From Balneolaceae bacterium (GTDB taxonomy: Bacteria; Bacteroidota; Rhodothermia; Balneolales; Balneolaceae): DNA of 64,000 nucleotides. Where the stretch lies: the NCBI GenBank assembly GCA_017640665.1, contig JAEPQE010000001.1, forward strand, positions 823,262 through 887,261, given 5' to 3'. The notes under the pieces are model-generated. The model saw nothing but the letters and a program-made list of their open reading frames with translations. It did no database searches and was not told where the DNA came from. The translations under genes and the position numbers were made by a program. Numbering within the stretch: position 1 is the first letter of the stretch; each line of letters begins with the position of its first letter. Positions 1 through 64,000 of the stretch are shown piece after piece.

Positions 1-224
1 AATTCACCGTAGACAGCGCCGATAGCTTTGACATGGGCGAAGCAGCCGGACGATTTACTTACATCGAAGACCCGGATGGAACCCTGATCGAATTTGTAGA
101 AACCCACAAAGTTCCGATTGCAAAAAAATTAGGCCTCTTTATCGATATGACGAAAAGAGACCCAAAAAAGTCGCTCCCAACCTGGATGTTGAGAGCCTTT
201 AGTGTAAACCGGATGAAAGACTGA
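1..224 (+). CDS. VOC/glyoxalase-family protein, C-terminal fragment
   Basis: The frame is open to the left edge, so the gene begins outside the window and only about 74 C-terminal residues are seen. The segment reading FTYIEDPDGTLIEFVETHK is the usual last beta-alpha-beta part of a vicinal-oxygen-chelate (glyoxalase/dioxygenase-like) module, where the Glu in LIEFVE is the typical metal ligand. The tail after it (about 35 residues, KLGLFIDMTKRDPKKS onward) is basic and not part of the fold. The substrate cannot be told. The stop codon abuts the stop of the convergent gene at 225 with no spacer and no visible terminator between them. Confidence 0.75.
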   Translation, partial: FTVDSADSFDMGEAAGRFTYIEDPDGTLIEFVETHKVPIAKKLGLFIDMTKRDPKKSLPTWMLRAFSVNRMKD

Positions 225-2411
225 TTATTTAATCAGCAGCATCTTTTTGGTTTGAAGGTGACTTCCTGCTTGTAAACGATAAATATACATTCCGCTTGCT
301 AGTCTGGATGCGTCAAAGGCTACCGTATGACTCCCTGAGTTCAGTCTTCCATTCACCAGTGTTACTACTTCCTGTCCGAGCAGGTTGTACACTTTCAAGG
401 TCACCTCTCCAGAAGATGGAAGATTGAATGAAATGTTCGTGCTCGGGTTGAATGGATTCGGATAGTTTTGGGAAAGCCTGAACTCATTTGGGTTTACTTC
501 CTCTTCAGTACCAACCGCAAACTGTTCGTTTACAAATTCTACCTCAGCAGTTACAAAAGTTTCTCCGCGAATTGCTTTGTAAGTCATTGGAGATGGATTC
601 GTTTCATCGACTACCCAGAAAAAGCGCCTTGTTTCGGGGTCGAAGGTAGCAGTTGATGGCATATTAGAAACCTCCACAGTGGGAATCGTCATATCCGGAC
701 TCATAGCGCTAACATATAAACTTACCGTGTCTCCCGGGCTGATCAGGATCGGCCCATCATTAAATACTCCCGGATAACTAGTATATAGGCTCATTGACCG
801 GTTAATGGCTTCCTGGTTACCAATAAAGGATTTATTGACAGTTTGATTGAAGCTTTGTCCTTCACCTCCTGAGATTCTCCTATTATAAATCCGGTAACTC
901 TTCAGCAGCAACCTTTTCTCGCTAAAGTCCCAGTCGAATCTCACCTCTATGGTACTTCCATCAGAAAGCAGATCTCTCTGAATATGAAAGCCGAATGTAG
1001 TGTCTCCTTCTGCATTAAATGAAAAATTCTTAGAACCCTGATATGATCCATCACTACCATACAAGGTTTCATTTACTCCTGAATGATAGATTTCTCCGGT
1101 AAAAAAGTCTCTTGTATATGTTTCTTGCTTGGTTTGAGCAAAATAAGATTCATTATTAAAATTGGTAAACTCCCTGAACATTCGCACCGTTTTATTATTC
1201 AGCCTGAGAGTGTCATCAATAATGCTGAAGTTCCGTACTTCCACCTGATTAGCATGCTCGTCATAATCCATTTCAGTTTTAATGGATACCCGCTTCCTTT
1301 CGGGCTCCATAGTTTCTTCATTTTCTCCAATTTCGAATACCAATATAGAATCCACAACCATATCCCCTACAGGATGCTCTCTTTGATAACTTGTGTATGC
1401 ATTATAAAACACCCAGGTAGAATCATCCCAGAAAAAACCTTCTGCATCGGTATAAGAATCGTCCGGTGCGTAAGTGAAGTGGAGACTGTCTTCTCCAACA
1501 TAATTCATTCCTTCTGAATCATACTCTTTACTTATCTGATAAATATACCGACCTCCGTCTCCAAGCTTTGTATAATCAAAGTATCCGCTGGTTTGCATAC
1601 CTTCACCGTCAAAGTATTTAACTCTCCTTAGCAGATATTCTAATGTGTTTTCCTGTAGCTCTGTTGAGTTTAAAATTCCCCCGAAATAACCTTCGTTATA
1701 GAAGTAGTAATAGTTCTCTGCATTTTTTCTTCTCTGCAAAGAGTTAAGCTGATAATCCATTAACTCAGGTTCGTACTGGTAAGACAGACGCAGTGTGTCC
1801 CACCCAAACTCGTCCTGATACGATAAATCACGTGAGCCCTTTTGCCAACCATTATCAGGAGAGTAATAATCCCAGAATTGCTCCCTGGTTGCGCCTTCCG
1901 CTGGGACTCCGGGCGTTATTGAGCGCTGACCTGTGTAGGGCTCAACATAAGGGGACTGATAGAAATAAGTTGTTGAGCTATCATTATGACCTTCAGAAAA
2001 GTATCCGTTTTGTATTCTTTGAGGCATCCACCTTGTGCTATCAACCGACCATACATACTGGTTATTCCTATAAATATAACTCAACGTATCTCCTTCATAA
2101 AAACGTCTTGAAAAGGTTTGAGGAGTGAACATGGTATCCATCAGGTTTTTCCATTCAGAGTATCCCCATGAGGTGTCTTGCGGGAGATTACTTAGTGCTG
2201 CCATTTCTGCAAAAATGGCTTGCCCGGCAACTTCTTCCAGACTTAGCACCCAGTCGTCGGCTTGCTTTACATGGGGCGACACCTGATATAAAAATGCTTT
2301 GTGAGTAGAATTGAAGTACTGGGCTTCAATTCTTTCTTTCGTGTTGTTTTGAGCAACAAGTGCTCCTGTACCTATCGAAAAAATTATTAGTAGTAGCGTA
2401 AATTTCTTCAT
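225..2411 (-). CDS. Secreted protein with type IX secretion C-terminal sorting domain
   Basis: A 728-residue secreted protein of unknown function. Residues 1-20 form a signal peptide (MKKFTLLLIIFSIGTGALVAQ, in short a hydrophobic core ending in A-Q). Residues about 25-560 are rich in Tyr, Asp and Ser with no fold I recognise. A segment near 590-640 (PSTATFDPETRRFFWVV) looks like a putative-Ig/cadherin-like module. The last ~85 residues are a type A sorting domain: the LSQNYPNPFNPSTN motif, then a beta sandwich with VYNLLGQEV and the terminal TKKMLLIK. Such domains direct export through the outer-membrane type IX system and are then removed or anchored. The start ATG is well placed for the signal peptide. 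The substrate or ligand is unknown. Confidence 0.85.
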   Translation of the reverse strand: MKKFTLLLIIFSIGTGALVAQNNTKERIEAQYFNSTHKAFLYQVSPHVKQADDWVLSLEEVAGQAIFAEMAALSNLPQDTSWGYSEWKNLMDTMFTPQTFSRRFYEGDTLSYIYRNNQYVWSVDSTRWMPQRIQNGYFSEGHNDSSTTYFYQSPYVEPYTGQRSITPGVPAEGATREQFWDYYSPDNGWQKGSRDLSYQDEFGWDTLRLSYQYEPELMDYQLNSLQRRKNAENYYYFYNEGYFGGILNSTELQENTLEYLLRRVKYFDGEGMQTSGYFDYTKLGDGGRYIYQISKEYDSEGMNYVGEDSLHFTYAPDDSYTDAEGFFWDDSTWVFYNAYTSYQREHPVGDMVVDSILVFEIGENEETMEPERKRVSIKTEMDYDEHANQVEVRNFSIIDDTLRLNNKTVRMFREFTNFNNESYFAQTKQETYTRDFFTGEIYHSGVNETLYGSDGSYQGSKNFSFNAEGDTTFGFHIQRDLLSDGSTIEVRFDWDFSEKRLLLKSYRIYNRRISGGEGQSFNQTVNKSFIGNQEAINRSMSLYTSYPGVFNDGPILISPGDTVSLYVSAMSPDMTIPTVEVSNMPSTATFDPETRRFFWVVDETNPSPMTYKAIRGETFVTAEVEFVNEQFAVGTEEEVNPNEFRLSQNYPNPFNPSTNISFNLPSSGEVTLKVYNLLGQEVVTLVNGRLNSGSHTVAFDASRLASGMYIYRLQAGSHLQTKKMLLIK

Positions 2412-2523
2412 ACTGCCTGTTTTTAGTTGATAATTTGTGCCTAAACTCTTCTCGGCACATAATCAATTTCAGGATTTATGAAGGGTTAAAAAATCACCCA
2501 AACGGGGTATTCTGCGGTTTACT

Positions 2524-3204
2524 TTAAGCTAAATTCCGCCTTAAAGCCATTTTTACGGCTGCCGCACGTGAATTAACATGCATTTTTTTGTAGATGTTTT
2601 TGATGTGTGTTTTCACAGTCCATGGGCTAAGGAAAACATCTTCCGCAATCTGTTTATTGGTTTTCCCATCAACTACATGTTGCAAAATTTTTAGCTCTGC
2701 CGGACTTAAATCAAACGGTATTTCCTGTTGGGGAGCCGCATGAAAAGCCTCCGGGTTTTTCACCATATCCAACACTTTTTTTGCGATGGAAGGAGAAATA
2801 GGTGAGCCACCATTGTGGATCTCTTTAATTGAATTCACTACTTCTTCAATGGCTGTATCTTTGAGCAGATAACCGGAGGCTCCAACATTTATAGATTCAA
2901 AAATTCGCTCATCATCTTCGAAAACAGTAAACATAATAACCTCAACACCGGGAAAGTCCTGTTTTAACTGAAAGGTGGCTTCTATGCCCGAAATTCCCGG
3001 GAGCTCTATATCCATTAAAACAACCTCAGGTTGCTGCTCCAAATCATTCCTCTTTATCTTTTGCAGGAATGATTCTGCCGACTCAGCTACCAGTACTACC
3101 TCCAATTCGGGATAAAACTGAAGTAACTCAACCAATCGTTTTCTAAAAATATCGTGGTCTTCGACGATACTTACTTTTAATAGCTTGCTTTGATCTGAAT
3201 CCAT
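2524..3204 (-). CDS. NarL/LuxR-type response regulator
   Basis: A 226-residue two-component response regulator. The receiver domain covers roughly residues 8-130 with the acidic pocket VEDHD and the phosphoacceptor Asp65 in LMDIELPG. A LuxR-type helix-turn-helix lies at about 163-226 (LSPAELKILQHVVDGKTNKQIA, then TVKTHIKNIYKKM). It should bind DNA as a phosphorylation-driven dimer. It lies 71 bases downstream of the propeller-type sensor kinase at 3276-6410 in the same orientation, which makes that kinase its most likely partner. Target genes cannot be read from the sequence; the two type IX cargo genes that flank the pair are candidates. Confidence 0.93.
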   Translation of the reverse strand: MDSDQSKLLKVSIVEDHDIFRKRLVELLQFYPELEVVLVAESAESFLQKIKRNDLEQQPEVVLMDIELPGISGIEATFQLKQDFPGVEVIMFTVFEDDERIFESINVGASGYLLKDTAIEEVVNSIKEIHNGGSPISPSIAKKVLDMVKNPEAFHAAPQQEIPFDLSPAELKILQHVVDGKTNKQIAEDVFLSPWTVKTHIKNIYKKMHVNSRAAAVKMALRRNLA

Positions 3205-3275
3205 AGGCTTTTTAATTATGCCTTGAGTATCTCACAATTATCTAAACTTACCAATACCCCGAAATAGCGATTTTA

Positions 3276-6200
3276 CTATATCGGAATTAAGACCTTGATT
3301 TCTGTCCCCTTTTCAGTAGTAACCTTCAGTTCCCCATTAATCTCTTTGGCTCTTTTCTCCATATTCTTCATACCATATCCGCCATTAAAGTTTGTTTCCC
3401 CTTGTATAAAGTTGCCATCGTCTTTTATACTAACTTCCAGGCTTCCGTTTTGTCGCTGGAATAATATTTCAAGCCGCTCCGCTTTAGCATATTTAAGCGT
3501 GTTTTGAGAAGCTTCCTGAATAATCCTGAAAAGGTTTAGTGCCTGTGTAGCTGAAAGAATTTCCGTCTCGTTACCCTGTAGATTTATTGCCAGGGAAAGT
3601 TGTTCATTTAAAGCACTTTGGTTTTTGAAATAGTTATTCAGATGGGTGATAAACCCTTTTAGATTAATTTCATTTTGATTGAGTGCCCAAATTGTCTCTC
3701 TGAGTTGCTTTATAGTAACCTCTGCATCTCCTTTAAGAGATTTCATCAGCTTGATCGATTTCTCACGCTCGTCTACTTCTACATATTTATCAATCAGAGC
3801 TAAACCGGTTATAATATTTGCCAACTGAGCTCCTACATGGTCGTGCAAGTCTCTGGAGATGCGTTCCCTTTCATTGCGAAGTTTATTTTTTATCTCAAGT
3901 TGACGTAGTTCTTCTTTTAATTTCCTTTGAGAGTAATATCTAATCAGCAGTACAGAACACAATGCCAACAATGAAATATAGAGCGCCCTAAACCATAAAG
4001 TTTGCCACCATGGGGGTAATATATTGATATGAACAGATTTTGCTTCTTCGTTCCATGCCCCATTTGTGTTTGCTGCTTTAACTTTAAATATATATTCGCC
4101 CGGTTCGAGGTTAGGATAGTCTGCGAAGTTTCGATTTTCTGAATATACCCAGTCCGAATCAACTCCCTCCATTTTATACGCATATAGATTTCCAGTGGGT
4201 TCTTCGTAGTCCAAAGCCGCAAACTCGAACGATAGAAAGTTTTGATTATGTTCCAATTCAAGGTTGTTTACGAATGCCGCAGAGCTATCTATTTCCAGCG
4301 CTTGGTTAAATAAATTTATTCCGGTTATATAAATTTTTGGAGGAGTTTTATTTACCTCAAGATCTTTGGTATTTATAATATTAAATCCGTTTACACCACC
4401 GAAATAAAGCTCCCCGGATGTACTTTTATAGTAGGCCCCTGTATTAAACTCGTTGTTCTGAAGTCCATCTGCTTCAGTAAAATTTGTGAAGGATAATGTT
4501 CGCGTATTTAGTCTTCCTATTCCATTATTTGTACTCATCCAAATCATTTCCGGGTTTTCGTCACCCAGGATTCCATAAACACTATTATTTGACAGCCCTT
4601 CGGGGGTACGTAGATTTAACAGTTCATCGGATGCAGTTTTCCAACTTGTAATACCTCCACCATAGGACGCAAACCAAAACGTACTGTCATTTTGCTGAAA
4701 TACAGACCGTGCATCCCGATGCGAAAGCTCAGTACCTGGTTCAAAAAAGTTAACATTTACGATGCTCTCGTCTTCAATGCTCAAATAGTTAAACCCATTA
4801 TCAGTAGTCGCCAACCAAATATTACCATCTTTATCCTCGTAAATTTTGCGAATACTATTACTGTTTATTGATATCTCGGAATTCTCTTGTTTCAGATTTA
4901 GTACGCTAGCAGGTTCACCCTCCGACCATTGCTTAACGTTTTTTATAACCTGAATCCCCTTACCCTGATATCCTAACCATAACCAACCTCTTGAATCTTT
5001 CACGACTTGGTGAACATTATTGCTTAACAGTAAGCTATTTTGGGTACTAAATTGAATAAGTTCAATTTTTCTATTATTAATTGACTCAGTTGTAATCAAA
5101 AACAGACCATTGGTTCTGGTTGCTATCCACAACCCAAAGTCGTCTCTCTCCAGAGACCAGATACTTCCCAAAGCCTCATTAATCTCATAGGGAACGGGAA
5201 ATGAATATTGTTCATCTCCCACGAAAGCGAGCCCTTCGCTTGTTCCAATCCATATTCCTTGCTCTTCATCCTCAAAAGCGAGTACAAATGTAGCAGGAAG
5301 TACTTTTCTGTCTTCTCTATTGGTAACAAGAGTAATGCCCTTTTTTTCTTCAAATCGGAAAAACCCGCCTCCCCAGGTATAGAACCAAAGATTACCAAGG
5401 TGATCTTCATATAAGGTGGATGCCCCAACTACATCGTTTACATCAACTACTTTTAAAACCTTCTCCTCTTCCGTTTTTTTATGAATCGCCTTTATAGTCC
5501 CTTCAAGATGCCCTTTTATTAAGAAATCTCCTCTTTCGAGATACTTTTTGCTGGATGTTCTTGCTACTCCACTTTTTATACTTAAGAGAGTTTCATCTTG
5601 TAAATGATCTGTTTGAAACTTCCTTAAATCGCCTGTAACTACTCTTACCCATAAATCTCCATCTGAGTCCATAAAAATATTGTCGGTGTTGGGCGAGGGG
5701 TTTTCTTTAGAAAACAAGAGTCGGGTAGCTAACATTTTTTCATTAGAGGAAGGAGATACCCTGAATTCCTCCACTTCTTTTCCAGGCACATAAAACAAAC
5801 CATTAAGAGAACTTAGCAGGAAAGAACCATCCTTTAATTCAAGAATCGAATTTACTGAGAATATTTGTTCTCCGGTCCCCTTCTCGACCAGGTTAGCCGG
5901 ATAATATTTCTTCTCCTCCAGGTTAAAATTACCTATGCGATTGCTAAAAAAGCCAACCCATAGAAACTCTTTTGAATCATTAAAAATTACATTTACCGGA
6001 GCTTCAGGAATGCTTTTACTGGAGGAATGATTAACCCTCTCAATTTGATCAGTTTTTGGATTAAGAATATTTATTCCACCATCTCGTGTCCCAACCAAGT
6101 ACTTACCATTGCTATGCTCAAATAATCCGTGAATGAAGCTGTCAGAAAGAGTTGTAGAATCTCCCGGAGAATGACGAAATATCTTGACACTCTTACCGTC

Positions 6201-6410
6201 AAACCTATTCAAACCGTCCATAGTAGAGATCCATACAAATCCGTACTTATCGGTTGTCATATTAAGAACGGTATTATGAGACAATCCTATATTTTCGGCA
6301 TTATAATGAGTGGCCGAAAACTGTGGAACTTGAGCCACTGCAGGACAAAAAACCTCAAGAAAAACAACGATAAATAATGCACCACTAATTCTTTTATAAG
6401 CCACATCCAT
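3276..6410 (-). CDS. Two-component sensor kinase with periplasmic beta-propeller and Y_Y_Y domain
   Basis: A 1044-residue transmembrane histidine kinase. After a signal sequence, residues about 30-690 are repeats of the two-component-regulator-propeller type (for example GFVWISTMDGLNRFDG, GNIWLATTDNG, and MIWMSTNNGIGRLN), expected to fold as periplasmic seven-bladed propellers. A Y_Y_Y domain follows near 720-790 (YKMEGVDSDWVYSE, then LEPGEYIFKVKAAN). One transmembrane helix sits near 805-822 (LYISLLALCSVLLI). The cytoplasmic part has a HisKA_3 dimerisation domain with the phosphorylated His in SRDLHDHVG and a HATPase_c domain ending in GTEIKVLIPI. It lacks the fused receiver and AraC domain of classical Bacteroides hybrid systems, and so needs the separate regulator encoded just downstream. 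The ligand is unknown. Confidence 0.93.
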   Translation of the reverse strand: MDVAYKRISGALFIVVFLEVFCPAVAQVPQFSATHYNAENIGLSHNTVLNMTTDKYGFVWISTMDGLNRFDGKSVKIFRHSPGDSTTLSDSFIHGLFEHSNGKYLVGTRDGGINILNPKTDQIERVNHSSSKSIPEAPVNVIFNDSKEFLWVGFFSNRIGNFNLEEKKYYPANLVEKGTGEQIFSVNSILELKDGSFLLSSLNGLFYVPGKEVEEFRVSPSSNEKMLATRLLFSKENPSPNTDNIFMDSDGDLWVRVVTGDLRKFQTDHLQDETLLSIKSGVARTSSKKYLERGDFLIKGHLEGTIKAIHKKTEEEKVLKVVDVNDVVGASTLYEDHLGNLWFYTWGGGFFRFEEKKGITLVTNREDRKVLPATFVLAFEDEEQGIWIGTSEGLAFVGDEQYSFPVPYEINEALGSIWSLERDDFGLWIATRTNGLFLITTESINNRKIELIQFSTQNSLLLSNNVHQVVKDSRGWLWLGYQGKGIQVIKNVKQWSEGEPASVLNLKQENSEISINSNSIRKIYEDKDGNIWLATTDNGFNYLSIEDESIVNVNFFEPGTELSHRDARSVFQQNDSTFWFASYGGGITSWKTASDELLNLRTPEGLSNNSVYGILGDENPEMIWMSTNNGIGRLNTRTLSFTNFTEADGLQNNEFNTGAYYKSTSGELYFGGVNGFNIINTKDLEVNKTPPKIYITGINLFNQALEIDSSAAFVNNLELEHNQNFLSFEFAALDYEEPTGNLYAYKMEGVDSDWVYSENRNFADYPNLEPGEYIFKVKAANTNGAWNEEAKSVHINILPPWWQTLWFRALYISLLALCSVLLIRYYSQRKLKEELRQLEIKNKLRNERERISRDLHDHVGAQLANIITGLALIDKYVEVDEREKSIKLMKSLKGDAEVTIKQLRETIWALNQNEINLKGFITHLNNYFKNQSALNEQLSLAINLQGNETEILSATQALNLFRIIQEASQNTLKYAKAERLEILFQRQNGSLEVSIKDDGNFIQGETNFNGGYGMKNMEKRAKEINGELKVTTEKGTEIKVLIPI

Positions 6411-6491
6411 AGCAATAATCTGTACCTGATAAACCTCTTTCTATATAGATAAAAAAAGGCTCTTATGCGAGACAGATCACAAAACTATTAA

Positions 6492-6971
6492 CTATTGATC
6501 GCCTCTGGGTGCTATTTTAGGTTCACCACCCGGTAACACATCTCTATCATCCGGGTTGATTGGGATAATATAATGGCTGCCTGAATCCTCATCGAACCCA
6601 AGTTCATAACTCGTTCCATCAGAATACATATTTACTGAACCGACGAGCTTTCCTTCTCTCAGGATAAGTGTAGCCTGCCCTGTTTCCTGATCATTTACAT
6701 ACGCAGAAATCGCGACTATGCCCGGCATCGTTTCTTCCATTTGCCGGATTTGCAGTGTATAAACACTGCCGTCGGCTAAGGTAATAGAAAGCTCGTCACC
6801 AGGCTCGGACAAAGTGAGTGCTTCTACATCCAATTCCAGTAATATTTTAGATTGAGTCGGTGTTGATTCTTCTTGTCCATAAGAAGTTGATTCATTAGGG
6901 GCTTTATCAGCTTTAGCACATGCCAGACTTGACGTTATCAGTATTGCGATTACTAACCTTGAGTATTTCAT
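6492..6971 (-). CDS. Lipoprotein resembling the propeptide of the adjacent metalloprotease
   Basis: A 159-residue lipoprotein: residues 1-17 form a signal peptide and the lipobox is SSLAC with the lipidated Cys18. It starts one base after the stop of the metalloprotease gene (6973), so the two are surely co-transcribed. Residues 82-134 align with residues 88-139 of that protease: MPG (82 vs 88), Tyr ten positions on, GKL.G at exactly the same spacing (107 vs 113), then Y..G.D..S..Y with a one-residue gap. That part of the protease lies before its catalytic domain and is probably its propeptide. I infer that the lipoprotein is a stand-alone propeptide-like domain, perhaps an inhibitor or folding helper kept at the membrane. 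Confidence 0.8.
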   Translation of the reverse strand: MKYSRLVIAILITSSLACAKADKAPNESTSYGQEESTPTQSKILLELDVEALTLSEPGDELSITLADGSVYTLQIRQMEETMPGIVAISAYVNDQETGQATLILREGKLVGSVNMYSDGTSYELGFDEDSGSHYIIPINPDDRDVLPGGEPKIAPRGDQ

Positions 6972-6972
6972 A

Positions 6973-9648
6973 TTACTTTATTAAAACCATTTGCCGGGTT
7001 AGTATTTGAGATGCAGTTTGCAGGCGATACATATAAACTCCACTTGAAAGGTTTGAAGCATCAAATGGAACATCGTGTTCTCCCGCCTGCTGCCTGCCTT
7101 CAAAAAGGGTTGCAATTTTTTGCCCTTGAATATTGAACACTTCAAGGCGGATATTTTCAGCTTCCCTTAACGTATAGCTGATTGTTGTAGCCGGGTTAAA
7201 TGGGTTCGGATAATTCTGATCTAAGGCTATTTTTACCGGGGCATCGTCGAACTCATTCGAAACCATATTTGCTACTGTGAGTGTTATTGGAACCTCTAGT
7301 GAAGGATTCTGAGGATCGTTTGTTCTTACCTTCATAGTTGTTTGGTAAGTACCTGCATCCACCCCCCGTGTTGTAAACTGCAAGCTCCTGCTTGATGACG
7401 CGTCTTCTACTGTAAATCCGGTCGATTCAGAAACTGATAACCAAGGGTACGGGGCACTCAATTGTTTTATTTCAATGTCATCGATATCAATAGTTGAGCC
7501 ATTTTCATTGCTACGATTCAGAATCAGCATTTCACCTGGGCTAAAACCTCCTACATACTCATTTTCATAAATAGTGTTTCCATTCAAAATGTAGCGGATC
7601 ACTTCATTATCAGGATCCATAACCATTTTGATCTCATTATATGATCCAATATTAATGGTAGCAGCCCCGCTTCCAAAGAAAGTAACTTCATCCTGTTCAT
7701 CTCTTTCTGCTGCAAAGAAAATTCCCTGATTAATGATTATCGCCGCAGCAAACTCTCCATTTTTCCCATCACTTACGTAGATATCAAAAGTCTCTGTATC
7801 ACTCGAGACTGAAAAATTAGCAGTGATTTCATAGCTTCCGAATTGCTGGAAACCAAAAAATGGAGCACTGATAAATTTCGTGTTTCCGGTCCCATCTCCT
7901 TCGATGCGCAGGTGCTGACTCCCTGTATTAGAGTTCGTGGAAGCAATCAGGAATTCATCATCAGAAACTGCCCTCCATTCTGACAGTCCTTCAAAAGTAC
8001 CCGTTGAAAAACCTTCTCCGCTTTCAAAAGAGGTGGAATACAAGGTTTGCTCTGCAACAAATGATTTTGCTTTGTTAGTATTATTCATTGAATGATTTGC
8101 TGCTCTTTTTGTAATTCTCTGAAAAGAAGCTGGGGCAATAACACTTCCTGCTTTTTTAGTTCTTTTGAATCCATTACCTGAAAACCCGAAGTCGATATCC
8201 CAGACTAGTACACTTTGCCCATCATTAAAAATCTGGAATGGGATCGTCAGATCATCCTCCCTATTCATTTCTACATTTATTACATCAGCCAGTAAACTTG
8301 CCGTTGGCGCATTGGCCTGTGTATCACGATAGTTAGAAACTGTCCGCTTTATTTCTCTCATACTTCTCGCATTATCTGTAGGAACTGTGCTGCTATTCTG
8401 ACCTGTAGCTGTTCCAAGAAAGGTTAGTCCCGGACTTGAAAAATACGGGGCTTCATCCAATCCATCTGAGTAGGCCATTACGGTGTGATAATTAGAAGCT
8501 GTGTTCTGGAAACCGGCTGAATAGTGAAACAGTCCTCCCCCGTCAGAGGCGGAGGATTCCAGCTGAGTTCGGGAATGGGCATTCCCCATATTGTGCCCAA
8601 TCTCATGAACTAATGTGAAGGTATCCGCAATTTGTTGAACCCGGTTCAGATTGAAGCCGAAGCTTGGGTTTCCTCCAGAAGAAGAAAGCCTCCAGCCTAA
8701 TCCTCCTGTATCTTCTATTTTCACAAATAAAGAAACAATATCCGCTCCAAAGGTATCGCGTACTCCGTGCACTTCCTGCATAAATCCATTATGCCCATCT
8801 TCAGCATCAAAAACAGGATCACTATCATTTTGTGTTAACCTGCTTAGCCTATCCTCAGAACCAACTCCATCTGTTTCTTCGTTGTAGGATGTTTTCAGGG
8901 TAGTAACCAACCTTAAATCAACACCAATTTCGCTGTTATTTATTGCTGTTTGAGAAAGGTTTACCGATTGCGCAATTACCCCGGCAATATCTCCAAAACC
9001 AGTAGTTGCTGCCCAGTCTTCTGCTGCCTGAGTATATACGATCATCAAATCGATGGTTACGCTGTCATCTTCGGAAGCAACCAGCGGCGCTGCTACAGAT
9101 GTTGTACTGCCCGCTGTTTTTTGTTTTGCGGAAGTGCCCGGAGTTCGAAAATGTGGTACCGGGATGAGTTCATCAGAGTGATCGATACCGCAGGAAAGGC
9201 GGTGTTCTATTCGCTCATTATGAGATGAAGTATAGTTTTTTGAATTGGATTTATCATATCCGAAATAAGTCGGAGCTTCGAAGTCATCGTAATACACCCC
9301 GTTTAGTTTGCCTTTATTATAAGTAAAGGCGAAAATCTTGTCCTTATTTCCTTCTTTATAGCCCCGGAAAGAAATAGTTCCTGGCATGTATTCTTCTCTG
9401 TCCAGAATAACTAATCGATCAGTGGCCTCTTTTGCTCTATGAAACTGAAGAATTGCTCCTCTGTTTAGCTCTTCATTTATAAAAATCTCTTCGTTTAGGG
9501 TAAAATACGTTCTGTCTGTTGTTGTTTTTTGTAGAGTAATCAGATCAGATTCGAGAATTTCATTTAATGAGAATACCTGACTTACACTTGGTACTGATAG
9601 TATTACAACGAGAAATAGCCCTACTGCTAAGGAATTGATTATTTTCAT
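6973..9648 (-). CDS. Secreted zinc metalloprotease (reprolysin-like) with type IX sorting domain
   Basis: An 891-residue secreted zinc protease. A signal peptide (about 1-23) is followed by a propeptide-like region (25-195) containing an SCGID cysteine at 153 that could act as a cysteine switch. The catalytic domain (about 197-445) has the metzincin motif HEIGHNMGNAH at 348-358, with the Met-turn probably at TVMAYSDG. Next come a region with an Ig-like segment, a concanavalin-like segment (about 535-735), another Ig-like segment with the phrase RTNDPQNPSLEVPITLTV, and a C-terminal type A sorting domain (LDQNYPNPFNPATT ... TRQMVLIK). The protein should leave the cell by type IX secretion. The next gene encodes a lipoprotein similar to the propeptide. 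Peptide specificity is unknown. Confidence 0.92.
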   Translation of the reverse strand: MKIINSLAVGLFLVVILSVPSVSQVFSLNEILESDLITLQKTTTDRTYFTLNEEIFINEELNRGAILQFHRAKEATDRLVILDREEYMPGTISFRGYKEGNKDKIFAFTYNKGKLNGVYYDDFEAPTYFGYDKSNSKNYTSSHNERIEHRLSCGIDHSDELIPVPHFRTPGTSAKQKTAGSTTSVAAPLVASEDDSVTIDLMIVYTQAAEDWAATTGFGDIAGVIAQSVNLSQTAINNSEIGVDLRLVTTLKTSYNEETDGVGSEDRLSRLTQNDSDPVFDAEDGHNGFMQEVHGVRDTFGADIVSLFVKIEDTGGLGWRLSSSGGNPSFGFNLNRVQQIADTFTLVHEIGHNMGNAHSRTQLESSASDGGGLFHYSAGFQNTASNYHTVMAYSDGLDEAPYFSSPGLTFLGTATGQNSSTVPTDNARSMREIKRTVSNYRDTQANAPTASLLADVINVEMNREDDLTIPFQIFNDGQSVLVWDIDFGFSGNGFKRTKKAGSVIAPASFQRITKRAANHSMNNTNKAKSFVAEQTLYSTSFESGEGFSTGTFEGLSEWRAVSDDEFLIASTNSNTGSQHLRIEGDGTGNTKFISAPFFGFQQFGSYEITANFSVSSDTETFDIYVSDGKNGEFAAAIIINQGIFFAAERDEQDEVTFFGSGAATINIGSYNEIKMVMDPDNEVIRYILNGNTIYENEYVGGFSPGEMLILNRSNENGSTIDIDDIEIKQLSAPYPWLSVSESTGFTVEDASSSRSLQFTTRGVDAGTYQTTMKVRTNDPQNPSLEVPITLTVANMVSNEFDDAPVKIALDQNYPNPFNPATTISYTLREAENIRLEVFNIQGQKIATLFEGRQQAGEHDVPFDASNLSSGVYMYRLQTASQILTRQMVLIK

Positions 9649-9745
9649 ATTGAACGGCTTGATTAGTTAATTGCCACTCAATATCAGAAACTCAGGGCTA
9701 AAAAAATATTTTTTTGAAGCGAAAGATCGAATCTTAATCTAGCTG

Positions 9746-10033
9746 TCACCGCCCCTTCAACAACCCGGTTAGGTTGAGCTTATGAATGGGAATCAAATAA
9801 CTGGAGAGCAATTCATCTTTGTGGATTCCTAATAACCCGGTTCCTCTGAAATCAACGATACATACCTTTTCTTCTTTTTGTACCACTTCGCCAATCCCGT
9901 AAAATTCCGGGCTGGGACCATAGTACACCAAATCTCCTTTACTAAGGGTATTTTTCGCTCTGCGGTGATAGGGTTTTATCACCGGGAGCAAATCTAATCG
10001 GTATGAAAGTCTGCGTTTCCCTCTCAGGGACAT
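9746..10033 (-). CDS. Small basic protein of unknown function, coupled to TsaE
   Basis: A 95-residue protein I do not recognise. The first 30 residues are strongly basic (LRGKRRLSYRLDLLPVIKPYHRRAK). The middle (KGDLVYYGPSPEFYGIGEVVQKEEKVCIVDFRG) has the look of a small SH3-like or KOW-like beta barrel. There is no signal peptide or membrane segment. Its ATG overlaps the TGA of the TsaE gene by the ATGA arrangement, so it is translationally coupled and likely expressed with PorX and TsaE. A role in RNA or nucleic-acid binding is possible from the charge and barrel-like pattern, but that is only inference. Confidence 0.7.
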   Translation of the reverse strand: MSLRGKRRLSYRLDLLPVIKPYHRRAKNTLSKGDLVYYGPSPEFYGIGEVVQKEEKVCIVDFRGTGLLGIHKDELLSSYLIPIHKLNLTGLLKGR

Positions 10034-10446
10034 CAGGGTTTTTGTTTAATGATTTCTCGTTTCGTATCTCCGATATGTTTGATGATTAACCAAACGGCTT
10101 CGGGTGGGATTAAATTTCCAATTTTTTGCGGCCATTCCACAATGGAAATTCCTTCTCCATAAAAATATTCTTCAGTGCCAATTTCGAGGGCTTCCTGTTC
10201 ATTTTCAAGTCGGTAGCAATCGAAGTGGAAAATTGGTACAGAGCCCTGATACTCATTAATTAAGGTAAATGTTGGTGAACTCACCTGTTCTTCCTTCACC
10301 CCAAAAAAAGAGGCAATTCCTTTTACAAAGTGCGTTTTGCCAGCTCCAAGATCACCATCCAGACAAACTACATCGCCAGGAGAAAGTTCCTTCGCAAAGT
10401 TTTTTCCAAACTGAATAGTTTCCTGAACTGAGTTGCTGACCATCAA
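10033..10446 (-). CDS. tsaE: tRNA threonylcarbamoyladenosine biosynthesis ATPase TsaE
   Basis: A 137-residue P-loop ATPase of the TsaE family, normal in length. TsaE works with TsaB and TsaD in the cytoplasm in making N6-threonylcarbamoyladenosine at position 37 of ANN-decoding tRNAs. The Walker A motif GDLGAGKTHFVKG sits at residues 31-43. The family signature SSPTFTLINEY and the following FHFDCYRL are present, and WP is found near residue 112 in IVEWPQKIG. It lies 5 bases after the PorX gene and overlaps the following small gene by four bases. Neither TsaB nor TsaD is in this window. Confidence 0.95.
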   Translation of the reverse strand: MMVSNSVQETIQFGKNFAKELSPGDVVCLDGDLGAGKTHFVKGIASFFGVKEEQVSSPTFTLINEYQGSVPIFHFDCYRLENEQEALEIGTEEYFYGEGISIVEWPQKIGNLIPPEAVWLIIKHIGDTKREIIKQKP

Positions 10447-10451
10447 ACTTT

Positions 10452-11996
10452 CTAGCCCTTTGGAGTGAGTGTTGCAACTGGTAAAATCATCTCCTCCATC
10501 GAAGCCCCACCATGTTGAAAGGTATCTTTATAGCGGTTTTGATATTTGTGATAGTTAGTCGGATAGACAAAGTAGTAGTCCTCACGGGCAATCAGGTAAT
10601 CGCTTGCCTTTCCTAAATCGGGGAGCTTGAACTTTTTTGCATCGTTAATTTGAATGACCGCATTTTCATTTTGTGCATTCAGGTTCCGACCGTATTTATA
10701 GCGAAGGCTCGTTGCAGTATCACGATCTCCGAATACTTTAGTGTCACGTAATGACCGAACCGAGCCATGATCGGTGGTTACCACTACGGTAACATCTTCA
10801 TCAGCCAGTTCTTTGAACATTTGCAGCAAGGATGAATGCTGAAACCACGCCTCAGTAATTGAGCGAAACGCTGATACATCCGGAGCAAGTTCTTTGATTA
10901 CATCCGAATCCGATCTGGAATGGACTAATGTATCTACAAAATTAAATACAAAGGCTGCCAATTTAGACTGTGCAAAGCTCTTCATTTTTCCGGCAACCTG
11001 ACGACCATCCTCTGCATTCAGAATTTTCTCGTACTTGAAATTGATGTCGATTTTCGCACGTTCTAGCTGCTTTTGAAGTAACTCTTCTTCGTGGCGATTG
11101 AGGGAGGTTTCATCCTGCCCCTGATCCCAAAGCTTTGGATACATCTGGGAGATTTCTAATGGAGAAACTCCGGCAAAAATCGCGTTCCTCGAATAGGGCG
11201 TTGCAGTTGGTAAAATGGAATAATAGAAATCCGTTGAAATATCGAACATCTTAGCCAGATAAGGCTCAAACACCAGCCATTGATCGTAGCGCATACAATC
11301 AATCAAAAAGAACATGGTTTTCTTGCCCTCTTTGAGATGTGGGAACACATAGTTTTTGAAAATACCCTGCGAGATCAATGGAGCTTCTTCATTTTGATCA
11401 AGCCAGTGCACATATTCCCGTTCGATAAATTTTCCAAACTCACGATTGGCGTCCACGACCTGATCTTCCAGTACCTGCTGGAGTGCTTCGTCTCCATCTC
11501 CTAAGTCAATCTGCCATTTCGAAAGCTCTTTGTAAATCTCAATCCATTCCTTCCAGGAAGTATTCGGATGAATGCGTGACGACAAACTCCCAAAATCCTT
11601 CAAATAAGACTGCGCGGACTTTTCGTTTTGCAATCGCGAGCGCTCGAGAATCCTCTTCACAGTAAGCAGAATCTGGTTTGGGTTTACCGGCTTGATAAGA
11701 TAATCTGATATCTTAGCGCCGATCGCATCTTCCATAATCGACTCTTCTTCACTTTTGGTAATCATGATAACCGGAAGCAAGGGCTGCGACGCCTTAATCT
11801 TCTCCAGCGTATCAAGTCCGCCCATGCCCGGCATTTGTTCGTCCAGAAAAACCAGATCGAACTTCTGTTCCCCGATCATAGAAACGGCGTCTTCTCCATT
11901 CGAAACGGGAACGATGTCAAAGCCTTTTTTTTGTAAAAATAAAATGTGTGATTGCAGCTGATCTATTTCGTCATCAGCCCAGAGAATAATCGGCAT
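10452..11996 (-). CDS. porX: PorX: response regulator with PglZ (alkaline phosphatase-like) domain
   Basis: A 514-residue protein with a receiver domain (1-120, acidic pocket ADDE, phosphoacceptor Asp52 in FLDEQMPG), a helical linker (120-205) and a PglZ domain (about 205-510). The PglZ part carries metal-site motifs of the alkaline phosphatase superfamily: [23 protein letters not shown] and [11 protein letters not shown]. In Porphyromonas and Flavobacterium PorX is needed for type IX secretion, and structural work on it describes a zinc-dependent phosphodiesterase activity on oligonucleotides. Its presence matches the three type IX cargo proteins in this window. The partner sensor PorY is not seen here. 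The gene heads an operon with tsaE. Confidence 0.93.
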
Positions 11997-12064
11997 GTAT
12001 TTACTTGTTTAAATAATTAGAATTAAGATAGTAACTATTTACATGCTTGTGTTTAATTTTGGAT

Positions 12065-12102
12065 ATGAATTTTGAATTGCAACATATCAATTCAAAATTC
12101 AT
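12065..12102. repeat. Perfect 15-bp inverted repeat between comEA-like gene and porX
   Basis: Two perfect 15-base arms (12065-12079 and 12088-12102) are separated by an eight-base loop, CAACATAT. The stem is almost all A/T and has no downstream U-run on either strand, so it is a poor intrinsic terminator, but it sits exactly between the end of the ComEA-like gene and the porX start. It may be a weak terminator, a mobile palindrome or a regulator-binding site. Confidence 0.6.
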
Positions 12103-12112
12103 AATCTGTCAA

Positions 12113-12607
12113 TCATAATTTAATGTATGGTTTCAGTTTTTCGAGGGTTTTTTCCCCGATTCCCCGAACCTTTACCAAGTCCTCAACGGAATTAAAACCA
12201 CCATTAGTTTCCCGATATTCAATTATTCTTTGAGCATACGAACTTCCAATTCCCGGGAGTGTTTGGAGTTCTTCACTTGAGGCCATATTTATACTAATTA
12301 GTTCTGTCGGTGTTGGCGAAATATCCTTTGACTCAGTTCTGTTAGTATCCGAAACTTCTCTGCCCTGATATCTTGCCTCCAATTTTTGTTCTTCTGATTC
12401 AATCAAGGCACTTCTTCGTTCGAACTCAGCCAGCAGTTCAGCATGATTTTCCGGCACCGGAACAACTTTCTCTTTGATGAATACATTAGCTAATAGAAGC
12501 AGAACGATAATTCCAAGAAGAAGCGTGACAGAAATCCGCTCTTGTTTTGTAATCTGAAGCTTGTCAATCCAGAAGAAAAATTCTCTTTTAAAATTACTGT
12601 TACCCAT
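12113..12607 (-). CDS. Membrane-anchored ComEA-like helix-hairpin-helix protein
   Basis: A 164-residue protein. A single transmembrane segment lies at about 25-43 (ISVTLLLGIIVLLLLANVF), then a charged coiled linker (50-95), then two helix-hairpin-helix motifs at about 100-164 (ISINMASSEELQTLPGIGSSYAQRI and LVKVRGIGEKTLEKLKPYI). The double HhH module binds double-stranded DNA non-specifically; in Bacillus ComEA this serves DNA uptake. The topology (cytoplasmic N-terminus, DNA-binding domain outside) fits a DNA-uptake receptor. No other competence genes lie nearby, so a role in transformation is inferred from the family only. Confidence 0.88.
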   Translation of the reverse strand: MGNSNFKREFFFWIDKLQITKQERISVTLLLGIIVLLLLANVFIKEKVVPVPENHAELLAEFERRSALIESEEQKLEARYQGREVSDTNRTESKDISPTPTELISINMASSEELQTLPGIGSSYAQRIIEYRETNGGFNSVEDLVKVRGIGEKTLEKLKPYIKL

Positions 12608-12705
12608 AAAGCCAAGGTTTTACTAGTCGTAATTAGCAATTATTTTCAGGACTTGTCAACTTGTTTTCAAGTTTTGGAAGTGGGATGTTTGGCTGATTCA
12701 ACATT

Positions 12706-13500
12706 ATGAGCAAAACCCATTACTTCACATATAAAGAACAGCGCATTGCCTACGAGGTTACCGGTGAGGGAAAGGCTCTTGTAATTCTTCATGGTTGGGG
12801 AAGCAGCCGCCGTGTGATGATGCCCATAGCTAAACAACTCGCTCACCTGCGATCCTGCTATGTCCTGGACCTTCCAGGTTTTGGGGAATCCAATGATCCT
12901 GCTGAAGCGTGGAGTATTGACGATTATGCGGATGCCGTTCAGGCTTTCATTTCGATGCTGCCTGATGACCACATTGATGTACTGGTTCATTCATTTGGAG
13001 GAAGAGTAATCCTTAAACTTCTCACCAGAGATAAAGGAAAACAAATCATCCAGAAAGTGCTGATTACCGGCGGTGCAGGAATGAAGCCTAAACGCTCATG
13101 GAAATATTATCTCAGAAAATATACAGCCAAAACGTTGAAAGCTCCTTTTATGATTCTCCCTAAGCCACTTCAGGATAAAGCACTGAATTGGTTACGAGGA
13201 ACCGATCTTTGGAAAAGCCTGGGTTCGAGCGACTATTCACAGCTTTCCGGAGTGATGAGGGAGACCTTTGTAAAATCTGTAACCGAATATCTGGAAGCGT
13301 GCTTGCCTAAAATCCCGCATGAAACACTGCTGCTTTGGGGAAGAAATGATGATGCCACTCCGGTGTATCAAGCAGAGCGGATTGAGCAGGGAATTAAAAA
13401 TGCCGCTTTAGTAGTGATTGAAGATGCGGGGCATTATGCATTCCTGGATAAACCTAAACAATTTGCAGCTATAGCGGAGGCTTTTCTAAAAGAGAATTAA
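12706..13500 (+). CDS. Alpha/beta hydrolase
   Basis: A 264-residue single-domain alpha/beta hydrolase. Visible features are the oxyanion-hole motif ILHGWG near residue 27, the nucleophile elbow VHSFGG near 91 (Ser), and the catalytic His in EDAGHYAFLD near 244. The probable acid is Asp in WGRNDDATP. A cap domain lies between about 120 and 195. There is no signal peptide, so it acts in the cytoplasm. The substrate cannot be determined from sequence. The gene is divergent from the ComEA-like gene and convergent with the pseudouridine synthase gene. Confidence 0.88.
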   Translation: MSKTHYFTYKEQRIAYEVTGEGKALVILHGWGSSRRVMMPIAKQLAHLRSCYVLDLPGFGESNDPAEAWSIDDYADAVQAFISMLPDDHIDVLVHSFGGRVILKLLTRDKGKQIIQKVLITGGAGMKPKRSWKYYLRKYTAKTLKAPFMILPKPLQDKALNWLRGTDLWKSLGSSDYSQLSGVMRETFVKSVTEYLEACLPKIPHETLLLWGRNDDATPVYQAERIEQGIKNAALVVIEDAGHYAFLDKPKQFAAIAEAFLKEN

Positions 13501-13510
13501 AAATTATGGA

Positions 13511-14326
13511 TTATGAGTTCTGGATTAGCTCAACCAATTCAAAATTACTTCCCAAGCTATAATTAATTCCAAGGCTTTTTATCTGTAATCCCGCACTAAC
13601 CAAACTAATTGCTCTTTTTTGCATCGTTTTTGAAGTCTGGTCTCCAGCTTTTCCATAGATAGAATCATCAATTATCGGATATCCCCATTTGGCTAGGTGT
13701 AATCGTATTTGGTGAGTCCGTCCGGTTTCGGGAGCGCATTTAATCAGTGCTTTATCTTCGTAGGTTCCAACTACTTCGAAGTGAGTAACTGCTTCGCGAG
13801 CTCCTTTCAGCTTTTCATCACTTTCGAACACAAATCCATGTTTTCTTTTTATTGGTGCGTTTATGGTGATTGATTGTTCTATCGGAATCCCATCCACTAA
13901 CGCATAATAGGTCTTCGTTACTTTTCCATTTGAGAAGCAGAGCATCGCCTTTTTAGCAAACTCTTTGTTCCTGGCTATCAATACAATTCCGGAGGTCACT
14001 GCGTCCAAGCGATGAACAATTCTGAGCCCATCATAACCCTGTTCTTTCAGAATTTCCATCAATGTGTTTTTGAAGTACCTCCCTCCAGCATGCATAGGCA
14101 TAGGCGCAGGCTTAAAAACAATCAAATAATTTTCCTGCTCTTCCAGTACTTCCACTTCATCCGGTACCGCCGGCTCTACCACTCTTGGGTTATGATGGAA
14201 CACTTCGTCCTTTTGAGAAAGCAATAAACCAGCCTTCACTTTTTCTTCATTCACGTACACTCTTCCCAGCTCAATTCGGCTTTTCCACTCGGCTTCAGAC
14301 CGAAATGGAAATTTGGTGCACATCAT
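13511..14326 (-). CDS. RluA-family pseudouridine synthase
   Basis: A pseudouridine synthase that isomerises uridines in rRNA or tRNA. An S4-like RNA-binding segment (SRIELGRVYVNEEKVKAG) precedes the catalytic domain, which has the HRLDAVTSGIVLIARN motif containing the catalytic Asp, then GRTHQIRLHLA and a final beta sheet. I chose the ATG at 14326 because it is the first ATG, GTG or TTG after the end of the TrhO gene (14406). However, protein-like sequence typical of the family (PYPITHRFKPEAEFIGRSLLE) continues 25 residues upstream, so the true start could be a rare codon near 14400. The frame stays open to an ATG at 14665, but that would overlap TrhO by about 260 bases. Confidence 0.88.
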   Translation of the reverse strand: MMCTKFPFRSEAEWKSRIELGRVYVNEEKVKAGLLLSQKDEVFHHNPRVVEPAVPDEVEVLEEQENYLIVFKPAPMPMHAGGRYFKNTLMEILKEQGYDGLRIVHRLDAVTSGIVLIARNKEFAKKAMLCFSNGKVTKTYYALVDGIPIEQSITINAPIKRKHGFVFESDEKLKGAREAVTHFEVVGTYEDKALIKCAPETGRTHQIRLHLAKWGYPIIDDSIYGKAGDQTSKTMQKRAISLVSAGLQIKSLGINYSLGSNFELVELIQNS

Positions 14327-14405
14327 CTCGAGCAGACTTCTCCCTATAAATTCTGCTTCCGGTTTAAAGCGATGTGTGATAGGATAGGGTTTTACGAGCC
14401 GAACG

Positions 14406-15374
14406 TTACGACTGTGCGTGTTCTTCCTGTCGAAGAGAACGTTGTTTAAAATCTTCTCCAAAATAATTGTACCATTTTCGGAACGGTTTAAAGGCATTCT
14501 CGGCATCAAAAGGTCGTTTGTACTCGCTCTTTTTACACTCTTCACTGCAACAACCATCCATAATATGAGCGCCTTCTTCAGAGCAAACAAACAGCTTGTT
14601 GCATTCCATATTTGCACAATTAACGTAAGTATCAGCAGGCTTTCCAGTGATTTCACATTTGGCAATCGGAGCCAGGTCTTTGGGATTCACAGGCACAATC
14701 AGTCTGTCATCAAATACAAAACATTTTCCTTTGAAATGTGCGCCATCCTCTTCTTTGGCATAATTTAAAATGCCGCCATGCAGTTGATTTACATCGTTCC
14801 AGCCCTCTTCTTTCATCAAAACAGAAAATTTCTCGCAACGAATTCCTCCGGTGCAATACATCAGCACTTTTTTGTTTTTGGGAATATTGGCTTCTTCCAG
14901 CCACTGAGGAAAATCGTAAAAATTGTCGAGGTCGGGAGTCAACGCTCCTTCAAAATGGCCAATTTTTGATTCGTAATTATTACGCACATCAATCATTACA
15001 TAATCCTCACCGGATTCCATCACATTTCGCCATTCGTTTGGCTTTAGGTGCCTTCCCCCATCTTTTGGATCAACTCCTTCCACATGAAGCGCAACGATTT
15101 CCTCTCTCACTTTGCAAATTAATTTAGCGAAGGGAATGTAATCACTTTGATCTTGTTTAAACTCTGTTTCTTCGAATCCATCCAGCGACCAGACGTATTT
15201 TTTATACGCATCAACCTGCTGTTTGGTCCCAGCAGCTGTTCCGTTCAGTCCTTCCGACGAAATATAAATTCTACCCTTTAAACCAAGTTCTTTACAAAAA
15301 TTTTTATGCTCTTTACAGAACTTCTCGGGATTTTTGATGTGACTAAATTTGTAATAAAGAATAACTTCGTACAT
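14406..15374 (-). CDS. trhO: tRNA uridine(34) 5-hydroxylase TrhO (rhodanese-fold)
   Basis: A 322-residue protein of the YceA/TrhO family, which hydroxylates the wobble uridine 34 of tRNA in an oxygen-dependent reaction. An N-terminal acylphosphatase-like domain (1-95, LGLKGRIYISSEGLNGT) precedes a rhodanese domain (about 125-220) with the active-site loop YCTGGIRCEKF. The C-terminal part has a Cys cluster (CEITGKPADTYVNCANMECNK, then CSEEGAHIMDGCCSEEC) that probably binds zinc. Length is normal. It is followed on the same strand by the RluA-type enzyme, a second RNA-modifying protein, and the two are probably one transcript. Confidence 0.93.
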   Translation of the reverse strand: MYEVILYYKFSHIKNPEKFCKEHKNFCKELGLKGRIYISSEGLNGTAAGTKQQVDAYKKYVWSLDGFEETEFKQDQSDYIPFAKLICKVREEIVALHVEGVDPKDGGRHLKPNEWRNVMESGEDYVMIDVRNNYESKIGHFEGALTPDLDNFYDFPQWLEEANIPKNKKVLMYCTGGIRCEKFSVLMKEEGWNDVNQLHGGILNYAKEEDGAHFKGKCFVFDDRLIVPVNPKDLAPIAKCEITGKPADTYVNCANMECNKLFVCSEEGAHIMDGCCSEECKKSEYKRPFDAENAFKPFRKWYNYFGEDFKQRSLRQEEHAQS

Positions 15375-15449
15375 CTTCTAAATAAATTACACCATGATTC
15401 ATCTCTTGCCGTTATTGGCTGGCACAAAGTTAAGGAAATTCTATTGAAA

Positions 15450-17171
15450 ATGGCGCTTCGTTTGAATTACATAATCTTACGCGTTTTAGGGTTATCGCTT
15501 ATTTGTTTATCCGTTTCTACCTCTATTTTTGCTCAGGACAAAACCTCTTTGCTAGATATCAAAAATGATTTTTATGAGGGGAAAATCAGTGCGGATCAGG
15601 CTGTTCGTGCTCAACTTCTTACCCTTAGTGGTGATACAAAACACAAATGTGTTACCCCTATAACTATGATGGGCCATCGTTATTGGAAAGAACTCTCTGA
15701 AACTACAAGAGAAGGATATCACGACAAAATTAGAAGCAGAGATATAACGCAAGCCACCCAGTTTTATACAAGTCCGTCTGGTAAGTTCAGAATCCGATAC
15801 GAAACTGATGGTTCGGATGCTGTTCCATCAGCTGATGCAAATTCTAACTCTGTACCTGATTATGTTGAGTGGGTAGCCGAAGCTTCAGATTCATCCTATC
15901 GGCATGAAATTCTTACCCTCGGTTTTACCGACCCTATTCCTGAGGGAGAACAGTATTTAGTGGTTATTGGTGATCTTGGGGCTTACGGACTTACACGGCC
16001 ATCTCCCGGCAGCCCGGGCGGAACTATTATCGAAATTGAGAATGATTTTGTTGGCTTTCCTTCAAACAGTGATCCCGAGGGCAATCAAAAAGGAGCTATT
16101 AAAGTAACCATGGCTCATGAATGGAAGCATGCAATTCAATATGTGCAAAATGGATGGTCCGGTGATGCGGATCGCTGGGCTGAAATGGATGCCACCCTAA
16201 TGGAGGAAGTCGTTTATGACCCAGTGAATGATTATTACAACTATCTGGATGGGTTTGGATCAAACTTCTTTGGAAACCCCTCAACTTCCCTTATCCCCGG
16301 ATCCTATGAAGACATAACCTGGGCGCTCTATTTTCATGAACGGTTCGGAGATTCGTTCTGGACCAATGTCTGGAATCGTATTGTTGATACACCAACTATT
16401 TTGTTTTTTGATGCAATCGAAGACGAACTGGCTGACTTAGGCGTTTCTTTTGAAGAGGGTGTGATTGAAAATTTTCTTTGGCATTTTGCTTCCGGACCTG
16501 CCAATTTCACCTCTCTCTTTGGCTTTGATGAAAGTGGTCTCTACCCTGGTCCCAGAATAGAAGAAACGTTTTCAGAGCTCCAAACTGAGTTGACTGAATT
16601 TTCTACGATGTCCCGGTTTTCTGGCCAATATTATGAATTCGACCTTATTCAGCGACCAAATAGTTTATTAAAGTTAGACTATATGCCCAGTTCACCCGAT
16701 GTTCAAGCCGCTATTATTGCCTATTATGACGACCTCAGCATCGAAACCCGGTTTATTACCAGCCCCGCTATGGAAGAGTTAAACTCTAGTGAGACCGGGC
16801 TCCCATGGTCAGATATTGATCGGCTCGGCCTTGTCTTTTTTAACTCCTCACCCAATGATACCGATACCGTTCAGTTCAGGGTCTACGATTACGTACCGAT
16901 TAATATTGAGTCGCCCCGGCTTTCGCAAAATTATCCGAATCCATTCAACCCTAACACCACCATTACAGTTACGCTACCGTTCAGCCAGCATGTGAAGCTT
17001 ACCGTTTATGATTATTTGGGCAGAGAAGTACGTATTCTGGCAGATGGAATTTTGGGAGCTGGCGAAAACCCCCTTCGTTTTGATGCACTAAGTCTGGCCT
17101 CCGGTATTTATTTTTATCGCCTCGAAACGGAAGAGAAAGTGGTAACACGAAAGATGACGCTGATTAAATAA
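15450..17171 (+). CDS. Putative secreted metalloprotease (MXAN_6640-like) with type IX sorting domain
   Basis: A protein of about 573 residues from the ATG at 15450, chosen because it opens a clean signal peptide (basic MALRLNYIILR, hydrophobic core, FAQ cleavage site); the frame is open further upstream into the TrhO gene but that part is not protein-like. The region around residues 145-230 has the Asp-rich segment DADANSNSVPDYVEWV type and an HExxH motif in MAHEWKHAIQY, matching putative metalloproteases of the MXAN_6640 kind. The C-terminus is a type A sorting domain (LSQNYPNPFNPNTT ... TRKMTLIK). It is likely exported by the type IX system. Proteolytic activity is inferred from the motif only. 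Confidence 0.88.
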   Translation: MALRLNYIILRVLGLSLICLSVSTSIFAQDKTSLLDIKNDFYEGKISADQAVRAQLLTLSGDTKHKCVTPITMMGHRYWKELSETTREGYHDKIRSRDITQATQFYTSPSGKFRIRYETDGSDAVPSADANSNSVPDYVEWVAEASDSSYRHEILTLGFTDPIPEGEQYLVVIGDLGAYGLTRPSPGSPGGTIIEIENDFVGFPSNSDPEGNQKGAIKVTMAHEWKHAIQYVQNGWSGDADRWAEMDATLMEEVVYDPVNDYYNYLDGFGSNFFGNPSTSLIPGSYEDITWALYFHERFGDSFWTNVWNRIVDTPTILFFDAIEDELADLGVSFEEGVIENFLWHFASGPANFTSLFGFDESGLYPGPRIEETFSELQTELTEFSTMSRFSGQYYEFDLIQRPNSLLKLDYMPSSPDVQAAIIAYYDDLSIETRFITSPAMEELNSSETGLPWSDIDRLGLVFFNSSPNDTDTVQFRVYDYVPINIESPRLSQNYPNPFNPNTTITVTLPFSQHVKLTVYDYLGREVRILADGILGAGENPLRFDALSLASGIYFYRLETEEKVVTRKMTLIK

Positions 17172-17172
17172 C

Positions 17173-18153
17173 TCATATCAAGTTCCGCTCTTTAAGACCC
17201 TCGATCGGGTTAGAAAACGTTGTAAAATTAAAGGAGGTAATAGAAAGCATTCTTAACATTTTTAACTCCATAATAGGGGCTGCCAGTTCTCTCCACAATA
17301 GGTAGCCATCTTTGAATCCAAAGTTATCTGGGTTTTTGTCTTCAATAACTTCCATCGTTTCTTCGAGATTTAAATCCTGAGTATAGGCAAGCATACTGGC
17401 AATCAATAAATTCAAAAATCCGTGAACACTGTGCTGAGTAGTATAATTAAAGCTTGGGAAAGGGGTGTTCTCCGTTCCAGAAAATTTTACTGCAACGCTT
17501 GCATCACGTGCATACAGTAACACATCTGCAAGATATTTGGCGCTCGGAGGAGTGATTCCACCACAATCAACTTTCAGCCCTGAGAACAGGTAATTGTCAA
17601 TTTTTCTTTTCAGTATAGACTTGTTGTGTACAGCTATCACCTTGATAATTTTCTTGGTAGTTTCTGCGTCATAACTATTTCCAGGCACTCCAAAAAAGAC
17701 ACGGTGAGGAAGTAATCGTGATTCAGCCGTGGAATTAACTACTGCTTCAAGCGATTTAACTAATTCTTCTGCATTCAGTTTTTGTACACTCCCAAGCGGG
17801 AAAGTAAGTTCCAGAATATTGGTACGAACTTCTCCCGGGTAACCTGAATGCGCCGCCATGATTTCTTTTTCGATATTGATAACTGCATTTTTGAAATCAA
17901 AAAGCGTCTCGCTCTCAGGACCGGTTATACATAAAGCCAATGGACCTTTGAGCTGATGTTTTCGGTCTGCAAATGTAGCCAGAAGCGGAAGCTCGCTGTG
18001 TGGAATTACAAAATTCGAAAGCATCCATGAATACTTAGAGTGCGAAAAATCTACATAGCCTCTTAACGCCTCACGGAGATTAAGACCTGCGGGAGGATAT
18101 AATCCCGAATAGTTAATACAAGAGGTTAAAAGCTGTTGCAGAGATTTGGTCAT
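17173..18153 (-). CDS. Conserved-looking protein of unknown function
   Basis: A 326-residue cytoplasmic protein that I cannot place in a named family. The ATG at 18153 is preferred over a TTG 36 bases upstream. The N-terminus (LLTSCINYSGLYPPAGLNLREAL) and the central VDCGGITPPSAKYLADVLLYARDASVAVKFSG-type segment look like parts of a conserved alpha/beta, possibly barrel, enzyme: alternating strands and helices, a Gly-Gly turn and a Lys-Phe-Ser-Gly-Thr stretch. There is no signal peptide or membrane helix. It converges with the metalloprotease gene and is divergent from the HU gene; the neighbours give no clue to function. Confidence 0.75.
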   Translation of the reverse strand: MTKSLQQLLTSCINYSGLYPPAGLNLREALRGYVDFSHSKYSWMLSNFVIPHSELPLLATFADRKHQLKGPLALCITGPESETLFDFKNAVINIEKEIMAAHSGYPGEVRTNILELTFPLGSVQKLNAEELVKSLEAVVNSTAESRLLPHRVFFGVPGNSYDAETTKKIIKVIAVHNKSILKRKIDNYLFSGLKVDCGGITPPSAKYLADVLLYARDASVAVKFSGTENTPFPSFNYTTQHSVHGFLNLLIASMLAYTQDLNLEETMEVIEDKNPDNFGFKDGYLLWRELAAPIMELKMLRMLSITSFNFTTFSNPIEGLKERNLI

Positions 18154-18310
18154 AGCATTTAATAATACGTATAGACATTCATATGGCAAACTAAAACTAA
18201 GTAAAATTTGAGCTTATTTTACTTTTTTCCTGATTGAGAAGACTCTCTATCTTGTTTGATTATTATAAATAATTATATGTAATTGCATATACTCAACATA
18301 TTCAGGGATT

Positions 18311-18595
18311 ATGAACAAATCAGAGACTATTAAATTACTAAGTGAACAACTTGGGATAACCCAGCAAGAAACAGAGGCTCTTTATGATAATTTTGTTTCT
18401 GTACTTTCAGATCATCTCGCTGCAGACCAAGGTTTTTCAATCCCAAATTTGGGAAGTTTTCATTCTAAAATCAGAGAACCTTACAAGTCATATAATCCCC
18501 ATTATAAGAAAATGATGCTGTTGCCGAAGAAGAAGGTGGTGCAGTTTACCCAAAGCTCTTCTGTTAAAGAAGAACTGAGTGGAGGCGGGCTATGA
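18311..18595 (+). CDS. HU-family DNA-binding protein
   Basis: A 94-residue HU/IHF-fold protein. The N-terminal helices (MNKSETIKLLSEQLGITQQETEALYDNF) and the strand LGSFHSKIREPYKSYNPHY match the family, although the beta arm is short and lacks the usual GRNPKTGE sequence. HU proteins bend and bind DNA as dimers. The stop overlaps the start of the next gene, which encodes a second HU domain fused to a membrane LysM protein, so the two products may pair as a heterodimer. It has a good ATG and a possible purine-rich ribosome site (GGGATT) just upstream. Confidence 0.85.
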   Translation: MNKSETIKLLSEQLGITQQETEALYDNFVSVLSDHLAADQGFSIPNLGSFHSKIREPYKSYNPHYKKMMLLPKKKVVQFTQSSSVKEELSGGGL

Positions 18596-19668
18596 GCGAT
18601 AAAGTAACTTTTTCAAAACTGGTAGAGGAGCTCGCAGAAAAAACGGGCACAACTCAAACTCTTAGTCATGATTTTGTTTCCAGCCTTACCGGTATCGTTA
18701 TTAACTCTGCAATGGAGTCCGGTAAATCATCCATAACAAACTTCGGTAGTTTCAGTGTTGTGGATGTAGCTGCGCGGAATGGAGTAAACCCACGCACAGG
18801 AGAGTCTATTGTGATTCCTGCCCACCAGCGGCTTTCTTTCAGCCCATACAAGGCACTTGAAAGTACAGTAAATGCACCTTTTGCTCACCTGGAAGCTACA
18901 GTGATACAGGATGACGATGAGAACGATTCTCCAACGCAGCCTGAAACTACTACTAAACCGCTTGCACCGTTACCTTTTGGCGAAGATTCAGAAGAAGGTG
19001 AGGCTGATAAAAAAATGGATGACCCGGAATCCTCTGATCAGGAAGAAAAAACTGAAACACCCGTTTTTAAACGTCCTGGAAAAGAAGAGGAAAAATCCGG
19101 TAACCTTCAGAACGTGCTGATTTTAATCGTTGTCTTTCTTTTGGTGATTCTCGGACTTTGGTATTTTGTCTTCCGGGACACATCAAAGCCTCAGGTTGCT
19201 GAGCAAACACCTCCGCCGCCGATAGAAACTCCGGCAGATCCTACCCCCAATCCTCCGCCAGCAGTTGATCAAACTGCGACTGACTCTGATACGCCGGAAG
19301 AGTCACAGATAATTGATGAAGAAGCCCCTGAGCCCGAGCAGGTAGAAATAGTCGAAGAAAATGTACCTTCCAATTATGTGGTTTCATCAGGTGAGTGGAT
19401 TTATGACATTGCCAGAAGGAACTATAATCAACCTACTTTCTGGCCATTAATTTTTGAGGCTAATTTTTCTCCTGATCAGGACCCGGATTTAATTATTCCC
19501 GGAAAAGAACTTAAAATCCCTGAAATAGCAGATGCCCAAAACCTTACCCAAAATGATCGGGAAAGGCTCGCTTCTGCACTACGGCTAGTTTCCGAGGCGT
19601 ATGCTAATGCCGGGAAATCGGATCAGGCTGAGAATTACAGGCGTATGGCTGCTAAGTTTTCTAATTAG
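18592..19668 (+). CDS. HU domain fused to a transmembrane segment and LysM domain
   Basis: A 358-residue fusion. Residues 1-95 are an HU domain that keeps the canonical arm (NGVNPRTGESIVIPAHQRLSF). Residues 100-178 are acidic and disordered. One transmembrane helix is at about 180-198 (VLILIVVFLLVILGLWYFVF), then a Pro/Glu-rich linker, then a LysM-type domain at about 262-312 (YVVSSGEWIYDIARRNYNQPTFWPLIFEAN) and a short C-terminal helix. The layout places DNA binding in the cytoplasm and peptidoglycan binding in the periplasm, so the protein could tether the nucleoid to the wall. It overlaps the preceding HU gene by four bases. The function is inferred from domains; no experiment known to me defines it. 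Confidence 0.88.
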   Translation: MSDKVTFSKLVEELAEKTGTTQTLSHDFVSSLTGIVINSAMESGKSSITNFGSFSVVDVAARNGVNPRTGESIVIPAHQRLSFSPYKALESTVNAPFAHLEATVIQDDDENDSPTQPETTTKPLAPLPFGEDSEEGEADKKMDDPESSDQEEKTETPVFKRPGKEEEKSGNLQNVLILIVVFLLVILGLWYFVFRDTSKPQVAEQTPPPPIETPADPTPNPPPAVDQTATDSDTPEESQIIDEEAPEPEQVEIVEENVPSNYVVSSGEWIYDIARRNYNQPTFWPLIFEANFSPDQDPDLIIPGKELKIPEIADAQNLTQNDRERLASALRLVSEAYANAGKSDQAENYRRMAAKFSN

Positions 19669-19688
19669 ATCAAACACTTTTTTAAAAT

Positions 19689-20441
19689 TTAGAAAAGACG
19701 GGTCTTATAAATCTTAACTCCATTATAGTTCCCTTCCATTTTCACGAATTCTTGTCCGTCTTTAGTATACCAGAACCGGGTTGGCTGTGTGCCATTATAA
19801 TCCATAAACAAAACCCAGGTATCGAGTTCTTTTCCTCCGGGTAGTTTTAGCTTTTCCGATCCTTCTACCTCTATTTCGTACCAATCAGGTTTTGTGGTTT
19901 TACTTCCAGGGTGATGAAATCTTAAAGCGGCACTATACCCTTCCCTCATGGGTAACATAGAAAATGTTGTTAAATCAAGTTCAAAGTTAAATACGGGCTC
20001 CTCCAGTTCAAGATTATACCCTTCTTCTGCATTATTTTTAACGGTATCCAGTGCCACAACTGCCTGATCGGTAAACCTATATGCTTCTTTTCCTTTGGAT
20101 CCGATATTCCTGATATGAACTATGGGCTTGAATGTTTTTGGCTCGACCAAGGAATAAAACTCTCCTGTTGAGTTTTCATCTGCCCCATAATATTCGTGTT
20201 TAATGGCTAGAAAGTCTTCACCCTTATGCTTAATTCTTTCTACAGATGATCTTACCATCACTCCAAGTCTTACTGATCCTCTGAACTCGGAATGTACCAG
20301 ATAATCAATGGTTTTTTCTTTTATTAAATGGTGCTTTTTAAATATATCCCCAACTCTTATGGAATCAGGCTCCTGCGCTTTCAATATTAAGCTTATCCCA
20401 AAAATGAATAGCGCTGTAAATAGTACGGTAGATTTTCTCAT
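19689..20441 (-). CDS. Secreted protein resembling DUF3108
   Basis: A 250-residue protein with a signal peptide (MRKSTVLFTALFIFGISLIL, cleaved after KAQ). The rest is predicted all-beta, with the flow typical of DUF3108-like periplasmic proteins: a middle GEFYSLVEPKTFKPIVHIRN, and an end reading FWYTKDGQEFVKMEGNYNGVKIYKTRLF. The family has no firm function. The gene is convergent with the HU-LysM gene and its 5' side faces the sensor kinase at 20667, sharing a 225-base divergent intergenic region. Confidence 0.7.
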   Translation of the reverse strand: MRKSTVLFTALFIFGISLILKAQEPDSIRVGDIFKKHHLIKEKTIDYLVHSEFRGSVRLGVMVRSSVERIKHKGEDFLAIKHEYYGADENSTGEFYSLVEPKTFKPIVHIRNIGSKGKEAYRFTDQAVVALDTVKNNAEEGYNLELEEPVFNFELDLTTFSMLPMREGYSAALRFHHPGSKTTKPDWYEIEVEGSEKLKLPGGKELDTWVLFMDYNGTQPTRFWYTKDGQEFVKMEGNYNGVKIYKTRLF

Positions 20442-20666
20442 ATAAACTTTGCTTAGAAATTTTGCTTTCCTGAAAATCTGCCCTTTTGTTGATCATTTAA
20501 ATTTTATTCGACATTCTTAATCTATTAATCTGCGGATATGGTTTCTCAATCTATACATAGATACATCTAATTAAAACACCTATCCGTCGATTCTCTGGTC
20601 TCATTTGTAGAATAAATCATAAAAAGTCTACGCTAAACAGCTATTTTCTGTAAAAAGTATTCTGAT

Positions 20667-21683
20667 TTGGCCAAGAACCGACTACTTATTTTACATATAT
20701 CTTTTTGGGCTATTTTCGTGTTCTATAGATTGTTCGATTACACCCGATATATTCCTTTAGAAACTGCCGTTAATTTTCTAGCCGTACCATTGATATTCAA
20801 TATACTCGCCAGCTATCTGCACTATTTCTTTGTGCTTCCTTATCTCATCCAGACCCAGGAGTACGTTAAGTATTTCACCTTTCTTGTACTCACATTAATA
20901 GTGGTTATGGGTTTTAGATTTATTGCCGACAATTACTTTATGGCTCCTTTTAGTCAAGATCAGGAATATTATGCGAGCATCCACTTTCCTAGAGTTTTGA
21001 GTGTACTCTGGGGATTTCTGACTTTTATCATCTTTACCGGAATGATCAAGTTTACTTCTGATTGGTTTAGAATTGAGAACGAAAAAAAGCAATTAGAAAA
21101 CGAAAAATTAACCGCCGAGCTCAACTATCTGAAAGCCCAAATCAATCCTCATTTTTTGTTTAATACTTTACACAACCTGAACTATCTGGTTCAGGGTAAG
21201 AAAGATGAGGCCGCTCAAATCATTATCCGCTTATCCAATATTATGCGTTATATGATTTACGATGCCAACCAAACGATTGTACCAATCACTAAAGAAATAC
21301 AGTATATGCAAGACTATATCGAGTTGGAGCGGATCAGGTTAAATAATCCACTAGATATTTCTTTTAATATTTCCGGTAATTATGAGCAGACCAAAATAGC
21401 GCCACTGATTCTAATAACTTTTCTGGAAAATGCCTTTAAGCATGGAGTAAGTGATGAAGCGGAAAACTGTTGGATAAAGGTGGATTTACAACAGAAAAAG
21501 GAAATACTTACCTACTCCGTAAGTAATTCAAAAATTGAAAAAACATCTTCTTCGGAACGATCCGGCTTTGGTCTCGGCAATCTTGAAAAAAGATTGAAAC
21601 TTCATTATCCCGAAAAGCATCAACTTTTAATCTCAGAATCCGAACACAGTTACAATATTAAACTAATCCTGGCCTTTGAATAA
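20667..21683 (+). CDS. LytS-type membrane histidine kinase
   Basis: A 338-residue sensor kinase of the LytS/YehU type. Four transmembrane helices occupy about residues 7-130. A short coiled coil (ENEKKQLENEKLTAELNYLKAQ) leads to the His_kinase domain with the phosphoaccepting His in INPHFLFNTLHNL and an HATPase domain (APLILITFLENAFKHGVSDE, then GFGLGNLEKRLKLHYP). The start is a TTG at 20667; no ATG occurs in frame before the third membrane segment, so TTG is the reasonable choice. The stop overlaps the start of the LytTR regulator by one base, making them a coupled pair. The signal is unknown. Confidence 0.92.
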   Translation: MAKNRLLILHISFWAIFVFYRLFDYTRYIPLETAVNFLAVPLIFNILASYLHYFFVLPYLIQTQEYVKYFTFLVLTLIVVMGFRFIADNYFMAPFSQDQEYYASIHFPRVLSVLWGFLTFIIFTGMIKFTSDWFRIENEKKQLENEKLTAELNYLKAQINPHFLFNTLHNLNYLVQGKKDEAAQIIIRLSNIMRYMIYDANQTIVPITKEIQYMQDYIELERIRLNNPLDISFNISGNYEQTKIAPLILITFLENAFKHGVSDEAENCWIKVDLQQKKEILTYSVSNSKIEKTSSSERSGFGLGNLEKRLKLHYPEKHQLLISESEHSYNIKLILAFE

Positions 21684-22393
21684 TGGTGAATTGTATTGTT
21701 ATTGATGATGAACCTTTTGCCCGAAACTTACTAGAGGAATATATAAGCAAAGTCCCATACCTCAATCTTCAGGGAAGTTTCTCCAGTGGGCTAAAAGCCT
21801 TAGAGCTTTTGAACGCTCAGCCTATAGATTTACTATTTCTGGACATTCAAATGCCGGAAATCAATGGCATAACTTTCCTTAAATCACTCAAAAATAAACC
21901 AAATGTGATTTTTACTACTGCTTATGCTGAATTTGCCTTGGAGGGCTATGAGCTAAATGCAACAGACTATCTACTCAAACCTTTCGATTTTCCTCGTTTC
22001 CTGAAAGCGGTTGAAAAAGTGACTCCAGCACAAAATCAGGTTCGCGAAACTACCAGTACTGCAAAGAGCCCCAAATATCTTTTTGTAAAAGATGGCAGTT
22101 CGATGATTAAGATCACTCTTTCTGATATCCAGTATATAAAAGGCGTAAAGGATTATGTACAGATTTTTAGCATCAACAAAAAAGTAATGAGTCTTCATAC
22201 ATTAAAGGAGTTATCTGAAATGCTTCCAGAAGATTTGTTCTCAAGATCTCATAATTCATATATAGTTGGTTTGCAGCATATAGATTCAATTCACAGGAAT
22301 CAGATTAATATTCTTGATACCCGGATTCCTATAGGTGCTACTTTCAAAAAAACGTTTATGGAATCATTAAAAAGGATTGGGCTTCCCAGATAG
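21683..22393 (+). CDS. LytTR-type response regulator
   Basis: A 236-residue response regulator. The receiver domain (1-118) has the pocket VIDDE and phosphoacceptor Asp54 in FLDIQMPE. A LytTR DNA-binding domain lies at about 135-236 (IQYIKGVKDYVQIF, then SRSHNSYIVGLQHIDSI). It is encoded with the LytS-type kinase directly upstream (one-base overlap). LytTR domains bind direct repeats through an unusual beta fold. Regulated genes cannot be deduced. The gene converges with hemW, with only five bases between the two stops. Confidence 0.93.
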   Translation: MVNCIVIDDEPFARNLLEEYISKVPYLNLQGSFSSGLKALELLNAQPIDLLFLDIQMPEINGITFLKSLKNKPNVIFTTAYAEFALEGYELNATDYLLKPFDFPRFLKAVEKVTPAQNQVRETTSTAKSPKYLFVKDGSSMIKITLSDIQYIKGVKDYVQIFSINKKVMSLHTLKELSEMLPEDLFSRSHNSYIVGLQHIDSIHRNQINILDTRIPIGATFKKTFMESLKRIGLPR

Positions 22394-22398
22394 ATTAG

Positions 22399-23535
22399 TC
22401 AGCTAAGTAAGTCTAACGTAATTGCATCCGCAATTTTTAGTCCTTCTTTGGTAAGATATAATCTCGATTCAGTGAAAACTGCTTTCCCTTCTTTTACCTT
22501 TTGATGCAGATATATTTCCTGTTTGGGATTTAACTTGAAATCATATTGCTTTTCCAGATTAGAAAGATCAAGCCCCTGAACTGTTCTTAGTCCTAGCATA
22601 AGTCGCTCTTCGGCAAGATCATGTTTACTGAGCTGATCTACCTCTGCTCTGTTTTCCCAACCCCCACTTAGATACGAGTTTAAATCAGGTTCATTAATCC
22701 ACCTTTCAGCTGATTGCCCTATATCATTCCACCAAAAAGAATGGGCGCCAGGGCCAAGTCCTAAATAATTTTCATGCGACCAGTAAGCCGAATTATGCCT
22801 CGCCTCAAATCCTGGTTTGGCAAAATTACTTACTTCGTATTGAAGAATACCTACTTCTCTGAGTCTTTTTTCAACCAAGTCGAAATGCAACGCTACCAAG
22901 TCATCTTCCGGCGCGATTAATGAACCTAATTCAAGCTGCCTACCCAAGCGGGTTTTGGGCTCGATAGTTAACGAATACGCTGATACATGTGGAGGGTTGA
23001 ACCCGAGCAATACATCAACATCTTTTTCCAACATTTCCAATGTTTGATCTGGGTTTCCGTAAATCAAATCGACGGTATAGGAGTGTATCCCCGAGGAACT
23101 TAACACTTCTAAACAATGCAACGCTTCTTCTTTGGAATGTGCCCGATTCATGAAGTTCAACAACTGCTGATTGAAGGTTTGAACACCCATACTTGCCCTT
23201 GTTATCCCTGCTGACCTTAGGTCTGCCAAATACTCCTTGTTAACATCATCAGGGTTCATTTCCAAGGTGACTTCTTCCGGATGTAGCTCAAAAACCTGCT
23301 CAATTGCCTCTAAAATCTGCTCTATTTGTTTGGGGGATAACAGGGATGGGGTTCCTCCTCCAAAATATACCGTTTTAACTATTTCAGTTGTATATCTGGT
23401 ATCCTTTTTTGAGTGAATTTCTTTGATAAGCTCTGCTACAAAATCCTGTTTTTTACCTTGGCGGGTAACAAAGTAAAAGTCGCAATATGAACAGGCTTGT
23501 TTACAGAATGGAATATGAAGGTAAAGTCCGCTCAT
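22399..23535 (-). CDS. hemW: Radical SAM heme chaperone HemW
   Basis: A 378-residue radical-SAM protein of the HemW/HemN-like family. The motif LHIPFCKQACSYCDFYF at the N-terminus has the three cluster cysteines (CxxxCxxC) plus the extra Cys-free Phe typical of HemW, and the next segment VYFGGGTPSLLS is the glycine-rich SAM-binding part. The C-terminal HemN_C domain spans roughly 300-375. HemW is now viewed as a heme chaperone for respiratory enzymes rather than a coproporphyrinogen oxidase. The ATG at 23535 is chosen because it opens directly into the motif; an in-frame upstream extension of 13 residues lies in the palindromic spacer and is unlikely. Confidence 0.93.
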   Translation of the reverse strand: MSGLYLHIPFCKQACSYCDFYFVTRQGKKQDFVAELIKEIHSKKDTRYTTEIVKTVYFGGGTPSLLSPKQIEQILEAIEQVFELHPEEVTLEMNPDDVNKEYLADLRSAGITRASMGVQTFNQQLLNFMNRAHSKEEALHCLEVLSSSGIHSYTVDLIYGNPDQTLEMLEKDVDVLLGFNPPHVSAYSLTIEPKTRLGRQLELGSLIAPEDDLVALHFDLVEKRLREVGILQYEVSNFAKPGFEARHNSAYWSHENYLGLGPGAHSFWWNDIGQSAERWINEPDLNSYLSGGWENRAEVDQLSKHDLAEERLMLGLRTVQGLDLSNLEKQYDFKLNPKQEIYLHQKVKEGKAVFTESRLYLTKEGLKIADAITLDLLS

Positions 23536-23558
23536 CAATTTAGAATTAAGAATCCAAC

Positions 23559-23595
23559 AATTAAGAATGTACAACTCATTGAATCATTCTTAATT
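23559..23595. repeat. 11-bp inverted repeat upstream of hemW
   Basis: Arms AATTAAGAATG (23559-23569) and CATTCTTAATT (23585-23595) are perfect complements around a 15-base loop. The element sits in the 70-base gap between the gamma-carbonic anhydrase gene and hemW, both on the minus strand. It is AT-rich like the palindrome at 12065. It could be a terminator for the upstream operon or an inserted palindromic repeat. Confidence 0.5.
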
Positions 23596-23605
23596 TTTAA
23601 TTGAT

Positions 23606-24154
23606 TTATTGTTTTGATGGATAGAATGGGTTTGTATCATACTTGTCTTTACCCTGATACGCCCGGCTGTATTTCACATAATTCTCCGAGTATTTTTTGA
23701 TGGAAGCTACTTCTTCTTCTGATAGTTTTCGAACCGGTTTAGCCGGAGAACCCATATATAAATAACCACTTTCAAGGATTTTACTTGGGGGGACCAGTGT
23801 TCCGGCTGCAATGATTACATCGGATTCAATAACAGCTTTATCAAGAACAGTCGCATTAATTCCAATAAGTACCCGGTCTTTGATAGTACAGCCGTGGACA
23901 ACCGCTCCATGCCCGATAGTAACTTCATTTCCAATTATGGTTGGTCCGGTTTGATTCATCACATGAATACACACATTATCCTGCACGTTACTTCGGTCTC
24001 CAATCGTAATTTTATTCACATCTCCGCGGATGGTCACATTAAACCAGGCGCTACTTTGTTCACCCATCGTTACATCGCCTATAATCTCTGCACTATCGAC
24101 TATATAGGCCGTTGAATGGATTTGTGGCAATTTTCCTAAAAATTCTCTGATCAT
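23606..24154 (-). CDS. Gamma-carbonic anhydrase family protein
   Basis: A 182-residue left-handed beta-helix protein with hexapeptide repeats (IGDVTMGEQSSAWFNVTIRGD, IGDRSNVQDNVCIHV, IGNEVTIGHGAVVHGC). The three zinc-type histidines are in CIHVMN and GHGAVVH, the same arrangement as in the gamma-carbonic anhydrase (CamH/YrdA) group. Proteins of this group may hydrate CO2 or act as trimeric zinc or iron proteins of uncertain activity. It starts four bases after the DUF3667 gene, so both are on one transcript. Confidence 0.9.
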   Translation of the reverse strand: MIREFLGKLPQIHSTAYIVDSAEIIGDVTMGEQSSAWFNVTIRGDVNKITIGDRSNVQDNVCIHVMNQTGPTIIGNEVTIGHGAVVHGCTIKDRVLIGINATVLDKAVIESDVIIAAGTLVPPSKILESGYLYMGSPAKPVRKLSEEEVASIKKYSENYVKYSRAYQGKDKYDTNPFYPSKQ

Positions 24155-24158
24155 ATTA

Positions 24159-24914
24159 TTAAAACCAAGTTGCTAATAATGTTACTAATGCAAGTGTAGT
24201 CAGATAAAGCATAATAGTGAAAACTCCTTTTACTATTACTTTAAACCAAGGCTCCTCAAAAACATTTTTCATATAAATCATAAAAAAGATCAGCGCTGCC
24301 AGCTGAGGCAGGTCCTCGATAGTATCTATGATGCTTACCAAAGATGGCGAAGCTTGGCCCTCAAAGATGCTGCCAAGAGACATTAACAAAAGCTGGATGG
24401 TAAAAAAGACAAACCAAACTGAATGAATATGTACCGAAAAAATCAGGTGCTCCACATAGTATGCTTTTCTTTTTAAGTGTAAAAACTTCAAGATAGCCGC
24501 CATAACGGGTACCAGGAAGAACATTGCAGTTTGAACTATTTTCGCAAGGTTTATTCTTGAGTCTCCGTCCTGAGTGAAATTTACGAATAGAATTTTATCG
24601 CTCTCAATAAGCTGGGCGATCAGAAAATAAACTACACTAATCGATATATAAACTCTTAGCGGAGGTAAATACTTTGCACGCTTACCTATTAAATATTCTT
24701 TCGTGACTTTTCCGGGCTTTAAAAAAAGATCTTTAATCGTTCTGAAGAATCGATTATCTATTGTAAATAGGGTTTCGATGGCATCCTCTAAAAACTGTTT
24801 TAAAGGAAGCTTGGTGGGTTGAAACTTCTGCCCGCAATTGGAACAGTAATTACCCCGAACATCTGTTCCACAGTTTAGGCAAGTTCCTTCTTTTTGGATG
24901 ACCGAATTACTCAT
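24159..24914 (-). CDS. DUF3667 membrane protein with N-terminal zinc ribbon
   Basis: About 251 residues. The N-terminus has a zinc-ribbon (CLNCGTDVRGNYCSNCGQKF; two CxxC pairs), followed by the DUF3667 signature (FLKPGKVTKEYLIGKRAKYLPPLRVYI) and five or so membrane helices from about residue 88 on. This family is common in Bacteroidota and has no known function. The ATG at 24914 is used; a GTG two codons earlier is possible. The start lies only 14 bases past the hairpin of a strong terminator (24928-24960), so there is almost no room for a separate promoter after it. Confidence 0.85.
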   Translation of the reverse strand: MSNSVIQKEGTCLNCGTDVRGNYCSNCGQKFQPTKLPLKQFLEDAIETLFTIDNRFFRTIKDLFLKPGKVTKEYLIGKRAKYLPPLRVYISISVVYFLIAQLIESDKILFVNFTQDGDSRINLAKIVQTAMFFLVPVMAAILKFLHLKRKAYYVEHLIFSVHIHSVWFVFFTIQLLLMSLGSIFEGQASPSLVSIIDTIEDLPQLAALIFFMIYMKNVFEEPWFKVIVKGVFTIMLYLTTLALVTLLATWF

Positions 24915-24927
24915 GTCCACAAAATAA

Positions 24928-24960
24928 AAAAGGTTCCGATTGAAACAACCGGAACCTTTT
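24928..24960 (-). terminator. Intrinsic terminator after the DsbA-like gene
   Basis: An 11-bp perfect stem (AAAAGGTTCCG at 24928-24938 and CGGAACCTTTT at 24950-24960) with an 11-base loop. On the minus strand the stem is followed by a T-rich run. It lies 19 bases past the DsbA-like gene stop and just before the DUF3667 start codon, so it either ends the cysteine desulfurase-DsbA transcript or attenuates read-through into DUF3667. Confidence 0.85.
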
Positions 24961-24979
24961 AAAATTGATCTTCAACTTA

Positions 24980-25606
24980 TCAATCCATGTATTGATCAAT
25001 AACTGCTTTAAAAGCGGGATAATTATTCGGATTGCTCTCCATTTCCACACCATTAATGAAGAATGTCGGGGTAGATGAAATACCCAAATCTCTGCCTTCT
25101 CTTCGGTCGGCCATCACAATCCGGTTCATATCGGCTGAGTTCATGTCCTGCTGGAATTTTTGAACATCCAACTCCAATGCTCGTGCATAACCAATAAATA
25201 TAGCTTCGGCATTACCTCTCGACCACTGCTCCTGCCCTTCAAAAATCATGTCGTGCATTTCCTGAAATTTACCCTGAACACGCGCGGCTTCCACAGATCG
25301 GGCTGCAACATGTGCATAAGGATGCATACTTAAAGGAAAATGCTTGTAGGTAACTTTGATATCATCTCCATAATCCTGCTTCAGTTGGTTCACGAACGGA
25401 ACAAAATATTTGCAAGCAGGGCATTGATAATCACTGAATTTAACTAGTTCAACCTTCGCATTAACCGGTTGCTCTGCTTCTACTGAAGAGGCAGCAGTAG
25501 TTTCAGAAGCTGCCTGAGATTGCAAATTTGTTTCCGGTGATTTTTCACACGCAAATCCGATTACAACCAAGGCAATCAGCACATTAAAAAATAAATTACT
25601 CTTCAT
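24980..25606 (-). CDS. DsbA-like thioredoxin-fold lipoprotein
   Basis: A 208-residue protein. The signal peptide ends in a lipobox (VIGFAC, Cys20), so it is probably anchored to a membrane outside the cytoplasm. A thioredoxin-like DsbA/DsbG-type domain (about 48-208) has the active-site motif SDYQCPACKYF and a cis-proline segment in SSTPTFFINGVEM. It should oxidise or isomerise protein disulfides. It starts 14 bases after the cysteine desulfurase gene, so the two share a transcript, which ends in the hairpin at 24928-24960. Confidence 0.92.
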   Translation of the reverse strand: MKSNLFFNVLIALVVIGFACEKSPETNLQSQAASETTAASSVEAEQPVNAKVELVKFSDYQCPACKYFVPFVNQLKQDYGDDIKVTYKHFPLSMHPYAHVAARSVEAARVQGKFQEMHDMIFEGQEQWSRGNAEAIFIGYARALELDVQKFQQDMNSADMNRIVMADRREGRDLGISSTPTFFINGVEMESNPNNYPAFKAVIDQYMD

Positions 25607-25620
25607 GGATCTCTATAATT

Positions 25621-26787
25621 TTAGCTTTGAGCGGACACTTTAGGCCTTCTCACTTTATTAAAATGTCGTTTTAAGATAGTATCTATTTTGACAACAATCT
25701 CATCCAGATCATCTTCTTTTACATTCTTTCCGAATGAAAATCTCACAAATTCCCTAGCTTCTTCATCCGATCTCCCAAGTGCTTTCATGGTTCGGTTTGG
25801 TTTATCACTTCCAACCTGACATGCACTTCCTGTTGAAATCGCCAATCCGGCCTGATTACATTCCAGCATTAAAAACTGCCCTTCAATTCCCGGAAAACGA
25901 AGTCCAAGAATAAAGGGCGATTCATTTCCTGAATTCCCTTCAATTACGAACTTTTGATCTACGGCGGAAAGTTTTCTTATAAACTCCGATTTAATGTTGG
26001 TCACTCTCAGAAATTCATTGGTTAAATCAGCTGTACTTTCTTTTGCAGCTGTTGCAAAAGCAGCTATTCCCGATACATTATCGGTTCCCGATTTAAGCTT
26101 TTTGTTTTGTTGATGGTCATCCAGCATTGACCTCCATTCCGTTTCAGGGTTCATCCAAACAGCGCCCACTCCTTTTGGACCATATATTTTATGCGCGGAA
26201 ATTGAAAACGCATCAATAGTTAAATCCTGCACATCAACAACTATTTTACCAAAACTCTGAACAGCATCGCTATGAAACAGCACTCCTTTAGATTGCAGGA
26301 ATTCTCCAATTTCCTTTATAGGTTGAATAGTTCCGATTTCAGAATTTATATGCTGAATGGAGACCAAAACCGTTTCATCAGTAATCAACTTTTTTAACTC
26401 TTCGATCTGAATTCTTCCGGTTTTATCTACTCCAAGCCAACTTACATCATACCCTTCTTGTTCCAGTTTCCGGAATACATCTCTTACAGAAGCATGCTCT
26501 ATTTCGGAAGTAATAATATGTTTTCCATCCCTCTTGCATCCATCCAGTAAAGCCTGAATTGCCAGAAAATTCGATTCAGAAGCTCCGGAAGTAAAGTGAA
26601 TATCTTTCGCTTCTGCATGTAATGTTTTTGCGATCGTTTTTGCTGAGGCTTCTTTGATCTGTTTGGCGGAAGAACCTGTATCATGCAAACTGCTGGCATT
26701 TCCATAATAATGTTTGGCAACGTTTACATATACCTCCAAAGCCTTGTCGCTCATTGGTGTAGTAGCAGCATAATCCAGGTAGATCAT
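25621..26787 (-). CDS. Cysteine desulfurase (NifS/IscS family)
   Basis: A 388-residue PLP enzyme that takes sulfur from cysteine for Fe-S cluster or thio-cofactor assembly. Seen in order: N-terminal YLDYAATTPMSD, the PLP-binding Lys in SISAHKIYGPKGVG, and the sulfur-accepting Cys in ISTGSACQVGS within a disordered loop. The C-terminal LGRSDEEAREFVRFSFG is typical. It is divergent from nadC and nadA with 81 bases between starts. NadA is a [4Fe-4S] enzyme, and in Bacillus subtilis a NifS-type desulfurase is encoded beside the NAD genes for its cluster, so the same role is likely here. Confidence 0.95.
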   Translation of the reverse strand: MIYLDYAATTPMSDKALEVYVNVAKHYYGNASSLHDTGSSAKQIKEASAKTIAKTLHAEAKDIHFTSGASESNFLAIQALLDGCKRDGKHIITSEIEHASVRDVFRKLEQEGYDVSWLGVDKTGRIQIEELKKLITDETVLVSIQHINSEIGTIQPIKEIGEFLQSKGVLFHSDAVQSFGKIVVDVQDLTIDAFSISAHKIYGPKGVGAVWMNPETEWRSMLDDHQQNKKLKSGTDNVSGIAAFATAAKESTADLTNEFLRVTNIKSEFIRKLSAVDQKFVIEGNSGNESPFILGLRFPGIEGQFLMLECNQAGLAISTGSACQVGSDKPNRTMKALGRSDEEAREFVRFSFGKNVKEDDLDEIVVKIDTILKRHFNKVRRPKVSAQS

Positions 26788-26868
26788 TTATATCGCTCTT
26801 CTGATTTTAAAACTGTATCTTTAACGCCCTTTGAAAATAGCCAAAATCAAGCAGGCAAGCACTTTTTC

Positions 26869-27699
26869 ATGAATAAACTTTGGTTTCAAAAAATTATCCG
26901 TAAAGCTCTTGAAGAAGACTTGGGAATGGGTGATTTAACCACCAACTCCATCTTCACAAAAGATACATCTTCGGCAGGTACATTTACCGCTAAAAATGAT
27001 GGTGTACTATCAGGACTGGATTGCATTAGTTTAGTGTATGAAGAACTCGACGACTCTGTTTCTGTAGAATTATTAAAAAAGGATGGAGACTCTGTTTCAA
27101 AAGGAGATATTATTGCAACAGTTAAAGGTCCCGTTCGGGCGCTGCTATCAGGGGAGCGAGTGATTTTGAATTTGATTCAGCACATGAGCGGAATTGCAAC
27201 ATCGACAAACGAAGTGGTTTCTTTGCTTGATGATGACTCCATCACCATAACAGACACTCGTAAAACGCTGCCAGGCTTACGAGCGCTGCAAAAATATGCG
27301 GTTACGTGTGGCGGAGGAAAAAATCATCGGTTTCGCCTTGATGATGGAGTGATGATTAAGGATAATCATATAAAAGCGGCTGGAAGTATTTCCAAAGCCG
27401 TTGAGATGGTTCGCGCTAAAGTTGGACATTTAGTCAAAATCGAAGTAGAAACGGAGAACAAAGACCAGGTGTTAGAAGCTGTGGATTCTGGTGTTGATGT
27501 AATTATGCTGGATAACCGAAATCCTTCGGAAGTAAAAGAGTTTGTATCAGTGATTCCTGATGGAATTATTGTGGAAGTATCAGGAGGAATAACTCCTGAG
27601 AATATTGCCTACTACAAAGGTTGTGGTGCGCATGTAATCTCACTTGGATGGCTAACACATTCAGTGAACGCATTGGATATTAGTTTTAATTTGAATTGA
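26869..27699 (+). CDS. nadC: Nicotinate-nucleotide pyrophosphorylase (carboxylating) NadC
   Basis: A 276-residue quinolinate phosphoribosyltransferase, normal in length. It converts quinolinate and PRPP to nicotinate mononucleotide with loss of CO2. The start ATG at 26869 is chosen because the sequence LWFQKIIRKALEEDLGMGDLTT is the family's usual N-terminus; upstream frame-open sequence lies inside the divergent cysteine desulfurase gene. Key motifs include TRKTLPGLRALQKYAV, RLDDGVMIKDNH, VEVETENKDQ and IMLDNR, and the C-terminal SGGITPENI. It is followed 152 bases later by nadA. Confidence 0.96.
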   Translation: MNKLWFQKIIRKALEEDLGMGDLTTNSIFTKDTSSAGTFTAKNDGVLSGLDCISLVYEELDDSVSVELLKKDGDSVSKGDIIATVKGPVRALLSGERVILNLIQHMSGIATSTNEVVSLLDDDSITITDTRKTLPGLRALQKYAVTCGGGKNHRFRLDDGVMIKDNHIKAAGSISKAVEMVRAKVGHLVKIEVETENKDQVLEAVDSGVDVIMLDNRNPSEVKEFVSVIPDGIIVEVSGGITPENIAYYKGCGAHVISLGWLTHSVNALDISFNLN

Positions 27700-27726
27700 A
27701 CAGGATAGCATACAAAATCTATTCTT

Positions 27727-27809
27727 TGTCATGCTGAACTTGATTCAGCATCTGTAATGGGACACTTTAAATAAATCAACACAGATTCCGGGTCAAGCCC
27801 GGAATGACA
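27727..27809. repeat. Dispersed repeat with inverted hairpin ends (copy A)
   Basis: An 83-base element in the nadC-nadA gap. The left end (27727-27753) begins TGTCATGCTGAACTTGA and the right end (27783-27809) is an imperfect inverse ending GGAATGACA. Each 27-base end is also a small hairpin around the core CTTGA. The same end sequence (CTGAACTTGATTCAG) recurs in the element at 38150-38235, so this is a repeat family, probably non-autonomous. No transposase is encoded. Confidence 0.75.
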
Positions 27810-27851
27810 GCTAATTTAGTGTTTTCGTAATTTTGTGACTAATTTGTAATC

Positions 27852-28961
27852 ATGGATGTATTAGACATTTTAGAAATTGAATCTGAAGTTTCGCTGCCAA
27901 AGCGATATAGTGAGCTTTCTGTGCAGGAGATGGAAGCCCGTGTAAGAGAAATCAAAGACAAATTTGGAGCCCGATTATTTATTCCTGGTCATCATTACCA
28001 AAAGGATGAAGTAATTCAATTTGCCGATGCCCGGGGCGATTCTCTTCAACTCGCCAGAATCTGTGCTAAACTCCCCGAAGCAGAGTTTATCGTTTTTTGT
28101 GGCGTACACTTTATGGCTGAAACCGCTGATATGCTAACGTGTCCTAATCAAAAAGTGATTTTACCAGATATGCGCGCCGGTTGTTCGATGGCAGATATGG
28201 CCGATATAGACCAGACTGAAAAAGCATGGGATAAAATGCAGGATATTTGGGGAGATACGATCCTTCCTCTTACCTATGTAAATTCTACTGCAGCCATCAA
28301 AGGATTTGTGGGTAAGAACGGTGGTGCATGTGTGACTTCAGGAAATGCGAAGAAGATGCTGAAGTGGGCCTTCACTCAAAAAGAACGTATTCTGTTTTTA
28401 CCGGATCAGCATCTGGGTAGAAATACAGCCTACGATTTAGGCATCAAGTTGGAGGAAATGGCGGTATATGCGCCTCTTACTCAAACGTTTGAATATGAAG
28501 GCGAATGGGATGATGTAAAAGTGATTCTCTGGAAAGGTCACTGCTCGGTACACGAGAAGTTCAATGTTCAACACATTGAGAACCTTCGCAAAACCCAACC
28601 GGATATGAATATTATTGTTCATCCGGAATGTATGTATGAGGTAGTGCGTGCTTCGGATTATAATGGCTCTACCGACTTCATCATCAAAACCATTGAAGCT
28701 GCTCCGGCCGGAAGTAAGTGGGCGATCGGGACCGAAATGAATCTGGTCAACCGAATTGCTGATGAGCACCCGGATAAAGAAGTTGTATCTCTAAACCCCT
28801 TTATGTGTCCGTGTTTAACGATGAACCGGATTGATCTTCCCCACCTGCTTTGGAGTCTCGAAAAACTTGAGGGAGGAGAAGTGGTAAACCAGATTACCGT
28901 TTCTGAAGAGATTACCAAGTATGCCGTGCTTTCTTTAGAGAGGATGTTAGCACTTAGCTAG
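27852..28961 (+). CDS. nadA: Quinolinate synthase NadA
   Basis: A 369-residue quinolinate synthase of the long type. It condenses iminoaspartate with dihydroxyacetone phosphate to quinolinate with an oxygen-sensitive [4Fe-4S] cluster. The three cluster cysteines are seen in [25 protein letters not shown] and [13 protein letters not shown]. The [15 protein letters not shown] segment and the SGNAKKML segment are substrate-binding parts. NadB is not in this window, so iminoaspartate must come from an enzyme encoded elsewhere. The neighbouring cysteine desulfurase probably supplies cluster sulfur. Confidence 0.96.
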
Positions 28962-28968
28962 GCCTTGT

Positions 28969-29499
28969 TTAAGGAAGTGATTCTATCATATTGATTGCAA
29001 ATAGCTGATAGGGCCAGGGATAGGAATTATCTGGCACCTGATGGCTTCCCGTCCATACTACATAAAATGGTGCCGGATCATTATTATTTTCCGTTACAAC
29101 CGGTTCCCAGTTTTCAGTTCCATCTACATCTAAATCTTCGAAGGCTATATAGCCTCCGGTCTCCGCTGCCTGATCAGAAGTGGCCGAATCCTCAAAACCA
29201 TCAAGTGCCATAAAAGTAAATATGGCATTCTGGTTATTTTGTAGCTGCATCGAAAAACCTAATTCCAACACATCTCTTAGCAGGAAGGCACGTAAATTTT
29301 TTTCTTTTTCGTAAACAGTATCGTAGTAGGCAATTACAAAGCTATCCAGGGCGTCTCGAAGCTCCGTCCTTGTCAGAATATTTACTTCATCTCCATCTAC
29401 TCTGAAGCTTATAGTCGGAGAGTTATCATCTTCACTATTTGAGGAGCATGCTCCTAGTGTAATCACTGCAAAAAGCAGGATATAGCATGTATTTTTCAT
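28969..29499 (-). CDS. Lipoprotein of unknown function
   Basis: About 176 residues. From the ATG at 29499 the signal peptide ends in the lipobox TLGACSS, and the mature N-terminus is Ser/Asn/Asp-rich. A TTG three codons upstream is less likely. The rest is acidic, with no recognisable domain. It lies tail to tail with nadA, eight bases from its stop. Nothing in the surroundings shows a role. Confidence 0.8.
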   Translation of the reverse strand: MKNTCYILLFAVITLGACSSNSEDDNSPTISFRVDGDEVNILTRTELRDALDSFVIAYYDTVYEKEKNLRAFLLRDVLELGFSMQLQNNQNAIFTFMALDGFEDSATSDQAAETGGYIAFEDLDVDGTENWEPVVTENNNDPAPFYVVWTGSHQVPDNSYPWPYQLFAINMIESLP

Positions 29500-29669
29500 G
29501 TGAGTCAACCCAGAGTTTTCTTTTACTTTTTCTGGCTCTCAAATTAGGACTTTTTTTTGTGCGATTTAATAGGATTTTAAAATTTTTATTTCTTTACTGT
29601 CCCCTAACAGATTACCTGCTTGTCATACAAATAGTTGGTCATCATTTATAAATCCTAAATACAATTATT

Positions 29670-30041
29670 ATGACAAATCTAGAAAAAGCATATCACATCT
29701 ATGAATTAATGGGCGAAGGAAAACTTCTGGAAGCCTTTGACATGTATTACCACGATGATGTTGTTAAAGTAGAAGGCAATGGAGATGTGGTTGAAGGGAA
29801 GGCTGCAAACCGTGAGTTTCAAGTACAGTGGCTCGAAAGTCTGGAGGAAATCCATGATGCGGGAATTACAGCAGCCTCTGAGGATCCCAATAATGGAAAA
29901 GTTCTAATGGAATCCTGGATAGATGCCTCATTTAAAGGTGGGGGTCGCATGAAGATCGAAGAGGTAGAAGTACAGACCTGGGAAGACGATAAGATCACTC
30001 ATATCCGCTTCTATTACGATTCTGCCAAGATGGGAGGATAA
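29670..30041 (+). CDS. SnoaL/NTF2-like protein
   Basis: A 123-residue single-domain protein with the cone-shaped NTF2/SnoaL-like fold: an N-terminal helix pair (YHIYELMGEGKLLEAFDMYY), the strand DDVVKVEGNGDVVEGKAANR, and a closing pair of strands (EVEVQTWEDDKITHIRFYYD). Members range from ketosteroid-isomerase-like enzymes to ligand-binding proteins and the fold alone does not give activity. It has its own terminator at 30062-30100. The upstream 161 bases hold no other gene. Confidence 0.85.
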   Translation: MTNLEKAYHIYELMGEGKLLEAFDMYYHDDVVKVEGNGDVVEGKAANREFQVQWLESLEEIHDAGITAASEDPNNGKVLMESWIDASFKGGGRMKIEEVEVQTWEDDKITHIRFYYDSAKMGG

Positions 30042-30061
30042 TTCTTATCTGTTTATTTTTT

Positions 30062-30100
30062 AAACGTCATTCTTTGGAAGTATCCGAAGAATGACGTTTT
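30062..30100 (+). terminator. Intrinsic terminator after the SnoaL-like gene
   Basis: A 13-bp perfect stem, AAACGTCATTCTT (30062-30074) and AAGAATGACGTTT (30087-30099), with a 12-base loop, followed by TTTTGTTTTC. It lies 20 bases past the stop. The stem contains GTCATTCT/AGAATGAC, the same ends as the dispersed repeat family at 27727 and 38150, so it may be an exapted copy. Confidence 0.85.
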
Positions 30101-30143
30101 GTTTTCTTTCTACGCTCTTTTTCGCCTTCACCTAATAACAAAA

Positions 30144-31361
30144 TCACTCATATCGCAATGCTACCAATGGATCCAGAGAAGATGCTTTTCTGGCTGGATA
30201 CCATCCAAAAAAGGTTCCTGTAAGTGCGCATACAACAAATGAGATAAGAATAGACGAACTCGTAATTACCGTTGGCCAGTTCATCACCTCCTCTATTACA
30301 TAAGAGGAACCAACCCCTAAGGCTACTCCAATTATACCTCCGGTAAAACTAAGCAACATTGATTCTATCAAAAATTGTCGTAAAATCACATTTCCTTTAG
30401 CTCCAATAGCAAGTCTTAAACCTATTTCTCTGGTTCGCTCTTTTACAGAAACGTACATGATATTCATAATCCCAATTCCACCAATTAATAGGGAAATACT
30501 GGCAATCGCTACTAGTAACAGTGTTAACATTTCACTTGTAGAGCTGAATGTTTCGATTAGCTCATCCATTGAAAAAACATTGAAGTCGTCTTCGTCTCCG
30601 GTTGAAATATTATGTTGATACCTGAGTATTTCCTGCACTTCCGCAACAGCCTCATCTGCATTCTCTTCAGATATAGCAGATGCTGAGATAGAGTTAATAT
30701 GGTCTTGAGCCATAATTCTTTTCATTACTGTGGTGTAAGGGGTAAGAATAACGTCGTCCTGGTCCTGTCCAAAGTTACTTTCTCCCTTTTCTGACAAAGT
30801 CCCTATCACAAGAAAAGGAATTTTATTAAACCGGATAGTTTTACCTACCGGGTCTTCTCCATCTTCAAAAAGATTCTCCACTACAGTTTGGCCTATTACG
30901 GCTACTTTAGCGTATGTATTAATATGATACTCGGTAAACATACTGCCTTCTAACACTTCCACCAGCCTGATATCGAGATACTGCGGAGCTACTCCATACA
31001 TTGATGTTGGCCAGTTATTCGAACCATAAATAGACTGACCTGAACTATTTACTACCGGAGAAACATCAGTGAGGTATTCTGCTTCCAGTAACGCTTCGTA
31101 ATCTTCCAGATTCAGAGACTCCGTGGTGCTTCTATCTAATCGAACCCCACCTCTTTCTCCCGATCCGGGTCGGATATTTATCACATTCGAACCCATTGCA
31201 GAGATTTCTTCCTTAATGCTTTCTTTGGAACCCTGGCCAATAGCCAACATGGCAATGACGGAGCCAACTCCAATTATTATCCCTAACATAGTGAGTAGAC
31301 TTCGTGTTTTGTTTAAGAAAATGGCTTTCCAGGCAATTTTTAAAAGGTTTGTAACTCTCAT
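30144..31361 (-). CDS. MacB-type ABC transporter permease
   Basis: A 405-residue permease with one N-terminal helix (about 20-42, LLTMLGIIIGVGSVIAMLA), a large periplasmic MacB_PCD domain (about 45-240) and three C-terminal helices of the FtsX fold (about 285-395, including GGIGIMNIMYVSVKERTREIGLR). Such type VII ABC systems work as mechanotransmission pumps with a periplasmic adaptor and a TolC channel. Its start overlaps the stop of the ATPase gene by four bases. It is the last gene of a four-gene efflux operon (TolC, adaptor, ATPase, permease). Confidence 0.95.
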   Translation of the reverse strand: MRVTNLLKIAWKAIFLNKTRSLLTMLGIIIGVGSVIAMLAIGQGSKESIKEEISAMGSNVINIRPGSGERGGVRLDRSTTESLNLEDYEALLEAEYLTDVSPVVNSSGQSIYGSNNWPTSMYGVAPQYLDIRLVEVLEGSMFTEYHINTYAKVAVIGQTVVENLFEDGEDPVGKTIRFNKIPFLVIGTLSEKGESNFGQDQDDVILTPYTTVMKRIMAQDHINSISASAISEENADEAVAEVQEILRYQHNISTGDEDDFNVFSMDELIETFSSTSEMLTLLLVAIASISLLIGGIGIMNIMYVSVKERTREIGLRLAIGAKGNVILRQFLIESMLLSFTGGIIGVALGVGSSYVIEEVMNWPTVITSSSILISFVVCALTGTFFGWYPARKASSLDPLVALRYE

Positions 31362-32110
31362 GTCAATACCTCCTTACGGCTATAATTTTCAACTTCTTTT
31401 TCAGCGCTTCCCACAGCAGTATTAATTTCGTCTTTCGATATGTACCCGTCACGCAAAGTGATTGTACGGGAGCTGAATAGCGCAATATCCGGCTCATGGG
31501 TAATAAACACGATCGTTTTACCTTGCTTGTTCAACTTTTGAAACAAGGACATTACTTCATACGAGGTTTTGGTATCTAAATTCCCCGTTGCTTCATCTGC
31601 AAGAATCACTCGAGGATCGTTAACCAGAGACCGGGCAATGGCTACCCGCTGCTGCTGCCCACCTGAAAGCTGAGACGGGGTGTGATCCAATCGATCCGAA
31701 AGTCCCACCATATCTAATGCCTCTACTGCTCTTTCACGTATTTCTTTTGTGCCAAGGCTATTCTTGTAGAGCAATGGGAGTTCTACATTTTCCAGAGCAC
31801 TGGTTCGGGGTAATAAATTGTATGACTGAAATACGAATCCAATTTTACTATTTCTAATCTCTGCTAATTCATTCTTAGTCATATTTTTAATCAACTCTCC
31901 ATCTAGTTCATACGCCCCTGAAGTAGCTTGGTCTAAACAGCCCAGTATATTCAATAGAGTACTTTTGCCTGAGCCACTAGCTCCCATTATGGTTAAGAAC
32001 TCACCTTCGTTAATATCCAGAGAAATACCTTTAAGAACTTTAAGGGGTTCTCCTGCCATTAAAAACTCTTTTCGTATTTCGTTAAGTGTTATAATCTTAT
32101 TTGCTTCCAT
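31358..32110 (-). CDS. ABC transporter ATPase (MacB/LolD type)
   Basis: A 250-residue ATPase. The Walker A motif [13 protein letters not shown]-loop [10 protein letters not shown], signature [15 protein letters not shown] and Walker [13 protein letters not shown] are all intact, and the switch His is in VFITHEPD. The sequence matches the MacB/LolD subgroup that pairs with FtsX-fold permeases. It lies between the adaptor gene (11 bases upstream) and the permease gene (overlap). Confidence 0.95.
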
Positions 32111-32121
32111 GATATTCCTTA

Positions 32122-33489
32122 TTAACGTCCTGGGCGTGACGGTATAAATGGGTTTGTGGTTTCTTTTTCTGTTGTTGCTTCCTCAGTAGTAACCTCTACC
32201 ACTCTGTAAACAACTACATCACCTTCTTCAAGACCACTTAATACTTCGATATTAATACCGTCACTAGCTCCTGTTTCTATTCGTCGTGGTACTACCAAGC
32301 CATCTTCATTTACTACAAATACCACAGTAACACCATCCTCTTCTTCACCCATTTCAGGTAGAAATGCGCCACTTGGCGGCGGGCCTTCTGGTCGTTCGCC
32401 TCGGGCTAAATCAACGTTTGGTAACCCTGAATTCTGATCATCAGAGGGACGTGTTCTTCTTTCTCCATCTCTGGGTGGGCGATCTTCACCCAAACTAGCT
32501 TCTGAGTTCTCTCCCATTCCCTCAGGCAACGAAATCCCCTCCTGCTCATAGTATTGCTCAAGTATTTCTAAATTTGGAGTAAACGTAGTTGCTTTAGATT
32601 GAATGGTGAGCACATTCACCAATTCTTGGGTATAGATGGTAATGGTTGCTGTCATTCCCGGTTTCAATTTCATGTCGTCGTTATCTGCATCTACAACCAC
32701 TGTGTATGTCACCACATTAGAAGTAGTTGTTGGATTCAACCGCACCTGAGTTACTGTACCATTAAACTCCTCTCCCGGATATGAGTCAACGGTAAAACTA
32801 ACACGCTGACCTTCTTCAACCTGTCCGATGTCTGCTTCATCCACATCTGCTTCCACCTGCATCTCCTTCAAATCTTTTGCAATATTAAAAAGAGTAGGTG
32901 TACTAAGAGAAGCTGCCACTGTTTGACCTTCATCTACTTCTCGCGAAAGCACCACACCGGAAATTGGCGAATAGATATCTGCATAACCCAGATTGGTCTC
33001 TGCTTGTTCGAGATCCGATGCTCTCTGGTTAAGGCTGAACTTGGCTGTATTGTAATTGTATTCTGCCAGTTCAAATTCCTCTTCGGTAATCAGATTTTGT
33101 TCGAACAATGCTTTTTTACGACTGTAAATACCTTCTCTGTAATTCACTTCGTTTTCAGCATTTTGGTACGATGCTTTGGCCTGTGCAACTACTGCTTTAA
33201 GATTGGTTTTATCGAGTTCGGCAATAAGTTGTCCTGCTTTAACACTACTGTTAAAGTCTACATATATTTTTTCTACCTCACCGGATACCTGAGTTCCTAC
33301 TTCGACCTGGGTTGTAGGTTGCAGAGTTCCGGTTGCAGTAACTGTGGTGATAACTTCACCTAAATCGACAGATACAGTTTGAACCTGTATAGCGCTTTTA
33401 TTTTCTGATTTGAATGTCATCACTCCGAAAACGGCTGCTGCTATTGCAACTAAGGTAGTGATGGCAATTATTTTATTATTGTTAAACAT
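32122..33489 (-). CDS. MacA-like periplasmic adaptor (membrane fusion protein)
   Basis: A 455-residue adaptor. One N-terminal membrane anchor (about 8-24) is followed by a biotinyl-lipoyl-like half (TVTATGTLQPTTQVEVGTQVSG), an alpha-helical hairpin (about 95-165), the second lipoyl half (SPISGVVLSREVDEGQTV) and beta-barrel domains. An unusual insert of about 60 residues (310-375), rich in Glu, Arg, Pro and Gly (EDRPPRDGERRTRPSDD), interrupts the C-terminal membrane-proximal domain, which then resumes with GEEEDGVTVVFVVNEDG. It joins the ABC permease to the TolC channel. It starts two bases past the TolC gene's stop. Confidence 0.94.
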   Translation of the reverse strand: MFNNNKIIAITTLVAIAAAVFGVMTFKSENKSAIQVQTVSVDLGEVITTVTATGTLQPTTQVEVGTQVSGEVEKIYVDFNSSVKAGQLIAELDKTNLKAVVAQAKASYQNAENEVNYREGIYSRKKALFEQNLITEEEFELAEYNYNTAKFSLNQRASDLEQAETNLGYADIYSPISGVVLSREVDEGQTVAASLSTPTLFNIAKDLKEMQVEADVDEADIGQVEEGQRVSFTVDSYPGEEFNGTVTQVRLNPTTTSNVVTYTVVVDADNDDMKLKPGMTATITIYTQELVNVLTIQSKATTFTPNLEILEQYYEQEGISLPEGMGENSEASLGEDRPPRDGERRTRPSDDQNSGLPNVDLARGERPEGPPPSGAFLPEMGEEEDGVTVVFVVNEDGLVVPRRIETGASDGINIEVLSGLEEGDVVVYRVVEVTTEEATTEKETTNPFIPSRPGR

Positions 33490-33491
33490 GA

Positions 33492-34841
33492 TTATAAAGT
33501 GATAGGGTTTCCTTGATAAAATTCTATTAACTGAGTGTATAAAATGGTGAGATACTTCGACTGTATGTAGTTCAACTCAGCGGTATTTAATGTAGTCTGG
33601 GCTACAATTAACTCGGTGGCTGTTAGTTCCCCCACATTAAACTGAGCCTGAGCTAATTCGTACGAAGAACGGGCGGCTTCACGGGAAGTCTCAGCTGCCA
33701 CCATTTGCTCACCAGATGATGACGCACTAAGCCACGCTGACTCTATTTTCCGGTATAATTCCTTTTGGGTAGACTGGTAATTTAATTCAGCCTGTTTGAT
33801 GTTAATCTTAGCTTGCTGAATATTGGTACTCGTTGAAAAACGGTTAAAAATGGGAATTGATAACGATACCCCGAGTAACTGGCTGAAATTCCCTTCCAGT
33901 TGATCCGTAAAAGGCAATCCCATTGAGTTTGTATAGCCACTTGATAACCTCCCATTCAATGATAAGGAGGGATACAATGAACCTTTTGCTATCTGAAGAC
34001 CTGCATTATTTATCTCAATATTTGTTTTTGAGGCTTCTACTTCCGGTAAAAACTCCAACGCGCTCTGAAAGATTACCCTCTGACTCTGTATAACTTCTTT
34101 CACTGCATAATCTGTAGGTGGCGCTACCAGTTCCAGCTCCACTGCGTTATCCAGTTCCAGCAATTGTTTAAGAGTAAGCATTTGTTGCTCGTAACCGGTT
34201 TTTGCGTTGATTAGATCGTACTGATTACTTGCGTACTGAGCCTGTATATCGTTCAGATTCTTCAGCGTAAGTGACCTTCCTTTGAACAAACCTTCTGCCT
34301 GTTCCAGTTCTTTGGCGGAAGCATCCAATTGGTTTTGTGCAATGGTCACAGCCTCTTTTGAGTACAGTGCCTGAATGTATGCCTCCATAACGCTTAGATG
34401 AATACTGTTTTTGGTTTCTTCGAGTAATAGTTCATTTTGCTCGGCAACAAGTTTGCTTTGGTTGATTTGGTTTTTTAACTGGAAGCCGTTGAATAGAGTC
34501 ATCGAGCTGTTAAGAGCAAGACTGGTTGAGCTACTGCTTTGTGTATTGAAATCGCTGGTAATCGGATCAATGGTACTTCCATTCGACCAACTCTGACCTG
34601 CACTGGCTGAAAGATCAGGCAGTCGTTCCATTCTTGATTGAGTATAGCCTATACCGGCACTTTCTAAATCTAAATCAGCCTGCATTACAGTCAGGTTATG
34701 TTCGAGTGCATACTCTATACTTTCCTCAAGTGTCCACACATACTTTGTTTTTATTTTGCTTTCGGATTCCTGGTTTTCCTGTTGAGCAGCTACGCTCAAT
34801 GGGAATAAAAAAAGGAACAGCATAACAATAAGGGGTCGCAT
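33492..34841 (-). CDS. TolC-family outer membrane efflux protein
   Basis: A 449-residue TolC-fold protein. A signal peptide (about 1-19, LFPLSVAAQ) is followed by two outer-membrane-efflux repeats with long coiled helices (for example YIQALYSKEAVTIAQNQLDAS in one and AWLSASSSGEQMVAAETSREA in the other). It forms the trimeric exit duct of the efflux system. It is the first gene of the operon. The LytS/LytTR pair directly upstream on the same strand (stop at 35016) is a plausible regulator of the operon. Confidence 0.94.
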   Translation of the reverse strand: MRPLIVMLFLFLFPLSVAAQQENQESESKIKTKYVWTLEESIEYALEHNLTVMQADLDLESAGIGYTQSRMERLPDLSASAGQSWSNGSTIDPITSDFNTQSSSSTSLALNSSMTLFNGFQLKNQINQSKLVAEQNELLLEETKNSIHLSVMEAYIQALYSKEAVTIAQNQLDASAKELEQAEGLFKGRSLTLKNLNDIQAQYASNQYDLINAKTGYEQQMLTLKQLLELDNAVELELVAPPTDYAVKEVIQSQRVIFQSALEFLPEVEASKTNIEINNAGLQIAKGSLYPSLSLNGRLSSGYTNSMGLPFTDQLEGNFSQLLGVSLSIPIFNRFSTSTNIQQAKINIKQAELNYQSTQKELYRKIESAWLSASSSGEQMVAAETSREAARSSYELAQAQFNVGELTATELIVAQTTLNTAELNYIQSKYLTILYTQLIEFYQGNPITL

Positions 34842-35015
34842 TTTTTGGGTTTTTAGTTTTGGTTATTCTTTCCAAAACAAAAGTCGCCCTTATTTTTTAG
34901 CCTCTGAAATTCTTGCGATGAATTGCATTATTACTGCGACAAACTGCAGAAAGACTCTCTTTTATTTACATTCATTGACGATTAAAATATCGTACAGCAC
35001 CGTTAAACTTGTGTA

Positions 35016-35705
35016 CTACCCAAACAATTTCGCCAATTCTTCGGCATAGGTTACACCAACAGGTATCTCTCTTTCAGGAATATTAAGGCTCCTGCTTTTA
35101 ATATTTTGAATACGAGCTTTGGGTATAATAAATGATCGATGAACCCTTATGAATTCTGAAGTGGGGAGTTTCTCTGCTATTTCTTTCATTGTCATTCTTG
35201 GAACAATCGTCTGTCCGGAACTAAGATGAATTTTTAAGTAATCACTTAGTCCCTCCACATAGATTATCTCATCGAAATTTACTTTAACCAGCTCGTAGTT
35301 CACTCTTAGAAATAATGCCCGATCAGAAGGTGTGCCTGTTCCATGTATATATGAATAATACTCTTTAGCTTTTTGAACGGCTTTCAAAAAACGCTCTTGC
35401 CGTATTGGTTTCAAAAGATAATCAACCGCACTTAATTCATAGCTTTGAACCGCATACTCACTAAAAGCGGTCGTAAAAATCACCATAGTATCTTGTGGAA
35501 CAGACTGGTATAAATTTATACCGGTCATTCCTGGCATTTGGATATCAAGAAATAACAGATCCACAGGAAACTTTCGTAAATGCTTTAGGGCTTCTCCTGG
35601 CTTAGTGAATGTTTTTTCAAGCTCGATAAAGTCCACGTTCTTGCACAATGCTTTTATTACATTCAATGCCAGTGGTTCATCATCAATGGCAATAGCTTTG
35701 ATCAT
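35016..35705 (-). CDS. LytTR-type response regulator
   Basis: A 229-residue regulator with a receiver (1-118, pocket AIDDE, phosphoacceptor Asp54 in FLDIQMPGM) and a LytTR DNA-binding domain (about 130-229, IIYVEGLSDYLKIHL, then RVHRSFIIPKARI). It overlaps the upstream kinase gene by four bases. 174 bases separate it from the efflux operon on the same strand. It may act on that operon's promoter, which must lie in this gap; that is inference from position. Confidence 0.93.
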   Translation of the reverse strand: MIKAIAIDDEPLALNVIKALCKNVDFIELEKTFTKPGEALKHLRKFPVDLLFLDIQMPGMTGINLYQSVPQDTMVIFTTAFSEYAVQSYELSAVDYLLKPIRQERFLKAVQKAKEYYSYIHGTGTPSDRALFLRVNYELVKVNFDEIIYVEGLSDYLKIHLSSGQTIVPRMTMKEIAEKLPTSEFIRVHRSFIIPKARIQNIKSRSLNIPEREIPVGVTYAEELAKLFG

Positions 35706-36727
35706 AGCAGGAAAAGATTCAGTTTTACAGTGAACTCGTATTCGTTCTCTTTTAACTGCAATTCGTATTTATCAGGATAAATAAGTTCCAAACGCCTCTT
35801 TGTGTTCTCAATCCCAAAACCTGTTTTCTTTAAGTGCTGAGAATCTACATCCACTTTATTATTAAACACAGTCAAATTAAGCTTCTTGCCTTCCGTTTTA
35901 ATGTGGATCTTGATATTGCTGTTTTGTTCTGCATTAACCCCATATTTAAAAGCATTTTCGATAAAGGGTAATAAAATAAGTGGCGCAATTTTATTTGTAC
36001 CGTCATCCTGATTTATAGAAACCTCTAAAGAAATATTTTCATCCATACGCACTTTTTGCAATTCGATATAGCCTTTAAGGTATTCCAGCTCTTCGTTTAA
36101 TGGTACAAAATCGTTCCGACTTGAATCCAACGTGTATCGCATCATCTCTGAAAGCTTACTCACCATATCAGCCGCTTTAGGAGCTTCTACTATGGTAAGC
36201 CCATAAATGCTGTTCAAAGTATTGAACAAGAAATGCGGATTAACCTGGCTGGTTAAATACGATAACTGTGCATTTAGGCGCTCTTCCTCCGTTTTTTGCC
36301 AACGGTTACTCATTCTCAAGGCTATAGAGGAGAAAAAGACTGTTACATACATCAGAAATACATTTGAAAACAAAACAGGGAATACCCGTTCTGCTATCTC
36401 CCGATCCATTCTAGGGGTTTGACGGGGCTGCCCCACCAAATCTGCGATAAACCGTGGAGCTTCCATAAATATCAGGAACAGACCAGCCAAAATGAGAACG
36501 TACACCACATACATTTTGGCAAATAAAAACCTTGGTATAAAAACGTGATAGTTAAGGTAGAAAATGATAATAAGCAGACCGATAGTTATCCAAAATGGCA
36601 ATGGGATAAACAGTAACGCATCTGAATTTTCAACCGAAAAAGATCTGCTGGTATAGTATACCGGCATGGCGACAATGAGAATCCATATTCCAACATGCAG
36701 CAAGATGTATGAGATGTTCTTTTTCAT
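35702..36727 (-). CDS. LytS-type membrane histidine kinase
   Basis: About 341 residues from the ATG at 36727, chosen because the hydrophobic stretch begins right after MKKNISYILLHVGIW; an in-frame ATG 60 bases upstream is less likely. Four transmembrane helices occupy about 10-140. The His_kinase domain has the phosphoaccepting His in VNPHFLFNTLNSIYGL, and the HATPase part has APLILLPFIENAFKYGVN and GFGIENTKRRLELIYPDKY. It pairs with the overlapping LytTR gene. Its nearest relative in the window is the kinase at 20667, which has the same layout. Confidence 0.92.
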   Translation of the reverse strand: MKKNISYILLHVGIWILIVAMPVYYTSRSFSVENSDALLFIPLPFWITIGLLIIIFYLNYHVFIPRFLFAKMYVVYVLILAGLFLIFMEAPRFIADLVGQPRQTPRMDREIAERVFPVLFSNVFLMYVTVFFSSIALRMSNRWQKTEEERLNAQLSYLTSQVNPHFLFNTLNSIYGLTIVEAPKAADMVSKLSEMMRYTLDSSRNDFVPLNEELEYLKGYIELQKVRMDENISLEVSINQDDGTNKIAPLILLPFIENAFKYGVNAEQNSNIKIHIKTEGKKLNLTVFNNKVDVDSQHLKKTGFGIENTKRRLELIYPDKYELQLKENEYEFTVKLNLFLL

Positions 36728-36796
36728 ACCCCAAATATACAAAACCCAAATTCCCGTACCTATTTGAAGAATTGAGTCGGTTATCATAAATATTTT

Positions 36797-37747
36797 TTGT
36801 TATTTAAATACGTGAACAGCTCTTTTTATATCATCCTTTTCCTGTTTGTTCTATCTTCTTGTTCGGAAGTCAATAAAGAACCAATCATAGATTCTAAAGT
36901 CTATTTGACCGTTCTTGGTATCGCCCAGGATGCTGGGTTTCCACAAGCGGGATGTGAAAAAGCGAACTGCCAGTTGTATTGGGACGGAAAAGAAGAAAAA
37001 CGTCATGCAACCAGTCTGGGGCTCATTGATAAATCAACCGGGCAGCAATGGATGTTTGAAGCTACACCGGATTTCAAAGAGCAGTTGCATCACCTGAAAG
37101 AAGAATCAGGAACTAATGAGCTTTCCGGAATTTTTCTTACCCATGCCCATATAGGTCATTATACAGGGTTGATGCAATTAGGACACGAAGTAATGGGTGC
37201 TTCAGGAGTTCCGGTTTATACTATGCCCCGAATGAATTTATACCTGCATGAAAATGGCCCCTGGGATCAGCTCGTTCGTTATGGAAATATTGAACTTATC
37301 AACCAAAGAGGAGATTCCACCATTGCAATTTCTGATAACCTTTCTGTAACTCCTTTTCTCGTCCCTCATAGAGATGAATATTCAGAGACTGTAGGTTACC
37401 GAATTGAATCCAAAAGTAAAAAAGTACTCTTCATCCCTGATATCAATAAATGGGATGTATGGGATAGGAACATTGTTGAAGAAATCTCAAACGTAGATTA
37501 TGCCTTTCTGGACGCCACATTTTTTGATCAAAATGAACTCCCAAATCGCGATATGAGAGAAATACCGCATCCATTTGTGGAAGAAAGTCTGGAACTTTTC
37601 AGTGAGCTGCCCGAATCAGAACGAGCTAAAATTATCTTTATTCATTTCAATCATACCAATCCTTTAATCCTGAATAGTATGGAGCGGAAGCAAATTGAAA
37701 ACCTGGGATATAAGGTGGCTTTCGAGGGGATGAAGATTGAACTATAA
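36797..37747 (+). CDS. MBL-fold metallo-hydrolase lipoprotein (PqqB-like)
   Basis: A 316-residue protein. The hydrophobic N-terminus ends in a lipobox (LFVLSSC), so it is probably a lipoprotein. The metallo-beta-lactamase fold has the metal motif FLTHAHIGHYTGL, with Gly in place of the usual Asp, then PHRDEYSETVGY, a late FLDATFFDQ and a C-terminal IIFIHFNHTNPL. This resembles PqqB-type proteins; the altered motif means activity is uncertain. Starts are TTG at 36797 or GTG at 36812. The gene is divergent from the LytS gene. Confidence 0.87.
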   Translation: MLFKYVNSSFYIILFLFVLSSCSEVNKEPIIDSKVYLTVLGIAQDAGFPQAGCEKANCQLYWDGKEEKRHATSLGLIDKSTGQQWMFEATPDFKEQLHHLKEESGTNELSGIFLTHAHIGHYTGLMQLGHEVMGASGVPVYTMPRMNLYLHENGPWDQLVRYGNIELINQRGDSTIAISDNLSVTPFLVPHRDEYSETVGYRIESKSKKVLFIPDINKWDVWDRNIVEEISNVDYAFLDATFFDQNELPNRDMREIPHPFVEESLELFSELPESERAKIIFIHFNHTNPLILNSMERKQIENLGYKVAFEGMKIEL

Positions 37748-37759
37748 AAAATAGGTCTG

Positions 37760-38131
37760 ATGAATAACTTCAAAAACATCTCCCCCGTCCTACCAGCCAA
37801 CGATGTAAAAGCCGAACTCGATTTCTTTGAGAAACTTGGTTTTGAAAATGTGTATGATTCTCTTCGTTATTCGGATAAACTCGACTATGCGGTAGTAGCC
37901 CGGGATGGACAGTTTCTTCATATCCAGTTTCAGTTCGAAGAAGACATGCCTTCCAAAAATGCCGCTCAACAAACTAAGATCTGGGTGAATGATTTAGATA
38001 TCCTTGAAAAAGAATTTTCAGAATCTGGCTTTGAAATCAAGCCTAGGAATAACACTCCTTGGGGAACTGATGAGTTTGGGTTTTACTCTCCCAACCACAA
38101 TGCTATTATCTTTGTAAAGGATTTGGGGTGA
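37760..38131 (+). CDS. VOC-family (bleomycin-resistance-like) protein
   Basis: A 123-residue single VOC domain. The start (ISPVLPANDVKAELDFFEKLGF) and the end (FGFYSPNHNAIIFVKDLG) are typical of the bleomycin-resistance/glyoxalase group. Single-domain members often dimerise to bind a ligand or metal. It begins 12 bases after the MBL-fold gene and is probably co-transcribed. The substrate is unknown. Confidence 0.88.
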   Translation: MNNFKNISPVLPANDVKAELDFFEKLGFENVYDSLRYSDKLDYAVVARDGQFLHIQFQFEEDMPSKNAAQQTKIWVNDLDILEKEFSESGFEIKPRNNTPWGTDEFGFYSPNHNAIIFVKDLG

Positions 38132-38149
38132 CCACTTTTTTTGATAAAA

Positions 38150-38235
38150 GTCATTCTGAGGATGCCTCTAAAGAATCTGAGCGGATTAGAACTTAGGAGT
38201 AGAGTCTCAAGATCCTGAATCAAGTTCAGGATGAC
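38150..38235. repeat. Dispersed repeat with inverted ends (copy B)
   Basis: An 86-base element. The left end begins GTCATTCTGAGGATGC (38150) and the right end (38210-38235) finishes TTCAGGATGAC, an imperfect inverse. The reverse complement of the right end reads GTCATCCTGAACTTGATTC, nearly the same as the left end of the element at 27727. It lies in the gap after the VOC gene. No gene is encoded. The remaining gap up to 38353 holds nothing else I can name. Confidence 0.75.
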
Positions 38236-38353
38236 GAACTTGGTCAATAAATGAAGCTATTGTGATCTAGAACGAAGTGAGACATCTAAAGAGTATTATA
38301 ATTGCGAACCAATTAATCGTTCCACCCTGTCGCCTACCTGTATTGCATTTTTT

Positions 38354-39616
38354 CTAGTCAGGTGCTCCGCTTATTTTCTTATCATCATTAAAACTATACT
38401 GCAGTTTATAAGAAACAAGGGTGCTTAATACCGCAAAACTGGTAAAGAGAAAAAATCCAATTTGCAGACTGGATGCATTTGTAGTAAATATTTCCACATT
38501 CAAAGCAATGGATTCTAAATCTCTGAGCTGCTCACTCACAATCCCTGAAAACCCTATAAACGCCATAAAAATGGCTACTACCATCACATCTGCCATTGAC
38601 CACTTTGCTGTTTTAAACACCAGAAATTTGGCTACTTTGCTTTCCCTTGCTTTTTTACGGTAAAGATAGAATAGCGAAGTAGTCAGTTTTGATACTGGGA
38701 AAAGCACACTAAATAAAAGGACGAGAAACCCCACCACTAAAACATCAATCTTGGATTGACTGAGCATTAACATAACTACCTCTAATATGCTTTTACTTTT
38801 AAAATAAAGTACCTGATCATTGAACGATATTTCTTCTCCAAGTAGCTGAAAATTCATTTCAGAAACTCTTGCATCAATATTTATCATTGGTAAAAGCACC
38901 CCCACCAAAAGCAACACTCCACATATTATTGTAAGAATAGTAAACTCTGTTTTTTTTAGATCCGCAGAAAATGCTACGAGTACAAACAAGAGAGTTATTA
39001 TTGTAAACAGGGCTATAGTAAATGGCTCTCTTTCGTGTTCAATTGTTGCAATTTTGTTCTTTAAGATACCGATTGCCTGTTGCTTTGTCTGCACCTGATG
39101 TTTCGCCAGAATAAGATCGTAAGCCGTATAATTAATCTCTGCAAAAGTCTCCTCTGAGTATTCGCTCATTTTTTTGAGTAGGTACTCCTTAATCCTCTCC
39201 CTGTTTTCCGGATCATTCATGAATTCAACAATGCTTTCCGTAATCTCCGGAATCTTTTTTTCCATGTGTCCGAACACCCCAAATACTGTCGCCCCGGTTC
39301 GTTTCAAAAAACCTTCTTCTTCATTATAAGCAACCTCTAATTCGTCGATAGCGATTTGAAGAAAATCCGAAATTTTTTCTTTCAGCTTCTCCTGATTTGT
39401 ATCCTCAAGATCAAAATCATTGATCCTTTTAGTTATAATCGTTGAAAGGATTTCCTCCCATTCATCAACACTAAACATTCCATACTTTACCTTCGACAGC
39501 TCAATTAACTCATCCTGAAGCTCTCTTTTTTCTGATTCCATTTTGAATACAATAAATGATGTACTTAAAATGAGTGCCATAATGGAAATTAAAACCGCCG
39601 GTCTATATTCTTTCAA
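38354..39616 (-). CDS. Membrane protein with C-terminal PqiA-like domain
   Basis: A 420-residue membrane protein. One N-terminal helix (about 8-24) is followed by a charged helical region (25-195) with coiled-coil character, then about six membrane helices. The C-terminal half has the paraquat-inducible protein A pattern (LFPVSKLTTSLFYLYR, then AKWSMADVMVVAIFMAFIGFSG). PqiA proteins are inner-membrane partners of MCE-type lipid transport, but no MCE gene is near. The long N-terminal helical region is unusual for the family. It converges with the VOC gene across the repeat-bearing gap. Confidence 0.82.
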   Translation of the reverse strand: MKEYRPAVLISIMALILSTSFIVFKMESEKRELQDELIELSKVKYGMFSVDEWEEILSTIITKRINDFDLEDTNQEKLKEKISDFLQIAIDELEVAYNEEEGFLKRTGATVFGVFGHMEKKIPEITESIVEFMNDPENRERIKEYLLKKMSEYSEETFAEINYTAYDLILAKHQVQTKQQAIGILKNKIATIEHEREPFTIALFTIITLLFVLVAFSADLKKTEFTILTIICGVLLLVGVLLPMINIDARVSEMNFQLLGEEISFNDQVLYFKSKSILEVVMLMLSQSKIDVLVVGFLVLLFSVLFPVSKLTTSLFYLYRKKARESKVAKFLVFKTAKWSMADVMVVAIFMAFIGFSGIVSEQLRDLESIALNVEIFTTNASSLQIGFFLFTSFAVLSTLVSYKLQYSFNDDKKISGAPD

Positions 39617-39771
39617 TCCTTTTTAGCTAGTGCTTATTAGTTTTCAAGATAGCCAACATAGATATTGTAGCAAATAAAGAGTGCCATTTGTCTGTTTTTT
39701 TCTCTTCAGCAATACATTTATGCTCCTTAGTATTAACTTATTGAGAACTGACGAATTCAATTTATGGTGTT

Positions 39772-40980
39772 ATGTATCGAAACTTAATATTTCTATTTCT
39801 ACTTCTAATCAGCTCTTCCGCTTTTGCTCAAACTTATTTTCCGGGCACGTGGGGAAACTGGGAAGCGAAAACTCCCCAGGAACTTGGGCTTAATCCGGAT
39901 TCAATTCAGGCCGCTGTTGAGTTTGCTCAATCTATGGAAAATACAAATCCAAGAAATATGGAGATGAATCACTATCAAACCTTTGGTCGCGAACCTTTTG
40001 GGGATGGGGTCGGCCCTTTTAAAGAACGTGGTGATCAAACCGGGATCGTCATCAAAGACGGATACATTGTAGCAGAATGGGGAGAGCCTTTTCGTGTAGA
40101 TATGACTCACAGTGTTACCAAGACTTTTCTAAGCAGTACGGTAGGTTTAGCGTATGATATGGGACTAATCCGGGATGTGCACGATAAAGTAGATGAATAC
40201 ATGGCACCAGTCCTTGTGATGGAATTTGATGATAACCTTCCTAAGTCCGATGATATTGGAAAGCCTAAAGTTCTGGAGCCTTTTAAAGGAGAACATAACT
40301 CCGAAATAACCTGGGATCATTTACTCCGACAAACTTCTGATTGGGAGGGTACCTTATTCGGTAAACCGGATTGGGCAGACCGACCGAGCGGTCCCAGAGC
40401 AGAATGGATTACCAGAGAACGCCATAAACCTGGAACTGAATGGGAGTACAATGATGTGCGCGTAAATCTTCTGGCACTTGCAGCGATGAACGTGCTGAGA
40501 GAGCCTCTTCCAAAAGTCCTCCGCGAAAAAATGATGGATAAAATCGGAGCATCACCCACCTGGCGATGGCAGGGCTACGAAACCAGCTGGATAGTGATTG
40601 ATGGTCAGCTTATGCAAAGCGTGAGTGGTGGCGGTCATTGGGGTGGTGGCATGTTTATCTCTGCCCGGGACCAGGCACGTCTCGGATATTTACTTTTAAA
40701 TGATGGCAACTGGAATGGAGAGCAGATTCTCTCCAAAGAATGGCTGGATATGGCCCGAACCCCAACCGAAGCAAATACAGGGTATGGTTACATGAATTTC
40801 TTTTTGAATGGCGATAAAGAAGGTCTGCCGAGTGCTCCTGAGTCTTCTGTTCGTCACCTGGGTGCCGGAACCAATATGGTATATGTAGACCCTGAAAATG
40901 ATTTGGTTATTGTTGCTCGCTGGATTCAAAATTCAGCTATGGATGGAATTGTACGAAGAGTTATCGGGGCCATTGAGTGA
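39772..40980 (+). CDS. Serine hydrolase, beta-lactamase family (class C-like), secreted
   Basis: A 402-residue protein with a signal peptide (MYRNLIFLFLLLISSSAFAQ). The beta-lactamase/penicillin-binding fold has the nucleophile motif SVTK at 114-117 and a Tyr motif in WEYNDVRVN; the third motif may be GGGHWGGGM. Proteins of this kind include esterases, D-aminopeptidases and beta-lactamases, and the sequence does not choose among them. The stop overlaps the GTG of the next gene (GTGA). Confidence 0.9.
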   Translation: MYRNLIFLFLLLISSSAFAQTYFPGTWGNWEAKTPQELGLNPDSIQAAVEFAQSMENTNPRNMEMNHYQTFGREPFGDGVGPFKERGDQTGIVIKDGYIVAEWGEPFRVDMTHSVTKTFLSSTVGLAYDMGLIRDVHDKVDEYMAPVLVMEFDDNLPKSDDIGKPKVLEPFKGEHNSEITWDHLLRQTSDWEGTLFGKPDWADRPSGPRAEWITRERHKPGTEWEYNDVRVNLLALAAMNVLREPLPKVLREKMMDKIGASPTWRWQGYETSWIVIDGQLMQSVSGGGHWGGGMFISARDQARLGYLLLNDGNWNGEQILSKEWLDMARTPTEANTGYGYMNFFLNGDKEGLPSAPESSVRHLGAGTNMVYVDPENDLVIVARWIQNSAMDGIVRRVIGAIE

Positions 40981-41405
40981 AGGAAAAAACTCTTTCAGAG
41001 TTTCGAGTTAAAGTCTCTTTTGATAAGTTGATCCATGCAGTTTATAAAAAGGCTAATCCGAGAAAAATCTCAGAGAAAGAAGCCTACTTTAGCATGAAGT
41101 TCTACCCAAATATATTTGTTGAGGGAGCTATTACTAATGAAGGGGATACCTGCTTAATTGAGTTTAATCTTGAAATAAAATTGTTGCCTATAAAAATAAT
41201 AAAATATACTTCTATACTATTTGCGACAATAGCTATCCTCATGATCCTATTCTCAGATATGCCTCTTTCTGAAAAAGCCGTGACTTCTTTTTTTGTGCTT
41301 GGAATTGTACCTCTTGTATATTTTACGCTCTTTTTAAATACAGAACTATTTAAAGCAATTGCAGACTCGAATGTCAGAAAGATATTCAGAAGTGCAGCTA
41401 ACTAA
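40977..41405 (+). CDS. Small membrane protein of unknown function
   Basis: A 142-residue protein with a soluble N-terminal half (about 1-75, basic with beta character) and two membrane helices at about 77-94 and 104-123 (YTSILFATIAILMILF, FFVLGIVPLVYFTLFL). It is not recognised. Its GTG start overlaps the TGA of the serine hydrolase gene, implying translational coupling. Confidence 0.75.
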   Translation: MKEKTLSEFRVKVSFDKLIHAVYKKANPRKISEKEAYFSMKFYPNIFVEGAITNEGDTCLIEFNLEIKLLPIKIIKYTSILFATIAILMILFSDMPLSEKAVTSFFVLGIVPLVYFTLFLNTELFKAIADSNVRKIFRSAAN

Positions 41406-41434
41406 TCATTATAGAATTCAATCTATGATTTGAA

Positions 41435-42100
41435 ATGAAAAATCTCCAAGAAAAAACAGCCATCATTATCGGGGCTACCGGACTGGTGGGTTCACATATC
41501 TTGCAGCTCTTACTTTCTGATGAGCGGTATAGCAAGGTGCTTGTCTTTCACAGGAGATCCACGGGCGTTTCCCATCCCAAGCTCACCGAACATATTATCA
41601 ATTTTGATGCTATTGAAGATTGGAAAGAACTTCTGGTTGGTAATGAGTTGTATTCTGCATTAGGAACTACCATCAAACAAGCCGGATCGCAAGAAGCCCA
41701 GTGGACTATTGATTACGACTATCAATTTGAGGTAGCCAAAGCTGCGGCGCAAATTGGGGTAGAATCTTATGCGCTGGTTTCTTCCATCGGGGCAACTGCT
41801 GAAACCGGGAACTTCTATCTGAAAATGAAAGGTCAGCTTGATGAAGAGGTTCAGGAACTAGGCTTCAAAAAGACTCTCATCGTTCGACCATCTTTTCTGA
41901 AAGGTGAAAGAATAGAATCTAGGTTCTTGGAAAAGATCGGTATTACTGCCGCTGAACTATTTACTAAGATACCCGGGTTAAAAAAGTATAAACCTATCCA
42001 TGCCAAACAAGTTGCACAAGCTTTGATCAATGGACTTAATGACTCTGACTCAAAAACTATGTACGAAGGGGATGAGGTTTTTGGGTTGTCAGGAAAGTAA
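41435..42100 (+). CDS. NAD(P)-binding Rossmann oxidoreductase (atypical SDR)
   Basis: A 221-residue Rossmann-fold protein with the dinucleotide motif IIIGATGLVGSHI at residues 10-22 and the SSIGATAETGNFYLKMKGQLDE segment, in which a Tyr-x-x-x-Lys pair of the SDR type is present. The C-terminal IVRPSFLKGER is typical of the HTATIP2/NmrA-like group of short atypical SDRs. The substrate is unknown. It lies tail to tail with the WYL regulator gene, eight bases apart. Confidence 0.88.
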   Translation: MKNLQEKTAIIIGATGLVGSHILQLLLSDERYSKVLVFHRRSTGVSHPKLTEHIINFDAIEDWKELLVGNELYSALGTTIKQAGSQEAQWTIDYDYQFEVAKAAAQIGVESYALVSSIGATAETGNFYLKMKGQLDEEVQELGFKKTLIVRPSFLKGERIESRFLEKIGITAAELFTKIPGLKKYKPIHAKQVAQALINGLNDSDSKTMYEGDEVFGLSGK

Positions 42101-42108
42101 AAGCTTAT

Positions 42109-43152
42109 TTATTCTTCTTCATGCTCGTTAAATGGGTAGTTAATATTATCATAGTTTTTGATTGCTATGCGAAGCTTCTTGTTGATTTGAGTCACCAGTT
42201 TTCTTGGCCCAAGCACTTTCATTGAATCCCCAAAACTCAAAATTTTACCTTCCAGTTCTAAATTCAACTGTACATCTAAGGTGATTATCACCCCTCGATT
42301 AACAATCATATCAAGTTTTTGAGATGGATGAAGAGGCTTAGTGATAACATAGGGAGCCATTTTTTGGGCTACAAAAATTTTAACTCTTCTCGTACTTGAG
42401 TTCGGATTAACTGTTACTCCAACCACGTGTTTAAAATATTCTTTAGCTGTCGTATTAACCTTCACGTATTCAGTTCTTGCAGCAGAATCGATTTTTTTTA
42501 TTCTATCTAATGCAATTACCATAATGTTCTGTCCTTCTTCTTTAACTCCTACCAAGAACCACCGGTTATTGAATTCTTTAAGAAACTGAGGGTGAAATTC
42601 AAACTCACCCGGTTTTCTTGCTCGAAAGGATTGATAGGTTATCTTAAGAACTCTCTCTTTTTGAATTGCTTGGTAAAGCTCATCTAAATAATGGATTCCT
42701 TTTAGCCCTTCTGTTTTCTCAAAGTCAATGATTGACCTGTTCTCCGATTTGCTGGTATTGACCTTATCTTCCAGCCTCTTGATCATCTCTTCCATGTCTT
42801 CAAAGTGAGAAAAACCTTTGAATTGTTTTAATATCTCTACTACTTCATTCAGAGTCCCCAAATCCTGATCGGTCAGAGGGATATTTGTGATTGTATACGT
42901 AGGATCAGAATAGGTATAATATTTTTTCTCTTTTACAATAATGGGAGCGTTGTAACCCAATTTATCAGACCGCATTATCTGGATATCCCCCTGAATTGTT
43001 CTCTTACTAACTCCTTTTTCTATCCCTTCATACTCATATAGGGCTTCCGAACATTCGTGAATCAACTCATTAAGGCTCCAGAGTTTTTGCCTGTTTCTTA
43101 AGCATTTATCTATAGTTCTGTATCGTATTAAAGCATTTCTATTTACAGGCAT
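42109..43152 (-). CDS. WYL-domain transcriptional regulator, divergent from rsr
   Basis: A 347-residue regulator. The N-terminal winged helix (about 1-75: ALIRYRTIDKCLRNRQKLW, then GVSKRTIQGDIQIMRS) should bind DNA. The middle is helical. A WYL domain (about 150-240) has the ligand-type motifs LKITYQSFRARKPGEFEFHP and NRWFLVGV, followed by a C-terminal WCX extension (240-335). WYL proteins sense nucleic-acid-type or nucleotide ligands and often control defence or repair genes. It is divergent from the Rsr gene with 105 bases between start codons, so it probably controls the Rsr-RNA-RtcB operon. That replaces the sigma54 activator RtcR of enterobacterial rtc operons. Confidence 0.92.
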   Translation of the reverse strand: MPVNRNALIRYRTIDKCLRNRQKLWSLNELIHECSEALYEYEGIEKGVSKRTIQGDIQIMRSDKLGYNAPIIVKEKKYYTYSDPTYTITNIPLTDQDLGTLNEVVEILKQFKGFSHFEDMEEMIKRLEDKVNTSKSENRSIIDFEKTEGLKGIHYLDELYQAIQKERVLKITYQSFRARKPGEFEFHPQFLKEFNNRWFLVGVKEEGQNIMVIALDRIKKIDSAARTEYVKVNTTAKEYFKHVVGVTVNPNSSTRRVKIFVAQKMAPYVITKPLHPSQKLDMIVNRGVIITLDVQLNLELEGKILSFGDSMKVLGPRKLVTQINKKLRIAIKNYDNINYPFNEHEEE

Positions 43153-43257
43153 TTCAAAAATTTTTTAAGAAAATCTAAAAAAAAACTTTACTACGCAAAA
43201 AGACTGCGCACTTGACTCATATCATTGTGTCGTAAAAAGAAAACTAACCTTAGAAAA
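43153..43257 (+). promoter_or_regulatory. Divergent promoter/operator region between WYL regulator and rsr
   Basis: A 105-base intergenic region that must hold both promoters. It includes the inverted repeat CGCA-aaaagac-TGCG (43194-43197 and 43205-43208), a candidate regulator half-site pair, and a TTGACT at 43212-43217 that could be a -35-like box for the plus strand. The boxes are weak by eye. The region is otherwise A/T-rich. Confidence 0.4.
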
Positions 43258-44778
43258 ATGAAATTCAACCTATTGAAAAGAAGAAAAAGTCAGGTCCTCA
43301 ATTATGAGGGGGAGAAAGCAATCCGGCTTTCTCCCAAAATGGAGCTTTATACAGCTGTAGTAACTGCCGGGCTTGGTAACTATAATTACTCAACAGAAGA
43401 AGATCGACTGAATCGAATTAAAAATTTGATTCCTATGGTGGATCCTGTTTTTGTAGCAAAGTTAGCGGTGTATGCCCGTACCAAAATGTACCTTAGGTCT
43501 ATTCCTCTGGTTCTGGTTACTGAGTTGGCAAAAATACATAACGGAGATAGTCTTATTAGTAAAACAATTGTCAAAGTGATTGGAAGAGCCGATGAAATTA
43601 CCGAGCTCCTAGCTTGTTATGTAGCTATGAACAAACGTTCCAGATACAAAAAGTTGAATAAACTTTCTAAACAGATTCAAAAGGGATTAGCTAACTCTTT
43701 CAATAAGTTTGACGAGTATCAGTTTGCAAAGTATGATCGTCCTGCAGAAATCACTTTACGCGATGCTCTTTTTCTGGTACGCCCTAAAGCTGATTCTTAT
43801 AAACAACAATTATTGTTTAACAAGATTGTGGATAAACAGCTAAACACTCCTTATACATGGGAGGCTGAGCTATCTGAATTAGGACAAAGACCTTTTAGCA
43901 ATCAATTAGAAAGAGATGCTGCTTTCTGTGAAAAGTGGGAAGAGCTAATTACTAGTGGTAAGCTTGGGTATATGGCTTTACTCAGAAACCTGAGAAATAT
44001 ACTCGAGATTGGTGTTAGTTCAGATTCTATTAATACTGTGGGTCTCAGAATTCGATCTGAAAACGAAGTTGCAAAATCTAAGCAATTACCATTCAGATTC
44101 CTTTCTGCCTATCGTGAAATAAAGAAGGTGAAAAGCGAATATTCTTCTTTTATCCTCGACTGTTTGGAAGATGCAGCAACAACTTCTGTTTCAAGTTTAA
44201 AGGGGTTCGACCTTAACACAAAGGCGTTAATTGCCTGTGATGTTTCAGCCTCGATGTATGCTCCCCTTTCCAAAAAAAGTAGTATTCGTTATTACGATGT
44301 AGGACTTTTACTTGGCATGCTAATGAGTAGTAAAAGTAAGAATGTTGTAACAGGAATTTTCGGTGATAAATGGAAAGAAATTGCCCTTCCATCAAGTCAG
44401 ATTCTTGCGAATACTGAATATTTGAACAGAATTGAAGGAAGTGTTGGATACTCTACGAATGGATTTAAAGTGCTTGAGTCTCTTATCAAAAAAGGAAAAG
44501 TGATGGATAAGATCATGCTCTTTACTGACGCTCAGATGTGGGATAGTACCAGGTCCGGAAAAAAATTTCAAGACCTGTGGAAAACCTATAAAGCAACTAT
44601 GGCACCAAGTGCAAGGCTGTACTTGTTTGACCTTACAGGATACGGAAACGCTCCCCTTAAAATTGGAGGAACAGATGTCTTTCTTATTGCTGGTTGGTCA
44701 GATAAAATATTTGATGTATTGAATGCGCTAGAAGACGGAGAGACTTCACTTTCTGAAATTGATTGCATTGAAATTTAG
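43258..44778 (+). CDS. rsr: Ro60 ortholog Rsr (TROVE domain plus vWA domain)
   Basis: A 506-residue protein from the ATG at 43258 (a TTG 33 bases upstream is in frame but encodes unlikely sequence). Residues about 20-330 are a TROVE domain of HEAT-like helices that forms the ring binding misfolded and Y RNAs (PKMELYTAVVTAGLGNY, LVLVTELAKIHNG, LRDALFLVRPKA). The C-terminal vWA domain (about 330-500) has an intact MIDAS motif, ACDVSASMYAP, and LFTDAQMWDS. Bacterial Rsr works in RNA quality control with Y RNAs and exonucleases. It is followed by the five-unit RNA array and RtcB on the same strand. Confidence 0.94.
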   Translation: MKFNLLKRRKSQVLNYEGEKAIRLSPKMELYTAVVTAGLGNYNYSTEEDRLNRIKNLIPMVDPVFVAKLAVYARTKMYLRSIPLVLVTELAKIHNGDSLISKTIVKVIGRADEITELLACYVAMNKRSRYKKLNKLSKQIQKGLANSFNKFDEYQFAKYDRPAEITLRDALFLVRPKADSYKQQLLFNKIVDKQLNTPYTWEAELSELGQRPFSNQLERDAAFCEKWEELITSGKLGYMALLRNLRNILEIGVSSDSINTVGLRIRSENEVAKSKQLPFRFLSAYREIKKVKSEYSSFILDCLEDAATTSVSSLKGFDLNTKALIACDVSASMYAPLSKKSSIRYYDVGLLLGMLMSSKSKNVVTGIFGDKWKEIALPSSQILANTEYLNRIEGSVGYSTNGFKVLESLIKKGKVMDKIMLFTDAQMWDSTRSGKKFQDLWKTYKATMAPSARLYLFDLTGYGNAPLKIGGTDVFLIAGWSDKIFDVLNALEDGETSLSEIDCIEI

Positions 44779-44780
44779 AT

Positions 44781-44798
44781 CCGGGACTAGTTTCCCGG
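44781..44798 (+). other. Hairpin between rsr stop and the RNA array
   Basis: CCGGGA and TCCCGG (44781-44786 and 44793-44798) form a 6-bp hairpin two bases after the rsr stop codon. No U-run follows, so it is not a classical terminator. It could be a processing or 3'-protection hairpin that separates rsr mRNA from the structured RNA array. Confidence 0.55.
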
Positions 44799-44802
44799 TT
44801 TC

Positions 44803-44925
44803 TACGGATGTTGTAGAAATGAGATACTTCGCTCAGTTAAGGGGAGGATTTAGCCTTAGAGCTATACCGGGTTCGACTCCCGGCATGCGCTGCCCCGTCA
44901 TGCTCATTTCGACCGTTACTCCGTA
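44803..44925 (+). ncRNA. Y RNA-like unit 1 with T-arm
   Basis: Lower stem TACGGA/TCCGTA (44803-44808, 44920-44925). Internal loop 5' TGTTGTA (44809-44815) against 3' GACCGTTAC (44911-44919). Upper stem GAAATGAG/CTCATTTC, a perfect 8 bp (44816-44823, 44903-44910). Inside: the conserved ATACTTCG, a D-arm-position hairpin GCTC..TAAGG/CCTTA-GAGC (44831-44862), a canonical T-arm CCGGG-TTCGACT-CCCGG (44867-44883), and a short capped stem CATG/CATG (44884-44902) where a capped acceptor stem would be. It lies between rsr and rtcB. I read it as a Y RNA with a reduced tRNA-like module. An alternative hairpin (TTTCTAC/GTAGAAA, 44799-44819) could compete with the fold. Confidence 0.85.
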
Positions 44926-44939
44926 TTATTGAACTTACA

Positions 44940-45075
44940 GATTGAGTGTTGTAGATAAGCCTTACTTCGATTCAGGATCGTGTGGTCGCCGGTTCGAATC
45001 CGGCCTTTGAACTTCGGTTTAAAGTAGCTCAGTTGGTAGAGCACATATAGTGGCTTTTCGATAGTTACCTCAATC
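44940..45075 (+). ncRNA. Y RNA-like unit 2: circularly permuted tRNA mimic
   Basis: Lower stem GATTGAG/CTCAATC (44940-44946, 45069-45075). Internal loop TGTTGTA (44947-44953) against GATAGTTAC (45060-45068). Upper stem GATAAGCC/GGCTTTTC with one mismatch (44954-44961, 45052-45059). The inner module has, in order: small hairpin CGAT-TCAGG-ATCG; anticodon-stem 3' strand GTGTG (44980-44984); GTC; T-arm GCCGG-TTCGAAT-CCGGC (44988-45004); acceptor strands CTTTGAA (45005-45011) and TTTAAAG (45018-45024) joined by CTTCGG; TA; D-arm GCTC-AGTTGGTA-GAGC (45027-45042); A; and anticodon-stem 5' strand CATAT (45044-45048). All arms of a tRNA are present in permuted order, with U8, A14, G18G19 and A58 positions kept. 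This is the layout of YrlA-type Y RNAs. Confidence 0.9.
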
Positions 45076-45087
45076 TTTTGAAATTAT

Positions 45088-45240
45088 GTTTGAAGGTGTT
45101 GTAAACTGGAAATACTTCGGTAAACGCAGTCAACTTTTGTTGGCTTCCTTGATTACAAGGAGTTGCAGGTTCAAGTCCTGCCTCTGAATTATTTTTAGAG
45201 TGGCGGAATTTCAAATCCGGTTAAAGATCGCCCTTTAAAC
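45088..45240 (+). ncRNA. Y RNA-like unit 3: class II (Leu-like) tRNA mimic
   Basis: Lower stem GTTTGAAGG/CCTTTAAAC, 9 bp with one G-U (45088-45096, 45232-45240). Internal loop TGTTGTA (45097-45103) against AAAGATCGC (45223-45231). Upper stem AACTGGA/TCCGGTT (45104-45110, 45216-45222). The module holds a hairpin GTCAAC-TTTT-GTTGGC (45129-45144), a long-variable-arm-like hairpin CCTTG-ATTA-CAAGG (45147-45160), a T-arm GCAGG-TTCAAGT-CCTGC (45165-45181), an acceptor stem CTCTGAA/TTTAGAG capped by TTATT (45182-45200), then TGGCGGAATT (45201-45210), which equals the start of the D-arm in tRNA-Leu. The second half of the D-arm is missing. Confidence 0.87.
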
Positions 45241-45244
45241 TAAC

Positions 45245-45339
45245 AAGGTGCTGTAGACTTGTCTTACTTCGATGGCTGAAAACTCAGGAATGAGTACAAC
45301 CGGTTCGAATCCGGTTACGACAAGTCGAATGTAGCCCTT
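45245..45339 (+). ncRNA. Y RNA-like unit 4 with T-arm only
   Basis: Lower stem AAGG/CCTT (45245-45248, 45336-45339). Internal loop TGCTGTA (45249-45255) against GAATGTAGC (45327-45335). Upper stem GACTTGTC/GACAAGTC, a perfect 8 bp (45256-45263, 45319-45326). Inside are TTACTTCG, a hairpin ACTCA-GGAA-TGAGT (45282-45295) and a T-arm ACCGG-TTCGAAT-CCGGT (45299-45315). No acceptor or D-arm is present. It is the shortest unit that still carries a tRNA T-arm. Confidence 0.85.
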
Positions 45340-45355
45340 ACCTTATTAACAATAT

Positions 45356-46833
<1,478 letters not shown>

Positions 46834-46888
46834 AATTATTAAGCTGATGAACTCCAAAGAGGTGATGAATCTAAAGGAAACTGACCCA

Positions 46889-47437
46889 TCATTTAAACCC
46901 CATCGAAGCCGCATTAAACTCTCCGCTCATCTTTGAATACTGACGGACAAATTCATTTGAATCAACCTGTGCATAGTAAAAGATAATTGCTTCAAAGGTA
47001 CCCTCGATTCCGTTTACAGATTCCGATCTTGTTATGGTTAGTGTACCCGATTCCGTGTAATACTGTTTACCGAGTCCAACCGTAGGGCTTAAATAAAAGC
47101 CGGAAAAGCCATCCGAAAATACCTCCTCTCTTGCATCAATATCATTAAAACTATATGCTCCTTCTGCTGGTAAATTCACCGATTTCATACTTAGAGTTAC
47201 TTCTGTAGCAGCAGTGTCGGAGGAGAGACTTGAATGTAGGATGAAGTTAAAAGTGCTGTCGGATGATTTAAGTAAAAACTGTGCTAACCCTTCCAGTTCT
47301 TCATAAAGACCAGAATTAGGACTTTCCCCAACTAGTGCTTTAAAGTCGCCAAGATTCAATTCTTCCGATTCCGTTTCGCTATTTGATACAGAACAAGCAG
47401 AGCAAAGAATCAATATTAGAAACAGGTATTTCTTCAT
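46889..47437 (-). CDS. Lipoprotein of unknown function
   Basis: About 182 residues from the ATG at 47437; a TTG three codons upstream is less likely. The signal peptide ends in the lipobox LCSACS. The mature part is acidic and beta-rich (GTLTITRSESVNGIEGTFEAIIFYYAQ), similar to small Bacteroidota lipoproteins with an immunoglobulin- or lipocalin-like sheet. No family is recognised. It converges with the rtcB operon. Confidence 0.8.
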   Translation of the reverse strand: MKKYLFLILILCSACSVSNSETESEELNLGDFKALVGESPNSGLYEELEGLAQFLLKSSDSTFNFILHSSLSSDTAATEVTLSMKSVNLPAEGAYSFNDIDAREEVFSDGFSGFYLSPTVGLGKQYYTESGTLTITRSESVNGIEGTFEAIIFYYAQVDSNEFVRQYSKMSGEFNAASMGFK

Positions 47438-47510
47438 TCCTGTCAAAGTTGAAATTCTTTATAGAAAAATCAAATACTTATTTAATTGATTATGTTTTTT
47501 ATTATCTGGT

Positions 47511-48758
47511 ATGGAGTACAGAATAGCATTCAGATGGCGCATTTTTATGTATATAGCAGCACCTTTAATTGGTGCTATAGGTGTTTGGCCATTTTTTCTT
47601 CTAAATAATTCGCTAAAAGAAAATGGGCTCTGGATTACCTTATTAATTATTGTTCTGTCTCTAGGGTTTATAGCTGGATGTATATATTCTTTTTTAAGAA
47701 TTCATCGAGAAAAAGTCGTTGTAAAAAACGGAGAATTAATTCATCATCTTGCTTTTACTATCAAAGAGCTCCGTTATGATCAGGTGAAAGGTGTAAGAAC
47801 TGATAGTAATTATATACACATTATTCCTAAAGATGATTCTTTAAAAGCTATTCGGGTAAGCTCATATATAGAGAATAAAATTAATTTTTTAGGTCAAATT
47901 TATGACCGTTTTGAAAATCTTGATTCTAAAGATACAGTCAATGAATTGGCTGAAATTTTATCGAATGAAAAGTATGGGATTGATAAGAATGAAAGAGAAA
48001 ACCGCCTGAAATTTGCAAACAAAACTACCAGAGTATTTAACACCCTTTCATTTGTACTTGCTTTATGGCTCTTAGTTTACCCCCACCCTTATGACCTTGC
48101 AGTGTTCTTAAATATTTTAGTTCCCTTTATTGGATTATTTCTTTTCTACGCATTCAAAGGACTAATTAAACTTAATTCCTCAAAAATAAGTGCGTTTCCG
48201 AATATAGCTACGCCTTTAATTCTTCCCGGGCTGGTTCTTGTATTACGTTGTATATTCGATTTTAAAATTCTGAGTTATAGCAATTTCTGGTTTCCAGCCT
48301 TTATTTTCTCTTTAATATTTTTCGCATTGTTTTTCATACGTTCGGAGGAACTAAAAAAAACTGATGGCGCCTCATTATTTGGAACTGTAAGCCTTTTTCT
48401 TTTTTTCTCTGTTCATATATCAACTTCTATGCTAATGTTAAATACACTTTTTGATTTTGAACGACCTTCTGTTCATCAGGCTTTAGTTATAGAGAAAAAT
48501 AAACCTTCAGATGGGAACGACTATAAGCTGGTTTTAGAAAAAGGTTGGGAACCAAGAATAACTTCAGAACAAGCCCCTATCGTATCCAAAGAGTTCTTCA
48601 ATAAAACTAAAGTAGGCGACTCTGTTTATGTTAATGTTTTTAATGGGGTATTTAATATTCCTTGGTATTACATTGATGAATACAGATTTACAAAATCAAA
48701 GATTGAGTCAATGAATTTTCAATATGATGTGGATACTACGATTTTCAAGTTTGAATAA
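47511..48758 (+). CDS. Polytopic membrane protein with bacterial PH-like segment
   Basis: A 415-residue membrane protein. Two helices at about 12-60 precede a soluble segment (65-150) reading REKVVVKNGELIHHLAFTIKELRYDQVKGV, which has the pattern of a bacterial pleckstrin-homology-like domain. About five more helices follow (180-320), then a soluble C-terminal domain (about 325-415) with a DUF-like pattern VGDSVYVNVFNGVFNIPWYYID. Function unknown. It is divergent from the lipoprotein gene. Confidence 0.75.
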   Translation: MEYRIAFRWRIFMYIAAPLIGAIGVWPFFLLNNSLKENGLWITLLIIVLSLGFIAGCIYSFLRIHREKVVVKNGELIHHLAFTIKELRYDQVKGVRTDSNYIHIIPKDDSLKAIRVSSYIENKINFLGQIYDRFENLDSKDTVNELAEILSNEKYGIDKNERENRLKFANKTTRVFNTLSFVLALWLLVYPHPYDLAVFLNILVPFIGLFLFYAFKGLIKLNSSKISAFPNIATPLILPGLVLVLRCIFDFKILSYSNFWFPAFIFSLIFFALFFIRSEELKKTDGASLFGTVSLFLFFSVHISTSMLMLNTLFDFERPSVHQALVIEKNKPSDGNDYKLVLEKGWEPRITSEQAPIVSKEFFNKTKVGDSVYVNVFNGVFNIPWYYIDEYRFTKSKIESMNFQYDVDTTIFKFE

Positions 48759-48829
48759 ACTTGTTTAATTAATATTGCTAAATCACCTCTATTTCCATTT
48801 CTTCTGGTTCCATTAACCCATTAGATCAC

Positions 48830-49648
48830 TTGCTACTTAGATTTCACACTCCTTCTTTTCCCTTGTCTAATGCTGTAGAATTATTTACTTACTATCGGGA
48901 TTTGATACAGGAGCACACGATCGAACGGTTAATGCCGGACGGCGCAGCCCATCTGATTATCGAGCTGGATGACATCCCCAAGTTCACGTTTCATAACGAA
49001 ACACTCGAGGTAAAGGAAAAATACTCGGGGGGCTGGATTTCGGGTATGCAAAAGGAATTTATTTCCATCAGCGCAGAAGTTCACTCTTCTATGTTTGTAA
49101 TTCGTTTTACACCTACCGGGCTTTTTCAACTTCTTGGAGTTTCAATGGATGAGTTAAGGGATCAGGTGTTTGATGCAGAACTGTTTTTTGGAAGCTCAAT
49201 CAGAACTCTCCGGGATCAGTTACTGGAAGCACCTACCCCGGAGTGTAAGTTTAAGGCTGTATCAAATTGGCTTTCCGAAAAAATGATTAGTAATCAACAA
49301 ATAAATCCGGTTGTAAACTTCGCTATTGATCACATAACCAAAAACCCTTCTCTTGATCAGGTGGGTAGACTTTCTCAAATTACAGGGTATTCCCAAAAAC
49401 AGCTTATTCATCTATTTAAAACACACTTAGGCCTTACTCCAAAATATTTTCAGCGAATCATGCGATTCAATCTAGTGCTTAAAGAATTGGACCAAACCAG
49501 TCGAATCAACTGGACAGCTTTAAGTCAACAGTGTGGTTTTTATGATCAGGCTCATTTCATCCGGGAGTTCCAAAAGTTTTCCGGTTTCAATCCTACCGAG
49601 TTCTTAAACACAGAGCGCGAGTATAAAAATTATGTGGTGGTAGCCTGA
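48830..49648 (+). CDS. AraC-family transcriptional regulator
   Basis: A 272-residue regulator. The N-terminal part (1-150) has the layout of the DUF6597-like sensor domain (FHTPSFPLSNAVELFTYY, RLMPDGAAHLIIELDD, FTPTGLFQLLGV). The C-terminal AraC helix-turn-helix pair covers about 165-262 (QVGRLSQITGYSQKQLIHLFKTHLGLTPKYFQRIMRF, in short two HTH motifs). The start codon is TTG at 48830; the sequence following it matches the family's normal N-terminus. It may control the DUF1761 and small secreted protein genes that follow on the same strand. Confidence 0.9.
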   Translation: MLLRFHTPSFPLSNAVELFTYYRDLIQEHTIERLMPDGAAHLIIELDDIPKFTFHNETLEVKEKYSGGWISGMQKEFISISAEVHSSMFVIRFTPTGLFQLLGVSMDELRDQVFDAELFFGSSIRTLRDQLLEAPTPECKFKAVSNWLSEKMISNQQINPVVNFAIDHITKNPSLDQVGRLSQITGYSQKQLIHLFKTHLGLTPKYFQRIMRFNLVLKELDQTSRINWTALSQQCGFYDQAHFIREFQKFSGFNPTEFLNTEREYKNYVVVA

Positions 49649-49722
49649 GGTAAATTTTTTACAATACTTTCGCTTATCTAAGGCTGATCTTCTTCTATCA
49701 ACAATAATTAATTCAACTAACA

Positions 49723-50127
49723 ATGGAAGAACTATATATCAATCACTTTGCGGTAATCACAGCGGCTGTTTCAATGTTTGTTCTTGGCGGACTTTGGTAT
49801 GGACCTCTCTTCGGCAAACAATGGATGTCTGCAAACGACTTTTCGGAAGAAGATTTAAAGAATGGCAGTCCCGCTAAGCAATATGGGCTCGGTCTAATTT
49901 TTTCGATAATCATGGCCTATAACCTTGCTGCTTTTTTAGGTGATGCCGGAACAGACGCTGCATGGGGTGCGACCGCTGGTTTTCTGGCTGGATTTGGGTG
50001 GGTCTTTTTCGGAGTTGCAATGATCAGCATGTTTGAGCAACGCTCGTGGAAATATATTTTCGTTAACGGAGGTTATATGACCGCTGCGTTTACCATTATG
50101 GGTCTTATCATTGGGGCATGGAGATAA
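49723..50127 (+). CDS. DUF1761 membrane protein
   Basis: A 134-residue protein with four membrane helices. The N-terminal INHFAVITAAVSMFVLGGLWYGPLFGKQWM is the DUF1761 signature, and the remaining helices (SIIMAYNLAAFL, GFLAGFGWVFFGVAMI, GGYMTAAFTIMGLIIGAW) complete the fold. The family is without a known function. It ends one base before the start of the next gene, so it is probably in an operon with the genes at 50129 and 50644. Confidence 0.88.
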   Translation: MEELYINHFAVITAAVSMFVLGGLWYGPLFGKQWMSANDFSEEDLKNGSPAKQYGLGLIFSIIMAYNLAAFLGDAGTDAAWGATAGFLAGFGWVFFGVAMISMFEQRSWKYIFVNGGYMTAAFTIMGLIIGAWR

Positions 50128-50128
50128 T

Positions 50129-50644
50129 ATGAAATACCTTTTATCTATTGCTTTATTTCTGATCTCCTCTTCCGCATACACTCAGGAGCTTCATCCTCAA
50201 CTTGGTGCTCTTGAGAATTTATTGGGGGGCACATGGATAGCGGATGGGCAATGGGGTGATGGATCTGCTTTTAAACAGGAATCTGCTTTTGTGATTGGGC
50301 TTTCGGGTAACATGATTAAATCGAAAACCTGGGGGAATATAAGTCAGACGGAGTACAAACATGGTCTAAGAAGCGAAGGGGTCCGCTTTTGGGACGCCTC
50401 TGATTCAACGCTCAAATTTTGGGAGTTTGATGTATTTGGATCAGGGCTTGAAGGAGAAATTACAATCATTGATAAAAATATCTATTTAAACTATAACTAT
50501 GATTTTGGTTCCGGTCCAATGCAGCTTACTGATGGATGGATATTCATTTCAGAAAATGAGTATGAATTTGTAGTGGGAGTTTTTGAGAACGGTGAATGGA
50601 AACAGAAGTATATTTCTACTCCAATCAAACGAATCATAGATTAA
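50129..50644 (+). CDS. Secreted lipocalin-like protein
   Basis: A 171-residue protein from the ATG at 50129, which opens a signal peptide (MKYLLSIALFLISSSAYTQ). The mature part is a beta-rich single domain (LGGTWIADGQWGDGSAFKQ, LKFWEFDVFGSGLEG) like the START/lipocalin-type proteins that begin by stating how much of something 'is missing from full strength'; no ligand is known. It overlaps the next gene by one base. The next product has a similar size and similar aromatic-rich sheets and may be a paralogue. Confidence 0.75.
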   Translation: MKYLLSIALFLISSSAYTQELHPQLGALENLLGGTWIADGQWGDGSAFKQESAFVIGLSGNMIKSKTWGNISQTEYKHGLRSEGVRFWDASDSTLKFWEFDVFGSGLEGEITIIDKNIYLNYNYDFGSGPMQLTDGWIFISENEYEFVVGVFENGEWKQKYISTPIKRIID

Positions 50645-51171
50645 TGAAATTCTTATTAAAATCGCTGCTTCTCCTTACTTTATTCTCTGCCCCACTATCC
50701 GCTCAATTACCGGATTGGCTAACCACTCATTTTGAATATATGACTCAAGGCGACGGCGTATGGGTTACTGACAACTCTGAATACATCACAGATCAGGAAA
50801 CCGTGGAGCAGTATGCCACCGAGTGGAAAATGGGATTGGGAAATCAAAGTATCACAGGGCGGTTATATGGAATTAGTGGTGGAGAAGAAGTTGGAACTTT
50901 CTGGGAGTTCCGGACATTTTGGAATCCTGTTAAAAAGAAAGCCTATGCTTATCAATTTAGTGGTTCAGGAGTAGTTGGAATGGGTGAAATGTGGAAAGAG
51001 GGTGATTCCCTGAAAGTACAGCAAACCTTTTATTATCCAAATGGCGATAAAGCTGAAACCGGACACATTCAAACAGAACTGGAGGGCAAATATGAAACAA
51101 CATCTTTCAGTATCGTTAATGGAGTCTGGACTCCCAATAGATTTTATGTCTGGAAACTCACTAAGAATTAA
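50644..51171 (+). CDS. Secreted beta-rich protein, likely relative of its upstream neighbour
   Basis: A 175-residue protein from the ATG at 50644 (TAATG overlap with the preceding stop). The signal peptide is MKFLLKSLLLLTLFSAPLSAQ-like. The mature domain repeats the neighbour's pattern of GxWV, FWEFRTFW and a closing GVWTPNRFYVWKL strand, so the two may be diverged duplicates. No function is known. Together with the DUF1761 gene they form a short operon. Confidence 0.75.
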   Translation: MKFLLKSLLLLTLFSAPLSAQLPDWLTTHFEYMTQGDGVWVTDNSEYITDQETVEQYATEWKMGLGNQSITGRLYGISGGEEVGTFWEFRTFWNPVKKKAYAYQFSGSGVVGMGEMWKEGDSLKVQQTFYYPNGDKAETGHIQTELEGKYETTSFSIVNGVWTPNRFYVWKLTKN

Positions 51172-51236
51172 ATCTTAGTTTCTTGTTTGCGGGATTTTCA
51201 TTATCTCTGGATTAATTTCCATTTATTTTTCTCTTT

Positions 51237-52535
51237 ATGAAAAAAATCCTCCTCTTTATAATATTCGCTGGAATATCCACTTCTTCCTTTGCCCAAAATT
51301 CAAATCTTAAACAAATAATTGATCGGAAAGCGAATGCTATCGAAGATCAGGTTATAGAATGGCGAAGGTATTTTCATGAAAATCCTGAATTATCCAACAG
51401 GGAATTTAATACAGCAAAAAAAGTTGCGGATCATTTACGTTCTTTAGGTCTCGATGTTGAAACTGAAGTTGCACATACCGGCGTGGTAGCCATTCTTGAG
51501 GGAGGGAAACCCGGGCCTGTTGTTGCTCTTCGAGCAGATATGGATGCTTTGCCCGTTGTAGAAAGAACGGACGTTCCTTTTAAATCAACAGCTAAGGGAG
51601 AATACCAGGGCAATCAAGTTGGTGTGATGCACGCATGCGGTCACGATACCCACATTGCCATCCTGATGGGTGTTGCTCAGATCCTAACCGAGATGAAAGA
51701 TGATTTAGAAGGTACTGTAAAGTTCATTTTCCAACCAGCTGAGGAAGGTGCTCCCTCTGGTGAAGAAGGCGGTGCCGAGCTCATGGTTAAAGAAGGTGTT
51801 CTTGAAAACCCTTCTGTGGACGCCATTTTTGGATTGCACATTTCAGATGATACGCCAGTTGGGGTTATTGAATACCGCCCGGAAGGCATTATGGCTGCAG
51901 TAAATAGCTTCAGCATTCAGATTAAAGGGAAACAAGCTCATGGCTCGGCCCCATGGACCGGAGTTGACCCCATTGTTACCGCAGCTCAGATTATTAATAA
52001 TATTCAGACCATTGTTAGCAGGAATCTTCCTCTCACCAAACAGGCAGCGGTGGTAACAGTTGGAATTATTCGCGGGGGTGTTCGAAGCAATATCATTCCT
52101 GAAGAAGTATATTTAGAAGGGACTATTCGTACACTTGATGCCGATATGCGAGAAACGCTTTTTGAGCGCCTTGAAACCATTGTTACTAATACTGCAGAAA
52201 GCAATGGTGCTGAAGCTATACTAACGATCGATAAAGGATACCCTATAACTTATAACGATCCGAATCTCACAGCAATGATGCTTCCAACTTTACAAGAAGC
52301 AGCAGGAGAAGAAAATGTGCTTTATATGGATGCTATTACCGGAGCCGAAGATTTTTCCTTTTTCCAGGAAAAGGTGCCCGGGCTATATTTCTTCCTGGGA
52401 GGCCTGCCAGAGGGTGGAACTGCCTGGGGACATCACACCCCCGACTTTTATGTTTCCGAAGACGGGCTAAAGTTAGGTGTAAGAACAATGGCCAATTTAG
52501 TCATCGATTATTTTAATCAATCAACAGGAATGTAA
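51237..52535 (+). CDS. M20-family amidohydrolase (peptidase), secreted
   Basis: A 432-residue metallopeptidase of the M20D amidohydrolase group. It has a signal peptide (MKKILLFIIFAGISTSSFAQ), unusual for this group but common in Bacteroidota. Metal-binding motifs are ALRADMDALPV, MHACGHDTHIA, FQPAEEGAPSGEEGG and GAEDFSFF. The Cys in MHACGHD is the usual metal ligand. Family members cleave N-acyl amino acids or other amides. It is followed two bases later by a serine hydrolase gene, so both probably serve degradation of peptides or acyl amino acids. Confidence 0.93.
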   Translation: MKKILLFIIFAGISTSSFAQNSNLKQIIDRKANAIEDQVIEWRRYFHENPELSNREFNTAKKVADHLRSLGLDVETEVAHTGVVAILEGGKPGPVVALRADMDALPVVERTDVPFKSTAKGEYQGNQVGVMHACGHDTHIAILMGVAQILTEMKDDLEGTVKFIFQPAEEGAPSGEEGGAELMVKEGVLENPSVDAIFGLHISDDTPVGVIEYRPEGIMAAVNSFSIQIKGKQAHGSAPWTGVDPIVTAAQIINNIQTIVSRNLPLTKQAAVVTVGIIRGGVRSNIIPEEVYLEGTIRTLDADMRETLFERLETIVTNTAESNGAEAILTIDKGYPITYNDPNLTAMMLPTLQEAAGEENVLYMDAITGAEDFSFFQEKVPGLYFFLGGLPEGGTAWGHHTPDFYVSEDGLKLGVRTMANLVIDYFNQSTGM

Positions 52536-52537
52536 CT

Positions 52538-53590
52538 ATGAGACTTACTTTAATTCTTCTACTTCTTGTTCCAAGTCTTGCACTTGGACAGAGTCTTGAA
52601 CATAAAATAGCAGACGCTGATTCATTGGTTTCTGCGTATATGGAATCTAAGAACCTCCCGGGAATGGCTATCTCCGTTTATCTCGGAGATGGCATGATCT
52701 GGTCGAAAGGTTTTGGGTATGCTGATGTGGAGTCTCAAACTCCTGTAAATCCATCTCTTTCAAAATTTAGGATTGGAAGCGTATCAAAAACACTAACAGC
52801 AGCAGCGATGGGAGTTTTAATTCAGAAGGAACAACTTAACCCTGATGATGTAGTTCAAACTTACGTGCCTGAGTTTCCCGAAAAAGAATATCCTATCACT
52901 GTAAGACAGGTTGCAGGGCACATAGCAGGTATACGCCATTACAGAGGTTCAGAGTTTATGAGTCAAAAGCTATATGCAACGGTAGATGAAGGACTCACCA
53001 TTTTTCAGGACGATCCACTACTTTTTGAACCGGGTACCCAATACAGCTATTCAAGCTATGGTTGGAATCTGATTAGCGCAGTCATAGAAGGCGCTTCCGG
53101 AGAAGCATTTCTTCCTTACATGAAAGAGGAAGTATTTGATCCGCTTAACATGAATAACACAGTGCCTGAATGGTCTAATAAAAAGATCTCCAATCTGGTA
53201 AGTTTCTATGATCAGGAGAATCGTGAAGCTGATTTTGTAGACAACAGCTATAAATGGGCCGGAGGAGGATTCGTAGGTACTACCGAAGACCTTATCCGTT
53301 TTGGTGTGGCTATGTTCGACTATGATTACCTTAATGAAGAAGCTCAGGAAGAACTCATGTATCCTCAGCAGACTTCTGACGGAGAATCAACCAACTACGG
53401 TATGGGTTGGAGAGTCTGGCCGAACAATGGGCTTTACTGGGTCGGGCACTCCGGCGGGTCCGTTGGAGGAAGCACTATGTTTCTTCTCAACAAGCAACAC
53501 CGTATGGTTATCGCCTATACCATCAATCGTTCTTCGGCTGGTTTTGAGGGATTACATTTTAAGCTCGCAGATATTTTTCTTGATGATTAA
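52538..53590 (+). CDS. Serine hydrolase, beta-lactamase family, secreted
   Basis: A 350-residue protein with a signal peptide (LILLLLVPSLALGQ). The active-site motif SVSK is at 81-84 in FRIGSVSKTLTAAAMG. The second motif is YSSYGWN and the third HSGGSVGG. This is the class C beta-lactamase-like group (esterases, peptidases). The gene starts two bases after the M20 amidohydrolase and is co-transcribed. It is about 50 residues shorter than the serine hydrolase at 39772 and not a close copy of it. Confidence 0.92.
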   Translation: MRLTLILLLLVPSLALGQSLEHKIADADSLVSAYMESKNLPGMAISVYLGDGMIWSKGFGYADVESQTPVNPSLSKFRIGSVSKTLTAAAMGVLIQKEQLNPDDVVQTYVPEFPEKEYPITVRQVAGHIAGIRHYRGSEFMSQKLYATVDEGLTIFQDDPLLFEPGTQYSYSSYGWNLISAVIEGASGEAFLPYMKEEVFDPLNMNNTVPEWSNKKISNLVSFYDQENREADFVDNSYKWAGGGFVGTTEDLIRFGVAMFDYDYLNEEAQEELMYPQQTSDGESTNYGMGWRVWPNNGLYWVGHSGGSVGGSTMFLLNKQHRMVIAYTINRSSAGFEGLHFKLADIFLDD

Positions 53591-53644
53591 TACGTGACCT
53601 ATTTCGTTCGTTGCAGAATAACTAATTCAAAAAAGCTTAATAAA

Positions 53645-54370
53645 TTGAAATTAATTATTACACTATTCTTCGTGTTACTTTTTCTTAGTACCGATGGGTT
53701 CTCACAAAGTATCCAGGAAAGGCAGCAGAAAGTAAATGAATGCTTTAAGAGTGGCGATTTTAAATGCGCCGAAAAAGAACTCAAAGGAATTATTCGTAGA
53801 CAAAAGAAAAGCCCTAATTTGGGTCGTTTATACTCAGACCTGGGTACTATTCAAAGAAGGCTCGGCAAAAATAGGGATGCTATTAAGTCTTACAATAAAG
53901 CAATTGAACTAAGTCCCGAGAGAGTTGTGTTTCTTACTAACAGGGCTACTCTCTTTATGCAAATGGGTGATTTTGAAAAAGGAAGCGAAGATTTTGAAAA
54001 GGCAATTAATCTTGACCCCGATAATTATGCAATCGGTTCTGACTACGCTCTTTTTAAAAAAAATAATGGATACATAGAAGAAGCGCTGAATGATTATAAT
54101 CAATTGATAGAGAAATTCCCTGAAATTTCTAGACTGTATAATAATCGGGCAGACACTAAATTGCGTTTAAATGACCTTGAAGGTGCCACTAATGATATTG
54201 AAAAGGCGTTAGATTTGGATCCTAATAATCCTATTGCAACTGTTACAAAAGGTGAGATTTTACTTAAACAGGGAAATGAAACTGATGCTTGCACTTTTTT
54301 TCAAAAAGCAATAGAGCTTGGCTTAAACCCTGCTCGAATTCAAAGTTTGATAGATGGGTGTAATGATTAA
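53645..54370 (+). CDS. Secreted tetratricopeptide-repeat protein
   Basis: A protein of about 241 residues with a signal peptide (KLIITLFFVLLFLSTDGFSQ) followed by five to six TPR units (for example NRDAIKSYNKAIELSPERV, NRATLFMQMGDFEKG and NNRADTKLRLNDLEGA). The start is uncertain: a TTG at 53645 gives a typical signal peptide; a GTG at 53594 would add 17 residues. TPR solenoids bind partner proteins. The stop overlaps the start of the next gene. Confidence 0.85.
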   Translation: MKLIITLFFVLLFLSTDGFSQSIQERQQKVNECFKSGDFKCAEKELKGIIRRQKKSPNLGRLYSDLGTIQRRLGKNRDAIKSYNKAIELSPERVVFLTNRATLFMQMGDFEKGSEDFEKAINLDPDNYAIGSDYALFKKNNGYIEEALNDYNQLIEKFPEISRLYNNRADTKLRLNDLEGATNDIEKALDLDPNNPIATVTKGEILLKQGNETDACTFFQKAIELGLNPARIQSLIDGCND

Positions 54371-54822
54371 TGACTTTATCAGATATAAAGGGTAAGTATC
54401 CGGAGGTTAAGGAACTCTATGATATCATCGAAGAGTATGAAATCAAATTTCTTCTTCTTCCAGTAACGCCCGCTTTGAAGGGGGCTTATTTTCGGGAAAT
54501 TCAACTGAGTACACCATCAATAGAATTTACAATTCCGGTGGACGATGAACTTGATGATGCCAATTCAGAAAATCCTGCCCTGTTACTCCAATTAATAATC
54601 TATGCAATTGAAGAGTATGAGGACTGCGAAGATTTTTTAGTTTGGAGTACGGCTTATGGACTAGATGCCTCCAATCCAACTCATATAAACTGGTACAAAC
54701 GACTTGGAAAAATAACTCCTGCGTTCAGAAAAATAATCAGGGCGGATGTAGCGGGAATTTCGGATTACGACTGGCAATTGAATGCCGGGGCTGCTCAGGC
54801 TTTGCGGGAATTAGATCAATGA
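54370..54822 (+). CDS. Conserved-looking small protein of unknown function
   Basis: A 150-residue acidic cytoplasmic protein. Two helices rich in Glu and Tyr (ALLLQLIIYAIEEYEDCEDFL) lie in the middle. I do not recognise a family. Its start overlaps the TPR gene's stop and its stop overlaps the methyltransferase start (ATGA), so it is part of a tightly coupled three-gene unit; that argues it is a real gene. Confidence 0.8.
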   Translation: MTLSDIKGKYPEVKELYDIIEEYEIKFLLLPVTPALKGAYFREIQLSTPSIEFTIPVDDELDDANSENPALLLQLIIYAIEEYEDCEDFLVWSTAYGLDASNPTHINWYKRLGKITPAFRKIIRADVAGISDYDWQLNAGAAQALRELDQ

Positions 54823-55673
54823 TTTACCCAACTAAATGGACTGAATATGAGCTCCTTGATTTTGGTAATCAACGGAAACTTGAGCGATTTGGAAATATTA
54901 TAACTAACCGCCCTGAACCTCAGGCTGTGTCAAAGCCTTCTCTTCCTTTGGAACAATGGGAACAAGCCGACCTCTACTTCAGGGAATCTAAAAATCAGAA
55001 AGGAAATTGGAATAAGCAGATTCAAGATTTTGTATTAGAATACAAACTGGGATCTATTCCAATCAGGTTTAAATTGAACCAGGGAGCTTTTAAGCATTTG
55101 GGCATTTTCCCTGAACAAGCTGCTAACTGGGAGTTCATATCTGATCGTTGTACATACTTACATGATAAAGGAATCACTCCTAAAGTGCTTAATCTGTTTG
55201 CCTATACAGGTGGCGCTTCTCTGGCAGCAAACCTATCAGGTGCAGAAGTAACTCATGTTGATTCTGTTAAGAGCGTAGTAACATGGGCTCGCCAAAATGC
55301 AGACCTCAATAGAATAAAAACTATCCGCTGGATTGTAGAAGATGCCCGTAGATTTGTGGAGAAGTCTGTTCGGCGAGGAGATCTCTATCATGGTATAATT
55401 ATGGATCCTCCCGTCTTTGGACTAGGCCCTAAAGGTAAGAACTGGAAATTGAACAGGGATTTGCCTGAGCTTGTTCAAAATGCATTGAAGATTCTTCATC
55501 CTCAACATCGTTTTTTTATCCTGAATACGTACTCCCCTCAATTGCCTCTTTCCGAATTAAAACAAATGCTCTCAAATACTACGGGGTTTCCTAAGCAATA
55601 TGAAAGCACAACTTTAGGCCTGAAAATCCTGTCTGATAAAAGACTCGAATTAGGAAACCTAATACGTTTCTAA
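54819..55673 (+). CDS. Class I SAM-dependent methyltransferase (RlmI/RlmK-like)
   Basis: A 284-residue enzyme from the ATG at 54819, which overlaps the previous stop by ATGA. The SAM-binding fold has motif I NLFAYTGGASLAA, an acidic D in VDSVKSVV, and the DPPxF motif IMDPPVFGLGPKG. This is the Methyltrans_SAM/RlmI-like family of rRNA methyltransferases, here without a PUA domain. Where RlmI has catalytic cysteines, this protein reads ILNTYSPQ, so it probably does not make m5C. The target is not known. A bidirectional terminator follows. Confidence 0.88.
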   Translation: MIYPTKWTEYELLDFGNQRKLERFGNIITNRPEPQAVSKPSLPLEQWEQADLYFRESKNQKGNWNKQIQDFVLEYKLGSIPIRFKLNQGAFKHLGIFPEQAANWEFISDRCTYLHDKGITPKVLNLFAYTGGASLAANLSGAEVTHVDSVKSVVTWARQNADLNRIKTIRWIVEDARRFVEKSVRRGDLYHGIIMDPPVFGLGPKGKNWKLNRDLPELVQNALKILHPQHRFFILNTYSPQLPLSELKQMLSNTTGFPKQYESTTLGLKILSDKRLELGNLIRF

Positions 55674-55689
55674 AATCATAAACAAAAAA

Positions 55690-55722
55690 AAGACCCTTTT
55701 GTTAACCAAAAGGGTCTTTTTT
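55690..55722. terminator. Bidirectional intrinsic terminator
   Basis: A 12-bp stem AAGACCCTTTTG/CAAAAGGGTCTT (55690-55701, 55707-55718) with loop TTAAC, flanked on the left by A-rich and on the right by T-rich sequence, so it works in both directions. It separates the methyltransferase gene from the convergent SusD gene. Confidence 0.92.
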
Positions 55723-55740
55723 AGATTGAACTAATAGTTC

Positions 55741-57177
55741 TCAATAGCCAGGGTTTGGCTGAATGTTTGGATTTGCATCCTGCTCATTAGCAGGAAGTGG
55801 AAGTACAAATCTGTCATTAGGATATGCTACAGTACAAGCGGAAGCAAGAGATGTACATTCGTTACGCACCATATTCTGCTCCCAGCGCATTAAGTCCCAA
55901 AGTCTGTGACCTTCGAACGCAAGCTCACGTCTTCGTTCTTCTCTTATTTCAGTCAATAAAGCAGCACCTGCTCCAACAAAAGGAGTTGCCGTTGGAAGCG
56001 CGCGTAGACGTATAGTATTTAGATCCTGAAGAGCCGTGGCTTCTCCAGCACCACCCTGCTCGGCAGCTGCTTCTGCACGGATTAAATACATTTCTGATAG
56101 ACGAGCAACAACTGTATTGTTTTCTCCAGTGTTACTTGGATACTTAGCTAATCTAAACGGCGCGAAGTCACCAGTTAGTACTGTATCTTCTACAACCAGA
56201 CCTTGACGTACATCGCCATTTGGAAGCATTGAATACCAATCATTAGATGGCAGGTAATCTCCATAACCGGTTTCATTGTACATACCACCTAAGGCATCTG
56301 AACCACGGTTATCGGTCTCTGTCATAGATAACTCAAAGATAGACTCTGAACTATATCCGGCTTCACTTTGCCAAGCGGCTATATAGCCAGCGCTATCAAC
56401 AAGTGCATATGGACCATTTTCGATTACATCATTTGCCATACTTTGCGCATTCGCCCAGTCACCCATATGAAGGTATACTCTTGCAAGAATAGCCTTAGCA
56501 GCCCAGGCAGAAAGTGTAGAAGTATTACCATTTCTGGTTGTGTTACTCATCAGGTTCATTCCTTCGGTAAGGTCGCTTATAACCTGTGCATACACTTCTG
56601 CAACGGTGTTTCTAGTTGGCTCGCTAAATGTATCTGTTTCCAGAACGATAGGAACTCCAAGATGACTTGCGTCTGCTGTAAAGCCATAATGCTGACCATA
56701 AATACGCACCAAATCGAAATACATTAGTCCACGAAGGGCATAAGCTTCACCAAGAAGTTGGTCGAAGTCATCTTCCACGGCTGCTGGTATTTCCGGTTTT
56801 GGATTGTTTATGATTGCATTAGCAGCACCAATTCCTGCATATATGGTCTCCCACATGTTCTGAGTAATGAAGTGCTCTTCAAAGGCAACATACTCCGCAT
56901 ACTCCTTTGCTCTGTTAGCCTGTGAGTTTTGCTTCACATCGTCAGACATTACATCTGGTACTAATATAAAGTACCGGCCATAATAATCTGAATCTGTAAG
57001 CCAATTATAGACCCCGGTTACCGAAGATTCGTAATCTCCAATATTTTCAATCGCTTCCTCATTCGAAACCGATTGTTGCGGGTTCACTTCCAGAAAACTT
57101 TCCTTACAGCCGAATCCGGCGAAAATAACTACTGCAAGTCCTATATATAATGTTCTAATATTCATTGTTCTAAGCAT
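55741..57177 (-). CDS. SusD/RagB-family nutrient-binding lipoprotein
   Basis: A 478-residue outer-membrane lipoprotein (lipobox GFGC after a signal peptide; a second ATG four codons inside is also possible). The N-terminal SusD-like domain (about 30-250) holds TPR-like helices, and the C-terminal part has the family pattern RLSEMYLIRAEAAAEQGG, EIREERRRELAFEGHRLWDLMRW. It sits on the cell surface as the lid of the SusC transporter encoded just upstream (60283-57194), 16 bases apart. The cargo is not revealed: no polysaccharide enzyme is encoded near. Confidence 0.95.
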   Translation of the reverse strand: MLRTMNIRTLYIGLAVVIFAGFGCKESFLEVNPQQSVSNEEAIENIGDYESSVTGVYNWLTDSDYYGRYFILVPDVMSDDVKQNSQANRAKEYAEYVAFEEHFITQNMWETIYAGIGAANAIINNPKPEIPAAVEDDFDQLLGEAYALRGLMYFDLVRIYGQHYGFTADASHLGVPIVLETDTFSEPTRNTVAEVYAQVISDLTEGMNLMSNTTRNGNTSTLSAWAAKAILARVYLHMGDWANAQSMANDVIENGPYALVDSAGYIAAWQSEAGYSSESIFELSMTETDNRGSDALGGMYNETGYGDYLPSNDWYSMLPNGDVRQGLVVEDTVLTGDFAPFRLAKYPSNTGENNTVVARLSEMYLIRAEAAAEQGGAGEATALQDLNTIRLRALPTATPFVGAGAALLTEIREERRRELAFEGHRLWDLMRWEQNMVRNECTSLASACTVAYPNDRFVLPLPANEQDANPNIQPNPGY

Positions 57178-57193
57178 TGTATTTAAATTAGAA

Positions 57194-60100
57194 TTATAAG
57201 CCTATGTCTATACCGAAGGTAATAGACTTGATTGCAGGAGCTACACTGTTGGCGATCCCGCTAACTGCTTGCTCAGGATCGATATACAGGTCTTTTTGCT
57301 TCGTGAATGTAAACAGGTTAGTTCCCCTTGTGTATACCCTAAGATTCTTTAATCCGAATCTGGAGATGTCACTGATTGGGAAACTGTAAGCTAAGGTAAC
57401 ATTTCTCAGGCGAACATAAGATCCATCATGAAGCCATCTGGTAGAGTTAGCAACATTAGCAGTGTTATTTCCTCCCCACATATGTTGTGGGAACTTAGCA
57501 TCGGTATCACCTGGTCTCCAGCTGTTTTCAAATGCATAGGTAGATGTACTACGAGGAGTAAGAGCTCCATCCCCATGAATAAATCGTTCTGTTGCCCAGT
57601 AAAGATGATTTCCCCACGAATAGGTAAACTGAGCGTCAAAGGCAAAGTTCTTGTAGAATACTGACGTATTGAACCCACCGTAATGATCTGGTGTTGCTGA
57701 TTGACCAGTAAAGAACCGCTCTGCATCACTGATGTTGCTTGTTGTTGCAGAACGAGTTTCATCGGTGTACCATAATGGTTGACCATTGGTTTGATCTACT
57801 CCGGCCCAGTCATAAAGATAGTAGGACTGGTAATCAAACCCTTCTTCTCTTCGTTTGGTACCATCGATGTAAGCTTCTGTTAGCTCTGATACTTCATTGG
57901 TAATAAAGGTTGTGTTAAATCCAATATCCCATGAGAAATCTGTTTCTCTCATCAGGTTAACGTCGAGCGTCAATTCGAAACCGCTATTTTCTAACTCACC
58001 TGCATTCTGAACTACTTCATCAAAGCCGGTAGTTCTGGATAATGGTACATCAAGAAGAAGATCGGAAGATACCCTTGTAAAGTACTCTACTGTAGCTTCT
58101 ACCCTGTCAAAAGCACCGATTTCAACAGCAATATTGAAGTTCTGCTGAGATTCCCAAGTTAAACCTGGATTCGCAATTTGGACAGGGACACCACCAGGGC
58201 TTCCGTCATAATCTCTTCCGTATCCATATAAACCTCTGGATTCGAAATTTAGAATTTCTGCGTTACCAGTTGTACCAAATGAAGTTCTAACTTTCAGAAG
58301 ATCAATTTGGTCAAAGTCTTCCATAAAAGATTCGTTATGGAGAGCCCATGCTAAACCAACAGAGTAAAATGTACCCCATCGATTTTCGCTTCCGAATCGG
58401 GAAGAACCATCTCGTCTTACACTAAACTGGGCAACATACTTGCCATCAAAATCATAAATGAAACGACTAAACACAGAAGCAAAAGTATACTTAGTCTGAG
58501 TTGCGGACGCATCGTATGCTTCTGCAGCACTGTTCAATGTTCTCAATTTAAGATTTGGAAAGTTTTGTCCATATCCATAGAAACTTTTCTGCTCGGATGA
58601 CAGTGCTTCGTATCCAGCGAGAACCTCTATATTATGAACGTCATTGAAGTTGTCAATATAGTTCAGCGTTTGAGTACCAGACCAGTCCTGACGGGTAATT
58701 TCATTTTCCTGGACATAACCGCCTACGTTTCGTCCATCACCATAGCGAGGATTTTTATACTGAGACTCAGTTACTTTGATAATATCAATGTTCCACTGTG
58801 TTTTGAAAACAAGGTTATCCAGAATTCTAGCCTGAGCTGACAAACTATTATTCAATCTGAATTGCTGCGTATTTCTAATGTCATCACCACTTAACGCACC
58901 AACCGGGTTATTACCCCCCATTGGGAAATAGTTTTTATGCTGATCGTTAAATAACCCTGCCTCATTCCTAATTGGGATTAGCGGAGAAAGCAGATATGCA
59001 TTATACAATGGATTTGCCCAAGCAGAACCATCTACCATACCGTTCTGGTCAGTCTGAGATAAAAGCAACTTATTTGAAAGATCAATTCTGTTGTTTGCTT
59101 TCACATCAACATTCGCTCTACTTGTTATACGATCAAAGTCGGTTCCGATAATATGACTTTCCTGATCAAAATAGTTTGTTGAAACAAAATATCGAGCTGA
59201 CTCATTACCACCGGAAACACTTAAATCATACGATTGGTTAATACCCGTTCTTGTCAACTCATCTAACCATCGGGTATCCGTTGGATTCCCTGTTTGAGGA
59301 TCAGTAAGTTGCTCAAATCGGTTATCAAACCGGGTTTGTGCTTCTGCAGCAGTTTCGCCACGATTGATATACCCATTTAAAAATAACTCTGTATACTGAT
59401 CAGCGTTTAAAGGCTCTAATATAGAACTTGAAGCAACTTGGTTAAAACCAAGCTGAGATTTAATACTTACTTTTGGAGTTCCGCTCTGACCACTTTTGGT
59501 AGTAATAAGAATTACGCCGTTCGCACCCCTGGAACCATAGATAGCTGTAGAAGCGGCATCCTTAAGTACTGTGATATTCTCAATATCATTTGGATTTAAG
59601 GCAGCCATTACGTTTGTACTTCTTTCGCCGTTATCATTAAGCGCAGCAATACTTCCTGACGCCATGATCACTCCATCAATAACATAAAGTGGTTGACTTG
59701 AAGCAGATATCGATCCAATTCCCCGAACTCTGATCTGAGTATTACCACCTGGTGAGCCATCATTTGAGATCATTTGCACACCGGCAACATTTCCCTGAAT
59801 GGCACCTTCAAATGAAGCAGTTGGAATTTGCTCAATTTTAGCAGACCCAACCGTTTGAATGGACCCCACTAAGGACTCCCGGGATTGTACCCCATATCCA
59901 ACAACCAACAGCTCATCGAGCTCCTGGGCATCTTCTTCCATTTCAATAAATATTTCTGTTTGACCGTCAACCGGAACTTCTATGGTTTTATACCCGATAG
60001 AACTGAAGACAAGTACGTCGTCGTCTTCTACATCTATACTGAAGGTACCTTCACCATCAGTTGCTGCACCTTTGAACTCTCCTTTTACCTGGATATTAAC

Positions 60101-60283
60101 ACCGGCAAGGGGTTCATTTGTTTCTGCATCGACAACATTACCTATCAATAGATAGACATCTTTGTCATTATTTGTATCTGACGCTTTCGCATTGTTACTG
60201 AAGCCTGCAACCAATAACAACATCAATGTTGCTATCGAACAATACTCCAGAATCCTTCCTGAAAAGAATCGAAACTTTTTCAT
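57194..60283 (-). CDS. SusC/RagA-type TonB-dependent outer membrane transporter
   Basis: A 1029-residue receptor. The ATG at 60283 is used (a GTG two codons earlier is possible). A signal sequence is followed by a carboxypeptidase-regulatory-like domain (about 45-122), a TonB-box-like segment (DELLVVGYGVQSRESLVG), the plug (about 130-245) and a 22-strand barrel ending in SITFGIDIGL. With the adjacent SusD it imports large or peptide-like nutrients by TonB energy. No sigma/anti-sigma pair directly abuts it, but an ECF factor is encoded at 62650-63303 in the same orientation. Confidence 0.96.
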   Translation of the reverse strand: MKKFRFFSGRILEYCSIATLMLLLVAGFSNNAKASDTNNDKDVYLLIGNVVDAETNEPLAGVNIQVKGEFKGAATDGEGTFSIDVEDDDVLVFSSIGYKTIEVPVDGQTEIFIEMEEDAQELDELLVVGYGVQSRESLVGSIQTVGSAKIEQIPTASFEGAIQGNVAGVQMISNDGSPGGNTQIRVRGIGSISASSQPLYVIDGVIMASGSIAALNDNGERSTNVMAALNPNDIENITVLKDAASTAIYGSRGANGVILITTKSGQSGTPKVSIKSQLGFNQVASSSILEPLNADQYTELFLNGYINRGETAAEAQTRFDNRFEQLTDPQTGNPTDTRWLDELTRTGINQSYDLSVSGGNESARYFVSTNYFDQESHIIGTDFDRITSRANVDVKANNRIDLSNKLLLSQTDQNGMVDGSAWANPLYNAYLLSPLIPIRNEAGLFNDQHKNYFPMGGNNPVGALSGDDIRNTQQFRLNNSLSAQARILDNLVFKTQWNIDIIKVTESQYKNPRYGDGRNVGGYVQENEITRQDWSGTQTLNYIDNFNDVHNIEVLAGYEALSSEQKSFYGYGQNFPNLKLRTLNSAAEAYDASATQTKYTFASVFSRFIYDFDGKYVAQFSVRRDGSSRFGSENRWGTFYSVGLAWALHNESFMEDFDQIDLLKVRTSFGTTGNAEILNFESRGLYGYGRDYDGSPGGVPVQIANPGLTWESQQNFNIAVEIGAFDRVEATVEYFTRVSSDLLLDVPLSRTTGFDEVVQNAGELENSGFELTLDVNLMRETDFSWDIGFNTTFITNEVSELTEAYIDGTKRREEGFDYQSYYLYDWAGVDQTNGQPLWYTDETRSATTSNISDAERFFTGQSATPDHYGGFNTSVFYKNFAFDAQFTYSWGNHLYWATERFIHGDGALTPRSTSTYAFENSWRPGDTDAKFPQHMWGGNNTANVANSTRWLHDGSYVRLRNVTLAYSFPISDISRFGLKNLRVYTRGTNLFTFTKQKDLYIDPEQAVSGIANSVAPAIKSITFGIDIGL

Positions 60284-60586
60284 AAGCACTCTATTAGTTT
60301 ATTTTTGTTGATCTAAAATGAAACTGTTGACCATACAGTCTCATCCCACCCCCTGATATTAGCCATTCTTAATCTATATAAAAAATTAAATGGGCATTGG
60401 GCGTATTTATTCTAAATGGTTGACTTTATTAGCTAAAAACGCTTCTAAAGCTAAATTTCCCAATATATTTTTGAACCAATCAGCTTAAAAATTTGATATA
60501 TCTGAGTAAAAAATGAGTTCCTGATGAAATAAACCGCTTATTAAATACGTATTGATTAACCGGCAAAATTAAAGCCAGTTGTTAGC
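60284..60586. other. Intergenic region upstream of the SusC gene
   Basis: About 300 bases, A/T-rich, with no gene and no strong hairpin that I can see. It must hold the promoter of the SusC-SusD operon and the end of the S41 peptidase transcript. Confidence 0.6.
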
Positions 60587-61816
60587 TTAACTTCTCTTAG
60601 ACAAGATTTCATTTGCCATTTCCAAAGCCTTCCCTGAACTGACTCCTACATCCGGAATTATCCCCCTGCCTTGCCAGCCTTCTTTTTTCTCGATATCGAA
60701 ATTTGTATCTGTTGATATAACCGCATAAAAGCCATAAACAAGTTCAAATACGTTTACCAAAAAACCAGCTCCTGCCGTTCTCTCACCGACTATTATTCCT
60801 CTATTCTTGTTCTGTATATCGTAACAAAGAGCTTCTCCTGCGGAGATTGTTTTGCCACTAGTTAATACAGCTATCGGTTTATTGTAAAAAACTTTACTTA
60901 AAGAGTTATTACTTGCATAAAAATATGAAAGCAGATTCTCAACAGCTTTCCCGTCTCCCCCACCTGAACTTCTAAGATCAATGATAAGTGCTTTCGTATG
61001 CTTTAATCTTTCCAGCTCCGTTTTAGTTTTTTCTCTTACTTCTTCGCTATCAACAAACCGGTCTATCTTAATAAGCCCTACATTTTTCTCCAGAATGCTG
61101 GACCTTATTATTTCCTCCTGGTATTGATCCGACTCCACATCTTCCATTTCTTCCGTTTTCCCGAAACGCATGTTAACTTCATTAATACGGCTTGGAGGAA
61201 TAACCTCAAGATGCTTATCACCAGAAATGTCAACTAACTGTTCTGTCAATTTTTCCGCCAACAAGTCGCCTTGATCTAATGCCTTAAAATCACCCTCATC
61301 ATATCTTCTCTTTAGCTCTGTGGAATATGCTTTCCCTTTTTGGGGGATTACATACTTTTCTGATAATTTTTTTTCTAAATCTTTTATTAACTCCTTTCTC
61401 TGAAGTTCGGTTACTTGTTTACTCAGATCATATTCTACAGGTAAAACTGATTTTTTAATTTCCATCAGGCTTATTCTTCGCTCTTTATTCAAAGCCAGAT
61501 TTACTTTTACCCATCCGGAATTGTTCTCTTTAGAATAAATAGAGATAGCCTTATCAGTCTGGTAGGAAATTTTATATGGCGTGATACCTTCTTTTGATTG
61601 TACATGTGAAATCAAAAGATCCAAGTAATCTCTCCATTCTTTTTCCATATAATTATCCAGGAACTCTGGATTAGCCTTATTAACAGCCAGAAACCAGTTT
61701 GAAGCAAACCTCCCTAATCTATTCTCATCAAATTTTAGCTCTTCTACCTGTCTTGCTTCAGCAGTTAATCCGGCAAATAAAAATGACAGTATTAATAATG
61801 CCCGGATTCTATTCAT
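60587..61816 (-). CDS. S41-family (C-terminal processing-like) peptidase
   Basis: A 409-residue secreted protein with a signal peptide (LILSFLFAGLTAEAR). The C-terminal half is an S41 peptidase domain with the strand LIDLRSSGGGDGKAVENLL, the catalytic-serine region TSGKTISAGEALCYDI and a GERTAGAGFLVNVF segment. The N-terminal half has no PDZ signature. S41 enzymes cut near protein C-termini. The gene lies 40 bases downstream of the membrane partner of the ECF sigma factor, so it may be regulated by that sigma factor. Confidence 0.88.
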   Translation of the reverse strand: MNRIRALLILSFLFAGLTAEARQVEELKFDENRLGRFASNWFLAVNKANPEFLDNYMEKEWRDYLDLLISHVQSKEGITPYKISYQTDKAISIYSKENNSGWVKVNLALNKERRISLMEIKKSVLPVEYDLSKQVTELQRKELIKDLEKKLSEKYVIPQKGKAYSTELKRRYDEGDFKALDQGDLLAEKLTEQLVDISGDKHLEVIPPSRINEVNMRFGKTEEMEDVESDQYQEEIIRSSILEKNVGLIKIDRFVDSEEVREKTKTELERLKHTKALIIDLRSSGGGDGKAVENLLSYFYASNNSLSKVFYNKPIAVLTSGKTISAGEALCYDIQNKNRGIIVGERTAGAGFLVNVFELVYGFYAVISTDTNFDIEKKEGWQGRGIIPDVGVSSGKALEMANEILSKRS

Positions 61817-61856
61817 TACGATTTCTGGCTGTAGTAATTAATACTTCTTTTTGCTT

Positions 61857-62645
61857 TTATAATTTTTCCGGGTCTTGCTTTTTTATTTCTATTACTTTTT
61901 GCTCAGACCCATCTTCATGAATAAATTTATTGCCTTCAGGACCAATATCATTGGTCAATTCCTCAATAGATTTCTTTACTTCATAAGCTGAGTTTTTATC
62001 CAGGCCCACTTCCAGTACTACAAAACGATTTCCATTTTCATCTTTAAGAATCTTGGCGTCACCTTTTGCACTACTATTTTCATGAAGGAAAACATTTATC
62101 CTTGCCGAAACCTTTTCTTCGCTCATGGTCTTATCAACTTTCAGTTCCAGAGTGTGCAAAGCTGCATCAAAAAAAGTTCGCTCTACTTTTTCTTCAATGG
62201 GAAGTATCTCTATAGATTGGAAATCGAACACAGCAGATAAAGCATCCCGCTTGTCCTGAGCTGCTTGGTAATTCGCCTCTGGAAGTACCATCACAACTTC
62301 TGTACGTTTCTCCGCCTTCCCTTTTCCGATTTCTTCATGCAAGACCTGGTGCACGCTTACCTGAGAGGGATCAAGCCCTGGCACTTCCGCCAATTTTGAT
62401 TTTAGCGAAATCGCATCTGGCGCTGCCATTCCTTTTATCATATAGCCAATTTCTTCTTCCTGTTCTACTGGAACAGTACACGCTATCAGTATTAGTGTAG
62501 CAAAAATAAATGACGCTGCTATTTTATAGATGTTTTTCATGGTGTTGGGTTTTTTGTGGTTTTGATCTAACCACGTTCCCAAGCCATCAAACGAGGCGCT
62601 GTGATCTCGCTTCTTCAGGTTATCAAAAGCTTTTGATTGCTTCAT
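61857..62645 (-). CDS. Single-pass membrane protein or lipoprotein encoded after ECF sigma factor
   Basis: From the ATG at 62645 (four bases after the sigma stop) the protein has a polar, basic N-terminus of about 35 residues, one hydrophobic segment (KIAASFIFATLILIAC), then a large soluble domain (about 60-262). This fits an anti-sigma-like arrangement. If translation begins at 62540 instead, the segment is a lipoprotein signal with lipobox LIAC. The soluble part is acidic, alpha/beta, with repeated EKVxxR and xxxLKVDK segments, and has no recognised family. Its partner is the sigma factor at 62650-63303. Confidence 0.8.
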   Translation of the reverse strand: MKQSKAFDNLKKRDHSASFDGLGTWLDQNHKKPNTMKNIYKIAASFIFATLILIACTVPVEQEEEIGYMIKGMAAPDAISLKSKLAEVPGLDPSQVSVHQVLHEEIGKGKAEKRTEVVMVLPEANYQAAQDKRDALSAVFDFQSIEILPIEEKVERTFFDAALHTLELKVDKTMSEEKVSARINVFLHENSSAKGDAKILKDENGNRFVVLEVGLDKNSAYEVKKSIEELTNDIGPEGNKFIHEDGSEQKVIEIKKQDPEKL

Positions 62646-62649
62646 ATCT

Positions 62650-63303
62650 TCACCCAAGAGATTTGTGTTCGTTGATAACTTTAACGGTTTCATGGTAGAT
62701 GTCTTTGGTTGTTGATGTAGATCCCAGCTTATTTTGTGGAGGCGTAAAATCTTGCGCCTTTACTTCCTCAGCTTTAATTGAATGTTTACTCAATTCTGGA
62801 TCTTGTTCTAGCTGTACCATGAATTCCTTCAGCTTTTTTCTTGATCTGCTTAACCGTGATTTTACTGCCGATTCGCTTTTCTCGTTCTGCATTTTGGTGA
62901 TTTCTTTTATTGAAAAGCCGCCTATCTCAAAAAGCAGTATTGCTGCCCGTTCTTTTCTATCTAGTCGGGACAATCCTCCAATTAATAACTGGTTTTCCTC
63001 AAAGAAATCATCGGTAAAAAAGGTAAATGCAGCTTCCCCTTTTACAGAATTCAGCGACACAAACCTGCTCCAAAACGGTTTACGAACAGCGTTATAGAAA
63101 CACCGGGTAATAATCTGAAAGAACCAACTTCTGAATCTGCCTTCATCTTTCAGCGAATCGATTTTCTCGAATGCTTTTAATAGTGCTTGTTGCAAAACAT
63201 CTTCCGCCTCGGCTTTTGAGGAGCCTGAGCAAAGCGCTCTGCAATAATTTACCGCATCATTATAATGGGGCTTCAGTAAGTCAGTAAATTCAGAGTTCGT
63301 CAA
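62650..63303 (-). CDS. ECF-type RNA polymerase sigma factor
   Basis: A 217-residue sigma factor with a region 2 (about 10-80: EAEDVLQQALLKAFEKIDSL, GRFRSWFFQIITRCFYNAVR) and a region 4 (about 115-165: RKERAAILLFEIGGFSIKEITK, then SAVKSRLSRSRKKLKEFM). Region 3 is missing, as in the ECF group. The last 45 residues extend beyond region 4. The start is TTG at 63303; there is no nearby ATG. It overlaps no gene but is followed by a membrane protein likely to hold it in check. It lies downstream of a sensor kinase gene in the same orientation. Confidence 0.9.
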   Translation of the reverse strand: MTNSEFTDLLKPHYNDAVNYCRALCSGSSKAEAEDVLQQALLKAFEKIDSLKDEGRFRSWFFQIITRCFYNAVRKPFWSRFVSLNSVKGEAAFTFFTDDFFEENQLLIGGLSRLDRKERAAILLFEIGGFSIKEITKMQNEKSESAVKSRLSRSRKKLKEFMVQLEQDPELSKHSIKAEEVKAQDFTPPQNKLGSTSTTKDIYHETVKVINEHKSLG

Positions 63304-63396
63304 AAGAAATACTTTTGGAATTCATGTTTGCGCGCTAACATCTATAAGACACCGCTAGCCGGAGAAAAGTCGCAGCATCACTAATTACTTTGCTGA

Positions 63397-64000
63397 TTAA
63401 ACAGTCTCAGAGAATTTGCTTTTTTCGGTAGCTGGAAATTCCAGTGTTATTCTGGTTCCATCTCCGGATGTATCAACCAAAATTTCTGCCCCTGCATCTT
63501 TCGCTCTCTTTTTCATATTTCCCATTCCAGATCCTGTCCCATTTTCGTTAGACGTTTTGAAGCTCCCGTTATCGTAAATGGTAAGCAGCACCTGTGTACC
63601 TTCTAAAGAACCGCTTACCTGAAACGTAGTAGCCCCGGAATGCTTCAAAGTGTTTTGTGTGGCTTCCTGAATTATTCTGAAGATATTAAGGGATTGAGTC
63701 GGACTTAGATAAATGTCTTTTAAATCATTCAGTGAAGTTTCTACAGATAACTCAGATATTTTTTCAACGTTATTCAGATAGTTGTTTACATGATCCACGA
63801 AAGTCTGCGAGGTTTGTTCATCCGATTTTAATGCCCAGATGGTATCCCTCAATTGCCCGATGGAAGTCTTTGCTTCTTCTTTTAATGAATTAAGTACCTG
63901 CTCCGACTCTTTTTCTTTGGATGTGTTTTTGTATCTCTCAAACAAATCAATCCCGGAAATAATGTTTACCAGTTGAGCACCAACGTTATCGTGTAAATCT
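63397..64000 (-). CDS. Sensor histidine kinase, C-terminal part (cut by window edge)
   Basis: The frame runs off the right edge; about 200 C-terminal residues are seen. Beyond the first ATG the frame continues with DLHDNVGAQLVNIISGIDLF, the HisKA_3 phosphoacceptor region, so the gene is longer than any in-window start suggests. The HATPase_c domain follows (LNIFRIIQEATQNTLKHSGATT, GSGMGNMKKRAKDAGAEIL). It is closely similar in layout to the C-terminus of the propeller kinase at 3276-6410, so an extracellular sensor half may lie to the right. Confidence 0.93.
   Translation of the reverse strand, partial: DLHDNVGAQLVNIISGIDLFERYKNTSKEKESEQVLNSLKEEAKTSIGQLRDTIWALKSDEQTSQTFVDHVNNYLNNVEKISELSVETSLNDLKDIYLSPTQSLNIFRIIQEATQNTLKHSGATTFQVSGSLEGTQVLLTIYDNGSFKTSNENGTGSGMGNMKKRAKDAGAEILVDTSGDGTRITLEFPATEKSKFSETV

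Follow-up and report, generated by a model that had tools for sequence, protein, structure and literature searches.

The second of five tandem Ro-type units lying between ro60 and rtcB is almost certainly a YrlA-type bacterial Y RNA which, judged from its sequence, belongs to a known family as a Bacteroidota member and does not represent a new class. It was identified in a window of 64,000 nucleotides from a Balneolaceae bacterium (the whole stretch of DNA analysed here), where the array occupies positions 44803-45425. The Ro-type stem is identical in all five units and the heads differ. The permuted tRNA domain of unit 2 is known; the five-unit array and a neighbouring unit opened in the D-loop look new.

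Unit 2 is a self-contained RNA that starts with the Ro-type double stem; there follow, in order, the anticodon 3′ strand, the T-arm, the two acceptor strands (3′ before 5′) with the C-UUCG-G cap between them, UA, the D-arm, and the anticodon 5′ strand (Table 1). The sequence-only reading had described these elements in this order, together with a 7-bp acceptor under a UUCG-type cap, a T-loop TTCGAAT and a D-loop that keep tertiary-contact bases, and open ends growing into an Rsr-type stem; direct reading of the sequence confirmed all of these, the last as stems A and B, and the ends of the outer stem fall exactly at 44940 and 45075. One of the seven acceptor pairs is G-U, and an eighth is formed by the C and G of CTTCGG around the UUCG loop. 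The minimum free energy (MFE) fold agrees, containing the T-arm, the 8-bp acceptor with its UUCG loop, the D-arm, and both Ro stems. Because its energy is only modestly better than that of shuffled sequences (z -1.9), the case for unit 2 is made by comparison instead; units 1, 2, and 5 all have weak MFE z-scores, which were excluded from the evidence.

Table 1. Features of the Y RNA array and its neighbourhood (positions in the window).
Feature	Positions	Strand	Basis or remarks
WYL-WCX transcription regulator, divergent from ro60	42109..43152	-	PF13280, PF25583
Operator-like inverted repeat ACTACGCAAAAAGACTGCGCA, between regulator and ro60	43188..43212	+	
Ro60/Rsr orthologue, TROVE and Ro60 vWA domains	43225..44778	+	PF05731 E 2.4e-27, PF25045 E 7.5e-7
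Y RNA unit 1, Deinococcus Y RNA-like head, T-arm CCGGGTTCGACTCCCGG	44803..44925	+	RF01053 below cut-off
Y RNA unit 2, YrlA type	44937..45078, core 44940-45075	+	architecture, RF02553 full-model match, covariation
Unit 2 Ro-type stem, 5′ half	44940..44961	+	stem A, TGTTGTA, stem B; motif TGYYGTN12CTTC
Unit 2 stem A	GATTGAG 44940-44946 / CTCAATC 45069-45075	+	
Unit 2 TGTTGTA, between stems A and B	44947-44953	+	
Unit 2 stem B	GATAAGCC 44954-44961 / GGCTTTTC 45052-45059	+	
Unit 2 TTACTTCG	44962-44969	+	directly 3′ of stem B 5′ strand
Unit 2 anticodon 3′ strand	within 44978-44984	+	
Unit 2 T-arm GCCGG TTCGAAT CCGGC	44988-45004	+	sequence, folding, alignment
Unit 2 sealed acceptor, whole	45005..45024	+	7 bp plus C-G closing UUCG loop
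Unit 2 acceptor 3′ strand CTTTGAA	45005-45011	+	
Unit 2 cap CTTCGG	45012-45017	+	
Unit 2 acceptor 5′ strand TTTAAAG	45018-45024	+	
Unit 2 TA (UA)	45025-45026	+	
Unit 2 D-arm GCTC AGTTGGTA GAGC	45027-45042	+	
Unit 2 A26, then anticodon 5′ strand	strand from 45044, up to 45048	+	
Unit 2 Ro-type stem, 3′ half	45052..45075	+	GGCTTTTC, 9-nt GATAGTTAC, CTCAATC
Y RNA unit 3, tRNA-Leu-like class II mimic opened in D-loop	45088..45240	+	element order, D-stem covariation, z -3.0
Unit 3 D-stem	CGC 45125-45127 / GCG 45203-45205	+	
Unit 3 anticodon-arm remnant with UUUU loop	45129-45144	+	
Unit 3 variable arm	45146-45161	+	
Unit 3 T-arm	45165-45181	+	
Unit 3 acceptor, cap TTATT	45182-45188 / 45194-45200	+	
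Y RNA unit 4, T-arm AACCGGTTCGAATCCGGTT beside stem B	45245..45339	+	z -3.0
Y RNA unit 5, head short and lacking tRNA features	45354..45425	+	ends 3 nt before rtcB start
RtcB RNA ligase	45429..46814	+	PF01139 E 1.7e-34

That unit 2 is a circular permutation, with acceptor ends joined and anticodon loop opened, had also been claimed from the sequence, and local alignment with the 35 distinct tRNAs of the same genome bore this out: the score is 70.9 when the tRNA is taken as a circle, compared with 42.7 for linear tRNAs and 34.2 for shuffles, which indicates that the element order is not due to chance. The unit covers tRNA positions 42 to 28 by way of the joined ends and is opened at 29-41, in the anticodon region. 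The same holds more widely, since 143 of 268 heads scored above the highest shuffled value against circular tRNAs, 123 of them exceeding their linear-tRNA score by more than 6 points. No single isotype is claimed for unit 2, which resembles tRNA-Thr by eye but aligns best with tRNA-Gly(GCC) at 70.9, Phe and Thr reaching about 60.

Relatives were retrieved through the Ro60 protein encoded directly upstream of the array. In 49 non-redundant YrlA-type units, anchored on T-loop and D-arm sequence alone so that pairing played no part in placing the strands, the acceptor is paired in 91% of cells, compared with a mean of 58% and a maximum of 66% when strands are re-dealt, and its 7-bp length is maintained by many different sequences. 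The T-stem and D-stem are 98 and 100% paired in these units, and the first three anticodon pairs 83% (43% when re-dealt). The anticodon stem comprises only 2-3 bp in the family, with pairs 27-43 and 28-42 at about 95% and 29-41 at 55%. Stem B was not counted as independent evidence because the 49 units had first been chosen partly by Ro-stem pairing.

Covariation in the paired strands, the absence of which the sequence-only reading had named as fatal to the fold, was present in a MAFFT alignment of 12 sequences, where 97.3% of cells are paired. Cells with double changes number 81, versus 22 in shuffled and 7-14 in slid controls; the aligned sequences are related, so that these counts are not independent events, and the slid controls preserve that relatedness. 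All seven acceptor pairs show double changes. At the level of sequence comparison, these 12 relatives provide decisive support for the predicted fold. The CUUCGG cap is limited to unit 2 of the window and its nearest relative, and caps range from 3 to 27 nt across the family; it is a local detail and not a general feature.

Comparison with Salmonella YrlA had been proposed as a check, and it proved apt. The Rfam YrlA model RF02553 aligns with unit 2 (44942-45076) over its whole length (model 1-114; 37.7 bits, E 1.2e-6 in a 671-base search), below the curated cut-off of 69 bits; as unit 2 fills the entire model, its element order is the known YrlA order. As expected for a YrlA-type RNA, a protein with TROVE and Ro60-vWA domains is encoded 162 nt upstream of unit 2, and the permuted elements sit on a short anticodon stem and a Ro-type stem. 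Rfam at its default gathering threshold gave no match for the array, and ARAGORN found no tRNA there. The bases for T- and D-loop modification are present in unit 2 (UUCGAAU and AGUUGGUA). The domain of YrlA, whose crystal structure is PDB 6CU1, is similar to the D, T, and acceptor arms of tRNA and is modified by DusA and TruB (PMC8394870); by analogy, modification of both loops is expected in unit 2. The unit would presumably escape aminoacylation because its acceptor is sealed and its anticodon loop is missing.

The motif TGYYGTN12CTTC occurs five times in tandem within 600 bases, with 0.49 occurrences expected per window. A unit finder that looked for TGYYGT and YTTC separated by 12 bases, together with an 8-bp stem, an outer stem, and a 3′ loop, recovered 341 units in 85 Bacteroidota Ro loci and the five in the window; 123 kb of shuffled sequence yielded none. 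At least one unit is present in 82 of the 85 loci, with 1-9 per array, downstream of Ro and on the Ro strand. The 3′ loop measures 9 nt in 263 of the 341 units, and spacers between units are 5-15 nt. Such arrays are also found in culturable Flavobacterium and Chryseobacterium. The class of unit 1 recurs in 34 loci, the head of unit 5 has 26 nt, and heads in other arrays carry Leu-, fMet-, Ser-, or Gln/Glu-type D-arms (3-9 units each). Some heads retain tRNA anticodon-loop sequence (unit 6 of locus L114, unit 3 of L048, unit 2 of L097, and short units of L125/L126), which is fMet-like (GGCTCATAACCC) or Asp-like (CCTGTCACG), and some heads have just 25-29 nt. A link between short units and the tRNA-Asp anticodon loop (CCTGTCACG) was set aside, as only two of the 322 units screened show it, besides two from later loci. 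The stem of unit 5, 3 nt upstream of the rtcB start (45354-45429), could affect rtcB translation.

Unit 3 represents a second permutation, distinct from that of unit 2: a class II, tRNA-Leu-like molecule with joined ends that is opened in the D-loop. Its elements are, in order, GGTAAA (3′ part of the D-loop), CGC (3′ strand of the D-stem), an anticodon arm closed by UUUU, its loop being reduced to four bases, a variable arm, the T-arm, the two acceptor strands (3′ before 5′) on either side of TTATT, UG, and GCGGAA (5′ strand of the D-stem plus 5′ part of the D-loop). The circular alignment score of the whole unit (39.7) is not above the shuffled control (41.3) because there are too many gaps between segments; the identification relies on element order, D-stem covariation, and relatives, not on that score.

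Relatives of unit 3 were sought in the earlier loci and, by pattern, across 394 genomes of the phylum. As the pattern also matched four places that are not units, and a backward-read control matched five genomes, only places with the full unit 3 element order were counted. The arrangement was found in four lineages: Saprospiraceae (L044), Cytophagales (L079), Mucilaginibacter (L097), and one family represented by L125 and L126, where the acceptor is poorly paired. The D-stem strands of this type change together (CGC/GCG, GAGC/GCTY, GAAC/GTTC), and orthologues within the family retain GGTAGACGC or GGCAGACGC, matching the genome's tRNA-Leu. The anticodon loop has about four bases in most relatives and is intact in L044 and L079. 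The searchable literature, in which the main Y RNA papers are incompletely covered, yielded no description of D-loop-opened units or multi-type Y RNA arrays.

In the surrounding region, Ro is preceded in 73 of 83 loci (including L002-L006 and L044-L063) by the inverted repeat ACTRCGCA-N7-TGCGCA (at 43188-43212 in the window), likely the operator of the divergent WYL regulator. The same repeat is also seen before the array or before rtcB in L053, L062, L063, and L067. A GC-rich hairpin (CCGGGA...TCCCGG, 44782-44799) directly follows the ro60 stop, and CTCCGATTAAATTCGGAG plus a T run occupies the same place in L004-L006; the hairpin is possibly a terminator or attenuator ahead of the array. PADLOC detected no defence system besides the WYL regulator. 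Relatives of Ro60 are encoded in 92 phage records from Bacteroides, Streptomyces, Brevundimonas, Halogranum, and other phages (H1-H15, L135-L141).

We propose that unit 2 is excised from the ro60-rtcB transcript, that its lower double stem, common to all units, would serve as the Ro60(Rsr)-binding handle, and that its head, a tRNA elbow plus acceptor stem that is tRNA-shaped, uncharged, and undecodable, would recruit or occupy a protein recognising the tRNA elbow or acceptor stem. Different heads of an array might thereby dock different partners on the same Ro60 platform. Considered jointly, the YrlA-type identity and this mechanism seem probable; the excision, Ro60 binding, and docking taken alone fall a little short of an even chance. 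Spacers of 5-15 nt and the gap of 3 nt between unit 5 and the rtcB start suggest excision. Also in favour of the proposal are the full-model YrlA match, the position beside Ro60 and RtcB, the common stem under differing heads, the covariation of stem and elbow, and the modification of YrlA by DusA and TruB. Both permutations do away with the anticodon (opened in unit 2, shortened to a 4-nt loop in unit 3) but preserve T-arm and acceptor, which points to a reader of the elbow or acceptor. In Deinococcus, Rsr is tethered to PNPase by Y RNA (PMC8394870; PMC4726728). The literature searched names no established partner of the Salmonella YrlA head besides modifying enzymes, which counts against docking, and relatives that keep anticodon-loop sequence (L114 unit 6, L048 unit 3, L044 unit 2, and L079 unit 3) count against a pure elbow reader because such a reader would not need it.

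The heads might instead form a panel of decoys that bait tRNA-attacking RNases or toxins, different heads catching different nucleases while Ro60 and RtcB handle the damage. We regard this as unlikely. The adjoining RtcB ligase and the likeness of heads to several tRNA types (fMet and Leu in L114, Ser, Gln/Glu) are in its favour, although isotype-specific D-arms are few, with 3-9 units each. Most known tRNA nucleases target the anticodon loop, which unit 2 lacks and unit 3 has in reduced form; its loss in both designs argues against anticodon-nuclease bait as the general role, but does not weigh against bait for enzymes that act at other sites. Also in favour of decoys, Hughes et al. (2020) proposed that YrlA may competitively inhibit an anticodon nuclease (PMC7790460); on the other side, Salmonella YrlA is uncut by the RecA-dependent nuclease (PMC7790460), which fits an inhibitor and a bystander equally.

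Somewhat less probable still is that Y RNAs act solely as a gate, blocking the RNA-binding surface of Ro60 or holding Ro60 ready, with the tRNA shape merely stabilising the head and protecting it through tRNA modification. Gating of Rsr by Y RNA has been described in Deinococcus (PMC4726728), and units without tRNA features exist, such as unit 5 with its short head. However, the phylum-wide conservation of T- and D-loop bases and the long-range covariation exceed the needs of a stable hairpin, and the second permutation in unit 3 rebuilds the elbow again.

Circularly permuted tRNA genes occur in red algae and some archaea, and the permutation of unit 2 is formally identical to theirs, next to RtcB, a tRNA ligase. 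Processing to a working tRNA is nonetheless very improbable: a precursor would have to yield a CCA end and an anticodon loop, whereas here a 4-nt UUCG loop links the acceptor ends, CCA is absent, a leader or trailer would not fit, the anticodon loop is replaced by the Ro stem in which the ends are buried, ARAGORN finds no tRNA, and about 36 ordinary tRNAs already make up a full set in the genome. That the unit is a chance fold or a degenerate tRNA relic, with which the empty ARAGORN and default-threshold Rfam searches would agree, has a negligible probability and is refuted by the covariation (81 cells with double changes, 22 in shuffles); the 7-bp acceptor of the 49 non-redundant units also speaks against it.

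Unit 2 extends the YrlA family to members that curated models overlook in Bacteroidota, and one Ro stem with several head designs indicates that evolution arrived at least twice, by different routes, at a tRNA elbow on a putative Ro60 handle. The array is the more useful part for the Ro60/RtcB repair field: the parts that survive in both designs (elbow, acceptor) and the part that is lost (anticodon) narrow the candidate binders of the tRNA-like heads of Y RNAs. Tentatively, Bacteroidota may keep a library of tRNA mimics on a common Ro-binding stem downstream of Ro60, so that one Ro60 could serve several partners that read tRNAs or agents that attack them. The library would perhaps comprise different tRNA types opened at the anticodon loop or D-loop, the acceptor always being sealed, and a usable anticodon might be absent in nearly all of them.

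Among known systems, the tRNA-like domain of tmRNA shares partial tRNA mimicry and a T-arm with these units, and its match here (RF00023) is the 17-nt T-arm alone. Unlike the units described here, tmRNA includes a coding part, and its acceptor is open and chargeable. Unit 1 spans the whole model of the Deinococcus radiodurans Y RNA (RF01053), including T-arm and GGGG...CCCC pairing, with 27.6 bits (E 0.01) against a curated cut-off of 80 bits, and shares GUUACUUC with that RNA in the Ro-stem; the Deinococcus Y RNA lacks the YrlA order, and unit 2 is therefore not of that class. The rsr-yrlBA-rtcBA operon of Salmonella likewise brings Ro60 and RtcB together with Y RNAs and is activated by tRNA fragments (PMC7790460). 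It differs in having two Y RNAs instead of five, the sigma-54 regulator RtcR where a WYL-WCX regulator with a conserved operator-like repeat is found here, and rtcA, which was not seen next to rtcB in the window. Salmonella YrlA and RF02553 agree with unit 2 in the location beside Ro60/Rsr, the Ro-type stem, the element order, and the T- and D-loop bases, whereas unit 2 has a UUCG cap, a WYL regulator in place of RtcR, and a five-unit array, and on the 5′ side Bacteroidota units add TACTTCG and a linker of 10-18 nt, both absent from the RF02553 consensus (a 16-nt insertion in the match).
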